53,781 bases of DNA. Origin: Acidimicrobiia bacterium (GTDB lineage Bacteria; Actinomycetota; Acidimicrobiia; Acidimicrobiales; Aldehydirespiratoraceae). The notes below the pieces were generated by a model, which was not told the origin of the DNA, did not search any database, and saw only the letters and a program-made list of their open reading frames with translations. The stretch covers positions 1-53,781 of the forward strand of contig JAHQYN010000007.1 in NCBI GenBank assembly GCA_024421085.1, written 5' to 3'. Shown one piece after another: positions 1 through 53,781 of this stretch (positions are counted from its first letter, which is position 1; the number at the start of each line of letters is the position of its first letter). The translations under genes and the position numbers were made by a program.

Positions 1-1
1 C

Positions 2-115
2 GAGACCGTCCCCGACGTGCCCGGCTTTGGCGCGTCCGAGTCCGTCCCCGACGCGCCCGGCTTCGACACCCCCGGCCCCGAAGAGCCCGAGGCCGGCGCG
101 CCCACACTCGGTTAG
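2..115 (+). CDS. C-terminal end of an upstream protein (partial at window edge), ...ETVPDVPGFGASESVPDAPGFDTPGPEEPEAGAPTLG*
   Basis: Open frame from the left edge to TAG at 113-115, with an internal amino-acid repeat (SVPDAPGF). Confidence 0.5.
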   Translation, partial: ETVPDVPGFGASESVPDAPGFDTPGPEEPEAGAPTLG

Positions 116-122
116 GGGCGCA

Positions 123-1130
123 GTGGAGCGCCCGCCGCAGACCCTCGCTGAGGTCGGCTATGAACTGCCGGCCGCGGCGATCGCCCAGACACCGCTCGCG
201 CGGCGCGACGAGGCGCGTCTGCTGGTCGATCACGACAATGAGATCCTGCACCGCCGCGTCCATGAGCTGCCGGAACTGCTCTCCGAAGGCGATCTTGTCG
301 TCGTCAACAACACCCGTGTGCTCCCCGCACGTATTCGGCTTCGCCGGTCCAGCGGCGGCGCGGTCGAGGTGCTCCTTTTGGAGCAGCTCGACGAGCGGCG
401 CTGGGAGGCGCTGGTACGACCCAGCCGCAGGCTCGAGGCGGGGTCGGTCGTGGCCAACGCTGCCATGTCTGTGGTGATCGGGGAGGACCTCGGCGAGGGG
501 CGTCGCATCGTTGTCCCCGAGGTCGGTGACCGCCGACTCCTCGACGTCCTCGACGATGTCGGCCTGCCACCGTTGCCGCCCTACATCGAGCGGCAGATCG
601 CCGATCCGGAGCGCTATCAGACCGTCTATGGACAACGTCCCGTGTCGGCCGCGGCGCCTACCGCCGGTCTGCACCTGACTGAGTCTGTGCTGTCGGGCCT
701 CAGAGCGAAAGGAGCCAAGGTCGCAACGGTCGAGTTGGCAGTCGGTCTCGACACCTTCAGGCCAATCACCGCGGAGCGCCTCGACGACCATCGGATGCAC
801 AGCGAGTGGTACTCGATCCCAGAGTCCACGCAACGGCTCGTGCGCGGCGCGGACCGGGTCGTGGCGATCGGCACGACCGTGGTCAGGGCGCTGGAGACTT
901 GGGGGCGCGGCGGCCCGCCCGAGGGCCGCAGCAGCCTGTTCATTCGACGCCCCTTCGAGTGGTCGCTGGTCGACTTGTTGATGACCAACTTCCATCTCCC
1001 CGCCTCGACGCTGCTGTGCATGATCGACGCCTTCGTCGGCCCCCGCTGGCGAGAACTCTATGCCGAGGCGCTGGCGCAGAACTACCGGTTCCTGAGTTTC
1101 GGCGACGCCATGCTCTGCGAACGCCGCTGA
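123..1130 (+). CDS. queA: S-adenosylmethionine:tRNA ribosyltransferase-isomerase (queuosine biosynthesis)
   Basis: YELPAAAIAQTPLARRDEARLLV, VVNNTRVLPARI, AAPTAGLHLTESVL, TNFHLPASTLLCMIDAFVG motifs; GTG start at 123 preferred over the track start at 27. Confidence 0.93.
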   Translation: MERPPQTLAEVGYELPAAAIAQTPLARRDEARLLVDHDNEILHRRVHELPELLSEGDLVVVNNTRVLPARIRLRRSSGGAVEVLLLEQLDERRWEALVRPSRRLEAGSVVANAAMSVVIGEDLGEGRRIVVPEVGDRRLLDVLDDVGLPPLPPYIERQIADPERYQTVYGQRPVSAAAPTAGLHLTESVLSGLRAKGAKVATVELAVGLDTFRPITAERLDDHRMHSEWYSIPESTQRLVRGADRVVAIGTTVVRALETWGRGGPPEGRSSLFIRRPFEWSLVDLLMTNFHLPASTLLCMIDAFVGPRWRELYAEALAQNYRFLSFGDAMLCERR

Positions 1131-1186
1131 TCACACGTCGATCACCCCACCCAAATCGCCCCACTCAAATCCCAGCCCATGCACGA

Positions 1187-1588
1187 TCACAGATAGTGTC
1201 CTGAACTTGCCCGCGGCCGGCTCGCACTCGCTGCGACCGCTATCCAGGCCACCACCGTGGTCGGCAGGTAGAAGACACCAATCGAGGCGGCCCCGAGCAG
1301 TGTCAGCACGGTGAGCAGTACCGCCGAGGTGACGACCGCTCCGCGTCTCGGGAAGACGATTCCGACGGCCGCGACGAAAACCGGCACTGCCAGCACAGCG
1401 AGCGCAGCCAGTCCCTGGCTCTGGAGCAGGGACTCGCGGCCGGTCGTGCACGTCTCGGTACCACCGGCGAATGCCTGACACGATGCCGTCGAAGAGATCG
1501 GAAGCAGGGAGAGCACCACGCCGGTCACCAACGCGGCGAGCAGGGTCAGCCAAACCCAGCGATTTCGGTCGAAATCCCACATGGGCAT
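1187..1588 (-). CDS. Small hypothetical membrane protein (133 aa)
   Basis: ORF with several hydrophobic segments (WLTLLAALVTGVVLSLLPI, LAALAVLAVPVFVAAVGIVF, VLLTVLTLLGAASIGVFYL). Confidence 0.6.
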   Translation of the reverse strand: MPMWDFDRNRWVWLTLLAALVTGVVLSLLPISSTASCQAFAGGTETCTTGRESLLQSQGLAALAVLAVPVFVAAVGIVFPRRGAVVTSAVLLTVLTLLGAASIGVFYLPTTVVAWIAVAASASRPRASSGHYL

Positions 1589-1865
1589 AGAAACCTCTTT
1601 TCGCCGAGCCGATGCCCGAAGCGTAGCACGCGCCCAGCGTCGCTCACTCCGGCGAGCCGGGTGCGGGTCGTTGGCCAGCGTGGGACTGGTAGCGGTCTAC
1701 CAGCCAGGAGTTGAACTGGGCCAGCACGCCCTACTGCCGGGAGAAACGGCCGCGGGCGCGGTTCCGAGTCGAACGCTGTATCGATCTCGAAGCAGCGGAA
1801 CTCGGCGGCTGAAAGCGCCGCTGGGGGCGGGGTCGGGCCGCCGGGGGGCCCAACGTTGGTAGTCG

Positions 1866-3689
1866 TCACCTCGAGGCTCTCAGCTTTTCGATCTCGGCGA
1901 CCAGCAGGGGAAGCACTGCCTGCCAGTCGCCGACGATGCCGGCGTCGGCATGCTCCCAAGCGGGCGCGTCGGGATCGTTGGTGATCGCCAGCACGCAGGA
2001 GGCACCGCGGACACCCACGGTGTGGTTGAACGTGCCGCTGGCGCCGACCATGACGAACAGCCGTGGTGCAATGCTGCGCCCGGTTATGCCGATCTGGCGA
2101 GCATGGGGCATCCAGCCGTTGTCGGTGACCTTGCGGGTGCAGCCCAGTTCAGCGTTGAGGAGCCTCACCAGAGGGTCAAGTTTCGGATAGTCCGCAGGGT
2201 CGACTCCCTGTCCCACTGCGATGACTGACGCAGCATCGGCCAGGATGTCGATGTCGTCGTCGCGCCGACGGCCTGTCACCTTGACCCGGCCCTTCGGGAC
2301 CACCTCGACGACCTCTTGAGAGGGCACACTCAACTCGCTGGGGGCAAGGCCTTGCGGCGCGGGCAGAACACCGGCGCGCACCGTCACCAACTGCACCGGT
2401 GTACGGGTGTGAACCGCAACAATAAGTTGCCCGCCGAAAGCTGATTTCCAGGCCACGAGGCGCCCGTCCTCCACGTCGAACTCCACGGCGTCACCGACCA
2501 GCCCCGCTTGGAGGTGGGCGGCCGCCCGTGAAGCAACCTCCCTGCCGGTGGAGGTGCCGGGCACCAATATCGCCCAAGGCCGCCGGTCGCCGGCCCACGT
2601 TGCCAGAGCAGCGGCGATGTCCTCTGCGACCGCCGCTCCGGCGAGGCGGACGATGTGGTCTGCTCCGTAGGCCGCCAGGAACTCGGAGTCGATGGCCGGA
2701 GCGCCCGATGCGCTGCCCATGCCGTCAGGCAGGACCGCTGCGGTCGACCCGTTGATCTCGCCTGCCAGCAGGCCCGCGGCACCGAGCAACTCGCACAGCA
2801 TCTTGGTGCGTCCTGGTTCGGCGAGCACCGCCACCACCCCGCCGGGACCTCCCGGGGAGCGGACGAGCCTCGGTTCGGTGGGTTTGTCGGACGCCTCGAA
2901 GCCTCCCTTGTCGGCGATGATGCGCACGGCGCGGCGGACCTGTTCGGCCAGTGGGAGCCCTCTTTCGACGTAGCGCTTTCGGTCCACTGCCAGCATTCTG
3001 GTCTTGCCGACCCAGGTGGGACTCCCGGCCCCGCCCCAGGGCCCCGCGCCCAACGCTGCGGCGTCCACGTAGCGAATACGCTCGGCGGGCACCAGAGACC
3101 TTCGGGGTGGAGGGACCTTGCTGGGCTCGCAGAGCCGCTCAGCACACGACAGCACCGCCGGCAGCGATATCTCGCAGTCGACCCACTGGTCGTCGAGCTC
3201 ACATCCCAGGACCAGGCGACCGTCATCGAGCGCAAGGGACTTGACCGCTGTGGCGAACGGCAGGTCGAGCAGCTCAGCGATCTGCGGCGGCACTTGGCCG
3301 GTGTCGGCGTCAACGGAGCTCTTGCCGCACAGAATCATGTCGAAAGGGCCCGCATTGTCGAGTGCCGCCGCCACCGCTCGGGCAGTCGCAAGCGTGTCTG
3401 AGCCGGCGAACGCCTGGTCGGTGATCAGCACGGCACCTGTCTCCACACCACGGTCGAGCCCCCAGGCGACCGCCTCGCGCAGCACGTCGTGCGCACTCGG
3501 CGGGCCCAGAGTGAACACGGTCACCGAACCGTCGGGCCTCTGCGAGGCGATCTCGACAGACTTCGACACCGCCCGCCGACAGTAGGCGCTCATCTCCAAT
3601 TCCCTGCCCGAGCGAATCAGCCTTCCGTCTGCACCCAACGCCATCTCCGCAATGGCAGGCACCTGCTTGACGAGCACCGCGATCCTCAT
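1866..3689 (-). CDS. Electron transfer flavoprotein, beta and alpha subunits fused in one ORF
   Basis: N-term MRIAVLVKQVP (FixA/EtfB-like); C-term FAD domain TRKVTDNGWMPHARQIGITGRSIAPRLFVMVGAS...AITNDPDAPAWEHADAGIVGDWQAVLP (FixB/EtfA-like). Confidence 0.88.
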   Translation of the reverse strand: MRIAVLVKQVPAIAEMALGADGRLIRSGRELEMSAYCRRAVSKSVEIASQRPDGSVTVFTLGPPSAHDVLREAVAWGLDRGVETGAVLITDQAFAGSDTLATARAVAAALDNAGPFDMILCGKSSVDADTGQVPPQIAELLDLPFATAVKSLALDDGRLVLGCELDDQWVDCEISLPAVLSCAERLCEPSKVPPPRRSLVPAERIRYVDAAALGAGPWGGAGSPTWVGKTRMLAVDRKRYVERGLPLAEQVRRAVRIIADKGGFEASDKPTEPRLVRSPGGPGGVVAVLAEPGRTKMLCELLGAAGLLAGEINGSTAAVLPDGMGSASGAPAIDSEFLAAYGADHIVRLAGAAVAEDIAAALATWAGDRRPWAILVPGTSTGREVASRAAAHLQAGLVGDAVEFDVEDGRLVAWKSAFGGQLIVAVHTRTPVQLVTVRAGVLPAPQGLAPSELSVPSQEVVEVVPKGRVKVTGRRRDDDIDILADAASVIAVGQGVDPADYPKLDPLVRLLNAELGCTRKVTDNGWMPHARQIGITGRSIAPRLFVMVGASGTFNHTVGVRGASCVLAITNDPDAPAWEHADAGIVGDWQAVLPLLVAEIEKLRASR

Positions 3690-3779
3690 AAGTCCGCCCA
3701 CCGTATCCGGCTGGCGGACGGGAACTGGAACCAAGCTCAACCGTCGTCGAGTCGCAGGTCCGGTCGATCAGCGGATGCA

Positions 3780-3968
3780 TTCCGGTCACCACACCTCTCG
3801 TCGGCTGATGCACAGCACGACCTCACGAAGGTCAGGGGGCCACCGACGCTTTCCGGTCACCACACCCAGGTCCAGAGGTCTCGGTCCGGTGTCGCCGCCG
3901 GGGGTCAGGGGCCACCGACACTTTTCGGTCACCACACCTCTCGTCGGCTGGTGCGCAGCACTACGGCG
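3780..3968. repeat. Degenerate direct repeats including a copy of the 3' end of the adjacent permease gene
   Basis: GGTCACCACACCTCTCGTCGGCTGrTGCrCAGCACkAC near 3783 and 3928; GTCAGGGG(G)CCACCGACrCTTTtCGGTCACCACACC near 3831 and 3905. Confidence 0.85.
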
Positions 3969-5008
3969 AAGAACGGCGCGCCGATGAACGCGGTCACGAC
4001 GCCGATCGGAAGTTCCGCCGGCTGCAGAATGGTGCGGGCGGTCAGATCGGCCAAGACCATGAACGCCCCGCCGAAGAGGATCGACAGCGGGATCAGCACG
4101 CGATGGCTCGCTCCGAACACCAGACGGACCGTGTGCGGCACGATGATTCCGACAAATCCGATCAGCCCCGTGACAGACACGGCGGCGGCTGCGCCGAGTG
4201 AGGAGACGATGACCACGACGGCGCGGATCCGGCGGGGTTTTAGGCCGAGCGACGCAGCCTCCTCGTCGCCCACCGAGAGAACGTCGAGTGCGCGGCGGTA
4301 ACGCAGCACGACTACCGCCGTCAACAGGAAATACGGCGTCATCAGTGCCGGTTCCGACCACCCTGAGGTGGCGATGTGGCCGAGGATCCACGAGTAGACC
4401 TCTCTGATCACGTCGGTGTTCGACTGCAGCACGTAGGTCTGGCAGGCGGTGAGGAAACTTGCCACCGCAACCCCTGCAAGCACCAGCGAGACCGTCGAGT
4501 GCCCGCCCAGGTGGCCCGCGAGATATGACGCTCCGACTGCGATCAGCGCTCCGGCGAAAGCAGCCGCCGGGACCGGATCTGTCAACCCGGCGCCGTCGCC
4601 GAGTCCCTCGGTGATGGCGATCGTCGCGCCCAGCCCCGCGCCCGCGGCGATCCCGAGCAGGTAGGGGTCTGCCAGGGGGTTCCGAAACGCTCCCTGGTAT
4701 GCCGCGCCGCTGAGGGAGAGCGTCGCCCCGACCAGCAGGCCCAGAACCACACGCGGCAGCCGGATCTTGTCGATGATCGCCTGATGGGGCTCCGACAACC
4801 CGGAGTCGATGCTCAATCCCGGAACACCGTCGAGCAACTCCTTGGCAACGCTGCCGAAGGCCAGGTCAACGGGCCCTACCGTCAACCCCAGCGTGACCGC
4901 GGCGATCGTTGCACCGAACCCGGCCACCGTCGCCCCGACGGTGAGCCGCGAACCCGCGAGCGCCTGCTGGGTGCTCGCGGGCGACGGCGACCGGTCGGGT
5001 CTCAACAC
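3929..5008 (-). CDS. btuC: FecCD-family ABC permease (cobalamin/iron-siderophore type, BtuC-like)
   Basis: LPRVVLGLLVGATLSLSGAAYQGAFRNPLADPYLLGIAAGAGLGA; multi-TM; downstream of a B12 riboswitch. Confidence 0.88.
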   Translation of the reverse strand: MLRPDRSPSPASTQQALAGSRLTVGATVAGFGATIAAVTLGLTVGPVDLAFGSVAKELLDGVPGLSIDSGLSEPHQAIIDKIRLPRVVLGLLVGATLSLSGAAYQGAFRNPLADPYLLGIAAGAGLGATIAITEGLGDGAGLTDPVPAAAFAGALIAVGASYLAGHLGGHSTVSLVLAGVAVASFLTACQTYVLQSNTDVIREVYSWILGHIATSGWSEPALMTPYFLLTAVVVLRYRRALDVLSVGDEEAASLGLKPRRIRAVVVIVSSLGAAAAVSVTGLIGFVGIIVPHTVRLVFGASHRVLIPLSILFGGAFMVLADLTARTILQPAELPIGVVTAFIGAPFFAVVLRTSRREVW

Positions 5009-5974
5009 CTACAGGTTCCTGACCGCTTCGGAGATCGCGGCTATGAACTCGACGATCCGCGGCCCCCAGCGGCTGGCTGTGTCGTCGCTCAGTTCGATGA
5101 CGTTGCCGTTCTGCACTGCCCTCAACTGCTCCCAAGCCGGGCGCTCGGCCACGGTGGACGCGTCCTGTCCGCAGCAGAGCGTGTCAGCGAGGAAGATCAG
5201 GTCGGGGTCTGTGTCGATGAGGTATTCGTCGCTGAGCTGGGGATAGCCGAAGGCGGACCCGTCCGCATCGGCAGGATCGGCCACGTTCTCCAATCCGAAC
5301 AGGGCGTAGACTGCGCCGACGAAAGTTGTGCTGGTGACCGAATACAGAGTCGGGTCCAGTTCGTGGAAGTAGCTGAGGCCCGTTGCGTCGGGTGCGCCGG
5401 CGATCAGCGACTCGATCTCGGTCTGCATTCGACTTACGACGGTGCGGGCATCGCTTGAGTGGCCGGTCACTTCGCCGATCTCGAGGATCTGCGCGAAGGT
5501 GTCGTCCAGTGAGGTCGCCGCGTCTTGAACGAGCACTTCGATGCCCAGTGCCTCCAGGCCTGCCTGCACGTCACCGCCCGACACCATGACGACGATGTCG
5601 GGCTCATAGGCGGCGATCGCCTCCACGTTGGGGCTGAATCCGTCGAGGTCGGTGACCGGGGCCTCGTCGGGGTAGTCCGAGTACTGGTCGACGGCTACCA
5701 CCAGGTCCCCGGCCCCGACGGCGAACAGCATCTCGGTGGCCGTCGGTGAGAGTGAGACGATCCGCAGCGGGGCTTCGGCCGTCTCCGCGCTGCCGGAGGC
5801 AGTCTCCGCGCCAGTCTCCGCGCCAGTCTCCGCGCCGCCCTGTTCGCCGGTGGTGCCGTCGTCGTTAGACGTTGCGGGGGTGCGGTCGCCAGTCTGTTCG
5901 CTCGCGCTGCCGGTGTCGCCGCATGCCGTGGCGAACAGGAGCAGGGCTAGCACCACGGTTGATATTCGCTTCAT
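5009..5974 (-). CDS. btuF: Periplasmic cobalamin-type binding lipoprotein (BtuF-like)
   Basis: Lipobox LLLFATACGD; PLRIVSLSPTATEMLFAVGAGDLVVAVDQYSDYPDEA typical of the TroA/BtuF family. Confidence 0.87.
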   Translation of the reverse strand: MKRISTVVLALLLFATACGDTGSASEQTGDRTPATSNDDGTTGEQGGAETGAETGAETASGSAETAEAPLRIVSLSPTATEMLFAVGAGDLVVAVDQYSDYPDEAPVTDLDGFSPNVEAIAAYEPDIVVMVSGGDVQAGLEALGIEVLVQDAATSLDDTFAQILEIGEVTGHSSDARTVVSRMQTEIESLIAGAPDATGLSYFHELDPTLYSVTSTTFVGAVYALFGLENVADPADADGSAFGYPQLSDEYLIDTDPDLIFLADTLCCGQDASTVAERPAWEQLRAVQNGNVIELSDDTASRWGPRIVEFIAAISEAVRNL

Positions 5975-6064
5975 TCGGGTCCTCCCTTTCGGATTGAGGT
6001 CGCGGCTCGAGGTCGTGGCACGAGCGACAGGAGGATCCGGTCACACGAGCCGTCCCTTCCTCGA

Positions 6065-6215
6065 GGGTCGGTCCGTTGCGTTCGCTTCGAGGCGTCCGGA
6101 CTTGTCCTGCTCACCGGAGTGAGTCGACTTCACCGTTGCGGGACAGTGCCGGATTCGAACCGGCTTCGCTCTGACGAACAGGCGCAGCCTAGGCGCGATC
6201 AATCCGTTCGCGTGG
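6065..6215 (-). promoter_or_regulatory. Cobalamin (AdoCbl) riboswitch upstream of btuF
   Basis: Minus strand GAAGCCGGTTCGAATCCGGCACTGTCCCGCAACGGTGA...GAGCAGGACAAGTCCGGACGCC matches the B12-box consensus (GCCGGTG.AATCCGG..CTG.CCCGCaAC.GT ... AGTCcGGA.rCC). Confidence 0.85.
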
Positions 6216-6244
6216 TGATCGGGCCGGCAAGTCTGCGGCCTGGA

Positions 6245-7171
6245 TCAGGAGACCGTGAGCTGCGCCAGCAGCCGCCCAGAACCCTCGAGCTCGACTTCGA
6301 ACACGCCTGGGATGTCCGCGGTGAAGCTGAAGTTCAACGGTCGGCCCGGCGAGACCGAGCGCAGGATGTCGTAGCCGTGCACATGCACTTCCTCGGTGAC
6401 ATCGGAGGTGACGGTCACGGCGACTTCGGAGTTGAGAGCGACCCCGACCCGCTGGTGACCGCCGACCGGTTCGCCGTCGACGATCTCAATGGAGACAGTC
6501 TGGGCGGGGTTCGTCCCCTCGCCCGAGCCGGTGCCCGCTGACTCTGCTGAATCCATGCTGGACATGTCTTGTCCGGTCGGATCCTGGGCACCCGTGGAGC
6601 CGTCGGTCGCCAGGGTCGCCTGGTCAGCTGAGACTTCCAGAGTCACGGTGTCGTCAACGACGACTCCGTCGATCGCCATGGCCGAATGGTCGTTGGAGGA
6701 CAGCTCGACGCGGACCTCGTGAGTGCCGGCCGCCAGCGGGGGCATCTGATGCCACTCCCCGTAGAGGCGCATGACCTTTACGCCGTCGATGTAGAGGTGC
6801 ATGTGACCCTCGCCGTCGACATGGGCGGTGCTCACGTTCTCGGGGGCGATGCGGAAGTTGCTGGGCGCGCTGTGCAGGAGCCAGCCCCCCGCGGGGTCCT
6901 CGAGGACGCGCAGCGACACCGAGGGGTAGGGCTCCACCGCCGGCGTCGTGGCAGCGCCGTGAGCGTGCTGGTGCCCGTCTGCGACAGCAGCTTCGCCGCT
7001 CGGCGCCATCGTGTCGGCAGGGACCTCTCGGGTTTGTTGCGCCGTAGTCGGGGGGGCGGTCTCTGCCGCGGTCGTCTCTTGCGCGGCGGGTTGGGAGTTG
7101 TTGCCGCAGGCCGTGCAGAACAGCACCACCGCAACAGCTGTCGCTAAGCATCGCTTGGCGTGAGCATTCAT
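6245..7171 (-). CDS. His/Met-containing lipoprotein of unknown function
   Basis: Start MNAHAKRCLATAVAVVLFCTACGNN (lipobox); C-terminal beta-rich, cupredoxin-like segment HVHGYDILRSVSPGRPLNFSFTADIPGVFEVELEGSG. Confidence 0.65.
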   Translation of the reverse strand: MNAHAKRCLATAVAVVLFCTACGNNSQPAAQETTAAETAPPTTAQQTREVPADTMAPSGEAAVADGHQHAHGAATTPAVEPYPSVSLRVLEDPAGGWLLHSAPSNFRIAPENVSTAHVDGEGHMHLYIDGVKVMRLYGEWHQMPPLAAGTHEVRVELSSNDHSAMAIDGVVVDDTVTLEVSADQATLATDGSTGAQDPTGQDMSSMDSAESAGTGSGEGTNPAQTVSIEIVDGEPVGGHQRVGVALNSEVAVTVTSDVTEEVHVHGYDILRSVSPGRPLNFSFTADIPGVFEVELEGSGRLLAQLTVS

Positions 7172-7419
7172 GGGAGGAGGTCCTTGTGGATTTCGGCATT
7201 CAACGGGCACCGGCACCGACGGGCGGTCCGCGGGCAACAGCACCGTTGCGGTCAAGGCTAAGTTCACCGAGGCTCAATTCTAGTTAGCATCGCGCGGGAA
7301 TCACCCGAGCCGTTCCAAAGGCTGGCGGCCGAGCAGTTCCAGCGCGCAGGGTGCGGTCTCGTGGCGCCGGATTCGCCCGGGCCGCTCACCGGGCAGCCAA
7401 CTGGGCGGCCTCCCTCGCA

Positions 7420-8289
7420 TCAGCGACAGGTTCTATGCGGGCCCTCCTTGTGCGGAGGAAGCGCGCAGTGGGTGCGAGCTCTCGGCATCCATGCCCCGCA
7501 CTTGCTGTTCGGGACGGGCGCTACGCGGGGTGCTCCAAGGTCGCTGGCGGCATCGACGGTCTTGCGAAACTCCTTGTCGGAAGTGTCAGCGATGTATTCG
7601 AGGATTTGCGGTGCCCGCCGTTCAAGGTGGGCAAGCACGTCAATTCGCCGAGTTTCAAAACGTGGATCCGCTTGCAGTTGCCCGGGATCGGCTAGCAACC
7701 CGACAATCCGCTTGAGGATATGGGGGTTCGGGTCGTCTGTATAGTCGAACTTGCGCTTGTAGAACTCAATCCCATCCTCCAGAGAGTAGTTGGTCATCTG
7801 GTCGATCGAGGTGACGTCGATGTAGTCGCGCAGCTTTGGCCGATACATGATCACATCCAATTTGGTCGCCAAGATGTCGGGTATAGACCCGACAGGAACG
7901 TTGTCGACGGAGATGGGTTTCTCAAGCCATTTCATCTGTAAGGGATGTCGTTCTCCTGATTGTCTTGCCTGGAAGACATCTACCTTAATTCCTCCAATTA
8001 GTGCGAAATAATTACCGGTCTCACTGGCTAGAACCTCTTGCTCGTATGAGTGCCCAGCGGGGAATGCCTTGTCGAGGTGCTTGTGCATCTGGCGGTGCAG
8101 CGACCTGCCGGAGAAGTCCTTTAGCGTCATTATGTCCAAGTCCTCGCTGGCGCGGTGCTGCAGATGCAACGCGAGAGCAGTTCCTCCCATGAGGCGACCT
8201 GAAGTCTTGCGCGCCAGCACAGCGGCAAGCGGCCAGAGTTCTCGCAACTCTCTTGCTAGGAGATGCTCGTAGTCATCAATCAGCGACAC
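7420..8289 (-). CDS. AbiEii/AbiGii-type nucleotidyltransferase toxin
   Basis: LMGGTALALHLQHRASEDLDIMT nucleotidyltransferase signature, IGGIKVDVF, LATKLDVIMYRPKLRDYIDV; GTG start at 8289 overlaps the partner's stop. Confidence 0.85.
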   Translation of the reverse strand: MSLIDDYEHLLARELRELWPLAAVLARKTSGRLMGGTALALHLQHRASEDLDIMTLKDFSGRSLHRQMHKHLDKAFPAGHSYEQEVLASETGNYFALIGGIKVDVFQARQSGERHPLQMKWLEKPISVDNVPVGSIPDILATKLDVIMYRPKLRDYIDVTSIDQMTNYSLEDGIEFYKRKFDYTDDPNPHILKRIVGLLADPGQLQADPRFETRRIDVLAHLERRAPQILEYIADTSDKEFRKTVDAASDLGAPRVAPVPNSKCGAWMPRARTHCALPPHKEGPHRTCR

Positions 8290-9133
8290 GGGACCGTCTC
8301 CGCAATTCGGAGCGAATGACTTTGGCTGTATCACCTGTGTCGTAGCCGCGTGTCCCGGCCAGCGCTGTCAGCGTTTCTGTAGATACGGAACGCAGTGCCC
8401 ACGCCTCGGCAGACAGGTCCATGCTGCCAATAAGTGTGCCTGCGATATGCAGTTCGTCGCGTTCGAGACTGAGTTCTGAACCCTCTGCCCCCGACCAGAA
8501 CAGCGGCCAAAACTGGGGAGGAACAGCGCCGGGGACAGACGGCTCGGACATGGGTGCCCGACGACGTGGAAGATACCCGAGCAGCCTCACGCATTCAGGC
8601 GTATATGTCAGTGCCCAGAGTCTCTTGATGGTAGACTTGTATCCGTCGCGCACGATGCCGTCTTGGCCGAGAGCGATGCCAGCGGTTGAGAGTTTGTGGA
8701 GAACCCTGCGGGTCTGCCTCTCGGAGATACCAGCGATTACGGAGATTTTCCCGACGGTGGCCCCAGCCGGCCGCTGGCGCAGCGCGTTCAGCACACTCCT
8801 AGCCCCAGCGCTGAGCCCCATCGACGGGTCTTCAACTTGATCCGTTGATCCTGAGTCGCCCGTTGCCGGCAGGTACGGCGTCTGTCGTGTCTCAGATAGC
8901 CGGCGCTCAACAATGCTCGGCGACGTTTTAGTGCCGTGCATAGATGTGCCTGTCACAGCGGTGAACTCCCCACGGCAGTCGCGGCATCGCCATTGCGGCC
9001 ACCGGCGACCTGGACGCGCTCGCTCGGCTGTGCGCAAGCTGCCGCAATGTGGGCATATGATCTTGTCGGGCCACCTGACATCGGCAATCCGGCGAGCAGC
9101 ATTGACATCTGCCAGCTTTGGATTGGAGCCCAT
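8276..9133 (-). CDS. AbiEi-like antitoxin with N-terminal IS1595/ISXO2-type transposase zinc ribbon
   Basis: RWPDKIICPHCGS...WRCRDCRGEFTAVTGTSMHGTK zinc ribbon; central wHTH (TVGKISVIAGISERQTRRVLHKLSTAG); overlaps the toxin gene. Confidence 0.7.
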   Translation of the reverse strand: MGSNPKLADVNAARRIADVRWPDKIICPHCGSLRTAERARPGRRWPQWRCRDCRGEFTAVTGTSMHGTKTSPSIVERRLSETRQTPYLPATGDSGSTDQVEDPSMGLSAGARSVLNALRQRPAGATVGKISVIAGISERQTRRVLHKLSTAGIALGQDGIVRDGYKSTIKRLWALTYTPECVRLLGYLPRRRAPMSEPSVPGAVPPQFWPLFWSGAEGSELSLERDELHIAGTLIGSMDLSAEAWALRSVSTETLTALAGTRGYDTGDTAKVIRSELRRRSRVAD

Positions 9134-9331
9134 GTGTTCACTTTACCATTCTCGGGGACCGAACAGCAAGAAATGTCCGGTCTATTGCGCGTTTGGAACG
9201 TTGTGTCGGGTGGGTTGTCGAACACCCCTCGACGTAGCCAGGCGATGTGGTAGAGATCCCACCGGGCGAGCTTCGACGCGGAATCAAGCGAATCGCGGGC
9301 GCGCCGCAGCGGTGGCAGGTACTGTGGACGG

Positions 9332-10252
9332 ATGGATCACCGAGGGCCTCAGCGTGTACTGCTCGCAGGCGACACGCACCGCAACGGCGAGTGGGTGGGC
9401 ACGCTCTGCAAGCTGGCGAGCCGCCACGGTTGCGACACGATCCTGCAACTGGGGGATTTCGGGTACTGGCCCCACACCGACGAGGGCCTGCGCTTCTTGG
9501 AGCAGGTCGACGGGCACGCACAACGCAACGGGATCAACTGTCTTTACTGGATCGACGGCAACCACGAGAACCACGAGATGCTGGCAGCGCTCAAGGCCGA
9601 CGGAGACGGTTTCGTGACCATCGGCAACCGCTGTCGCTACGCACCGCGGGGCCATCGCTGGCGTTGGGGCCAGGTCGACTTCGGTGCCCTCGGCGGTGCC
9701 TTCTCGATAGATCACCACTATCGGGTTGAAGGCGTGAGCTGGTGGCCCAACGAGATGCCCACCGACGCCGACGTAGCGAAACTCGGTGACGCGCCGCTCG
9801 ACGTGCTGCTGTGCCATGACACACCCGAGGGCGCGCCGATACGGCAATTCGAGCTTCGACCTCGCGATGAGATGCTGTGCTCGCTGGTGCGCGGACGAAT
9901 CCTGCAGGCCGTCAAGGCCACACGGCCCCAACTGGTGGTCCACGGCCACTGGCATCGGCGCACCAGCAGCGAACTGAGTTGGCCGACCGACTGCGACGGC
10001 GAATTGTCCTGGGCCTCCACCCAGGTGGAGGGCCTAGCTGCCGACAAACAGGGCGACCATCGCGCCTGGGCAGTGCTGGAGGTCAACCCGCTCAAGTTCA
10101 TCGACGGCCATGCGGTGTCGGAGGTCGATCCACGCAAGTTCATCGACGGCCATGCGGTGTCGGAGGTCGATCCACGCAAGCTCATCGACGGCCATGCGGT
10201 GTCGGAGGTCGATCCACGCAAGTTCATCGACGGCCGAGCGGAAGTAACGTAG
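9332..10252 (+). CDS. Calcineurin-like metallophosphoesterase with C-terminal tandem repeat
   Basis: LLAGDTHRN, LQLGDFG, WIDGNHENHE, LLCHDTPEG, VVHGHWHR metallophosphoesterase motifs. Confidence 0.85.
   Translation: MDHRGPQRVLLAGDTHRNGEWVGTLCKLASRHGCDTILQLGDFGYWPHTDEGLRFLEQVDGHAQRNGINCLYWIDGNHENHEMLAALKADGDGFVTIGNRCRYAPRGHRWRWGQVDFGALGGAFSIDHHYRVEGVSWWPNEMPTDADVAKLGDAPLDVLLCHDTPEGAPIRQFELRPRDEMLCSLVRGRILQAVKATRPQLVVHGHWHRRTSSELSWPTDCDGELSWASTQVEGLAADKQGDHRAWAVLEVNPLKFIDGHAVSEVDPRKFIDGHAVSEVDPRKLIDGHAVSEVDPRKFIDGRAEVT
10094..10236 (+). repeat. 42-bp in-frame tandem repeat (3 full units plus a partial fourth), KFIDGHAVSEVDPR
   Basis: AAGTTCATCGACGGCCATGCGGTGTCGGAGGTCGATCCACGC starting at 10094, 10136, 10178, 10220. 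Confidence 0.97.
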
Positions 10253-10292
10253 GCGAGCCTTGACCGCCGACCGACACCGCTGAGCGTGCCGC

Positions 10293-11111
10293 ATGGACCA
10301 AGAATCCGCCTATCCCTCTATCGCCAGCAAGGTAGTTCTGGTCACTGGTGCCGGAGCCGGGATCGGACGGGCCATCGCACAACGTTTCGCCGCGGTCGGC
10401 GCCCGAGTCGCGCTCAACGATGTGGACAGCGACCGAGTCGACTCCGCTGTCGGTGAGATCAGCGCCGGCGGAGGCGAGGTCATGGGTGTCGTGGCAGACG
10501 TCTCCGACTCCGCTCGGGTCAACACCATGATCGCCGAGATCATCGATGCCCACGGCGTCATTGACGTGCTGGTCAACAACGCCGGGATCGTGAGTCCGAT
10601 GCTGCACTTCTTCGAGGCGGACGAGGCATGGTGGCGGCGCATCATCGACGTCAACCTGACCGGTCACTTTCTGGTCTCGCACCCGGTCGCGCGGATCATG
10701 GCGCTCAACGGGGGCGGCTGCATCATCAACATGAGCTCAGGCGGCGCGACCAAGGCACACCGGGCCTTCACCGCGTACGACGCCACGAAGGGGGGAATCG
10801 AGGCATTGACACGGGCGATGGCGCTCGATCTCGGCCCCTACAACATTCGTGTCAACGCACTCATGCCAGGGTCGATCGACACTAGCGGGCTCGGGCTGTC
10901 AGAGCGCAGGTTGCGAGGCGAGAACGTGCCGTTGGGACGGATCGGCGAGGTCCACGACATGACCGGTGCCGCCCTGTTCCTAGCGTCCGACGAAGCCGGC
11001 TACATCACTGGAGACGTGATCAAGATCGATGGCGGCATGACCGCGCAGCAGCGTTCCGCCACCGTCGACATAATGCCCCCGTCGGACTTCCCCAAACTCG
11101 AAGACCTCTAG
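10293..11111 (+). CDS. SDR-family NAD(P)-dependent oxidoreductase
   Basis: VTGAGAGIGRAIA, NNAGIV, YDATKGGIEALTRAMALDLGPYNIRVNALMPGSI. Confidence 0.93.
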   Translation: MDQESAYPSIASKVVLVTGAGAGIGRAIAQRFAAVGARVALNDVDSDRVDSAVGEISAGGGEVMGVVADVSDSARVNTMIAEIIDAHGVIDVLVNNAGIVSPMLHFFEADEAWWRRIIDVNLTGHFLVSHPVARIMALNGGGCIINMSSGGATKAHRAFTAYDATKGGIEALTRAMALDLGPYNIRVNALMPGSIDTSGLGLSERRLRGENVPLGRIGEVHDMTGAALFLASDEAGYITGDVIKIDGGMTAQQRSATVDIMPPSDFPKLEDL

Positions 11112-11114
11112 TTC

Positions 11115-11876
11115 ATGGTTGCCGGCGCCTCGACACCGCGCAAGCACAGCTACGACGTGGTGATTATCGGGGGAGCGATGATCGGTTCTTCCATCGCCTG
11201 GTTCCTGAGCGATCCCAACTCCAACAACGCCGCATTCGACGGTTCGGTGCTCGTCGTCGAACGAGATCCGACCTATGAGAACTCCTCGACCAGCCGAACC
11301 AACAGCTGTATGCGTCAACAGTTCTCCAACGAACTGAACATCAAGATCTCCCAGTTCGCAGCGGAGTTCGTGCGCAACTTTGCGGACTACATGGGAAATG
11401 ATCCTGAAGCACCGGAACTCGCAGTCAATCACTTCGGCTACATGTATCTCGCTCCCAGCGGAGTGCATGTTCGCAGTGACGGCGACGTCTACCTGGCAGG
11501 TTGCGCTCCCGATGATGACCGCGCCGTCGACCACAACAATCTGCGAATGGACCGCGACATCTGGGAAGAGAAGGTGTGGCCCGCGTTGGCCCACCGAATA
11601 CCGGCGTTCGAACGCACCAAGGTCATGACCCAGTGGGCGGGCCACTACGCCTACAACACCCTGGACCACAACGTCGTCGTCGGCCCCCACAACGAAGTGT
11701 CCAATTTCATTTTTGCCAATGGCTTCTCTGGCCACGGCCTCCAACAGTCACCTGCGATCGGCCGCGGCGTAGCCGAACTAATCACCTACAACGAATACCG
11801 CACCCTGGACCTGACCCCCCTCGGCTACGACCGAATCGCCCGCCGAGAGCCCTTCACCGAAACCGCAATAATCTGA
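11115..11876 (+). pseudogene. FAD-dependent (DAO-family) oxidoreductase with an in-frame internal deletion
   Basis: N-term DVVIIGGAMIGSSIAWFL...VVERDPTYENSSTSRT and C-term GHYAYNTLDHNVVVGPH...FANGFSGHGLQQSPAIGRGVAELI present; the expected central region is absent between FGYMYLA and PSGVHVRSDGD. Confidence 0.65.
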
Positions 11877-11909
11877 ACCGCGACACGACGATGTTCTGGG
11901 ATGTTCTGG

Positions 11910-12458
11910 TCAGAGCTTGGTGATCGGGTCGCCTGTGTGGATGGTGCCGGGGTCGACTACTCGGGCGTTGATGCCTCTGAGCTTGAGCGCCATGCCGGTC
12001 TCGGAGTTGACCCAGCGCAGCGCGTCTCGGCCGTAGCGGGATCTGAACTTGTCGCAACCCAGGTGCGGTGCGTTGGTGACCTCGAGCGTGGCGTCGCCGA
12101 TTCTCAGGCGGGTGCCTGCCGGAGCGTTGGCCTCACTTATGTCGAAGTCGGCGTACAGCTGGTCGCCAGCAGCCGGCCACTGCTCGGTGGGTCCGGCGAT
12201 CAAGTCGAGGACACGCGAATTCATGATCGTGACCTGCCTGAGGGGATCAGCGCTGCCGTCTTCGGTTTGGCGGTCGCCGCGGGCGAGCCAGTTGTCGCCA
12301 GCCAAACCGGTCTCCAGAGTGAGTTCGCCCTGCTCGACGATCTCGCGCTCGTCCACCGCAGTGCGCGCCACGATGAGCCGAAGCGTTCCCCGCTCACTGG
12401 GCGCATCTCGGATCTGCGTCAAGCCTGCTTCGAGTTCTTCGTTCGTCCGGTGAATCAT
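11910..12458 (-). CDS. MOSC domain-containing protein
   Basis: GLAGDNW, EANAPAGTRLRIGDATLEVTNAPHLGCDKFRSRYG. Confidence 0.85.
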   Translation of the reverse strand: MIHRTNEELEAGLTQIRDAPSERGTLRLIVARTAVDEREIVEQGELTLETGLAGDNWLARGDRQTEDGSADPLRQVTIMNSRVLDLIAGPTEQWPAAGDQLYADFDISEANAPAGTRLRIGDATLEVTNAPHLGCDKFRSRYGRDALRWVNSETGMALKLRGINARVVDPGTIHTGDPITKL

Positions 12459-12546
12459 GGGTGCAGTATGCATCTTGTTGTGGACAACCTCTCCCCGCAA
12501 CGATGCCCGACTCGCAGACCTCGGAGACTGCCGATCAAGCGGGGTG

Positions 12547-13815
12547 TCACAGCTGGGGGCCGCAGTCGACGCAGGACACGTCTGCGATGGGTGCGTCCGC
12601 GGCGAGATACTCGGTCAACCAGTCGACGAACGCGACCCCTTCGACTCCCAGGGAATACATCTCGTCGCGCCCGAGAATCGTGTGATCCTCACCCGGTGCC
12701 AGATAACTGCTCACCTGCACCCCGGCAGCCTCGATTCGCGTTTCGTTGTCTCTGATCAGCTGGTCCATGTTGCTCGCGTCGAACCCGGCCAGCTGTGCGA
12801 AACTCAACTGCGTGCTGTCGAAGGCGTTGTCGAAGCGGGCGAAGCGTATGTCGGGGTCATGCAGGCCGGCCTGGATGAACATCTCGGGAACTCCCCATTC
12901 CTGCGGAGTGATTCCCTCGTTCACCGGCCAGTCGGGGACGACCGAGAAAGCACCCCACAGTGAGCTGATCGTGGCGTTGATGACCGGGTTGCTCGGATAG
13001 GCGCCCGAGGCGTCCGCCACAACAGAGACCTTGGCGTCGGGATACAGGTCCGACACCAACCCGCCGAAGAAGGGGGCAGCAACAGAACCGGCGCTGGACC
13101 CGGCCACCACGACTTCGGTTGCGTCGGGGAATCGTGCGTGGAGTTCGGCCAATGCTCGAGAGGCGTTCACGAATCCGTTGTGGTGAACGGTCAGATCGTC
13201 GCTGTACTGGTGGACGTTGTTGCCAATATGGACATCGCCGGTGCAGTACGGGGCGCCCACGAACGAACTGCCGGCCAGGGGATTGGCGGGATTGGAGAAG
13301 TCGAAGATGCCTCCCGCGCCGGTCGGGTCGTCGCTCTCGCCGGTGGTCACCGAGTAGGTGCCGCCGGTGAACGAACAGGACGCGGCACTGAAGCAGGCAC
13401 CGCCTCCCTCAAGGTAGAACACGACACGTTCGGGGTCGGCCTCCCGGACCCAGAAGCTGTATTCGCTGCCGTCGGCGCACATGCATTCATCGCCCCCGGC
13501 GACCTGTTCCCAGCGCCCCGCGGGCACCACAGTGGTCGTTGTCGTAGTCGTTGTCGTTGTGGTCGTCGTTGTCGTTGTGGTCGTCGTTGTCGTTTTGGTC
13601 GTTGGAGCAGCAGCGGTCGTCGTTGTTGCTGCAGTGGTCGTTGGAGCAGAAGTCGTGGTCGGAGCCGCCGTGGTCTGTGGTGCGGTGGTTTCAGGCGGCT
13701 CGTTCGGCGTCGACTCCTGTTGGTCATCGTCACCACCGCAACTCGCCGCGAGCAACCCAACAGCCAGTAGCGACACCCCGACGCGAAACAATAGAGCAAC
13801 ACTGCGTTTTTTCAT
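12547..13815 (-). CDS. Secreted pectin acetylesterase/Notum-type lipoprotein with Thr-rich linker
   Basis: Lipobox LLAASCGG; VVFYLEGGGACFS, VVVAGSSAGSVAAP; linker of about 20 consecutive Thr. Confidence 0.82.
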   Translation of the reverse strand: MKKRSVALLFRVGVSLLAVGLLAASCGGDDDQQESTPNEPPETTAPQTTAAPTTTSAPTTTAATTTTAAAPTTKTTTTTTTTTTTTTTTTTTTTTVVPAGRWEQVAGGDECMCADGSEYSFWVREADPERVVFYLEGGGACFSAASCSFTGGTYSVTTGESDDPTGAGGIFDFSNPANPLAGSSFVGAPYCTGDVHIGNNVHQYSDDLTVHHNGFVNASRALAELHARFPDATEVVVAGSSAGSVAAPFFGGLVSDLYPDAKVSVVADASGAYPSNPVINATISSLWGAFSVVPDWPVNEGITPQEWGVPEMFIQAGLHDPDIRFARFDNAFDSTQLSFAQLAGFDASNMDQLIRDNETRIEAAGVQVSSYLAPGEDHTILGRDEMYSLGVEGVAFVDWLTEYLAADAPIADVSCVDCGPQL

Positions 13816-14014
13816 GAGGCACTCTACCCCGCACCGCGGTCTCCAGGTGCGCCAAGCTGTTGTCACTCGATGTCGGCGCGGAGTCCATGGCGTGCGCCAA
13901 GCTGTTGTCACGGCTCCGGTTGCGCCCGGCGACAACACATCGCCCGGCGACAACACGGCGCACGGCGAAAGCACAGTTGCGGCTACGCTGACTGCTGAGA
14001 CTGGAGGGCCGACC

Positions 14015-14827
14015 ATGGCAGACACCCGACAAGAGCGCGACCTTGAGGATCTCGATCGGTTGCAAATCGAGTTCTCGTTGGACCTTCCCTCGACCGCTGA
14101 GGACTTCGAGACCGAACGTCAACAGCGCAAGGAGTCTCTTGCCGCCGGCCTCAGGGTGATGGGGCGATTGCACCTCGCCGAGGGCGTGGCCGGTCATGTG
14201 ACCGTGCGGGACCCTGAGCACCTCGATCACTTCTGGGTCAACCCCTTCGGGCAGAACTTCAAGTACATGACCGTTTCAGACCTGATCCTGGTCGACGAAC
14301 AAGGCCAGGTGGTCGACGGCGACCGCCCGGTCAACACCGCGGCCTTCGCCATTCACTCACAGATCCACGCGGCACGACCAGACGTGATCGCCGCAGCGCA
14401 CTCACACTCGATGTACGGCAAGACCTTCTCGACGCTCGGTCAGCCCCTCAAGATGATCAGCCAGGACTCCACGATGTTCTACAACGATGTGGCCCTGTGC
14501 GATGCGGGCAGCGGAGCGGTGGTGCTCGACGTCGAGACGGGCCGTCAGATGGCAGAGGCGCTCGGCGACAAGAAGGCTCTCATCCATCAGAACCACGGCC
14601 TCATCACCTGTGGCGGCAGCGTGGACGCAGCAGTGTGGTGGTTCGTTGCGCTCGAGCGCTGTTGTCAGAGCCAACTGGTCGCCCAGGCCGCAGGTGATCC
14701 GATCGAGATCCCCGAGCACCTCTGCGTCGAGGGCTACCGCCAGCAGGGTTCGGACTTGGCGGGGTGGTTCCAGTTTCAACCATGGCGAGACGAACTGATG
14801 CGCGAGGAGCCCGAATTCCTCAACTGA
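14015..14827 (+). CDS. Class II aldolase/adducin family protein
   Basis: EGVAGHVTVRDPEH..WVNPFG, AAHSHSMYGKTFSTLG, HQNHGLITCGGSVDAAVWWF. Confidence 0.9.
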   Translation: MADTRQERDLEDLDRLQIEFSLDLPSTAEDFETERQQRKESLAAGLRVMGRLHLAEGVAGHVTVRDPEHLDHFWVNPFGQNFKYMTVSDLILVDEQGQVVDGDRPVNTAAFAIHSQIHAARPDVIAAAHSHSMYGKTFSTLGQPLKMISQDSTMFYNDVALCDAGSGAVVLDVETGRQMAEALGDKKALIHQNHGLITCGGSVDAAVWWFVALERCCQSQLVAQAAGDPIEIPEHLCVEGYRQQGSDLAGWFQFQPWRDELMREEPEFLN

Positions 14828-14879
14828 CCGACCGTCCGCGGCGCGCAGCCGACTGAACGTTCGTCCAGTATGCTGCAAC

Positions 14880-15482
14880 ATGGACGAGCGCCTGAACCGG
14901 TCTGAGACGCAGGAACAGATTCTCGACGCGGTCGGGTCGGTCATCCTGCGCGAGGGGATCGGCGGGGCCAGCATGCGAACCGTGGCCAAGGAGGCCGACG
15001 TGTCGGTCGGTCTGCTCAGTTACCACTTCGACGACAAGCAGACGCTCATCTTGGCGGTGTTCCGAAGAGCCACGGACCGGCTGTTCGACGCCTGCGCCAG
15101 TGCCGCTGAAGAAAAGCAGGACCCCGCAGAGAAGTTCCGGGCGTTCCTGCGCGGCGCTTTCACCGACGAGTTCCTCAACGGCAGCTACCTGGCGCTGCGC
15201 ATCGCCCTGTGGGCATTGGCACTCACCGAAGACGGCGTGGCGGCGCTCGACGCGGAGTTCTATGAGCGCTACTCGTCGCGTTTTCGCGAACTCGTCGGCG
15301 CGGCTCGCCCGGAGCTGGCCGAGACCGTGGTTGCGGACCGCGTGCAAGACCTGATCGCTGGCTCCAACGGGCTCTGGCTGAACTGGGCCCGCTGGCGGGA
15401 CAACGACGCTCTGCAGCGAGGACTCAACCACTGCGAAGACCTCACCTTGAACGGAGAAATTCGCGCCCGCGCCCAACGCTGA
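14880..15482 (+). CDS. TetR/AcrR-family transcriptional regulator
   Basis: ILDAVGSVILREGIGGASMRTVAKEADVSVGLLSYHFDDKQTLI HTH. Confidence 0.9.
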   Translation: MDERLNRSETQEQILDAVGSVILREGIGGASMRTVAKEADVSVGLLSYHFDDKQTLILAVFRRATDRLFDACASAAEEKQDPAEKFRAFLRGAFTDEFLNGSYLALRIALWALALTEDGVAALDAEFYERYSSRFRELVGAARPELAETVVADRVQDLIAGSNGLWLNWARWRDNDALQRGLNHCEDLTLNGEIRARAQR

Positions 15483-15509
15483 ACCTGCTTCACGCTGCCA
15501 TGCACGCCA

Positions 15510-16349
15510 TCAATGCATGCCGACGTTGGTGCCCGGGTCTGAAACCCACGACGGAGGGCGTTTCTCGACGAACGCGCTCATTCCCTCGCGGCCCTCGTCG
15601 CTGGCAAACAATTCAGCCGACAACTGCGAGGTCCATTCGAAGGCTTCCTCGCGCGACATTGTGGGGACTTTTTGGGTGAGTGCCTTGCAGGCGGCCAGAG
15701 CCTGAGGTCCGCCGAGCATCAGGTCAGAGACGATCTCATCCACCTCCCCGTCGAGGCGCTCGGCCGGCACCGCGGCGTTGATGATCCCCATTCGGGCAGC
15801 CTCAGGGGCCAGGAAGCGGTTGCCGCGCAGGAAGGCCTCGCTCGCCTCAGCCGAGCGCATCTTCGGCAGGCAGAGGACTGAGATCATTGCTGGAGCGACC
15901 CCGATGCGAACCTCCGTGAATCCCATCTTGGCGGTGTCGACGGCCACGGAGATGTCCATCGCCGCGGCGATGCCCATGCCTCCCGCAACGCAGTGGCCGT
16001 TGATCCGCCCGACGAACGGTTTGGGCGACTCGGCGAAACGGCTGAACAGGTCGACAGCAGTGGGCACACCTCGGCGTCGGGTCGAAGGCGCCTTGAGATC
16101 CGCGCCCGCACAGAAGACCCGACCCCGGTTCGTGAGCACGATGACGCGCACCTCCCGGTCGGCGTCGGCAGCGTCGATGGCAGACAGCAGTTGCGCGATG
16201 AGGTCGCTGCTGAGGGCATTGCGGTTCTCTTCGTCTGCGAGGGTGATCGTCATCACACCCCGGTTCTTGGTCGACTCGACAATCCTTGTTTCGCCATTGT
16301 TTGATTCGGCGACCCCCGTTTCGCCAAGGTTTGATTCGCCAGTGCTCAT
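15510..16349 (-). CDS. Enoyl-CoA hydratase/isomerase family protein
   Basis: VIVLTNRGRVFCAGADLKAPS, VGRINGHCVAGGMGIAAAMDI; N-term repeat SNLGETGVAESNNGETRIVES. Confidence 0.9.
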   Translation of the reverse strand: MSTGESNLGETGVAESNNGETRIVESTKNRGVMTITLADEENRNALSSDLIAQLLSAIDAADADREVRVIVLTNRGRVFCAGADLKAPSTRRRGVPTAVDLFSRFAESPKPFVGRINGHCVAGGMGIAAAMDISVAVDTAKMGFTEVRIGVAPAMISVLCLPKMRSAEASEAFLRGNRFLAPEAARMGIINAAVPAERLDGEVDEIVSDLMLGGPQALAACKALTQKVPTMSREEAFEWTSQLSAELFASDEGREGMSAFVEKRPPSWVSDPGTNVGMH

Positions 16350-16358
16350 GGCGCGCTC

Positions 16359-17159
16359 CTAACGCTCTGGTCCTGCGGTCGGAGGGCCAGCGAACGCCTG
16401 TGCGATCTTCATCCAGTCGTGTGCCGCTTCGCCGCTGACCGACAGCGCCGTGTCTTGCAGGCTGCGCCTCTGGGTGACGACCAGACAGAAGTCTTCGGCG
16501 CAGCCGGCGATGCTGCACTCGCTGTCGGCGGGGCCCCAAGTCCACCGATCACCCGAAGGGCCCTCAAGGTCGAGTCGGATCTCAGTCTCGGGCATTTCAA
16601 GTTGCCGATTCGCATAGGCCCAAGGTCGGGTGATGAAACCAAGCTGCGCGATATGGCGCAGACGGTCGCTGGCGGCACGCGACGCGCCGACAGCATCGAC
16701 GATGTCTTGGCCGTGCGCCCAGCATTCCATCAGGCGTGCGGTGAGGAACGACTTGGCGCCCATCGAGGGTCCGTACCACGGCACCCTGGCATCGTCGCGC
16801 AGGCGCGCTGCCGCAGACTCCAGGTCGGCCCGACCCGCGCGCCAGGCGTTCAGGCGTTGGCCGACCGGGAGGTTCCGCAGCGGATCAAGGGTGTGGGCGT
16901 CGACGCCGAGATCACCGTCGGCGGCACTGTCCCACAACGCCTCAGCCACCACTGCGAAGCCCTCTGGGTCACGGATCGCGGTTGCTGCGGCATGGTCAAA
17001 GTAGGTGAGATGGGCGACCTGATCGGTGATGTCCCAACGGGGACTCGCGGTGGAGATGGCCCATTGCGACTCGGTGAGTCCGCTGAGCACCTCGTCGATA
17101 GCGGCCTGTTCGGCGAGCAGGTCGGCGAGCAGATCAGTGAGCAGCTCAGAGATGTGCAT
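16359..17159 (-). CDS. TIGR03084-type putative metal-binding/mycothiol-fold protein
   Basis: WDITDQVAHLTYFDHAA, LMECWAHGQDIVDA (DinB/maleylpyruvate isomerase-like His pattern). Confidence 0.75.
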   Translation of the reverse strand: MHISELLTDLLADLLAEQAAIDEVLSGLTESQWAISTASPRWDITDQVAHLTYFDHAAATAIRDPEGFAVVAEALWDSAADGDLGVDAHTLDPLRNLPVGQRLNAWRAGRADLESAAARLRDDARVPWYGPSMGAKSFLTARLMECWAHGQDIVDAVGASRAASDRLRHIAQLGFITRPWAYANRQLEMPETEIRLDLEGPSGDRWTWGPADSECSIAGCAEDFCLVVTQRRSLQDTALSVSGEAAHDWMKIAQAFAGPPTAGPER

Positions 17160-17959
17160 GATTCTCCTGTCTTGTTTCTGCGCCTGAGGCGTCCCGGCCG
17201 GTCGCGGAACCTCGAGGCAGACCGTTGAGGATTATGTCCAGCACCTCATCGGCGGCGTCCTTGGGTGAGACGGTCAAGGACGCAACCACTTCGGGCTCGC
17301 TGAACTGACGGCCGAGGCCAGCCAGCGCCCGCGCCACGACGGAGGTGTCGACCGCGGCTATCTCGCCCTGTTCGACAGCCACGTCGAGGAGTTCCCGGGT
17401 CACATCGACCAGATAGTTGTTGTGTGCAGCGAACAGTTCCGGTCCGCCGACTATCGCATTGAGGTCGCGGGCGAACGCCGGTGTGGTGCGCGACACAGCC
17501 ACATTGGCTGCCAGCAGGTAGACGCGAATCGCTTCAAGGGGCCGATACGACTGCATGCGCCGGGCGTAGCCGGAGCCGCGGCAGGCGGTGCTGTGTTTGC
17601 ACTCGCGGGCGGAGGCGGGGGCGGCGGCGGGCGGTGCTGTGTTTGCACGGGCGGGTGAGCGCCTTGGTGGCCGCTCTGCCGATGTTCCAGAGATAGCGGT
17701 CTGTGGCCATCAACACCAACTCGCTGCGGCTCTCGGCCAAGCCGTAGAGGGTGCGCAGCGAGCAGTTCAGGTGCATGGCAAGGTCGGCCATGGTGAGATG
17801 ACTGAAACCGTCACGCACCAGTTCCGTCAGATCGTCGAGGATCTCACGCTGGCGGGGTGTGAGCGACTCGCTGCGCTCTCGGGACAGCTTTGGTCTGGGT
17901 CCCCGGACGCGTCGGATCCGACGCTCGAGGTCGCTCACCGGCGTCTCGACTGCGGTCAT
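17146..17959 (-). pseudogene. TetR-family regulator split by a frameshift at a repeat
   Basis: N-part SLTPRQREILDDLTELVRDGFSHLTMADLAMHLNCSLRTLYGLAESRSELV in one frame, C-part MQSYRPLEAIRVYLLAANVAV... in another; 19-bp direct repeats at 17584 and 17630. Confidence 0.85.
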
Positions 17960-19176
17960 CTCCGCCTCGTCTCCGCCCAGGTCATGCCCTTCTCCAGGTT
18001 CGGTTCGCGGGGGAGGCCGAGCGCCGTCTCGGCGACGATGTTGCGTTGCACGGCGAAAGTCCCTCCGCCGAGGGTCAACGCCGGCGAGAAGAGGAAGCCG
18101 TAGTGCCAGATTCGGTCGACTCCGGGAATCTGGCACTGCTCGAAGTTCACCTCGGTCGCGCCGCCGCGCATGTTCGCGGGTATCTCACCGCTCGGGCCGG
18201 ATCCCTGGAGCAGACCTTCAGTTCCGGCGAGCTCTTTGGCCAACTCCAGTACATGGCGGCCGTGTTCGTCACCCATGATCTTCTGGATCGAGGCTTCCGG
18301 TCCGGGGGTTCTGGCGTTGAGTCGGACGCTGAGCGTGCGCAGGCGGTTGAGCCGCAGGACTTCGGCCTCGACGTGCAGCGCAGCGGCGCGCTGCCGCAGC
18401 ACCGGGTCGGTCAGCCCGCCGTTGCGCCTGATCAGCTCGATCAAGATCTCGGCGCTCGGTCCGGCACCCCACAGCGAACCTGCGGAGCTGAGCGACACGC
18501 GTTCATTGGCGAGGGTGACTTTGGCCAGTCGCCAGCCGTCGTTCTCGTCTCCTATGCGGTTCTCTGCGGGGATCCGTACGTTGTTGAAGAAGGTCTGGTT
18601 GAAACTGTGCGCTGTGGTCATGTCGAGGATTGGCATCATCGTCAATCCCTCGAGACTGGTCGGGCACACGAAGTAGGAGATGCCCTTGTGCTTGGCGACG
18701 TGGGGATCGGTGCGGGCGATGAGGATCCCATACTTGGAGTAGTGCCCGCCGCTGGTCCATGTCTTGGAACCGTTGACGATGTACTCGTCGCCGTCAACCA
18801 CAGCGGTCGTGGCGAGGGAAGCCAAGTCGGAGCCAGCGTCGGGTTCTGAGAACATCTGGCAGTAGATGTCCTCTCCGGTCAGCAGACCCGGAAGGAAGCG
18901 GGCCTTCTGCTCCTCAGTCCCCGCAGCGAGGATTGTCGGCCCAGCCCAGCCGATGCCGATCGGGTTGTCCGGGCGCCTCACCTGAGCACGTCGCAGCTCC
19001 TCGTCAATGATGATCTGATGCATCGGGTCTGCGCTGAGTCCGTAGGGCTCGGGCCAGTGGGGGACTATCAGCCCCCGCTCAAGGAGTTGGCGAGGTGAGG
19101 GGTTGTGGTTGGCTTCAAGCCATTCTCGAACCTCGAGGCGCCGGGGATCGTCTTCGGGCGGGAGGTCAAAGTCCAT
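17956..19176 (-). CDS. Acyl-CoA dehydrogenase
   Basis: QMFSEPDAGSDLASLATTAV, VNGSKTWTSGGHYSKYGILIART, C-term ACAD motifs. Confidence 0.92.
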   Translation of the reverse strand: MDFDLPPEDDPRRLEVREWLEANHNPSPRQLLERGLIVPHWPEPYGLSADPMHQIIIDEELRRAQVRRPDNPIGIGWAGPTILAAGTEEQKARFLPGLLTGEDIYCQMFSEPDAGSDLASLATTAVVDGDEYIVNGSKTWTSGGHYSKYGILIARTDPHVAKHKGISYFVCPTSLEGLTMMPILDMTTAHSFNQTFFNNVRIPAENRIGDENDGWRLAKVTLANERVSLSSAGSLWGAGPSAEILIELIRRNGGLTDPVLRQRAAALHVEAEVLRLNRLRTLSVRLNARTPGPEASIQKIMGDEHGRHVLELAKELAGTEGLLQGSGPSGEIPANMRGGATEVNFEQCQIPGVDRIWHYGFLFSPALTLGGGTFAVQRNIVAETALGLPREPNLEKGMTWAETRRR

Positions 19177-21031
19177 CGTCGTCCCGTTCCGGCTTTGCAG
19201 ACTCTCCCAGCAGCGACTCAGGGATGTCGACATGGCGGGCCCGGAGCCATTCGCCCAGTCCCTTGGCCTGCGCGTCCTGTCGGGTCGAGGCGGCGACCCC
19301 CTCACCGAGGATGCCGTGAATCACGAAGTTGATCGACCAGATGTTGGGCAGGGGGAACCGCTCGATCCTGGCGTCGCGAGCCTCGGGGATGAGCCGGCGC
19401 AGGCGCTCGACGGTGAGGAAGCCCTCGAGCCATCCGTATGCCGCCGCGGAACGTACGAAGACCCCGAGATTGGCGTTCCCACCCTTGTCGCCGGAACGAG
19501 TCCCCGCGAGCGTTCCGAGAGGAGCCCGGACGACCTCGCCGCTCGGCGACGCAACAATATCGGCCGCGACCGGGGTGACCGCTGCCGGGGCGACGGCAGC
19601 CGGGGCGACGGAATCCGGGTCGACGGCGGCCGGGGTGACGGTGACCGGGATGACGGGAACCGGAGTGACGGTGACGGCGTCGGAGTCAACGACTGTGCGG
19701 TCCCGACCCAGCAGCACCACATGCTGCGGCACCAGATCACGGGCCACGAGACCTGAGGTATGGACCCCGAACGGCTTGCCGACCCCCCCGGTTTTCAGCC
19801 CGAAGAACCCTGGAATACTGGCCAGCGCCAGATTGTTCATCGCCGAGCCGATCGAGGCGGTCTTGCGTTGGTCCGGATCCTTGACCGTGATCCGCCATGA
19901 TGCCACCGCCTCCTCGTTGGTGGCGGGATCCGTCTTGTCTGTGCGTACAACCCTGGTGGCGACTTCGGCGAAGTCTTCGCGCTGGTACTCGCAGTTGCGC
20001 CAGAAGGCCCTTTCTACGAGGTCCGCTTTGGCGTCAATGTCGATTCCGGTCAGAGCGACGGCCAGGTCGCTGCGAAAGCCGCCCCAGGAGTTCATTGAGA
20101 CCTTCAGGGTCTCAGGCGGAGTCTCTCCCCGCACTCCTGAGATGCGAACCCGGTCCCTGCCGACTTCGCTGAGTTGAACGGTGTCGAAACGGCTGGTGAC
20201 ATCGGGGCCGAGATATCTGGGACTGTCGATCTCGTAGAGCAGTTGGCTGGTCACGGTTCCGATGTTGATGTTGCCGCCGGTTCGGGGGTGTTTGCCAATT
20301 ATCGAGGAGCCGTCGGAAGCTATTTCTGCGAAGGGAAATCCCGGATGCTCGAGTCCGTCTATCTCTTCGAAGAACGAGTAGTTGCCACCGGTCGCCTGGG
20401 TTCCGCACTCGATGACGTGCCCGGCGACGACGGCTCCGGCCATCGCGTCGAGGTCGGTGCGTGACCATTGGTGGTGCCAGGCGGCCGGTCCGCAGACGAT
20501 GGCGGCATCGGTGGTACGGCCCGTTACAACAATGTCGGCGCCGCGGTTCAGTGCCTCAACGATTCCCCAGCATCCGAGGTAGGCGTTGGCGGAGATGTAT
20601 TTGATGTCCGCCACCGGCTTGTTGGTCTCATGGTCTACCAGCACGATCCCCTCTGATTTCAGTTCCTCAAGACGAGGCAGAAGGTTGTCACCCTCGACAT
20701 AGGCGATCGTGGGGTGCAGGCCCAGCTTCTCGGCCACTTCGGCGACCGCTTCAGCGCAATGGCTGGGATCGAGTCCGCCTGCGTTTGAGACCACCTTGAT
20801 TCTCGAGTCGAGGCAGTTGCCCATCACCTGTTCCATTTGACGTATGAAGGTGCGGGCATAGCCGCTGTTGGGTCGTTTGGCTCGGGTGCGGGCCAGTATC
20901 AGCATGGTCAGTTCCGCCAGCCAGTCGCCGGTCAGCGCATCGATCGGCCCGCCTTCAACCATCTCCGCAGCCGCGCTCAGCCGATCCCCGTAGAACCCAC
21001 TGCAGTTCGCAATCCGAATCGGCTCAGCCAT
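19166..21031 (-). CDS. atuA: AtuA-family (DUF1446) protein with C-terminal AtuA-like domain
   Basis: IRIANCSGFYGDRLSAAAEMVEGGPIDALTGDWLAELTMLIL; GTLAGTRSGDKGGNANLGVFVRS. Confidence 0.88.
   Translation of the reverse strand: MAEPIRIANCSGFYGDRLSAAAEMVEGGPIDALTGDWLAELTMLILARTRAKRPNSGYARTFIRQMEQVMGNCLDSRIKVVSNAGGLDPSHCAEAVAEVAEKLGLHPTIAYVEGDNLLPRLEELKSEGIVLVDHETNKPVADIKYISANAYLGCWGIVEALNRGADIVVTGRTTDAAIVCGPAAWHHQWSRTDLDAMAGAVVAGHVIECGTQATGGNYSFFEEIDGLEHPGFPFAEIASDGSSIIGKHPRTGGNINIGTVTSQLLYEIDSPRYLGPDVTSRFDTVQLSEVGRDRVRISGVRGETPPETLKVSMNSWGGFRSDLAVALTGIDIDAKADLVERAFWRNCEYQREDFAEVATRVVRTDKTDPATNEEAVASWRITVKDPDQRKTASIGSAMNNLALASIPGFFGLKTGGVGKPFGVHTSGLVARDLVPQHVVLLGRDRTVVDSDAVTVTPVPVIPVTVTPAAVDPDSVAPAAVAPAAVTPVAADIVASPSGEVVRAPLGTLAGTRSGDKGGNANLGVFVRSAAAYGWLEGFLTVERLRRLIPEARDARIERFPLPNIWSINFVIHGILGEGVAASTRQDAQAKGLGEWLRARHVDIPESLLGESAKPERDDDGL
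19565..19685 (-). repeat. About 15-bp-period coding minisatellite (V-T/A-P repeats) in the AtuA inter-domain linker
   Basis: AVTVTPVPVIPVTVTPAAVDPDSVAPAAVAPAAVTPVAADIV encoded by repeated GCCGGGGTGACGGTG-like units. Confidence 0.9.
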
Positions 21032-23066
21032 CCCCGCCTCCCGTCTGCCCGCCGCCTCCGGGCGCTCCGGCCACGCCCGGCGACAATTCCTCGCCCCTAG
21101 ACTCCTCGGCTCCGGCTACGCCCGGCGTAAGCACAGCCCCCTCGATGACCATCAGCAGTACGTCTTTTTCTATTTGGTCGCCCTCTGAGACGAAGATCTC
21201 GGTGACGGTGCCTGCTTCGGCGCTTCGCAGGTGGTTCTCCATCTTCATTGCCTCGATCACTGCGACCACCTGCTGTGCTTCGACGACATCACCCACGCCG
21301 ACTCGAAGTTCGATCACCTTCCCGGGCATTGGTGCTGTGACCGCGCCGCCGACCATCTCCGGCGCAGGGACTGAGAATCTCGGAAGCACTTCGACCTGGA
21401 CCCCGCCACCTGCGCCGGTCAGATGGAGGTTGGAACCGTGACGCGCCACTGCGTAGCGGCGTCGACGCGAATTGATCTCGACATCGATATGGCGCTGCGA
21501 GCAGCTTCGCACCCTCGCGGTGCCCCCCTTGCCCGCTGATCCGAGGGCGAACGCCCCGTGTCGGTCGGCTGAGTAGTGGACGGTCACCTCAGTGCCGGCG
21601 ATCCGCAACTCAACGCGTTCACGAGCCAGGCGCCCGATACGGAAACCGGACGGCAGTGAAGTGAGAACTCTCGCTTTGGTCCGGTTGTCGTGCTGCAGCC
21701 ACATGGCCGCGGCGGTTGCGACAAGACGCTGTTCTGACTCGTCGTGGGAGCGGGCCCGTGGGGGAGAGAAGCGTTCGATGAAGTCGGTGGTGGTGCTGCC
21801 GGCGAGAAATGCATCAGAACGGAGCGTGGCTGCGAGAAAGTCCCGGTTGGTCACAACCCCGCCGATCTCGAGGCGTTCGAGTGCCAGCGCCAATTGTTTG
21901 GCTGCGTCGGTCCGTGTGGCGCCATGGGAGATGACCTTGGCGATCAGCGGGTCAAAATCAGCAGTGATGGTCGAGCCTGTCGCCACACCCGTGTCGTAGC
22001 GGACTGCCGGGTGCGGTGCCGGTTCAAAGATCTCCAGGACTCCGGTGCTGGGCAGGAAATCGTTGGCTGGATCCTCGGAGTAGAGGCGTGCCTCGATCGC
22101 ATGACCACCGAACGACACGTCTTCGCTCCGGTAGCCCAACTTCTCTCCCTGGGCTGTGCGCAACTGCTCCTTGACCAAGTCGATGCCGGTCACCTCCTCA
22201 GTAACCGGGTGTTCGACTTGCAGGCGGGTGTTGACCTCCAAGAAGAAGAAGTCACCGGATTCATCGTCTACGAGGAACTCGACCGTTCCGGCCGATTCGT
22301 AGCCCAGAGCGTGCGCCAGACCCACCGCTGCGGCTCCCATGGCTGAGCGGATCTCTTCTGTGACGAATGGCGACGGGGACTCTTCAATGATCTTCTGGTG
22401 GCGACGTTGAATGCTGCACTCGCGTTCACCGAGGTGAACGACGTTCCCATGCTTGTCGCCCAGGATTTGAATCTCGATGTGACGGGCAGTCGCTACATAG
22501 CGTTCTGCGAAGATGCGATCATCGCCGAATCCGGAAAGTGCCTCTCGGCGAGCTGCCAACACAGCCTCTGCAAGCTCGGCCTCCGAGTGGACAACTCGCA
22601 TTCCCTTGCCACCACCGCCCGCAGCAGCCTTGATCAGGATGGGGAAGCCCAACGCGGTGAACTCACTCGGTTCGTTGCTTGAGGCGAGTACGGGCACTCC
22701 GGCCTCTTGCGCGAGCTTCTTTGCTGCGATCTTGTCGCCCATCAGGGAGATCGCTTCTGGCGAAGGCCCGACCCAGGCCAGGCCGTGATCCACCACAGCT
22801 CTGGCAAAGACGGCGTTCTCGGCGAGGAATCCGTAGCCGGGATGAACTGCTTCAGCGTCAGTGAGCCGCGCTGCGGCCAGCATCTGCCCGCTGTCGAGGT
22901 AGCTGTCGATTCTCACTGCCTCATCGGCGCAGGTGACGTGCAGGGCGTCGGCGTCGGACTCGACGAACACCGCCACCGTGCGGAGTCCCATGGCCGAGGC
23001 TGTCCGGACCACGCGGCAGGCGATCTCGCCCCGGTTCGCGACCAACAGTGTGTCGAACCGCTTCAC
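21024..23066 (-). CDS. Acyl-CoA carboxylase biotin-carboxylase/BCCP subunit
   Basis: FDTLLVANRGEIACRVVRTASAMG, GGGGKGMRVV, biotinyl motif VIEAMKMENHL. Confidence 0.93.
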   Translation of the reverse strand: MKRFDTLLVANRGEIACRVVRTASAMGLRTVAVFVESDADALHVTCADEAVRIDSYLDSGQMLAAARLTDAEAVHPGYGFLAENAVFARAVVDHGLAWVGPSPEAISLMGDKIAAKKLAQEAGVPVLASSNEPSEFTALGFPILIKAAAGGGGKGMRVVHSEAELAEAVLAARREALSGFGDDRIFAERYVATARHIEIQILGDKHGNVVHLGERECSIQRRHQKIIEESPSPFVTEEIRSAMGAAAVGLAHALGYESAGTVEFLVDDESGDFFFLEVNTRLQVEHPVTEEVTGIDLVKEQLRTAQGEKLGYRSEDVSFGGHAIEARLYSEDPANDFLPSTGVLEIFEPAPHPAVRYDTGVATGSTITADFDPLIAKVISHGATRTDAAKQLALALERLEIGGVVTNRDFLAATLRSDAFLAGSTTTDFIERFSPPRARSHDESEQRLVATAAAMWLQHDNRTKARVLTSLPSGFRIGRLARERVELRIAGTEVTVHYSADRHGAFALGSAGKGGTARVRSCSQRHIDVEINSRRRRYAVARHGSNLHLTGAGGGVQVEVLPRFSVPAPEMVGGAVTAPMPGKVIELRVGVGDVVEAQQVVAVIEAMKMENHLRSAEAGTVTEIFVSEGDQIEKDVLLMVIEGAVLTPGVAGAEESRGEELSPGVAGAPGGGGQTGGGDG

Positions 23067-24709
23067 AGTCGGAACACCCCGTACCCGTCTGCGCCCTCGA
23101 CCGCCCGGTTGCTCGCTGCTGAGAGGCACATGCCGAGGACATGGCGGGTGTCTCGCGGGTCGATTATCCCGTCGTCGCTGATGGCGCCGGTGGCCCGCAG
23201 AGCGAGTGAGCCCCGTTCCTGGGTGGCCTCGACCGCGGCGACCGTCTCAGCGTCGGCCTCTTCATCGAATTCCTGGCCCAGTCGCCTGGCCTGACCCCGG
23301 CGCACCTCAGACATCACGCCCGCAATCTGCTTTGGGCCCATCACCGCGATCTTCGCAGTGGGCCACAGGAAAGTAAAACGGTTCCCGAATGCCCGGCCCG
23401 ACATGCCGTAGGTCCCCGCGCCGTAGCTTGAGCCGACGATCACGGTGATGTGCGGCACGGTCGAGTTGGTGACCGCGTTGAGCATCTGGGAGCCCTTCTT
23501 GATGATCCCGTCGGCTTCGAAGTCTTTGCCGACCATGTATCCGGTGATGTTCTGAAGGAACCACAGGGGCACGTCGATCTGATTGCAGAGTTGGATGAAG
23601 TGCGCCGCCTTCTGGGCGGCGTCGGGGTACAGGACACCGTTGTTGCCGAGTATTCCGAGCGGGTATCCGTGGATCGACGCCCAGCCACAGACCAGGGTGC
23701 TGCCCCAGCGGGGCTTGAACTCCTCGAAACGTGAACCGTCGACGGTCCGGGCGATGATGTCGCGCACATCGACGGGCTTCACGAGGTCTCGGCTGACAAT
23801 GCCGAGCAGTTCGTCGGGGTCGTAGACCGGTGGGTCCGCAGGGAAGCTGGGCTCGGGACCGGCTTTGCGGATGTTCAGGTGTGAGATGACTTCTCTGCAC
23901 ATTCGCAGCGCATCCATCTCGTCGGTTGCGAAGTAGTCGCCCCCTCCCGAGACCGTGGTGTGCATCTCGGCGCCGCCGAGCGTCTCGTCATCAGAGATCT
24001 CGCCGGTCGCCATCTTGACCAGCGGGGGACCGCCGAGGAACATCTTTGACTGGTCCTTGACCATGATCGTGTAGTCCGAGAGTCCCGGTTGGTAGGCGCC
24101 GCCAGCGGTCGACGACCCGAACACGACGCAGACGGTCGGAATCCTCATCTTCGAGAGTTCGATCATTTCGTAGAAGAAACGTCCGCTCTCGGCGAAATGG
24201 TCGGTCTGCAGGAAGCGCCTGTTGCCTCCGTCACCAGGTTGGATCCGCAGGTCACCGCCGGCGGATTCCACAAAGCTCACATAGGGCATGCGGTTCTCGC
24301 GCGAGATCTCGAGAGCGCGGCTCCATTTCTTGGATGAATAGGGGGTGAGCGCGCCGGCCAGAACGGTCGGGTCGTTGCCCATGATCACGCATTCGGTGCC
24401 GGCGATCACCCCGATCCCAACGACCATCCCCCCACCCATGGCGTAATCGGACTGGTACGCGGCTAAAGGGCTGATCTCTAGGAACGGGCTGTCGGGATCG
24501 ATTACGTTAGCGATCCGCTCGCGTATGGGAAGCTTTTGGCGGGAGCGCAGCCTTGCCGTGCGCTCGGGTCCGCCTCCGGCCTCAGCTTCGTCGAGCAACT
24601 CGGAGATGGCATCGAGTTGCTCGCGCATGTCTCGGGCGTTCTGCGCGAACTGCGGATCGTCCGTGTCCAACGTCGAGCGGAGCGGCGCCGCCAAGGGTAC
24701 GCGTAGCAT
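23063..24709 (-). CDS. Acyl-CoA carboxylase carboxyltransferase (beta) subunit
   Basis: Carboxyltransferase motifs MGGGMVVGIGVIAGTECVIMGNDPTV, FGSSTAGGAYQPGLSDY, GSSYGAGTYGMSGRAFGNRF. Confidence 0.93.
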   Translation of the reverse strand: MLRVPLAAPLRSTLDTDDPQFAQNARDMREQLDAISELLDEAEAGGGPERTARLRSRQKLPIRERIANVIDPDSPFLEISPLAAYQSDYAMGGGMVVGIGVIAGTECVIMGNDPTVLAGALTPYSSKKWSRALEISRENRMPYVSFVESAGGDLRIQPGDGGNRRFLQTDHFAESGRFFYEMIELSKMRIPTVCVVFGSSTAGGAYQPGLSDYTIMVKDQSKMFLGGPPLVKMATGEISDDETLGGAEMHTTVSGGGDYFATDEMDALRMCREVISHLNIRKAGPEPSFPADPPVYDPDELLGIVSRDLVKPVDVRDIIARTVDGSRFEEFKPRWGSTLVCGWASIHGYPLGILGNNGVLYPDAAQKAAHFIQLCNQIDVPLWFLQNITGYMVGKDFEADGIIKKGSQMLNAVTNSTVPHITVIVGSSYGAGTYGMSGRAFGNRFTFLWPTAKIAVMGPKQIAGVMSEVRRGQARRLGQEFDEEADAETVAAVEATQERGSLALRATGAISDDGIIDPRDTRHVLGMCLSAASNRAVEGADGYGVFRL

Positions 24710-24849
24710 GCCCGTGCGACGCTATCCGGTAATATCGCGACAGTCAACTTACCCGAGGCCAAGCAGAACGACCCGCAACACGGCCACGCCCAAGCGAGGC
24801 CGTGGCCCGAGCGGCCCGCCCGCGGCTCAGTGGCCCGTGAGCGGCCGAG

Positions 24850-24889
24850 CGCTGTCCCGTCCGCCGTGGGTGCAACGGACGGGACAGCG
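24850..24889 (-). terminator. Strong hairpin downstream of the liv operon
   Basis: Perfect 14-bp stem CGCTGTCCCGTCCG / CGGACGGGACAGCG with a 12-nt loop, about 50 bp past the livK stop; no clear U-tract. Confidence 0.6.
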
Positions 24890-24939
24890 ACGGTTCAGAT
24901 GTTCAGGTTGCGCGACCTGGTGTCTACTCGAACACGCGT

Positions 24940-26445
24940 CTACTCGAACACGAAGTCGCTGGCGAATGGGGCGCGATAACCGGTGGTTACGGCCTCCACA
25001 CCGTTGGGGACCTCCGGGTTCACCATGAAGATCGTGTTCTCGGTGCTCGGGATCCTCTCGTCGGGCGTGCCGTAGAAATAGTCGCCGCCGAGGCCCTCGA
25101 AGGAGACCGAGCCCAGACCATTCATGGCCGCGATGATGCCCTCGCGGCTCAGGTCGCCGTTGGCGACCGCGGCCTCGAGCACCTGCACCACCGCGTGGGC
25201 CTGCAGGTAGCCGAACGTGAAGTAGTAGTCAGGATCCTGGTCCGGGGCGAACTCTTCGAGCCGCTCGACCATTGTGGCCATTCCCGGCACGCTCTCGTCG
25301 CCCCAGGTTGAGCCCTCACCCACGACAACGAAGTACTCCTGCAGGTACGGTGCCAGTTGTTCGATCTGGGCAAAGGCGTTGATCCAGGTTGGCGAGGTGC
25401 CGATCCACTGCGGTGCGAACTCGCTCGCGGCCGCGGTGCCGAGCGCCGTGCCGGTGACCGATGGCAGCGTCACCAGGAACACGACCTCGCATCCGGCGTC
25501 TTGCAGCTGCTGGACCTGAGCGGAGAAGTCGGTGTCGCCCGAGACGTAGCGGGCGACCTCAGATACCGTGAAGCCGAGATTGTCCGCGGCGAACTCAAGG
25601 CCTTCTTGGCCCGCATCGCCGTAGGGGTCGTCCTGGATGAACGAGCAGTAGACCTGGTCGGCGTTGCCGCCGCCCTCATTGATCCACCAGTCAAACCCGT
25701 TGATCGCCTGAATCTGGTAAGGGCCGCCGATCGGCAGCAGGTTCTGTTCACGGACCCAGAATGCGTCGAGCGAGGCGGGAGCAGCCACGAGGCCGTCCTC
25801 TTTGAGGGACTCGAGCACGGCGTTGGTGATCGGCGTGCCGAGGAGTTGGCCGAACATGACGACATCGTCCTTTGCTTCGTTGTAGATCTGCACCGCGGTT
25901 GCCGGGTTGTACTGATGGTCCCTCTCGACGGTCTCGATCAGGTACCGGCCGGCTACTCCGCCCTGGCTGTTGATGTAGTCGTAGTAGACTTGGCCGCCTG
26001 CGGTGAGCGGGTTGCCGATGATCGAAGCCGGACCGGAGAGGTCGGAGATCACGCCGACGTTGATGGTGGACCCGTCGAAGCCTGGACCGGGCACGAGTTC
26101 CGCGGCGGCACCGTCGTCGTCCATGTCGCTGTCGTCAGCCGTGTCAGTGTCGTCGTCCATGTCGCTGTCGTCAGCCGTGTCAGTGTCGTCGTCCATGTCG
26201 CTGTCGTCAGCCGTGTCAGTGTCGTCGTCCATGTCGCTGTCGTCCATGTCGCTGTCGTCGTCCATGTCGCTGTCGTCCATGTCGCTGTCGTCGGCCATAT
26301 CAGTGTCGTCGGCTGTCTCATCGGCAGCGGCGACGCCATCGGCGTCCACAGCAGTCGAGCCTCCGTCGTCGTCGCCGCAGGCCGCGGCGAACAGCGCAGC
26401 AACCAGCAGCAGCGCCAGCAATCGGAACCATTGTTTCATTTTCAT
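24940..26445 (-). CDS. livK: Branched-chain amino-acid ABC transporter substrate-binding lipoprotein
   Basis: Lipobox LFAAACGDD; INVGVISDLSGPASIIGNPLTAGGQVYYDYINSQGGVAGR. Confidence 0.9.
   Translation of the reverse strand: MKMKQWFRLLALLLVAALFAAACGDDDGGSTAVDADGVAAADETADDTDMADDSDMDDSDMDDDSDMDDSDMDDDTDTADDSDMDDDTDTADDSDMDDDTDTADDSDMDDDGAAAELVPGPGFDGSTINVGVISDLSGPASIIGNPLTAGGQVYYDYINSQGGVAGRYLIETVERDHQYNPATAVQIYNEAKDDVVMFGQLLGTPITNAVLESLKEDGLVAAPASLDAFWVREQNLLPIGGPYQIQAINGFDWWINEGGGNADQVYCSFIQDDPYGDAGQEGLEFAADNLGFTVSEVARYVSGDTDFSAQVQQLQDAGCEVVFLVTLPSVTGTALGTAAASEFAPQWIGTSPTWINAFAQIEQLAPYLQEYFVVVGEGSTWGDESVPGMATMVERLEEFAPDQDPDYYFTFGYLQAHAVVQVLEAAVANGDLSREGIIAAMNGLGSVSFEGLGGDYFYGTPDERIPSTENTIFMVNPEVPNGVEAVTTGYRAPFASDFVFE
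26110..26310 (-). repeat. Acidic coding tandem repeat (36-bp units), (DDDTDTADDSDM)n
   Basis: GTCGTCGTCCATGTCGCTGTCGTCAGCCGTGTCAGT repeated three times, then shorter variants. Confidence 0.95.
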
Positions 26446-26472
26446 GTCTCCTCCAAGGGACAGTGGCGAATC

Positions 26473-27672
26473 TCAGTATGAGAAGGGCCAGGTTGAGAAA
26501 TAGTTGCGGATGCGAACCCAGATTCCAGCCAGCCCGCGGTGCTCCACCAGCAGGAACAAGGCAATGAGGAAACCGTAGATGATCACATTGAGCGAAGCGA
26601 CAGACACGAGACCGGAGTCTGTGCTCTTGGCTGCCACTCCCGGCAGACCGTAGTCCGCCGATATGCCGTCGATCAGTCGGGGCAGCGCGGTGATGACCAG
26701 CGCGCCGATGATCGATCCATAGATCGTGCCCATCCCGCCCAGAATGATCATCGCGATGAACTGGATGGAGACCAGCAGCGTGAAGTCTCCCGGAGTGATG
26801 AAGAGTTGCAGCGGCGCGTACAGCGCTCCCGCCAGAGCCGCGATGGCAGACGACCAGGCGAACGCCTGAGTCTTGTAGCCGGTGATGCCGACGTCGATCC
26901 CGATGATCTCCGCGGCGACGTCTTGGTCGCGCACCGCCTGCAGCGCCCTGCCCGGTCGGGTCCGCACAACGTTCTTCGTCAGCCACGCCACCAGCGCCAC
27001 CAGCAGCCAGATCAGCCAGAAGTAGCTCTCGTCCTTGCCGAAGGACTTGCCGAACAGGCTCAGGTTCTCGAAATCGATGAACCCCAGTTTGACTTCCACT
27101 CCCGCGGCTGAAGTGCCGGCGTTGCCGCCGGTGACACTCTTCCAGTTCCTGAAAATATGCTCGCCGATGAACACCAGGCCGAGAGTCACGATCACCAGGT
27201 AGTTGCCCCGGAGGCGAAGCGCGAAAGGGCCGACCGCTGCGCCGACCAGCCAGCCCAGCGCCGGCGCGAACAGGATCCAGAGCCACATCGGCCAACCCCA
27301 GACAGACCCTGCGTACGCCGTGCTGTAGGCACCGACGGCCAGGAAGACCGAATGCCCCAGTGAGACCTGACCGGTGTAGCCGGTGAGCAGGTTGAGTCCA
27401 ATGGCCGCGATCGAGAACACTCCAGCGTAGGCCAGAGTATTCAGGGAGATCCCGTTCCCGCTGAGCAGCGTGAAGGGTGCCACGTCCCACAACACGGGAA
27501 TCGCCGCCCAGGCGAGAACCATCGCCGCGAGAGCCGCGCGCCGCAGGCGGTTGGGGAACAGACGCAGGTCGTCGCGATAGTGGACGTGCATCTTCTGAGC
27601 CTTGTTGCCGGGCGCGGCCGACGCCCTCCGAGCCCAAGCGAAGCGTTTGGGAGACGTGAAGGCGGCGCTCAT
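26473..27672 (-). CDS. livM: Branched-chain amino-acid ABC transporter permease (LivM)
   Basis: LNLLTGYTGQVSLGHSVFLAVGAYSTA; ATGA overlap with livH. Confidence 0.92.
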   Translation of the reverse strand: MSAAFTSPKRFAWARRASAAPGNKAQKMHVHYRDDLRLFPNRLRRAALAAMVLAWAAIPVLWDVAPFTLLSGNGISLNTLAYAGVFSIAAIGLNLLTGYTGQVSLGHSVFLAVGAYSTAYAGSVWGWPMWLWILFAPALGWLVGAAVGPFALRLRGNYLVIVTLGLVFIGEHIFRNWKSVTGGNAGTSAAGVEVKLGFIDFENLSLFGKSFGKDESYFWLIWLLVALVAWLTKNVVRTRPGRALQAVRDQDVAAEIIGIDVGITGYKTQAFAWSSAIAALAGALYAPLQLFITPGDFTLLVSIQFIAMIILGGMGTIYGSIIGALVITALPRLIDGISADYGLPGVAAKSTDSGLVSVASLNVIIYGFLIALFLLVEHRGLAGIWVRIRNYFSTWPFSY

Positions 27673-28751
27673 ACCCGTCGCACCTCCTCGGTGCCCAGCA
27701 GGCCGTAGGGGCGGACCATCAACACGATGATCATGACTATGAAGATCGCCACCCGCTCGAACCCGGCGCCCAACCAGTCAAGATCCTCGATCGGGAACCA
27801 TGCTGGGGTGGTGGCCACATAGGTCTTCACCAGGTTCTGAATCCAGCCGACCAGCAGTCCTCCGGCGACCGCGCCGGCCGGCGAGTCCAACCCTCCGAGG
27901 ATCATCGCCGGAAATGCCAAGAAGACGACGAAGTCCAAGTTCGGAGTGATGAGTTCGGGGCCTGCGGTCGCCGCGCTGCCTGCCAGGGCCGCCACGCCCC
28001 CAGCGATCGCGAACGCAGTCGCGAACACGATCTTTGTCGAGATTCCCTGGGCGACCGCTGCCTCGTGGTCGAAGTGGGTGGCCCGCATGGCGATGCCGAT
28101 CCGGCTGTAGCGGTCGACCACGAAGAACACTCCGAGCGCTGCCGCGGCCATGGCGATGGCCGCGAGCTTGGAGTGTTGGAGCACGACGTCTCCCACGACC
28201 GTCCTCGACAATTCCCAGGGGTCGTCGACGCTGAGCTCGGCGAAACCCCAGATCGAGGCTGTGACCTGCTTGACAATGAAAAGCACCCCGATCGTGACCA
28301 TGATCGCTCCGAACAGCGGCAGTTCGGAGGGGCCTCGGTCTCCGACTCGTGCCTCGATGCGAGCGGTGATGAAATACGCCAGCACACCGATCACGACGCC
28401 GCCTATGAGCCCCACGAGATGGGTGGTTCCGTTGTAGTACAGCGCCGCCCAACCCAGCAGGCCGGCAGAGATTCCGACTACCTCCCGAAAGACCCGCTGC
28501 AGCATGGCTCGCTGCAACAGAACATTGAATCCCGCACACACCGCGACCGAGAAGAGGATCCCCAAGAAATAGTTCCCTCCCCACGAGGTGCTGACGTTGT
28601 AGGTGATGTAGCCGCCGAGCAGCAACGCACCACCCTGCGCGAAGTTGATGATGCCGGTGGCGCGGTAGATGACCACGAAACCGAGCACGATCAGCGCATA
28701 CAGCGAACCGGTGGCGACTCCGTCGAAGGTTGCCTGCACGAAGGTGGTCAT
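27669..28751 (-). CDS. livH: Branched-chain amino-acid ABC transporter permease (LivH)
   Basis: GSLYALIVLGFVVIYRATGIINFAQGGALLLGGYI. Confidence 0.92.
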   Translation of the reverse strand: MTTFVQATFDGVATGSLYALIVLGFVVIYRATGIINFAQGGALLLGGYITYNVSTSWGGNYFLGILFSVAVCAGFNVLLQRAMLQRVFREVVGISAGLLGWAALYYNGTTHLVGLIGGVVIGVLAYFITARIEARVGDRGPSELPLFGAIMVTIGVLFIVKQVTASIWGFAELSVDDPWELSRTVVGDVVLQHSKLAAIAMAAAALGVFFVVDRYSRIGIAMRATHFDHEAAVAQGISTKIVFATAFAIAGGVAALAGSAATAGPELITPNLDFVVFLAFPAMILGGLDSPAGAVAGGLLVGWIQNLVKTYVATTPAWFPIEDLDWLGAGFERVAIFIVMIIVLMVRPYGLLGTEEVRRV

Positions 28752-30550
28752 GGGTACATCTGCTCGATCAGGTCTTCGAACTGTGAGGTGATGGCTGCTC
28801 GTTTCACCTTTTGGGTGGCGGTGAGCTGCCCGTCCTCGTGGTCGAGCTCGACGGTCATGAACTCGAAGCGTTTGATCGTCTCGACCTGCGCGAAGTCCTG
28901 GTTGGTCTCCTGCACCACCTCGTCGATCAGGGAGCGGACTTCAGGCTTGTTCGAGAGGTCCGCATAGGTCGTGTAGGCGACGCCGCGACGGGTGGCCCAG
29001 TCGCCGACGGTGTGGTACTCGATGCCGACCAGCGCGGTCAGGTACTTTCGGCGGTCTCCGATCACCACCGCCTCGCGCACGAACGGCGACACCTTGAGTC
29101 GGTTCTCGATCTCCGACGGGGAGATATTCTTTCCGCCGGCGGTGATGATGAGGTCCTTCTTGCGGTCGGTGATCTTGAGGAAGCCGTCCTCGTCGAAGAC
29201 CCCGATGTCGCCGGTGTGCAGCCAGCCGTCGGCATCGACGGCCTCGGCGGTGGCCTGCGGGTTCTTGAAGTAGCCGACGAAGGTTCCCTCTCCCCGGGTG
29301 AGAATCTCACCGTCTTTGGCGATGCGCACCTCCGCTCCGGCGACGGGAAGGCCCACAGTTCCGATCCGCACACCGTGTTGCGGGTTGATCGTGGCCTGAG
29401 CGCAGTTCTCGGTCTGCCCGTAGCCCTCGCGGACCGGCACGCCGATCGACCAGAACCAGTCGAGTATCTGGGGTGCTATCGGAGCCGCACCCGACAGGGC
29501 GTTTCGGCAGCGGCTCATGCCGAGACGCTCCTTGAGGGCGCGGTACAGCATCAGCGACCCCAGCACAGCCAGGGCACGGTCGACCAAGCCAAGCCTCCCC
29601 TGCATGCGGGCCTTCGCCAGGCGGCCGCCCCTGGCGCTCCAGAACTGGTAGTTGCGTCGTTTCAGCCAGGAAGCGTCGTTCATCCGCACCTGCACACTTG
29701 CCAACATCTTCTCCCAGACGCGGGGAACACCCAAGAAGAAGGTCGGTTGCACCTCGCGCAGGTCGTTGGCGAAAGCCTCGCCGCCCTCCCCGAAGTTGGT
29801 CGTGTAACCGGCGCTGATGCCGTTGATGACCGTGACCAGCCGTTCTGCGATGTGGCACAGGGGGAGATAGGAGAGCACTTCGTCGCCCGGCCCGACCGAG
29901 AATATTGCGTCGTAGTCGCTGAACGCCGCGTGCATGTTGGCGTGGCTGAGCATCGCGCCCTTGGGGGGGCCGGTCGTGCCCGAGGTGTAGACGATGATGG
30001 CCACCTCGCTGCCGTCGAGAGCGGCTGTGGATTCATCGAAGTCAGCGGCCGGCTGCTTGCGGCCGAGTTCGAGCAGTTCCTCGAAGGTCAGTATCCGCGG
30101 GTCGTCGAGCACCCGGACACCGCGGGGGTCGATGACCACGGCGTAGTCGAGGCTCTCGAGTTGGTCCCAGACTGCCAGGGTCTTGTCGAGCTGTTCCTCG
30201 TCCTCGGCCACCACGACTCTGGTTTCGGAGTGCGCCAGCAGGTAGCGGACCTCGGCTGCGGGGCTGGTCGGATAGACCCCGACGGTCACCGCACCGATGC
30301 CCTGGGTTCCCACGTCGGCGAAGACCCATTCGGGGCGGTTCTCGGCGTGGACCGCCACCTTGTCGCCCTTGGCGACACCGAGGTTGCGCAGACCGAGGCC
30401 CGCTAGGCGTGCGGTGTCGGCGTAGTCGTTCCATGTGTATTCGTGCCAGATTCCCAGTGTCTTGTGGCGCAGCGCCACGGAGTCGCCGTCTGTGGCGGCT
30501 CGAGTGAGCAGCTTGTGGGGGAGCGAGATGTTGGCGGGCGAATCGGTCAT
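28748..30550 (-). CDS. AMP-dependent long-chain acyl-CoA synthetase
   Basis: VYTSGTTGPPKGAMLSH, HTGDIGVFDEDGFLKITDRKKDLIITAGGKNISP. Confidence 0.93.
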   Translation of the reverse strand: MTDSPANISLPHKLLTRAATDGDSVALRHKTLGIWHEYTWNDYADTARLAGLGLRNLGVAKGDKVAVHAENRPEWVFADVGTQGIGAVTVGVYPTSPAAEVRYLLAHSETRVVVAEDEEQLDKTLAVWDQLESLDYAVVIDPRGVRVLDDPRILTFEELLELGRKQPAADFDESTAALDGSEVAIIVYTSGTTGPPKGAMLSHANMHAAFSDYDAIFSVGPGDEVLSYLPLCHIAERLVTVINGISAGYTTNFGEGGEAFANDLREVQPTFFLGVPRVWEKMLASVQVRMNDASWLKRRNYQFWSARGGRLAKARMQGRLGLVDRALAVLGSLMLYRALKERLGMSRCRNALSGAAPIAPQILDWFWSIGVPVREGYGQTENCAQATINPQHGVRIGTVGLPVAGAEVRIAKDGEILTRGEGTFVGYFKNPQATAEAVDADGWLHTGDIGVFDEDGFLKITDRKKDLIITAGGKNISPSEIENRLKVSPFVREAVVIGDRRKYLTALVGIEYHTVGDWATRRGVAYTTYADLSNKPEVRSLIDEVVQETNQDFAQVETIKRFEFMTVELDHEDGQLTATQKVKRAAITSQFEDLIEQMYP

Positions 30551-31317
30551 GCCGGCTCCCCGAGGTAGGCGGCGATGACCTCCGGGTCGGACTGGATCAC
30601 GCTGGGCACGCCGGTGGCGAGGCACTGCCCGAAATTGAGCGCCATCACTCGATCGGCGATGTCCATCACCATGTGCATGTCGTGTTCAACGAGGATCATG
30701 GCGATGTGGAGGCGGTCGCGGACCTCGATTATGAAACGCGCCATGTCCTCGGTCTCTTCGAGGTTCATTCCTGCGACCGGTTCGTCGAGCAGCAGGAGAC
30801 TGGGTTCCATCGCCAGGGCCCTGCCGAGCTCTATGCGCTTCTGGATGCCGTAGGGGAGCATTCCCACCGGGCTGTAGCGGTGCGGCTGCAGGTCGAGGAA
30901 GTCGATGATCTCCTCGACACGCCCGCGATGGTGGATCTCCTCGCGTTTGGCCCGTCCGAACCAGAGCGCGCCCGTGATGAATCCGCTCTTCATCAGCAGG
31001 TGGCGGCCGAGCATAAGGTTGTCGACGAGGTTGAGGTTGGAGAACAGCCCGAGGTTCTGGAATGTCCTGGCCACGCCGTGCTTGGCGACCTGGGTCGGTT
31101 TGGTTCCGATCAGCGACTTTCCCCGGAAGGTGATCTCGCCGCTCTCGGGGCGGTAGACCCCGTTGAGGCAGTTGAAGATCGAGGTCTTGCCTGCGCCGTT
31201 GGGGCCGATGATCGCAAACAACTCTCCGTCGCTGACCGTGAAGGAGACGTCGTCGAGCGCGGTCACGCCTCCGAAGCGCAGCGTCACTGCGTCGAAGCTC
31301 AGCAGCGGGGCGCTCAT
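30547..31317 (-). CDS. livG: Branched-chain amino-acid ABC transporter ATPase (LivG)
   Basis: IIGPNGAGKTSIFNCLNGVYRP, LLLDEPVAGMNLEE. Confidence 0.92.
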   Translation of the reverse strand: MSAPLLSFDAVTLRFGGVTALDDVSFTVSDGELFAIIGPNGAGKTSIFNCLNGVYRPESGEITFRGKSLIGTKPTQVAKHGVARTFQNLGLFSNLNLVDNLMLGRHLLMKSGFITGALWFGRAKREEIHHRGRVEEIIDFLDLQPHRYSPVGMLPYGIQKRIELGRALAMEPSLLLLDEPVAGMNLEETEDMARFIIEVRDRLHIAMILVEHDMHMVMDIADRVMALNFGQCLATGVPSVIQSDPEVIAAYLGEPA

Positions 31318-32129
31318 GCGCTCCATCGTTTCTTGCGGCGATAGGACTTGACGTCTCGGAACGACTTGCGGCCAGCCTCTCCGACCCCGAGATAGAACTC
31401 GCGGATGTCGTCGTCGGCCAGCAGGTCGGCAGCGGCACCCTCCTTGACGATCCGGCCGTTCTCGAGCACGTAGGCCCGGACTGAGATTGAGAGTGCCATG
31501 CGTGCGTTCTGCTCGACGAGCAGGACGCTGGTTCCCTGGGCGTTCACGGTCTTGATTATCTCAGAGATTCGTTCGACGAGTTTGGGGGCGAGCCCCAGCG
31601 ACGGCTCGTCAAGCAGCAGGAGCTTCGGCGAGGCCATCAGGGCCCTGCCGATGGCGAGCATCTGCTGCTCGCCGCCGGAGAGGTAGCCGGCGGTGTCGCG
31701 CTGGCGGGGCTGCAACACCGGGAACAGCTCCATGACCCGCTCGTGGGCCGCGCTGATCGCCTTCTTGTCGCTTACCGTGTGGGCACCGGTCCGCAGATTC
31801 TCCTCGACGGTGAGCTCCGCGAAGATCCGCCGCCCCTCCATCACTTGGGCCACGCCGGCCCGCACCAGCTTCGAGGGGTCGACGTGGTCGGCCGGTTCTC
31901 CGTCGAAGTTGATCGAGCCTTTGGTCATCTCGCCGCGGTGGACCTCCAAGAGTCCGGTGATCGCTCGCAACAAGGTGGTCTTGCCTGCGCCGTTGGCACC
32001 GAGCAGGGTGACGATCTCGCCGGCCTCGACCCGCAGGCTCACACCGCTCAGCACCAGGATCACGTCGTTGTAGACAACCTCGGCGTTGCGAACATCAAGA
32101 ATCGTCGGACATCCAGACTCCACGTTCAT
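31314..32129 (-). CDS. livF: Branched-chain amino-acid ABC transporter ATPase (LivF)
   Basis: LLGANGAGKTTLLRAITG, YLSGGEQQMLAIGRALMASPKLLLLDEPSLGLAP. Confidence 0.92.
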   Translation of the reverse strand: MNVESGCPTILDVRNAEVVYNDVILVLSGVSLRVEAGEIVTLLGANGAGKTTLLRAITGLLEVHRGEMTKGSINFDGEPADHVDPSKLVRAGVAQVMEGRRIFAELTVEENLRTGAHTVSDKKAISAAHERVMELFPVLQPRQRDTAGYLSGGEQQMLAIGRALMASPKLLLLDEPSLGLAPKLVERISEIIKTVNAQGTSVLLVEQNARMALSISVRAYVLENGRIVKEGAAADLLADDDIREFYLGVGEAGRKSFRDVKSYRRKKRWSA

Positions 32130-32278
32130 GCGCCCTGAAACCTACCACGCAACCCCGCGTCCGAAACGCCGAGCTCCTCACGCAACGCGAACACCATCCG
32201 CACCGCATGCTTTTTCTGCTCATCAGAGTAGCGGCGAGACCTCGCCGCCACCCTCGTTTGTGTGTCCATAGATTCCAT
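32126..32278 (-). mobile_element. IS3-family OrfA N-terminal remnant (50 aa, absent from the ORF track)
   Basis: Minus-strand translation MESMDTQTRVAARSRRYSDEQKKHAVRMVFALREELGVSDAGLRGRFQGA*. Confidence 0.75.
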
Positions 32279-32371
32279 ACTCGTTCCTATCCTTGGAGCC
32301 TGCGCGAAACCCAGGGTGATTCATTCCATACTCGCTCCTATCCTTGGAGCCTGCGCAAAACCCAGGGTGAA

Positions 32372-32373
<2 letters not shown>
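32272..32373. repeat. 51-bp tandem duplication upstream of the OrfA remnant
   Basis: ATTCCATACTCGyTCCTATCCTTGGAGCCTGCGCrAAACCCAGGGTGAwTC at 32272 and 32323. Confidence 0.92.
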
Positions 32374-34705
<2,332 letters not shown>

Positions 34706-34908
34706 CTCAGTCTTCGGTCGAGGGGTTGTGGTTGGCCAGCGGTCCATGTTTGCGTTCTACCAGGGCAGACGATTGCACGCGCAACGATAACAGCGGCTTA
34801 CCCGAGGCACCACACCACCGCCACCCCACGGTTACGCGCAGGCTCGGAAATCTCCGCTTCTCCGATATGTGATTCTCGACCACAACACCCCCACCGGTGG
34901 ATTCAGGC

Positions 34909-36201
34909 TTAGTCGAAGGGGAGGTGGAGGAGTTTGATGGCGTTGCCGCGGGCGATCTTGAAGACGGCGTCGTCGTCGAGATGGCCGAACAGGGAGTGGG
35001 CCTTCTCGCGAGAATGGGGGAACGTGCCGTCGGAATGGGGGTAGTCGGTCTCGAACAGGATGTTGTCGACACCAACCTCATCGAGCAGTTTCATGCCCGC
35101 GGAGTCGTTGAAGAAGCAGCTGAACACCTGCCGGTAGTAGTAGAACGACGGCTTCTCAGCCAGCCGCTCCTCGCCCTGAGCCCACTGATGGGTCGCATAG
35201 CTCTCGTCTGCGCGTTCCAAGAAGTAGGGGATCCAGCCGATCTGGCTCTCCGCGTACATCAGCTTCAGGGTCGGATAGCGCTCCAGCACGCCCGAGAACA
35301 GGAAGTCGACCATCGAAGCGGCGCTGTTGGCTGAGATCATCGTGGCGGTCACCAGCGTCGGTGCGTCCTCGGAGGTGCGAACCGTGCGGGTGCCAGACCC
35401 GATGTGCATGGCTATGACGGTCGCAGTCTCCTCGCAAGCTTCGAAGTACGGATCCCAGTACCCGGAATGAATCGAGGGCAGGCCCAGCCAGGCCGGCAGC
35501 TCCGAGAAGGCGGTGGCGGTCACTCCCCGCGCCGCGTTGCGGCGGATCTCCGCGGCCGCCAGATCGACGTCCCAGAGCGGCACGATGCACAGCGGGATCA
35601 GACGCCCGCCCGAGTCGCCGCACCATTCCTCGACCATCCAGTCGTTGTAGGCCTCGACGCAGAGCTTGGAGAGCTCCTTGTCGGAGCGCTCGGCGAACAA
35701 CTGACCGCAGAACCGAGGATAGTTGGGGAAGCACAACGATGCCTCGACATGGTTGAGGTCCATGTCGGCGAGCCGATCCTCCGCCCGGTAGCAGCCAGGG
35801 CGGATGTCGTCGTAGGTGACGCCCACCATGGTCACCTCCTCGGGTGGAGTACCAGCGCAGGCGATCATGTGCTTGATCTGGTAGCGGTGGTCCTCGTAGT
35901 GCCACCAGGCCGCCATCTTGTCGCCGGTGCCGGGCTGCTCGACCCAGGTGCCGTCCTGGAGACTCATCTCTCCCCGGGGCGCAATCACGATGTGCGGGCC
36001 GACGTCGCGGTACTTGGCGGGGAGGCGGTCAGTCCAGATGTTCGGCGGTTCCACCACATGGTCGTCGACGCTGATGATCTTCGGGAAGTCATTGACTGAG
36101 ACCATGCCGGAACGGTATCGGCCCACCGGGTCGCGCGGCCAAACGGCGGCGGTCGCCGCTGCCGCCTCGATCGATCGATGGGAGTCCGTCACGGTGGACA
36201 T
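34909..36201 (-). CDS. Amidohydrolase-2 family protein
   Basis: IISVDDHVVEPPNIWTDRLP..., ILFETDYPHSDGTFPHSREKA, IARGNAIKLLHL. Confidence 0.88.
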   Translation of the reverse strand: MSTVTDSHRSIEAAAATAAVWPRDPVGRYRSGMVSVNDFPKIISVDDHVVEPPNIWTDRLPAKYRDVGPHIVIAPRGEMSLQDGTWVEQPGTGDKMAAWWHYEDHRYQIKHMIACAGTPPEEVTMVGVTYDDIRPGCYRAEDRLADMDLNHVEASLCFPNYPRFCGQLFAERSDKELSKLCVEAYNDWMVEEWCGDSGGRLIPLCIVPLWDVDLAAAEIRRNAARGVTATAFSELPAWLGLPSIHSGYWDPYFEACEETATVIAMHIGSGTRTVRTSEDAPTLVTATMISANSAASMVDFLFSGVLERYPTLKLMYAESQIGWIPYFLERADESYATHQWAQGEERLAEKPSFYYYRQVFSCFFNDSAGMKLLDEVGVDNILFETDYPHSDGTFPHSREKAHSLFGHLDDDAVFKIARGNAIKLLHLPFD

Positions 36202-36265
36202 GAACTTCCCTGCCTGACGCGAAGCCACCGCTCCCGCAAAGAGAAGCCACCGCTCCCGCAAAGAA

Positions 36266-36284
36266 AAGTTAGAGTGTCTAACTT
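36266..36284. promoter_or_regulatory. Perfect palindrome AAGTTAGA-GTG-TCTAACTT in a divergent promoter region (candidate operator)
   Basis: 8-3-8 perfect inverted repeat between divergent genes; preceded by a 22-bp direct repeat GAAGCCACCGCTCCCGCAAAGA (x2). Confidence 0.55.
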
Positions 36285-36334
36285 GTGCGTACTAGAGTGC
36301 CCAACGTCAACCTTCGGACCCTTCAAGGAATTGT

Positions 36335-37846
36335 GTGACCAGGCTCGGCTTCCTACTCGACAGTGACTCATGCATCGGCTGCCACGCCTGCACGGTGGCG
36401 TGCAAGAGCGAGCACGACGTGCCCCTAGGCGTCAACCGCACCTGGGTCAAGTACATAGAGTCCGGGTCGTTCCCCAACGTCAGCCGCCATTTCTCGGTGA
36501 TGCGCTGCAACCAATGCGATGACGCTCCCTGCATCTCGATCTGCCCCACCAACGCACTCTTCCGGGCCGACAACGGCGTGGTCGACTTCAACGACGACAA
36601 CTGCATCGGCTGCAAGGGCTGCATGAACGCCTGCCCCTACGACGCGCTCTACATCAACCCCGCCACCAACACCGCCCACAAGTGCAACTTCTGCAACCAC
36701 CGCATCGAGGACGGACTCGAGCCGTCCTGCGTGGTCGTCTGCCCGACCAACGCCATCAAGGTCGCTGATCTCGACGATCCCCGCAACGTTGCTACCAAGA
36801 TCATCGCCCGTGAGGACGTGGCGGTCCGCGCGCCCGAGCAGGGCACCAACCCCAAGGTGTACTACCGCGGCGCCGACCAGGCCTCGCTCAACCCGTTGCG
36901 CACGGCCATTGCCAACGACGGGATGATCTGGGCCGACACCACGCCCGACCATCCGAGCGTGCCACCCGACAGCAGCGGAGTCGTGGCGCGGACCACCTAC
37001 ACCACAGCGCACAAGATGACCTGGACTGTGAAAGTCTCGGGCTACCTGGTCACCAAGGCGATCGCCGCAGGTGTGATGGCCATAGCGGCTTTGTTGGTGC
37101 TGTTGGGTCACAGCGGCGAGACCGCGGCGGTGGGTGTCGTGCCGCCGATGCTGGCAGGTTTCTTCCTGGCTGTGACCGGGGTGCTGCTGGTCGCCGACCT
37201 CAAGCAACCAGGCCGGTTCTACTACCTGATCACCCGAGGAAGCTGGGACTCTTGGCTGGTCAAGGGCGCCTACGTCCTGGCTGCGTTCGCGGCGGTGACG
37301 GCGGCCTGGTGGGTAGCAGGAATCGCCGAGGCGCCCGAGGCGCTCAAGGTGCTGTCAGTCCCCGTCGTGCTGGGGGCCGCAGCGACAGCCGGCTACACCG
37401 CCCTGCTGTTCGGACAGTGCGAAGGACGCGATCTGTGGCAGACACCACTGTTGCTGCCGACCCTGTTGGCACAGGCGGTGACCGCCGGTGCAGCGAGCTA
37501 CTCGATAGTCGACCTGTTCGTCGAAGTGCCCGCAATCAATGCCGTTCGCTGGGCGTTCCTCGCCGGGGTCTGCGTCACCGCGGCTCTGGTCGCGTTGGAG
37601 GCGACCGCCAAGGGGACTCCCCATGTCGAGGCCGCTGTCCAGCAGATGATCAAGGGCGCCTACCGTGACCGCTTCTGGTTCGGCGTGCTGGTGGGCCTCG
37701 TTGTGCCCGCCGCCGTGCTGATCCTGGCGTTGGCCACCGACACCGGCGCACCGCCGGTCGCAGCCGCCGGGGTCGCCGCCATCGCCGGGATGTGGGCCTA
37801 TGAAGACTCCTTTGTCCGTGCCGGCCAGTCCGTGCCGCTCTCCTAG
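36335..37846 (+). CDS. Fused four-cluster ferredoxin and NrfD/DmsC-like membrane subunit
   Basis: CIGCHACTVACKSEHD, CNQCDDAPCISICP, CIGCKGCMNACP, CNFCNHRI..CVVVCP; then multiple TM helices (KMTWTVKVSGYLVTKAIAAGVMAIAALLVLLG...). Confidence 0.87.
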   Translation: MTRLGFLLDSDSCIGCHACTVACKSEHDVPLGVNRTWVKYIESGSFPNVSRHFSVMRCNQCDDAPCISICPTNALFRADNGVVDFNDDNCIGCKGCMNACPYDALYINPATNTAHKCNFCNHRIEDGLEPSCVVVCPTNAIKVADLDDPRNVATKIIAREDVAVRAPEQGTNPKVYYRGADQASLNPLRTAIANDGMIWADTTPDHPSVPPDSSGVVARTTYTTAHKMTWTVKVSGYLVTKAIAAGVMAIAALLVLLGHSGETAAVGVVPPMLAGFFLAVTGVLLVADLKQPGRFYYLITRGSWDSWLVKGAYVLAAFAAVTAAWWVAGIAEAPEALKVLSVPVVLGAAATAGYTALLFGQCEGRDLWQTPLLLPTLLAQAVTAGAASYSIVDLFVEVPAINAVRWAFLAGVCVTAALVALEATAKGTPHVEAAVQQMIKGAYRDRFWFGVLVGLVVPAAVLILALATDTGAPPVAAAGVAAIAGMWAYEDSFVRAGQSVPLS

Positions 37847-37863
37847 AGGCCCAGCCGATTGCC

Positions 37864-40704
37864 ATGACCGACCTGAAGCAGTACCCACCCCACGAAGAGT
37901 GGCACGATTACACCTCGTTGAACGCCAAGGCCTGGCCGACCCGCGTGGAACAGCACCACACCCTCGTGCCCACGACCTGTTTCAACTGTGAGGCAGCGTG
38001 CGGCCTGCTCGCCCATGTGAACCACGAGACCAACCAGATCGACAAGATCGAGGGGAATCCTCTGCATCCGGCCAGTCGGGGTCGCAACTGCGCCAAAGGC
38101 CCCGCCACCCTCAATCAGGTCAACGACACCGAGCGTATTCTCTACCCGCTGCGTCGGGTCGGCTCACGGGGTTCAGGGCAGTGGGAACGGGTGTCCTGGG
38201 ACGAGGCGCTCAGCGACATCGGCACCCGAATCGCTGCCGCGCTCGACGAGGGCCGCCGCAACGCCGTGATGTACCATGTCGGTCGGCCCGGCGAGGACGG
38301 ATATGCCGATCGGGTACTCAAGTCATGGGGTGTGGATGGGCACAACAGCCACACCAACATCTGCTCCTCCAATGCCCGTATCGGCTACCAGTCGTGGATG
38401 GGGCACGACCGCCCGTCGTCAGACTTCGCCAACGCCGAAGTGATCTTCCTGATCTCCTCGCACCTCGAAGCCGGCCACTATTTCAACCCTCACGCGCAAC
38501 GCATCATCGAGGCTCAGGGCAAGGGTGCCACCGTCATCTGCGTTGACCCGAGGCTCTCCAACACCGGCGCCAAAGCCGACCACTGGCTCGCGGCCTGGCC
38601 CGGGACCGAACCCTTCCTGCTGTTGACCATCGCCCGCCTGCTGATCGAGAACGGCGCCTGGGAGCGCGATTTCGTGCGTCGTTGGGTCAACTGGGAGACC
38701 TACCTGCGCGAGACCCGCCCGGACCTGCCGCCGAAGTTCGAATCGCTCGAAGCCGCCCTGGGTGACGCCTACGCCGACTACACCCCACAGGCAGCTGAGG
38801 AGGTCTGTGGCGTCGACGGCGGGCAACTGCGCGAGATCGCCGAGATCATCGGTGCACACCCGACCAAGTTCGCCTCGCACAACTGGCGGGCCGCGGGCGC
38901 GGGCAACCTCGGCGGCTGGCAGACCGCACGCTGCCTTTTCTTCCTCAACGTGTTGACCGGCTCGGTGGCCACAGTCGGAGGAACCAGCGGCAACGGCTGG
39001 AACAAGTTCAAGCCGGCACAGCCCAAGGGCGCGCCGCCGCTGCACCAGTGGAACGAACTCACCTGGCCCCGCGAGTACCCGTTGTCGTACCACGAGATGT
39101 CGATCCTGCTGCCGCACTTCCTCAACGAGGGCCGCGGAACCCTCGATGTCTACTTCAGCCGCGTCTACAACCCGGTCTGGACCAATCCCGACGGGTTCAG
39201 CTGGCTCGAGGCGCTGACCGACGAGTCGAAGGTTCGCTGCCATGTGGCACTCACCCCCACCTGGTCGGAGACCGCCTGGTATGCCGACTATGTGCTGCCC
39301 ATGGGTGTCGGCACCGAACGGCACGACGTTGCCTCCTTCGAGACCCACAACGGCCGCTGGATCGGCTTCCGCCAACCGGTCATGCGTCGCTACGCAGAGC
39401 TTCGCGGCGAGTCGCTCGGGCCGCACTCCCGCAGCCGCGACTTCAACCCCGGTGAAGTGTCTGAGGAGAACGAGTTCTGGATCGACCTCTCCTGGCACAT
39501 CGACCCGGACGGGACCCGGGGGATCCGCAAGTGGTTCGAGTCCGACACCAACCCCGGCACGCCGATAACGGTCGACGAGTACTACGGGACCATGTTCGCC
39601 GAGTCGGTGCCCGGGCTTGCCGAAGCTGCCTCTGCGGCCGGCAAGTCGCCGCTCGAATACATGCGCGACGTCGGCGCCTACGCGGTGCCCGGCGACATGG
39701 TGACGCCCTATGAGCGGATCGTCGGTGCCGAAGCCATCGCCGACTGCGTCAAGGGCGACGACCAGGTGTTCCGCAAACCCGGAACCATCGGCACCTGGGA
39801 CGGCACCCCCGCCCACCTCGCCGAGATAACCCTGGCAGACCTCGGCGAGGGGTCGCCGGCTGTCGAGGTTGACGGAGAGGTCAAGGAGGGCTTCCCCACA
39901 CCGTCGAAGAAGCTGGAACTCTTCTCGACGACGCTGGCCGACTGGGGCTGGCGTGAATACGCCGCTCCCACCTGGATCAAGTCCCATGTCCACCATCAGG
40001 ACCTCGACATCGAAGGCAACGAGCGGATCCTCCTGCCGACCTTTCGGATACCGACCTTGATCCACACCCGCTCAGCGAACTCGAAATGGCTCAACGAGAT
40101 CAGCCACCGGCATCCCCTTTGGATCCACCCGAGCGACGCCGAGAAACTCGGAATCGCCGAGAACGCACTGGTGCGCGTCTCCACCCGCATCGGCCATTTC
40201 GTTATCGGCGCCTGGCGTACCGAGGGAATCCGACCGGGCGTGGTCGCAGCCTCGCATCACATGGGTCGCTGGCGTATCGAGGAGGACAAGGCCCGCTCGT
40301 GGGGTGCTGGCAAAGCCGAGATCGACCGCATCGACAACGGTGACGGCGGCAATTCCTGGAAGCTGACCCGCACCGACGGGATCCGCCGCTTCGACTCCGA
40401 TGATCCCGACAGCCAACGCATCTGGTGGAACGACACCGGCGTGCACCAGAATCTGACCTTCTCGGTGCAGCCGGACCCGATCTCCGGGATGCAGTGCTGG
40501 CACCAGCGAGTCCGGGTGAGCGCGGCCGAGGCCGGCGACCAGTACGGAGACGTGGTGGTCGACACGGCCAAGAGCCGCGAGGCTTACCGGGAGTGGCTCT
40601 CGATGACCCGTCCAGCGCCGGGCCCGGGCGGTCTGCGCCGCCCCCTGTGGTACGCCCGCCCCCTCAAGCCCGCCGCTGAGATGTACCACCTTCCTGACGC
40701 CTGA
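37864..40704 (+). CDS. Molybdopterin oxidoreductase, DMSO-reductase family (PadB-like), no Tat signal seen
   Basis: PTTCFNCEAACGLLAHV...GRNCAKGPATLNQ (4Fe-4S binding), VMYHVGRPGEDGYADRVLKSWGVDGHNSHTNICSS, LPTFRIPTLIHTRSANSKWLNEI. Confidence 0.87.
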   Translation: MTDLKQYPPHEEWHDYTSLNAKAWPTRVEQHHTLVPTTCFNCEAACGLLAHVNHETNQIDKIEGNPLHPASRGRNCAKGPATLNQVNDTERILYPLRRVGSRGSGQWERVSWDEALSDIGTRIAAALDEGRRNAVMYHVGRPGEDGYADRVLKSWGVDGHNSHTNICSSNARIGYQSWMGHDRPSSDFANAEVIFLISSHLEAGHYFNPHAQRIIEAQGKGATVICVDPRLSNTGAKADHWLAAWPGTEPFLLLTIARLLIENGAWERDFVRRWVNWETYLRETRPDLPPKFESLEAALGDAYADYTPQAAEEVCGVDGGQLREIAEIIGAHPTKFASHNWRAAGAGNLGGWQTARCLFFLNVLTGSVATVGGTSGNGWNKFKPAQPKGAPPLHQWNELTWPREYPLSYHEMSILLPHFLNEGRGTLDVYFSRVYNPVWTNPDGFSWLEALTDESKVRCHVALTPTWSETAWYADYVLPMGVGTERHDVASFETHNGRWIGFRQPVMRRYAELRGESLGPHSRSRDFNPGEVSEENEFWIDLSWHIDPDGTRGIRKWFESDTNPGTPITVDEYYGTMFAESVPGLAEAASAAGKSPLEYMRDVGAYAVPGDMVTPYERIVGAEAIADCVKGDDQVFRKPGTIGTWDGTPAHLAEITLADLGEGSPAVEVDGEVKEGFPTPSKKLELFSTTLADWGWREYAAPTWIKSHVHHQDLDIEGNERILLPTFRIPTLIHTRSANSKWLNEISHRHPLWIHPSDAEKLGIAENALVRVSTRIGHFVIGAWRTEGIRPGVVAASHHMGRWRIEEDKARSWGAGKAEIDRIDNGDGGNSWKLTRTDGIRRFDSDDPDSQRIWWNDTGVHQNLTFSVQPDPISGMQCWHQRVRVSAAEAGDQYGDVVVDTAKSREAYREWLSMTRPAPGPGGLRRPLWYARPLKPAAEMYHLPDA

Positions 40705-40747
40705 GCCGGTCACTGCCCAGCTGGTTGCCCGCCGTCTCCCGCCGGAT

Positions 40748-41218
40748 TCAGTCGTCGAAACGGTGGGCCTGGCGATCGCAGACCGTGCGCAGCGCGAAAC
40801 TGGAACGCAGCTGGGCAACGTGGGGGAGTCTTGCCAGGTAAGCCTTGTGGATCCGCTCGTAGTCGGCGACGTCGGTCGCCGCGACATGCAGGAGATAGTC
40901 GCTGTTGCCAGCCATCAGATGACAGCTGAGGATCTCTGCGACGTCGGCAACGGCCTCCTCGAAGGCGTCGAGATGGTCCTCCTGCTGACTGGTCAGGGCG
41001 ATCTCGACGAAGACCGAGGTGCCGCGCCCGATCAGCTTTCGGTCGAGGACTGCCACGTACCCTTTCACCACCCCGACCTCTTCAAGGCGGCGCACTCGCC
41101 GCAGGCATGCTGAAGCCGACAGGTGGACCCTCTCGGCCAGTGCGGCATTGGTGATGCGGGCGTCTTGTTGCAGGACCCTCAGGATCTCCCGGTCCGTGGC
41201 GTCGAGTTGATCCAACAT
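40748..41218 (-). CDS. Lrp/AsnC-family transcriptional regulator
   Basis: LDATDREILRVLQQDARITNAALAERVHLSASACLRRVRRLEEVGVVKGYVAVLD. Confidence 0.93.
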   Translation of the reverse strand: MLDQLDATDREILRVLQQDARITNAALAERVHLSASACLRRVRRLEEVGVVKGYVAVLDRKLIGRGTSVFVEIALTSQQEDHLDAFEEAVADVAEILSCHLMAGNSDYLLHVAATDVADYERIHKAYLARLPHVAQLRSSFALRTVCDRQAHRFDD

Positions 41219-41388
41219 GTTTCCTCCCGGACATACCCGCCGGACATACCCGATATACCTGCCTGAGCAATAATCACGCACTGATGCTGCTTGATGCAAC
41301 AGTATATTGCGCCAAAGCGCAAAACAGAGCCTGATTTCGCATACACCTTCCCTCTGAGCAGGCGTATTCTGTTATTGGAGGCAACAGC

Positions 41389-42510
41389 ATGCGCGTCGGA
41401 GTTCCCACAGAGATCAAGACCGCCGAGCGGCGGGTGGGGCTGACCCCCACGAGCGTGCGGGAGTTGACCATGCGCGGCCACGGCGTGCTGGTTCAAAGCG
41501 GTGCCGGAACAGGCATCGGTGCCAGCGACTCCGACTACACGGCATCGGGAGCGCAGATCGTCGCCGACGCGGAGACGGTCTTCGCCAACTCAGAGATGAT
41601 CGTCAAGGTGAAGGAGCCCCAATCCGTCGAACGGGCCATGCTGGGGGCCGACCATCTGCTGTTCACCTACCTCCATCTCGCTCCCGATACCGCACAGACC
41701 GAGGAACTGCTGGCTAGCGGTGCCAGCTGTGTCGCCTATGAGACCGTCACCGACCGTCACGGAGGGCTGCCCCTGTTGGCGCCCATGTCGCAGGTCGCGG
41801 GACGCATGTCCATCCAAGCGGGCGCCCGTTGCCTCGAAGCCCCCAACGGTGGTTCAGGTCGTTTGCTCGGCGGCGTCCCCGGAGTGGCCCCGGCGCGCAC
41901 ACTCGTGCTCGGCGGGGGAGTCGTCGGCGAGAACGCCATCGAGATGGCTGTCGGGATGGGTTCACAGGTCACTGTGCTGGACCGCAACCTGGAAGTGCTC
42001 AATCGGCTCTCCCGCCGCTTCGGTTCCGCCCTGGTCACCCTCTACTCGACGGGCAGTTCCCTCGAGGAGCAGGTACTGGCCGCTGATCTCGTGATCGGTG
42101 CGGTGCTCGTCAAGGGGGCAACCGCCCCCAAGCTCGTTGGGCCTCATCTAGTCAAGCGGATGAAACCCGGCTCGGTGCTCGTCGACGTCGCCATCGACCA
42201 GGGGGGGTGCTTCGCAACCTCAAGGCCGACAACCCACACCGATCCGACTTTCGTTGTCGACGACGTGGTCCACTACTGCGTTGCCAACATGCCCGGGGCG
42301 GTTCCCCAGACGTCCACCTACGCACTCAACAACGCCACGCTGCCCTTCACTCTGGCATTGGCTGACAAGGGCCTTGAGCGCGCGCTGGCCGACGACGAAC
42401 ACCTGCGCAACGGTTTGAACATCCGCCGCGGACTGTTGACCGAGCAGCATGTGGCCGAGGCTCAGGGGCTGGAATACACCGATCCTCTCGTGGCGCTCGG
42501 GCCTGGCTGA
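41389..42510 (+). CDS. ald: Alanine dehydrogenase
   Basis: MRVGVPTEIKTAERRVGLTP, VKVKEPQ, HLAPD, APMSQVAGRMSIQAGA, LGGGVVGENA. Confidence 0.95.
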   Translation: MRVGVPTEIKTAERRVGLTPTSVRELTMRGHGVLVQSGAGTGIGASDSDYTASGAQIVADAETVFANSEMIVKVKEPQSVERAMLGADHLLFTYLHLAPDTAQTEELLASGASCVAYETVTDRHGGLPLLAPMSQVAGRMSIQAGARCLEAPNGGSGRLLGGVPGVAPARTLVLGGGVVGENAIEMAVGMGSQVTVLDRNLEVLNRLSRRFGSALVTLYSTGSSLEEQVLAADLVIGAVLVKGATAPKLVGPHLVKRMKPGSVLVDVAIDQGGCFATSRPTTHTDPTFVVDDVVHYCVANMPGAVPQTSTYALNNATLPFTLALADKGLERALADDEHLRNGLNIRRGLLTEQHVAEAQGLEYTDPLVALGPG

Positions 42511-42517
42511 CGCCGGC

Positions 42518-42582
42518 GGCAGGCGCGGTAGCGCTGGCGGCAGGCGCGGTAGCGCTGGCGGCAGGCGCGGTAGCGCTGGCGG
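42518..42582. repeat. 21-bp tandem repeat, 3 copies, between ald and the amidohydrolase gene
   Basis: GCAGGCGCGGTAGCGCTGGCG x3. Confidence 0.93.
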
Positions 42583-43809
42583 CTACTCGGTGATCCCGAA
42601 GCGTTGCAGGCCGTAGGCGTTGATGGCGTTGCCGCGAATCACCTTGTAGCACTCCTCGGCGTTCATTCCGGTGGCGGCGAACATGCTGTGTGCGACTTTG
42701 CGGGAGTGCGGGAACGTTCCGTCGGAATGCGGATAGTCGGTCTCGAACAGGATCTGGTCGATGCCGACGTCGTGACGCTGTTTGAGGCCGACCAGATCGT
42801 CGAAAATGCAGCCGAACACCCGGCCCTTGACGATTTCGCTGGGCAGCGGACCCTCTCCGCCGACGCCACCGCGACCTTCCCGGAAGACCGAGTCCATCCG
42901 TTCCATCTGGAACGGCATCCATCCGACCTGGCTCTCGGCATAGGCGATCTTGATCTTCTTGAACCGTTCGAGGGTGCCCGAGAAGACCCAGTCGACCATC
43001 GAGCCTTCGGCGTTCTGGGCGTACAACGACATCGACGTCGCCAGCGGCGCGTCCGGCGATGTGGAAGGCATCGACGACGAGGAGCCGATGTGCATCGAGA
43101 CGGTGGTATCGGTCTCCTCGCATGCCTGCCACAGGATGTCCCACTCACCGCTGTACATGGTTGCACAGCCCAGCTTCGACGGATTCTCAGAGAACGCGAT
43201 CGCGTAGCTTCCCTTGGCTGCGCAGCGCTGTACTTCGACCGCGCACATCTGCGGGTCCCACAACGGAACCAGCGTCAGCGGGATAAGGCGGCCGCGGCCG
43301 GCGCCACCGCCCCAGTCGTCGATGATCCAGTCGTTGTAGATCTTGAGACACTCGAAGGCGAGATCCTTGTCGTCGCGTTCCAAGAACCCCTGTCCGCAGA
43401 AACGGGGAAAGATGTTGGGGTAGTTGATCGCGGCCTCAACGTGGTTCAGGTCCATGTCTGAGAGCCGGTCGAGCTGTCGGTAGGTGCCCGGGCGCAGGTC
43501 CTCGTAGACGGCTGCCACATTGCGCTGCTCCTCGCGCGGCACTCCTGCGGGCCCGTGCAGGAAACCGGTGGGCGTGACGCTGTCCTCATAGAGCCACACG
43601 TCACACATCTGCCCGTCCGGGTCGTTGCGCTCAAAGCCGTAATGGCCCCCCTCGAACTTGAGGCGGATCCGTTCCTGCACGACCCTCGGGCCCCGGTCTC
43701 GCACGCTCGCCGGAAGCTGCTGCTGCCAGAGATCCTTCGGCTCCATCACATGGTCGTCAACAGAGATGATGAGAGGCAGGTCTTCTTCAGCAGGCGTGAC
43801 ATCGCTCAT
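42583..43809 (-). CDS. Amidohydrolase-2 family protein (paralogue of 34909..36201)
   Basis: LIISVDDHVMEPKDLWQQQLPASVRDRGPRVVQ, ILFETDYPHSDGTFPHSRKVAHS, IRGNAINAYGL. Confidence 0.88.
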   Translation of the reverse strand: MSDVTPAEEDLPLIISVDDHVMEPKDLWQQQLPASVRDRGPRVVQERIRLKFEGGHYGFERNDPDGQMCDVWLYEDSVTPTGFLHGPAGVPREEQRNVAAVYEDLRPGTYRQLDRLSDMDLNHVEAAINYPNIFPRFCGQGFLERDDKDLAFECLKIYNDWIIDDWGGGAGRGRLIPLTLVPLWDPQMCAVEVQRCAAKGSYAIAFSENPSKLGCATMYSGEWDILWQACEETDTTVSMHIGSSSSMPSTSPDAPLATSMSLYAQNAEGSMVDWVFSGTLERFKKIKIAYAESQVGWMPFQMERMDSVFREGRGGVGGEGPLPSEIVKGRVFGCIFDDLVGLKQRHDVGIDQILFETDYPHSDGTFPHSRKVAHSMFAATGMNAEECYKVIRGNAINAYGLQRFGITE

Positions 43810-43824
43810 GCATCCAGCCTACGC

Positions 43825-43923
43825 CGGTCACAGCCGGAGCCGCGCCGTGTCGTTGCCGCCGGTGACGGTCACAGCCGGAGCCGCGCTGTGTCGTTGCCGC
43901 GGGTGACGGTCACAGCCGGAGCA
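43825..43923. repeat. 41-bp tandem repeat (2.4 copies)
   Basis: CGGTCACAGCCGGAGCCGCGCyGTGTCGTTGCCGCsGGTGA starting at 43825, 43866, 43907. Confidence 0.93.
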
Positions 43924-43935
43924 ACAGCTTGTCCC

Positions 43936-44970
43936 TCAAGCTCGGACAACAGCCTGAATCTCGCGGCCCGTGATCGTGTCCTTGTTTGCGTCAACCGTCT
44001 CGACCAAGGCCATGTGAGCCAATTGGATCACTTTGCGCAACGAGGAGCCACGCTCATACTGTCTGTAGAGTTCTTTGATTGCAGACGATGCCACGACATC
44101 TTCGAGTCGCCAAGTCGAATCGTCGCCATTGGGAGGGCCCAGATGGATCTGCACGCGTTGGTGCAGGATGCGAGCGAGTTGATCAGCCGACGGTATGCGG
44201 GGAAGTTCCACTTTTGTGTCGAGGAACATGAGCAAGTTGGAGTTTTCGGTGGTGGATTCGAGGTAGCGGGTATGTGTCGCCACGACTACCGAAGCCTGCA
44301 AGTCCGCGAGCCAGCGGATCGCGTTACCGAAGAATCCTGAGACGATCGTTTCTTCGGCAGCAGCGGTCCACCGGTCGGTGTCGTCGAACACGAAGACCGG
44401 CATGAGTCCATCACCGCGGATCGGTCGAAGGCATTGGTGGATTACCTCAATCTTGTCGACGAGGGTATTCGATTCGGTTGTTGTGATCTGTCTTTCGATC
44501 TGTTTGGCGATACCAGCGCGCGCGATCCATCCCGGAGGATGAACGCTCAAGCCTCTGCTGCTCCGGTTGACGCGGGTTACCTGACGCCGCTGCCCGATGG
44601 TGTCGTTGGTGTCTGTTGTCGGGTATCCGATCTCTTGGGCCAGACGGATGAGTTGCGAGATGATCATGTCGGCGATCAGGGTCTCTTTGGTCGCATCGTG
44701 CTCGAGCGAATGCACCGGTACCAGGATCGGGGCGACAGATTCAGCGGTAGGGCCGAGTACGTAGGACACCAAGCTCGTCTTGCCGCATCCGCTGTCCCCG
44801 ATCAACGCGATGCGTTCACCGCGCAGTGTCCCGTCACGGAACCTGCGCTCCACCGGTGTGCCTGCGAACATCGATTCGAACGGGACATGGTAGATGCCGA
44901 CGTCATTGAACTGCGGGGTGGCATCGAAGGCGTAATGATCGCTCAGCAACTTGAGCCGCGCGAGAGTCAT
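43936..44970 (-). CDS. AAA+/P-loop ATPase of unknown function (canonical Walker A)
   Basis: Walker A ALIGDSGCGKTSLVSYV, Walker B LMPVFVFDDTDRW; 4-bp overlap with the upstream ATPase gene. Confidence 0.75.
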   Translation of the reverse strand: MTLARLKLLSDHYAFDATPQFNDVGIYHVPFESMFAGTPVERRFRDGTLRGERIALIGDSGCGKTSLVSYVLGPTAESVAPILVPVHSLEHDATKETLIADMIISQLIRLAQEIGYPTTDTNDTIGQRRQVTRVNRSSRGLSVHPPGWIARAGIAKQIERQITTTESNTLVDKIEVIHQCLRPIRGDGLMPVFVFDDTDRWTAAAEETIVSGFFGNAIRWLADLQASVVVATHTRYLESTTENSNLLMFLDTKVELPRIPSADQLARILHQRVQIHLGPPNGDDSTWRLEDVVASSAIKELYRQYERGSSLRKVIQLAHMALVETVDANKDTITGREIQAVVRA

Positions 44971-46007
44971 GGTGCTTCCGGTGCAGCGGAGCTACCGGGG
45001 ACGGTTGACGCTGATCGTGTCGGGTTGGGCCTGTAGAGCTTGCGGCGACCTGACCGCTCAGCCGCAACCATGCCTTGCGCTTCCAATTCGGCCAGTATTT
45101 GCACCACCCGGCTCCGGGTGACGCCGACCTCCGCTAGGAGTTGCTCGTCGCTAGCGTGTGTTGGTCCGCGTTCACCGAGAGCATCCAGAACTTTGACCGC
45201 TGTTGGCTTCAAGTTCGAACGAGCCTTCTGAATCTCCTCGAGACGGCGGGCCTCGTGGTCGAGGTCGTCCGAAAGGTAGAGGTCGCGGAGCACGGAGAGA
45301 GCCCGACGTGGTGTACATGGAGAGATCGATTCCAAGGCTGATTCGGACATTGATTTCAATGTATCTCGTTGTACTGGTGGACCCGCTGCGGTTCTGCGCC
45401 TCAGGAGGTCTTGAAGTTCTTCTGAGTCAAAGCGCTCCAACTCAACGACGACATCGAAGAACGTGTCTGCCGGTGGGTCGAGGGAGACACTGGTCCCTGA
45501 GACGACCCATTGAATCGGAACTTCCCAAGCCCGGTCTCGCCAGCGACCAAACATCTCAACGATGCCCTTGTCGTCCAGATCGTCCACGAGCATCGCCGGT
45601 AGAGGATCGTCCGGGAGTTTCACGGCTGCCGCTTGCAAGTGCTTATACGGGTCCTCGACCGACTTGTACGTCGTGCCAGAGAATTTCTCTATCGCTGTTG
45701 CCCATTGATCCCGTTGATTAGGGGCTTCTCTTCTCAAGCTCCGTTGATCCGTCAGTCCTCGTTCGACTTCTTCGAGCCGTTCGGTGAGTGTGTTGAACCC
45801 GTGAAGGCGGGCATAGCGGGCTTCGGGCCTCCCTCGTTGGATCTGACGCAGAAACGATGTTCGGCCAATGCCGGGTGGTCCGTGCACGTAGACGTTCAAG
45901 CCGAGCCTCAATGCGCGATCCACACGCTTCAGTTCCCTGTTACGATCAACGAACAGATCGTGGTCGGCATCCGATGTTCCTAGCGCCCTCTGGCTGAGCA
46001 AGATCAT
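44967..46007 (-). CDS. Orc1/Cdc6-like AAA+ ATPase with C-terminal winged helix; Walker A has Arg in place of Lys
   Basis: VYVHGPPGIGRTSFLRQIQ; PAMLVDDLDD; TAVKVLDALGERGPTHASDEQLLAEVGVTRSRVVQILAELEAQGMVAAERSGRRKLYRPN. Confidence 0.72.
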   Translation of the reverse strand: MILLSQRALGTSDADHDLFVDRNRELKRVDRALRLGLNVYVHGPPGIGRTSFLRQIQRGRPEARYARLHGFNTLTERLEEVERGLTDQRSLRREAPNQRDQWATAIEKFSGTTYKSVEDPYKHLQAAAVKLPDDPLPAMLVDDLDDKGIVEMFGRWRDRAWEVPIQWVVSGTSVSLDPPADTFFDVVVELERFDSEELQDLLRRRTAAGPPVQRDTLKSMSESALESISPCTPRRALSVLRDLYLSDDLDHEARRLEEIQKARSNLKPTAVKVLDALGERGPTHASDEQLLAEVGVTRSRVVQILAELEAQGMVAAERSGRRKLYRPNPTRSASTVPGSSAAPEAP

Positions 46008-46163
46008 TAACACAATTTACAGTTAGTATTGTTAGAAAGCAAATACCTGCTTCATATCCTCTGGTGGTGCCGAACTCTCCGGCCGCTTCCGCACGCCGAC
46101 ACAGGTTGGTCTGGGGTCCGAGCCGTGCAACCCGACGACTGGTGACGGTCACCGATCTCCCCT

Positions 46164-47390
46164 TCACGCGGGGGCGCGGGTTTTGCGGAGGAGGGGGTCG
46201 GCTAGGGCGAGGGCGCGGTCGGCGACGCGCAGGACTCGGCCGGCGGCGCCGGGGGAGTCGGCGTCGAGCAGGTTCCCCATCACCTGGAGGGTGATGTTGG
46301 CGATGGCCTTCGTTCCCACGGCGAGGCGCAGGCCGGTGCGCAGTATCAGAGGGTGACCGATCAAGAAGCTGAACCGCCGGCCGGTCCGCAGGAAGGCGTC
46401 GAAGCGTTCACCGATGAGTCGGTCGTAGCTTTCCGGAGCTCCGGCGGGGTCGGCGAGGAACAGGTCGGCGGCCAGGGTCCCCGACTCCAACCCGTAGTCG
46501 ATGCCCTCCCCGTTCATCGGGTTGACGAGGCCAGCGGCATCGCCGACCGCCACCCAACCGTCACCGTGGCGCCGCTGCGCGCTCATCGGCAACCGCCAGG
46601 CCCTCGGCCGCTCAAGGTAGTCACCGAGCTCCCAGTCATCGCGGATCAGGTCACGGTAGGAGTCGATCAGGCGATTCAAGTTGAGCTTCTTGTAGCCCTT
46701 CATCGTCGACAGCGCGCCGACACCGATGTTGACGGTGCCGTCGCCCGCCGGGAACATCCACCCGTAACCGGGGATCGGTGTGCCGTCGGGGTCGCGCAGG
46801 GTCAGACAAGCCTCAAGGTGCCGTTCGGCGTGGCGCGGAGAGGCCGCATAGCTCCTGATGGCCAGTCCATGCGGCTCGTTCTCCACCCGCCCTGCGCCGA
46901 GCATCCGCGCGACGTTGCCGGGTGCGCCGGTCGCAACCACCGTGAGCTCGGCGTGCCATCTGTTGGAGGCGGCGGTCACCCCGATGACACGTCCGTCGTC
47001 TCCGAGGATCGGCAGGGCCTCGGTGTTCCAGATGATCTCAGCGCCCGCGTCTGCGGCGGCGGACATCAGGTGCGCGTCGAGAAGTCGACGGGGCCACACT
47101 GCGCCGTGGGGGGCGAACGACCCGTTGTCGGGCCACGGCAGTTCGCGACGGGTCTTGTTGGCGATCATCCTCAGACCGTCGATCCGATGGGCGCCGCTCA
47201 TGTCGATGTCGAGCTGGTTGAGGGCATGCACCGCCCGCGGCGTCAGTCCGTCGCCGCACACCTTGTCGCGGCCCGCCGAAGCCTTCTCGAAGACCGTTAC
47301 CGAGGCGCCACCCCTCGCGGCCTGAATCGCCGCGGCAGCGCCAGCCGGCCCGGCCCCGATGACGACCATGTCGCGTGTCGTGTTGCCCAC
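46164..47390 (-). CDS. Geranylgeranyl reductase-family FAD oxidoreductase
   Basis: DMVVIGAGPAGAAAAIQAARGGASVTVFEKASAGRDKVCGDGLTPRAV; GDAAGLVNPMNGEGIDYGLESG. Confidence 0.92.
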   Translation of the reverse strand: MGNTTRDMVVIGAGPAGAAAAIQAARGGASVTVFEKASAGRDKVCGDGLTPRAVHALNQLDIDMSGAHRIDGLRMIANKTRRELPWPDNGSFAPHGAVWPRRLLDAHLMSAAADAGAEIIWNTEALPILGDDGRVIGVTAASNRWHAELTVVATGAPGNVARMLGAGRVENEPHGLAIRSYAASPRHAERHLEACLTLRDPDGTPIPGYGWMFPAGDGTVNIGVGALSTMKGYKKLNLNRLIDSYRDLIRDDWELGDYLERPRAWRLPMSAQRRHGDGWVAVGDAAGLVNPMNGEGIDYGLESGTLAADLFLADPAGAPESYDRLIGERFDAFLRTGRRFSFLIGHPLILRTGLRLAVGTKAIANITLQVMGNLLDADSPGAAGRVLRVADRALALADPLLRKTRAPA

Positions 47391-47532
47391 CCCCCGACGC
47401 TACAGCCGTTGAGCGCCGCCCGACCCAGCCAACAACCCAGAACCGCAACGTCCGAAGACCACGAGTTGCAATACAATCGACCGCAGGTTTCAATCGACGA
47501 CACGACCGACCGCAGTGCAGTGAGGATCCGAA

Positions 47533-48501
47533 ATGGCCGTTACCGAAGTTGAAGTAGAGGCTGGAACCAGCGACCCTGCTGGCAACGTGGCACCGGGGCG
47601 GGTTCGGATCGAACGGTTCGATGTGACGCTCGGGCCGTTGCTGCACCTCGCACCGGAACGCCAGCGTCTCGCCAGCCCACAGTTCAACGAAATCGAGGTG
47701 ATACCCCGCGGCGTCACCCTCGGCGCGGAGATCAGCGGCGTCGATATCTGCTCCAAGGTGCCCGACTCGACAATCGCCGAGATCGCGGCTGCGCTGGCCG
47801 ACTACAAGGTCATCTACTTCCGCAACCAGCCGCTCACCTCGGCGCAGCATGTGGCCTTCGCCCGACGTTTCGGAGACCTGGAGATACATCCCTTCATCAC
47901 CGGCAACGAAGAGCACCCCGAACTGGTGCGCTTCGCGAAGGGGGCCGATACCGGGGGTTTCGAGAACGGCTGGCACCATGACGTTACCTGGCGTGAGATA
48001 CCCTCGATGGGGGCGATCCTGCACGCCATCGAGGTTCCGCCCACCGGTGGCGACACCCTGTTCTGCGACATGGCCGCGGCCTACGACGGGCTCGACACCA
48101 AGACCAAGGAGCGCATCGACGGCCTCTACGCGATCCACGACTACATGCTCGCCTTTGCCCAGCAGGTCCCCGAAGGCCGCCAGCAGGAGATGCGCGAGCG
48201 CTATCCGCTGGTGCGCCATCCGGTCGTGCGCACCCACCCGGTGACCGGTCGGAAGCTGATCTTCGTCAACACCTACTTCACCTCCCACATTGAAGGTCTC
48301 GATGAGGTCGAGAGTGTGGAGTTGATCAAGCACCTGTCGGGCCAGGCCAACACGATCGAATACCAGTTCCGGGTCAGCTGGGAACCCGACACGGTCGTGT
48401 TCTGGGACAACGCCGCGGTGCAGCACTATGCGTCGAGCGACTACTACCCCGATGTCCGGGTGATGGAGCGGGCCTCGGTGATCGGCACCCGGCCCTACTG
48501 A
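47533..48501 (+). CDS. TauD/TfdA-family 2-oxoglutarate-dependent dioxygenase
   Basis: GAEISGVDI, VIYFRNQPL, GWHHDVTWREIPSMGAIL, WDNAAVQHYASSDYYPDVRVMERASVIG. Confidence 0.9.
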   Translation: MAVTEVEVEAGTSDPAGNVAPGRVRIERFDVTLGPLLHLAPERQRLASPQFNEIEVIPRGVTLGAEISGVDICSKVPDSTIAEIAAALADYKVIYFRNQPLTSAQHVAFARRFGDLEIHPFITGNEEHPELVRFAKGADTGGFENGWHHDVTWREIPSMGAILHAIEVPPTGGDTLFCDMAAAYDGLDTKTKERIDGLYAIHDYMLAFAQQVPEGRQQEMRERYPLVRHPVVRTHPVTGRKLIFVNTYFTSHIEGLDEVESVELIKHLSGQANTIEYQFRVSWEPDTVVFWDNAAVQHYASSDYYPDVRVMERASVIGTRPY

Positions 48502-48527
48502 GCCGCAGCGACCGGCGACCCAAGGGC

Positions 48528-49199
48528 ATGGCACCCACCACAGACTGGAATCCGGTCCTCCGCAAGGAGTTCGACAAGCCCTACTGGCGTGAACTCATGG
48601 CCTTCGTGCGCGACGAGCGCATGGCCGGCGACGTCTACCCGCCCCACGAAGAGGTCTTCGCGGCACTTCATCTGACGCCGCTGGCCGAGGTGAAAGTCCT
48701 GATCCTCGGCCAGGACCCCTACCACGGTCCGAGTCAAGCCCACGGCCTCTGCTTCTCGGTCCGTCACGGAGTGCAGCCGCCGCCGTCGCTGGTCAACATC
48801 TTCGCGGAACTGGAGCAGGACCTGGGGATCAAGCCCCCGAACCACGGAAACCTCGAGACCTGGGCCCGCAACGGAGTGCTGCTGTTGAACACGACGCTCA
48901 CTGTGCGGGCCCGTCGAGCCGCCAGCCACCAGGGTCGCGGCTGGGAGACGTTCACCGACGAAGTCATCGACTGCGTGAACGCCAAGGAGCAGTCAGTCGT
49001 GTTCGTCCTCTGGGGTGCCGCGGCCCGACGCAAGCGCGCCCTGATCGACGCCCACAGGCACTTCATCATCGAGTCTGTCCATCCCTCGCCGCTCTCGGCG
49101 CACAACGGGTTCTTCGGCACCAGGCCGTTCAGCAGAGCCAACTCGGCGCTCATCGAAGCAGGTCGGGCGCCGGTCGACTGGCGCATTCCGAGCGCCTAG
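48528..49199 (+). CDS. ung: Uracil-DNA glycosylase, family 1
   Basis: VLILGQDPYHGPSQAHGLCFSV, GVLLLNTTLTV, VHPSPLSAHNGFFG. Confidence 0.96.
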   Translation: MAPTTDWNPVLRKEFDKPYWRELMAFVRDERMAGDVYPPHEEVFAALHLTPLAEVKVLILGQDPYHGPSQAHGLCFSVRHGVQPPPSLVNIFAELEQDLGIKPPNHGNLETWARNGVLLLNTTLTVRARRAASHQGRGWETFTDEVIDCVNAKEQSVVFVLWGAAARRKRALIDAHRHFIIESVHPSPLSAHNGFFGTRPFSRANSALIEAGRAPVDWRIPSA

Positions 49200-50221
49200 A
49201 AATACCAGGGGAAACTCGACCAGTCGGGGTCTCGTTTCTCCAAGAAGGCGTCGCGCCCCTCGGCGGCCTCGTCGGTCATGTAGGCGAGTCTGGTCGCCTC
49301 GCCGGCGAACACCTGTTGACCGATGAGGCCATCGTCGATCAGGTTCATGGCGAACTTGGCCATTCGCTGGGCCGTCGGGCTCTTGGAGTTGACCTCCGCG
49401 GCCCACTCGAGCGCCACGGTCTCCAGGCTCTCGTGGGGGACGACCGCATTGACCATCCCCATCTCGAAGGCCTGCTGTGCCGAATAGTCACGGCCCAGAA
49501 AGAAGATCTCACGAGCCCGTTTCTGGCCTACCTGACGAGCGAGGTAGGCAGAACCGAAGCCTCCGTCGAAGCTGGCCACATCGGTGTCGGTCTGTTTGAA
49601 GACGGCGAACTCCTCGCTGGCGATGGTGAGGTCTGCGGTGACATGCAGGCTGTGCCCGCCACCGACCGCCCAACCGGACACGACTGCGATGACGATCTTC
49701 GGCATCGTCCGGATCAGTCGCTGCACCTCGAGGATGTGCAGCCGTCCCGCCTGTGATGCATCGACGGTGTCGGCCGTGTCACCTGTGGCGTACTGGTAGC
49801 CGGACTTGCCGCGGATGCGCTGGTCGCCTCCCGAACAGAATGCCCAGCCGCCGTCCTTGGGAGAGGGGCCGTTGCCGGTGAGCAGCACGCAGCCGACGTC
49901 GGCGGACATCCGCGCGTGGTCCAGGCAGCGGTAGAGCTCGTCGACGGTGTGGGGCCTGAAGGCGTTGCGTACTTCGGGCCGGTTGAAGGCGATCCTCACG
50001 GTGCTGAGGCCCTCGGCCCGGTGATAGGTGACATCGGTCAGGGCCTTGAACCCCGCTACCGGACTCCAAGCCCCCGGGTCGAAGATCTCCGACACCGATG
50101 CGTTGTCGGGCACTGGCTTGTCTGCCGCCTGCTGGTCTGCCGCCTGCTTGTCTGCCGCCTGCTTGTCTGCCGCCTGCTTGTCTGCCGCCTGCTTGTCTGC
50201 CGCCTGCTGGTCTGCTGTCAT
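49196..50221 (-). CDS. menB: 1,4-dihydroxy-2-naphthoyl-CoA synthase with repetitive N-terminal extension
   Basis: RIAFNRPEVRNAFRPHTVDELYRCLDHARM, LTGNGPSPKDGGWAFCSGGDQRIRG, SFDGGFGSAYLARQVGQKRAREIFFLGR. Confidence 0.93.
   Translation of the reverse strand: MTADQQAADKQAADKQAADKQAADKQAADQQAADKPVPDNASVSEIFDPGAWSPVAGFKALTDVTYHRAEGLSTVRIAFNRPEVRNAFRPHTVDELYRCLDHARMSADVGCVLLTGNGPSPKDGGWAFCSGGDQRIRGKSGYQYATGDTADTVDASQAGRLHILEVQRLIRTMPKIVIAVVSGWAVGGGHSLHVTADLTIASEEFAVFKQTDTDVASFDGGFGSAYLARQVGQKRAREIFFLGRDYSAQQAFEMGMVNAVVPHESLETVALEWAAEVNSKSPTAQRMAKFAMNLIDDGLIGQQVFAGEATRLAYMTDEAAEGRDAFLEKRDPDWSSFPWYF
50127..50216 (-). repeat. 15-bp in-frame tandem repeat (QAADK)n at the MenB N-terminus
   Basis: GTCTGCCGCCTGCTT/TGG repeated about 6 times; protein MTADQQAADKQAADKQAADKQAADKQAADQQAADKPVPD. 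Confidence 0.97.
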
Positions 50222-50266
50222 CGTCACCTTCCAGAACTCACTCGGCCCATGCGGGCATCGTGCCGC

Positions 50267-50299
50267 TGAATCCATGCTGAATCCATATTGAATCCATAT
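50267..50299. repeat. 11-bp iterons TGAATCCATrY x3 upstream of menB
   Basis: TGAATCCATGC TGAATCCATAT TGAATCCATAT. Confidence 0.9.
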
Positions 50300-50408
50300 T
50301 GACACCAAGTCTGCGCCCCGTCCGCCCTGTTCACCAAGATCAAGCAGGCCGACTGAGTCATGCGGGCCGACGACACCGCCTGCTCGGAGATCACTCGGCA
50401 CCGACGCA

Positions 50409-50517
50409 GGGTCAACCTCCGCCGGTCGGCCGCAATCTCGTGGAGCCCGTTCCGTGAACTCAACCGAACCAGACTCTGGGAGGGTCAACCTCCTCCGGTC
50501 GGCCGCAATCTCGTGGA
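50409..50517. repeat. 36-bp direct repeat, two copies 73 bp apart
   Basis: GGGTCAACCTCCkCCGGTCGGCCGCAATCTCGTGGA at 50409 and 50482. Confidence 0.95.
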
Positions 50518-50768
50518 ACGTGCCTGGAATCGCCATTGCCACGCAGCAACGGCAGTGCCGAGGCGCTCGACCGCGAGCGACGGTGCCAGAGCGATCCCGA
50601 TGAGGTGGTACGGAAAGACGATCGCCATCACCGCGAGGATCACCAGATGGCGGCGAACATCGGGTAGGTCGACAGGGGATAGGTGTCGCTGGTGGGATCA
50701 CGCAGCAGCGGAGACAGCACCAGCAGAGCGGCGAGGACCGGGAGGAGTCGAATCGCCCATGGTCGCAT
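50485..50768 (-). pseudogene. Remnant of a small membrane protein in two frames
   Basis: MRPWAIRLLPVLAALLVLSPLLRDPTSDTYPLSTYPMFAAIW* then VILAVMAIVFPYHLIGIALAPSLAVERLGTAVAAWQWRF in another frame. Confidence 0.45.
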
Positions 50769-51019
50769 CCCGCAATCGTAGGGTCGCAGAATCAATCCCG
50801 GCTCGGTGAGCGCTCCGGCGATGTGGTGTGCGGTGGGCCGTCCTGGATCGTTGGAATTTCCGATCACCGAATCCAGCAGTGCCCCACCTGCAACACAGGG
50901 GCCAGCCCCACGTTTACGCGCAGGCGCTAGATTTTTCATTGTTCTCATGCTCTGTTGCTGATACCATACAGTGTCAGTGTGATGAAAACGTTGTCGCACG
51001 CGATTCAAGGAGGCGGATA

Positions 51020-51526
51020 ATGAAACTGACCGAGGAGCTTCGCGCAGATCTGTATGTTACGTTGACAGAACTAGTTGGAAGCAACGGAGCTGAATTCCTG
51101 ATGACGCAAGGCCCGCCAGGAGGCTGGGAGCAGTACCCCACCAAGACAGACCTCCAAGCCGTAGCCGTCGACATGGTGGCAGGTTTCGCTGCGGTTGATG
51201 CAAAGCACGAAACCCTGCGTGCCGACATGGTGGCCGGGTTCGCTGCGGCTGACGCAAAACACGAAACCCTGCGTGCCGACATGATCGCAGGATTCGCTGC
51301 GGCTGATGCAAAACACGAAACCTTGCGTGCCGACATGGTGGCCGGGTTCGCTGCGGCGGGCGCAAAAACCGACGCTCTGCGTGCCGACATGGTGGCCGGG
51401 TTTGCTGCGATTGAGATACGGATTGCCGAATTGATCGGAACACGCAGTCGAGATGTGTGGGCGTTCTCAGCTACGGTCGCGTCATTGATGGTAGCGTTCA
51501 TCGTCGTTGTCCTCATGGGCACCTAG
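51020..51526 (+). CDS. Tail-anchored coiled-coil protein with five 18-aa repeats
   Basis: AAGGAGG RBS then ATG; (DMVAGFAAADAKHETLRA)x5; C-term TM FSATVASLMVAFIVVVLMGT. Confidence 0.82.
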   Translation: MKLTEELRADLYVTLTELVGSNGAEFLMTQGPPGGWEQYPTKTDLQAVAVDMVAGFAAVDAKHETLRADMVAGFAAADAKHETLRADMIAGFAAADAKHETLRADMVAGFAAAGAKTDALRADMVAGFAAIEIRIAELIGTRSRDVWAFSATVASLMVAFIVVVLMGT

Positions 51527-51586
51527 GCTGGATCGACCGGTGCGGGGAATACGTGTCCGCCGGGTAGCAGCGCTAATGTCGCGGTG

Positions 51587-52687
51587 ATGCGAGCTGCGCT
51601 GCTGACCGCCGGAGGCTCACCCCTTGAGATAGTCGACGACATCGACGTCGAAGAACCTCGGGCCAACGAAGTCCTCATCAGGGTCTCGAACTGCGGGATC
51701 TGCCACAGTGACACGACAGTGCAGGACGGCGGTTACTCGGTCCCGACGATTCTCGGACATGAGGCCAGTGGCACCGTGGAGATGCTGGGGTCGGGAGTCA
51801 CCCACCTCGCCGTGGGCGACCATGTGGTGCTGACGCCGTTGGCGCCGTGCGGCCACTGCGCTGGGTGTGCTCGACACGAGGCCACCGAATGCGGCGAGGC
51901 GTTGTCGTTCGCGAGCAACGCTCGCCCGGACGGCTCGACGCCGTTCAGCCGCGGGGGCAACCCGGTGTGGAGGGGACTCGGGGTCGGTGCGTTCGCCGAA
52001 TTCACAGTCCTGCCAGCGTCGGGCGCCGTCCGGATCGAGCCCGACATTCCCCTCGACGTGGCCTGTGTCATCGGCTGCGCAGTGCAGACCGGTGTCGGTG
52101 CAGTGTTCAACACCGCTGAAGTCGAGCGGGGCGCGACCGTGGTGGTCATGGGCCTCGGCGGTCTCGGCGCGGCCATCGTCAGCGGTGCCGCCGTTGCCGG
52201 GGCGAGTCGAATCATCGCGTCGGACCCCGCCGAGGGCCGCCGTGAGACGGCCTCGAGTCTCGGTGCCACCGACCTGATCGATCCCACGTCTGACGACTTG
52301 GTGAGCACGGTCATGGACCTGACCGGCGGTCAGGGCGCCGACTACGCCTTCGACGCCGTAGGCAGCGCAGCGTTGGTGGAGCAGGGGATCAACAGCACCC
52401 GCGTCGGCGGCACGACAGTTATGGTGGGGGCTTCACCGATCGAGGAGAGCCTGACCATCGGTGCCGCGGTGCTGTTCATGACCATGCAGAAGCGACTGCT
52501 CGGCTGTCTGTTGGGTGCCTGCTGGCCCAGCCGCGACATCCCCTTGATGCTCGATCTCTGGCGCACCGGTCGCCTCGACCTCGAACGCTTCATCAGCCAT
52601 CGCCTGCCGCTCACCGACGTCAACGACGGAATCGCCAAGCTCCACGCCACCGACGGCGTCCGCACCGTGCTCGACATCGCCGGCTAG
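51587..52687 (+). CDS. Zinc-dependent alcohol dehydrogenase (class III-like MDR)
   Basis: NCGICHSDTTVQDG, LGHEASGTV, CGHCAGCARHEATEC, GLGGLGAAIVSGA. Confidence 0.93.
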   Translation: MRAALLTAGGSPLEIVDDIDVEEPRANEVLIRVSNCGICHSDTTVQDGGYSVPTILGHEASGTVEMLGSGVTHLAVGDHVVLTPLAPCGHCAGCARHEATECGEALSFASNARPDGSTPFSRGGNPVWRGLGVGAFAEFTVLPASGAVRIEPDIPLDVACVIGCAVQTGVGAVFNTAEVERGATVVVMGLGGLGAAIVSGAAVAGASRIIASDPAEGRRETASSLGATDLIDPTSDDLVSTVMDLTGGQGADYAFDAVGSAALVEQGINSTRVGGTTVMVGASPIEESLTIGAAVLFMTMQKRLLGCLLGACWPSRDIPLMLDLWRTGRLDLERFISHRLPLTDVNDGIAKLHATDGVRTVLDIAG

Positions 52688-53042
52688 CCCAAGCACCCAT
52701 ATACGGCAAGCCAGGGTCAGTTCGGGTGTTGTGCATCTGACAGCACGAAAACACCAGACATCGCCCTGCCCGGCGGACAACCCGGCAACCGCCACGCGCC
52801 GCTCCGGCGAGCCGATCCCGCACGCGTGGTGCTGGGACTCACTAATGTTTCATCGTGGTGCCGGTCAGCAGCAGAGTCGTTCGCGGGGTCGCGGCCTGGT
52901 TCCTCGTGCTCGGCGCAGTCGCGCTCGTCCGCTAGGAGCGGTTCTGTATGGCCCGATGGCCCGGCGGCAATATCCACGGGGATGCTGAGAAATCGTTCCC
53001 GCAGGTGAGCGGCTCGGTAACCGCCCGCCTTGCGACACACCG

Positions 53043-53781
53043 CTAGCTGTTGAGGTAGGCGCGGATGATCCTTTGCAGTTCTTCTAGGCTGAGGTTGCCT
53101 TCTTTGTGGGCTTTGGCAGCTCGCAGAACGTCGCTGAGGGTGACACCGTCGTCTTCTGTTTCTTCTTCATCGTCAGCGGGCTCGGCCTGTGCAGTGGCAC
53201 CACTTGGTTGACTCGGCGGAGCCGGTGGCGGTGGCGGAGGCGGATAATACGGGGCTGTGTTTTGTTGGGGTGGCGGCGGGGCGGCTGTCGTTGTTGTTGG
53301 CACCACTGCCGTGGTGGTGGTCGTTGGTGCGGCTGTGGTGGTCGTTGTCGTTGGTGGTGCCTGGATTGCGCCGTCGCTCTTTTGCAATTGCGGAGATTCC
53401 TTCGGTTGAAGCGATTCTTTCGGCTGTATCCGCGAGTCTGACACGTCTATGTAGGCGATCCCGACTTGCGGGCATCGGGAGGTGAGATCAGCTAGATCTA
53501 TGGCAACTTTGAACTTCACGGGGAACGTTGTGGCATAATGGCGGCGGTTCCGTATGGCTGCGTTCTTGGATGCTTCGCCCCGCGCCATCTCGTCGTCCTT
53601 GGGTTCGCGAGCTGTCGCCGTGCTGTTAGCGGATGACACGACCTTCTGGTCGGCGTGGCGGTACAGTCTCCATTCGCCGTTTTGATTCCAAAATCCGACA
53701 ACGGCAGGGGCTTGGCGCAGCCACGCTGTGTGGGCCGCAACATCAAACGTGAAACTGCCACTACGATGTTTGATGTAGGCG
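53043..53781 (-). CDS. Hypothetical protein with Thr/Pro linker and acidic C-terminus; 5' end lies beyond the window
   Basis: Open frame to the right edge (..AYIKHRSGSFTFDVAAHTAWLRQAPAVVGFWNQNGEWRLYRHADQKV...), PPTTTTTTAAPTTTTTAVVPTTTTAAPPPPQQ. Confidence 0.65.
   Translation of the reverse strand, partial: AYIKHRSGSFTFDVAAHTAWLRQAPAVVGFWNQNGEWRLYRHADQKVVSSANSTATAREPKDDEMARGEASKNAAIRNRRHYATTFPVKFKVAIDLADLTSRCPQVGIAYIDVSDSRIQPKESLQPKESPQLQKSDGAIQAPPTTTTTTAAPTTTTTAVVPTTTTAAPPPPQQNTAPYYPPPPPPPAPPSQPSGATAQAEPADDEEETEDDGVTLSDVLRAAKAHKEGNLSLEELQRIIRAYLNS

Follow-up and report, generated by a model that had tools for sequence, protein, structure and literature searches.

In the AbiE systems, which are the closest described counterparts of the locus considered here, the winged helix-turn-helix (wHTH) of the antitoxin AbiEi autorepresses its own promoter and its C-terminal domain neutralises the nucleotidyltransferase (NTase) encoded by the partner gene (PMC3985639). 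The NTase is defined by motifs I-IV (GG, R..DhD, K..R and D), the residues of which are essential in the AbiEii protein of S. agalactiae (PMC3985639), and a Ser or Thr is conserved at the phosphorylation site of MenT (PMC11375011). The window analysed here (a stretch of 53,781 nucleotides from the genome of an Acidimicrobiia bacterium) contains an AbiEii-type NTase gene overlapped by a regulator gene that opens with a zinc ribbon of the type found in IS1595/ISXO2 transposases.

The overlapping gene pair

The upstream gene of the pair (Table 1), which occupies the antitoxin position, starts at ATG 9131-9133 and holds RWPDKIICPHCGS...WRCRDCRGEFTAVTGTSMHGTK. Residues 9-54 of its product match the Pfam family Zn_ribbon_IS1595 (PF12760; E 2.2e-7, 31.2 bits against a curated cut-off of 25.4 bits), and all four ribbon cysteines are intact. 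Pfam detected the DDE catalytic domain of the transposases (PF12762) neither in this protein nor in its relatives, and the transposase-type HTH that is present in relatives of about 330 aa is absent from the window antitoxin and from its two close relatives, L037 and L101.

Table 1. Features of the gene pair and its promoter region, in window coordinates
Feature	Positions	Strand	Description and basis
AbiEii-type nucleotidyltransferase, putative toxin	7420..8289	-	289 aa, GTG start; PF08843 and motifs
Antitoxin-position gene	8276..9133	-	285 aa: zinc ribbon, linker, wHTH and DUF6922-like tail
DUF6922-like C-terminal domain	8279..8524	-	About residues 204-285; match in L123 and profile match
Winged HTH, MarR/IclR type	8639..8815	-	About residues 107-165; HTH_IclR in family members
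Short, fast-evolving linker	8816..8923	-	Residues 71-106; relatives have the transposase-type HTH here
IS1595-type zinc ribbon with TGTxxHxTK extension	8924..9094	-	Residues 14-70; Cys27, 30, 50 and 53; PF12760, Cys pattern and dN/dS
Conserved promoter/operator block	9134..9188	-	Directly upstream of the antitoxin ATG
Candidate promoter	9140..9169	-	TTGCTG (9164-9169), 18-bp spacer, TAAAGT (9140-9145); by eye
Imperfect palindrome, candidate operator	9157..9182	-	GACCGGACA-n8-TGTTCGGTC, over the -35 region

By sequence comparison, the body of the antitoxin consists of a predicted winged helix of the MarR/IclR type and, behind it, a DUF6922-like domain, a different kind of partner for an AbiEii protein. 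The HTH_IclR model of Pfam matches 14 of the 23 family members (the match in the window antitoxin itself being weak); for the tail, the family member L123 scores above the cut-off of DUF6922 (PF21956), the window antitoxin gives no match to that model, and a profile of the wider core family aligns in register with a DUF6922 protein (52% probability, E 1.4e-4). The ‘AbiEi-like’ tail of the original prediction has therefore been replaced by this assignment: at an E-value of 0.01 no AbiEi model of Pfam matched any of the 23 members (the window protein and 22 relatives), the only AbiEi wHTH match was found in a single relative at E 0.5, and a profile comparison against five AbiEi_4 proteins of the class returned a probability of 0.3%. 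Membership of AbiEi is rejected at the level of sequence, although the tail may be structurally akin to the C-terminal domain of AbiEi. An AlphaFold model of the window antitoxin built from an alignment of two sequences reached a mean pLDDT of 42 and a pTM of 0.24, too low to be usable, and a sequence search of solved structures gave no significant match for either the antitoxin or the NTase.

The zinc ribbon and the AbiEii-type partner of the prediction are confirmed: the ribbon scores above the curated cut-off and the overlapping NTase is matched by AbiEii (PF08843) with an E-value of 3.3e-14 (53.9 bits against a cut-off of 22.5), as well as by the AbiEii models of PADLOC. All four catalytic motifs are present in GGTALALHLQHRASEDLD and KLDVIMYRPKLRDYID (motif IV being placed by eye): the protein retains GGT, HRASEDLD, KLDVIMYR and RDYID, and the motifs are conserved in nearly all toxins of the family. 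The Thr that follows the GG is, by an assignment made by eye, consistent with the Ser/Thr site of MenT. The upstream GTG at 8334, which would give 304 aa, gives way to GTG 8289 (VSLIDDYEHLL) as the most likely start of the NTase, because VSL(I/L)D..EHLL opens the protein in both close relatives with the same type of 14-nt overlap between the two reading frames. The antitoxin-first, bicistronic order is kept in the relatives, and the NTase is under purifying selection (dN/dS 0.19 against L037 and 0.15 against L101). At the C-terminus of the NTase (window 7420-7510), a Cys/His cluster, CGAWMPRARTHCALPPHKEGPHR, is conserved in L037 and L101 and could possibly form a small zinc site.

A cassette with its own promoter block

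Blast comparison of the window with L037 and L101 recovers one common block of 1.78 kb (about 7409-9188 in the window), which consists of both genes and about 55 bp of promoter DNA, and both of its flanks are unrelated. Upstream of the antitoxin, positions 9134-9188 are the sole DNA conserved among the three, with unrelated sequence beyond. The gene pair and its ~55-bp promoter block form a self-contained ‘cassette’ set into the otherwise unrelated surroundings of three genomes. In the window the neighbours of the pair are FecCD, a periplasmic binding protein, a metallophosphoesterase and an SDR; the metallophosphoesterase-like reading frame (9332-10252) closes with a set of tandem repeats, each of ~16 aa and nearly identical to the next, AVSEVDPRKFIDGH (window 10090-10252).

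Within the conserved block, the TAAAGT of the candidate promoter sits 6 nt before the antitoxin ATG, an arrangement of the leaderless type, and a TANNNT at the same distance from the start is also found in several relatives; a consensus scan for sigma-70 sites at the antitoxin promoter found none. The palindrome that overlies the -35 region matches at 8 of 9 arm positions, a marginal score that 5.7% of shuffled sequences also reach, and its outer arm positions are lost in L037 and L101, leaving a weak palindrome within a conserved block; because it is both marginal and decaying in relatives, the operator remains a candidate. Other subclades of the family have different conserved promoter blocks (as read by eye), which is to be expected if operator sequences diverge together with their regulators, and such conserved but clade-specific blocks would fit a role of the captured module in operator recognition. 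In L037, the nearest relative, a perfect 14-bp inverted repeat (L037:116-156) abuts the conserved promoter block on its upstream side and is possibly a terminator or a boundary of the cassette. No Rfam family matched within 7000-9600.

Spread of the fusion and its natural variants

The proposal that a transposase module had been captured by the partner of an AbiEii NTase, for which homologues with the same fusion had been looked to as a check, is borne out by homology that runs through ribbon and HTH and by conservation across genomes. About 17 relatives with the same fusion were recovered from 13 other genomes, together with a second copy in this genome. The sampling took in 296 genomes from the class, then 248 from the order, and GTDB contigs; as these are samples, the prevalence is indicative only. 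The fusion-bearing genomes are G144, G268, G242, G769 (with two), G715, G809, G689, G810, G791, G770, G749 and G827; L037, from GTDB contigs and by title an Acidimicrobiaceae MAG, is 85% identical to the window antitoxin. In a sample of 397 genomes of the phylum the fusion was not seen outside the class, the remaining matches being core-only or on the ribbon side (transposase-like). Phage records held no relatives, viral contigs only three IS1595 transposases, and plasmids only partial transposase-like matches, the best of which (H10) overlaps no listed gene.

The second fusion gene of this genome (G000:C12) encodes 332 aa. At its locus (L105:2383-3566; about 31.0-32.1 kb of G000:C12) the antitoxin is intact and the adjacent toxin is only about 62 aa long, with DSN in place of DLD, which leaves the fusion there as an orphan antitoxin.

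Three forms of the fusion occur: one of about 330 aa, with ribbon, transposase-type HTH, wHTH and tail; one of 285-286 aa, with ribbon, short linker, wHTH and tail (the window protein, L037 and L101); and one of about 400 aa, with ribbon, HTH, long linker, wHTH and tail (L090-L092). In ribbonless relatives the same core either stands alone (about 200 aa) or is preceded by a MerR-like HTH, and the DNA upstream of these members yielded no ribbon remnants. Immediately downstream of nearly every core gene, an AbiEii reading frame abuts or overlaps it. In the aligned set, every member with a ribbon (17 of 17) is matched by PF12760, and the four ribbon cysteines are conserved where the fusion protein is intact (alignment A2). 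Some members are degenerate. In G242 (L104, contig C18), the wHTH part of the fusion gene contains a stretch of about 11 G at which the reading frame shifts (L011:1540-1555), which may be a sequencing error, decay or phase variation; in G770 (L089; C1:672366-672959), the gene is degenerate, with one ribbon cysteine gone and the wHTH deleted.

Origin of the module and selection upon it

A profile of the antitoxin ribbon and HTH matches IS1595 transposases across the full module, and the DDE domain of these enzymes, DDE_Tnp_IS1595 (PF12762), was present in all six transposases tested. Homology of the captured module to the N-terminus of IS1595 transposases is thus supported by sequence. In a tree of the module (61 rows), 19 antitoxins fall on one side and 42 IS1595 transposases on the other, with support of 95/98; the alignment has 99 columns only, so that the inner forks are uncertain. 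In a tree of the core, the ribbon and ribbon-plus-HTH forms and five ribbonless members make up one group (98/99), and the ~400-aa form is placed elsewhere with weak deep support. The loss of the HTH in the window lineage is a single event (three of three members; 100/100). One capture followed by losses would be the simplest reading of these trees; alternatively, the transposase module may have been captured twice.

Simple Nei-Gojobori estimates on short segments gave dN/dS values, for the window against L037, of 0.22 in the ribbon, 0.25 in the core and 0.81 in the linker, and against L101 of 0.26, 0.17 and 0.63, respectively. The ribbon and the core are under purifying selection and the linker is relaxed. 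The fusion is an old acquisition of the DNA-binding part of a transposase, kept by selection. That it is a functionless product of chance or of decay, in which an IS1595 remnant merely adjoins an antitoxin gene, could be argued from the degenerate and frameshifted members and from the ribbonless ones, but this reading is refuted by the presence of the fusion in 13 other genomes, its single module clade, its conserved cysteines and a dN/dS of about 0.2.

A proposed mechanism and its alternatives

The account that we favour, and consider probable by a modest measure, is that of an AbiEii-type toxin-antitoxin cassette, in which the antitoxin is the autorepressor of a leaderless promoter and the captured module serves as an additional DNA-binding part. 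By analogy with AbiEi, the upstream gene product would act as antitoxin and as autorepressor of the operon promoter through its MarR/IclR-type winged helix, and its DUF6922-like domain would neutralise the downstream NTase, which, if it resembles MenT and AbiEii, would be expected to block translation via tRNA modification. The fusion would have arisen in an ancestor belonging to this actinobacterial class, when the ribbon and HTH of an IS1595/ISXO2 transposase, without the catalytic domain, were joined to the N-terminus of the antitoxin; the module would most likely strengthen or re-specify binding to the operon's own promoter, and the window lineage would later have dropped the transposase HTH while retaining the ribbon. 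Toxicity, neutralisation, autorepression and the role of the ribbon in DNA binding are what we infer from such comparisons. Two predicted DNA-binding modules in one protein would fit a DNA-binding role, and five members of the same clade do without the ribbon, which indicates that the captured module is dispensable for the pair, an ‘add-on’.

Zinc ribbons can also bind RNA or protein, and C4 ribbons are versatile. The captured ribbon might be a protein-binding, RNA-binding or zinc/redox-responsive module that holds the antitoxin-toxin complex together or frees the toxin upon stress, and not a reader of DNA, which we regard as unlikely. The window lineage lends itself to such a role, having lost the transposase HTH with the ribbon alone under selection, but most relatives retain the full DNA-binding region of the transposase, HTH included, and this suggests that the module originally served to bind DNA.

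A regulator paired with a non-toxic NTase that has another role is a less probable alternative again. PF08843 proteins do occur without antitoxins (PMC3985639); the conserved, regulator-first overlapping operon, the presence of all four NTase motifs and the cassette-like distribution speak against it.

It is highly doubtful that the antitoxin is a sensor of mobile DNA, in which the ribbon would bind the ends of IS1595-type elements and couple transposition or incoming elements to control of the toxin as a trigger of defence; equally doubtful is the corollary that the module would respond to transposon ends or to transposase activity, so that the invasion or movement of an IS1595-type or similar element would de-repress or release the toxin. 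The module does derive from the DNA-binding region of a transposase, intact and partial IS1595 transposases reside in the same genome, and in two relatives (the pairs of G144 and G268; L102:3666-5999 and L103) the fusion operon adjoins a divergent hsdR-type gene of type I restriction (confirmed by Pfam for G144, the G268 neighbour being a near-copy of it), which is a hint of a defence context. Against this, no resident transposase lies close to the antitoxin module in the module tree, and nothing that was found points to transposon sensing; a search for terminal inverted repeats around the IS1595 copies of this genome gave nothing usable for comparison with the operator.

Comparison with known systems

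The locus offers a clear and conserved bacterial case in which the antitoxin of an AbiEii-type pair reuses the DNA-binding region of a transposase, and it suggests that parts of transposons are reusable for the control of a toxin or defence operon. The natural series of ribbon with HTH, ribbon only and neither makes a gain of operator specificity by an antitoxin testable, and were the sensor reading true, it would represent a defence system that turns the enemy's own DNA reader against mobile DNA. For AbiEii toxins of the phylum, a non-AbiEi class of partner (a MarR-type wHTH with a DUF6922-like tail) is described for which no paper was found in a literature search that covered few subscription papers; the same search found no paper on AbiEi and a zinc ribbon together, or on DUF6922. 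Automatic annotation might mislabel such proteins as transposases on the basis of their PF12760 match.

With the AbiE type IV systems (AbiEi/AbiEii, and MenA/MenT of mycobacteria), the pair shares a DUF1814/AbiEii NTase with motifs I-IV and an overlapping upstream regulator gene with a wHTH, with autoregulation likely by analogy; it differs in that its regulator falls outside AbiEi in both Pfam and profile comparisons, has a DUF6922-like tail and bears an N-terminal, transposase-derived ribbon, with or without the HTH. The ribbon, and in most relatives also the HTH at similar spacing, is shared with IS1595/ISXO2 transposases (PF12760 and PF12762), whereas the antitoxins lack the DDE domain, are fused to a regulator, lie beside AbiEii and form a separate group in the tree. 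Proteins with DUF6922 (PF21956) and a MarR_2 wHTH that are encoded beside AbiEii (for example L123, L136, L019 and L114) have the same core in the same operon, but begin with a short HTH of MerR-like type where the window antitoxin has its ribbon, and the window tail is too diverged to match PF21956. Finally, the host-transposase fusions of eukaryotes, in which a host regulator has taken the DNA-binding domain of a transposase, resemble this case in concept, the present fusion being bacterial and part of a toxin-antitoxin operon.
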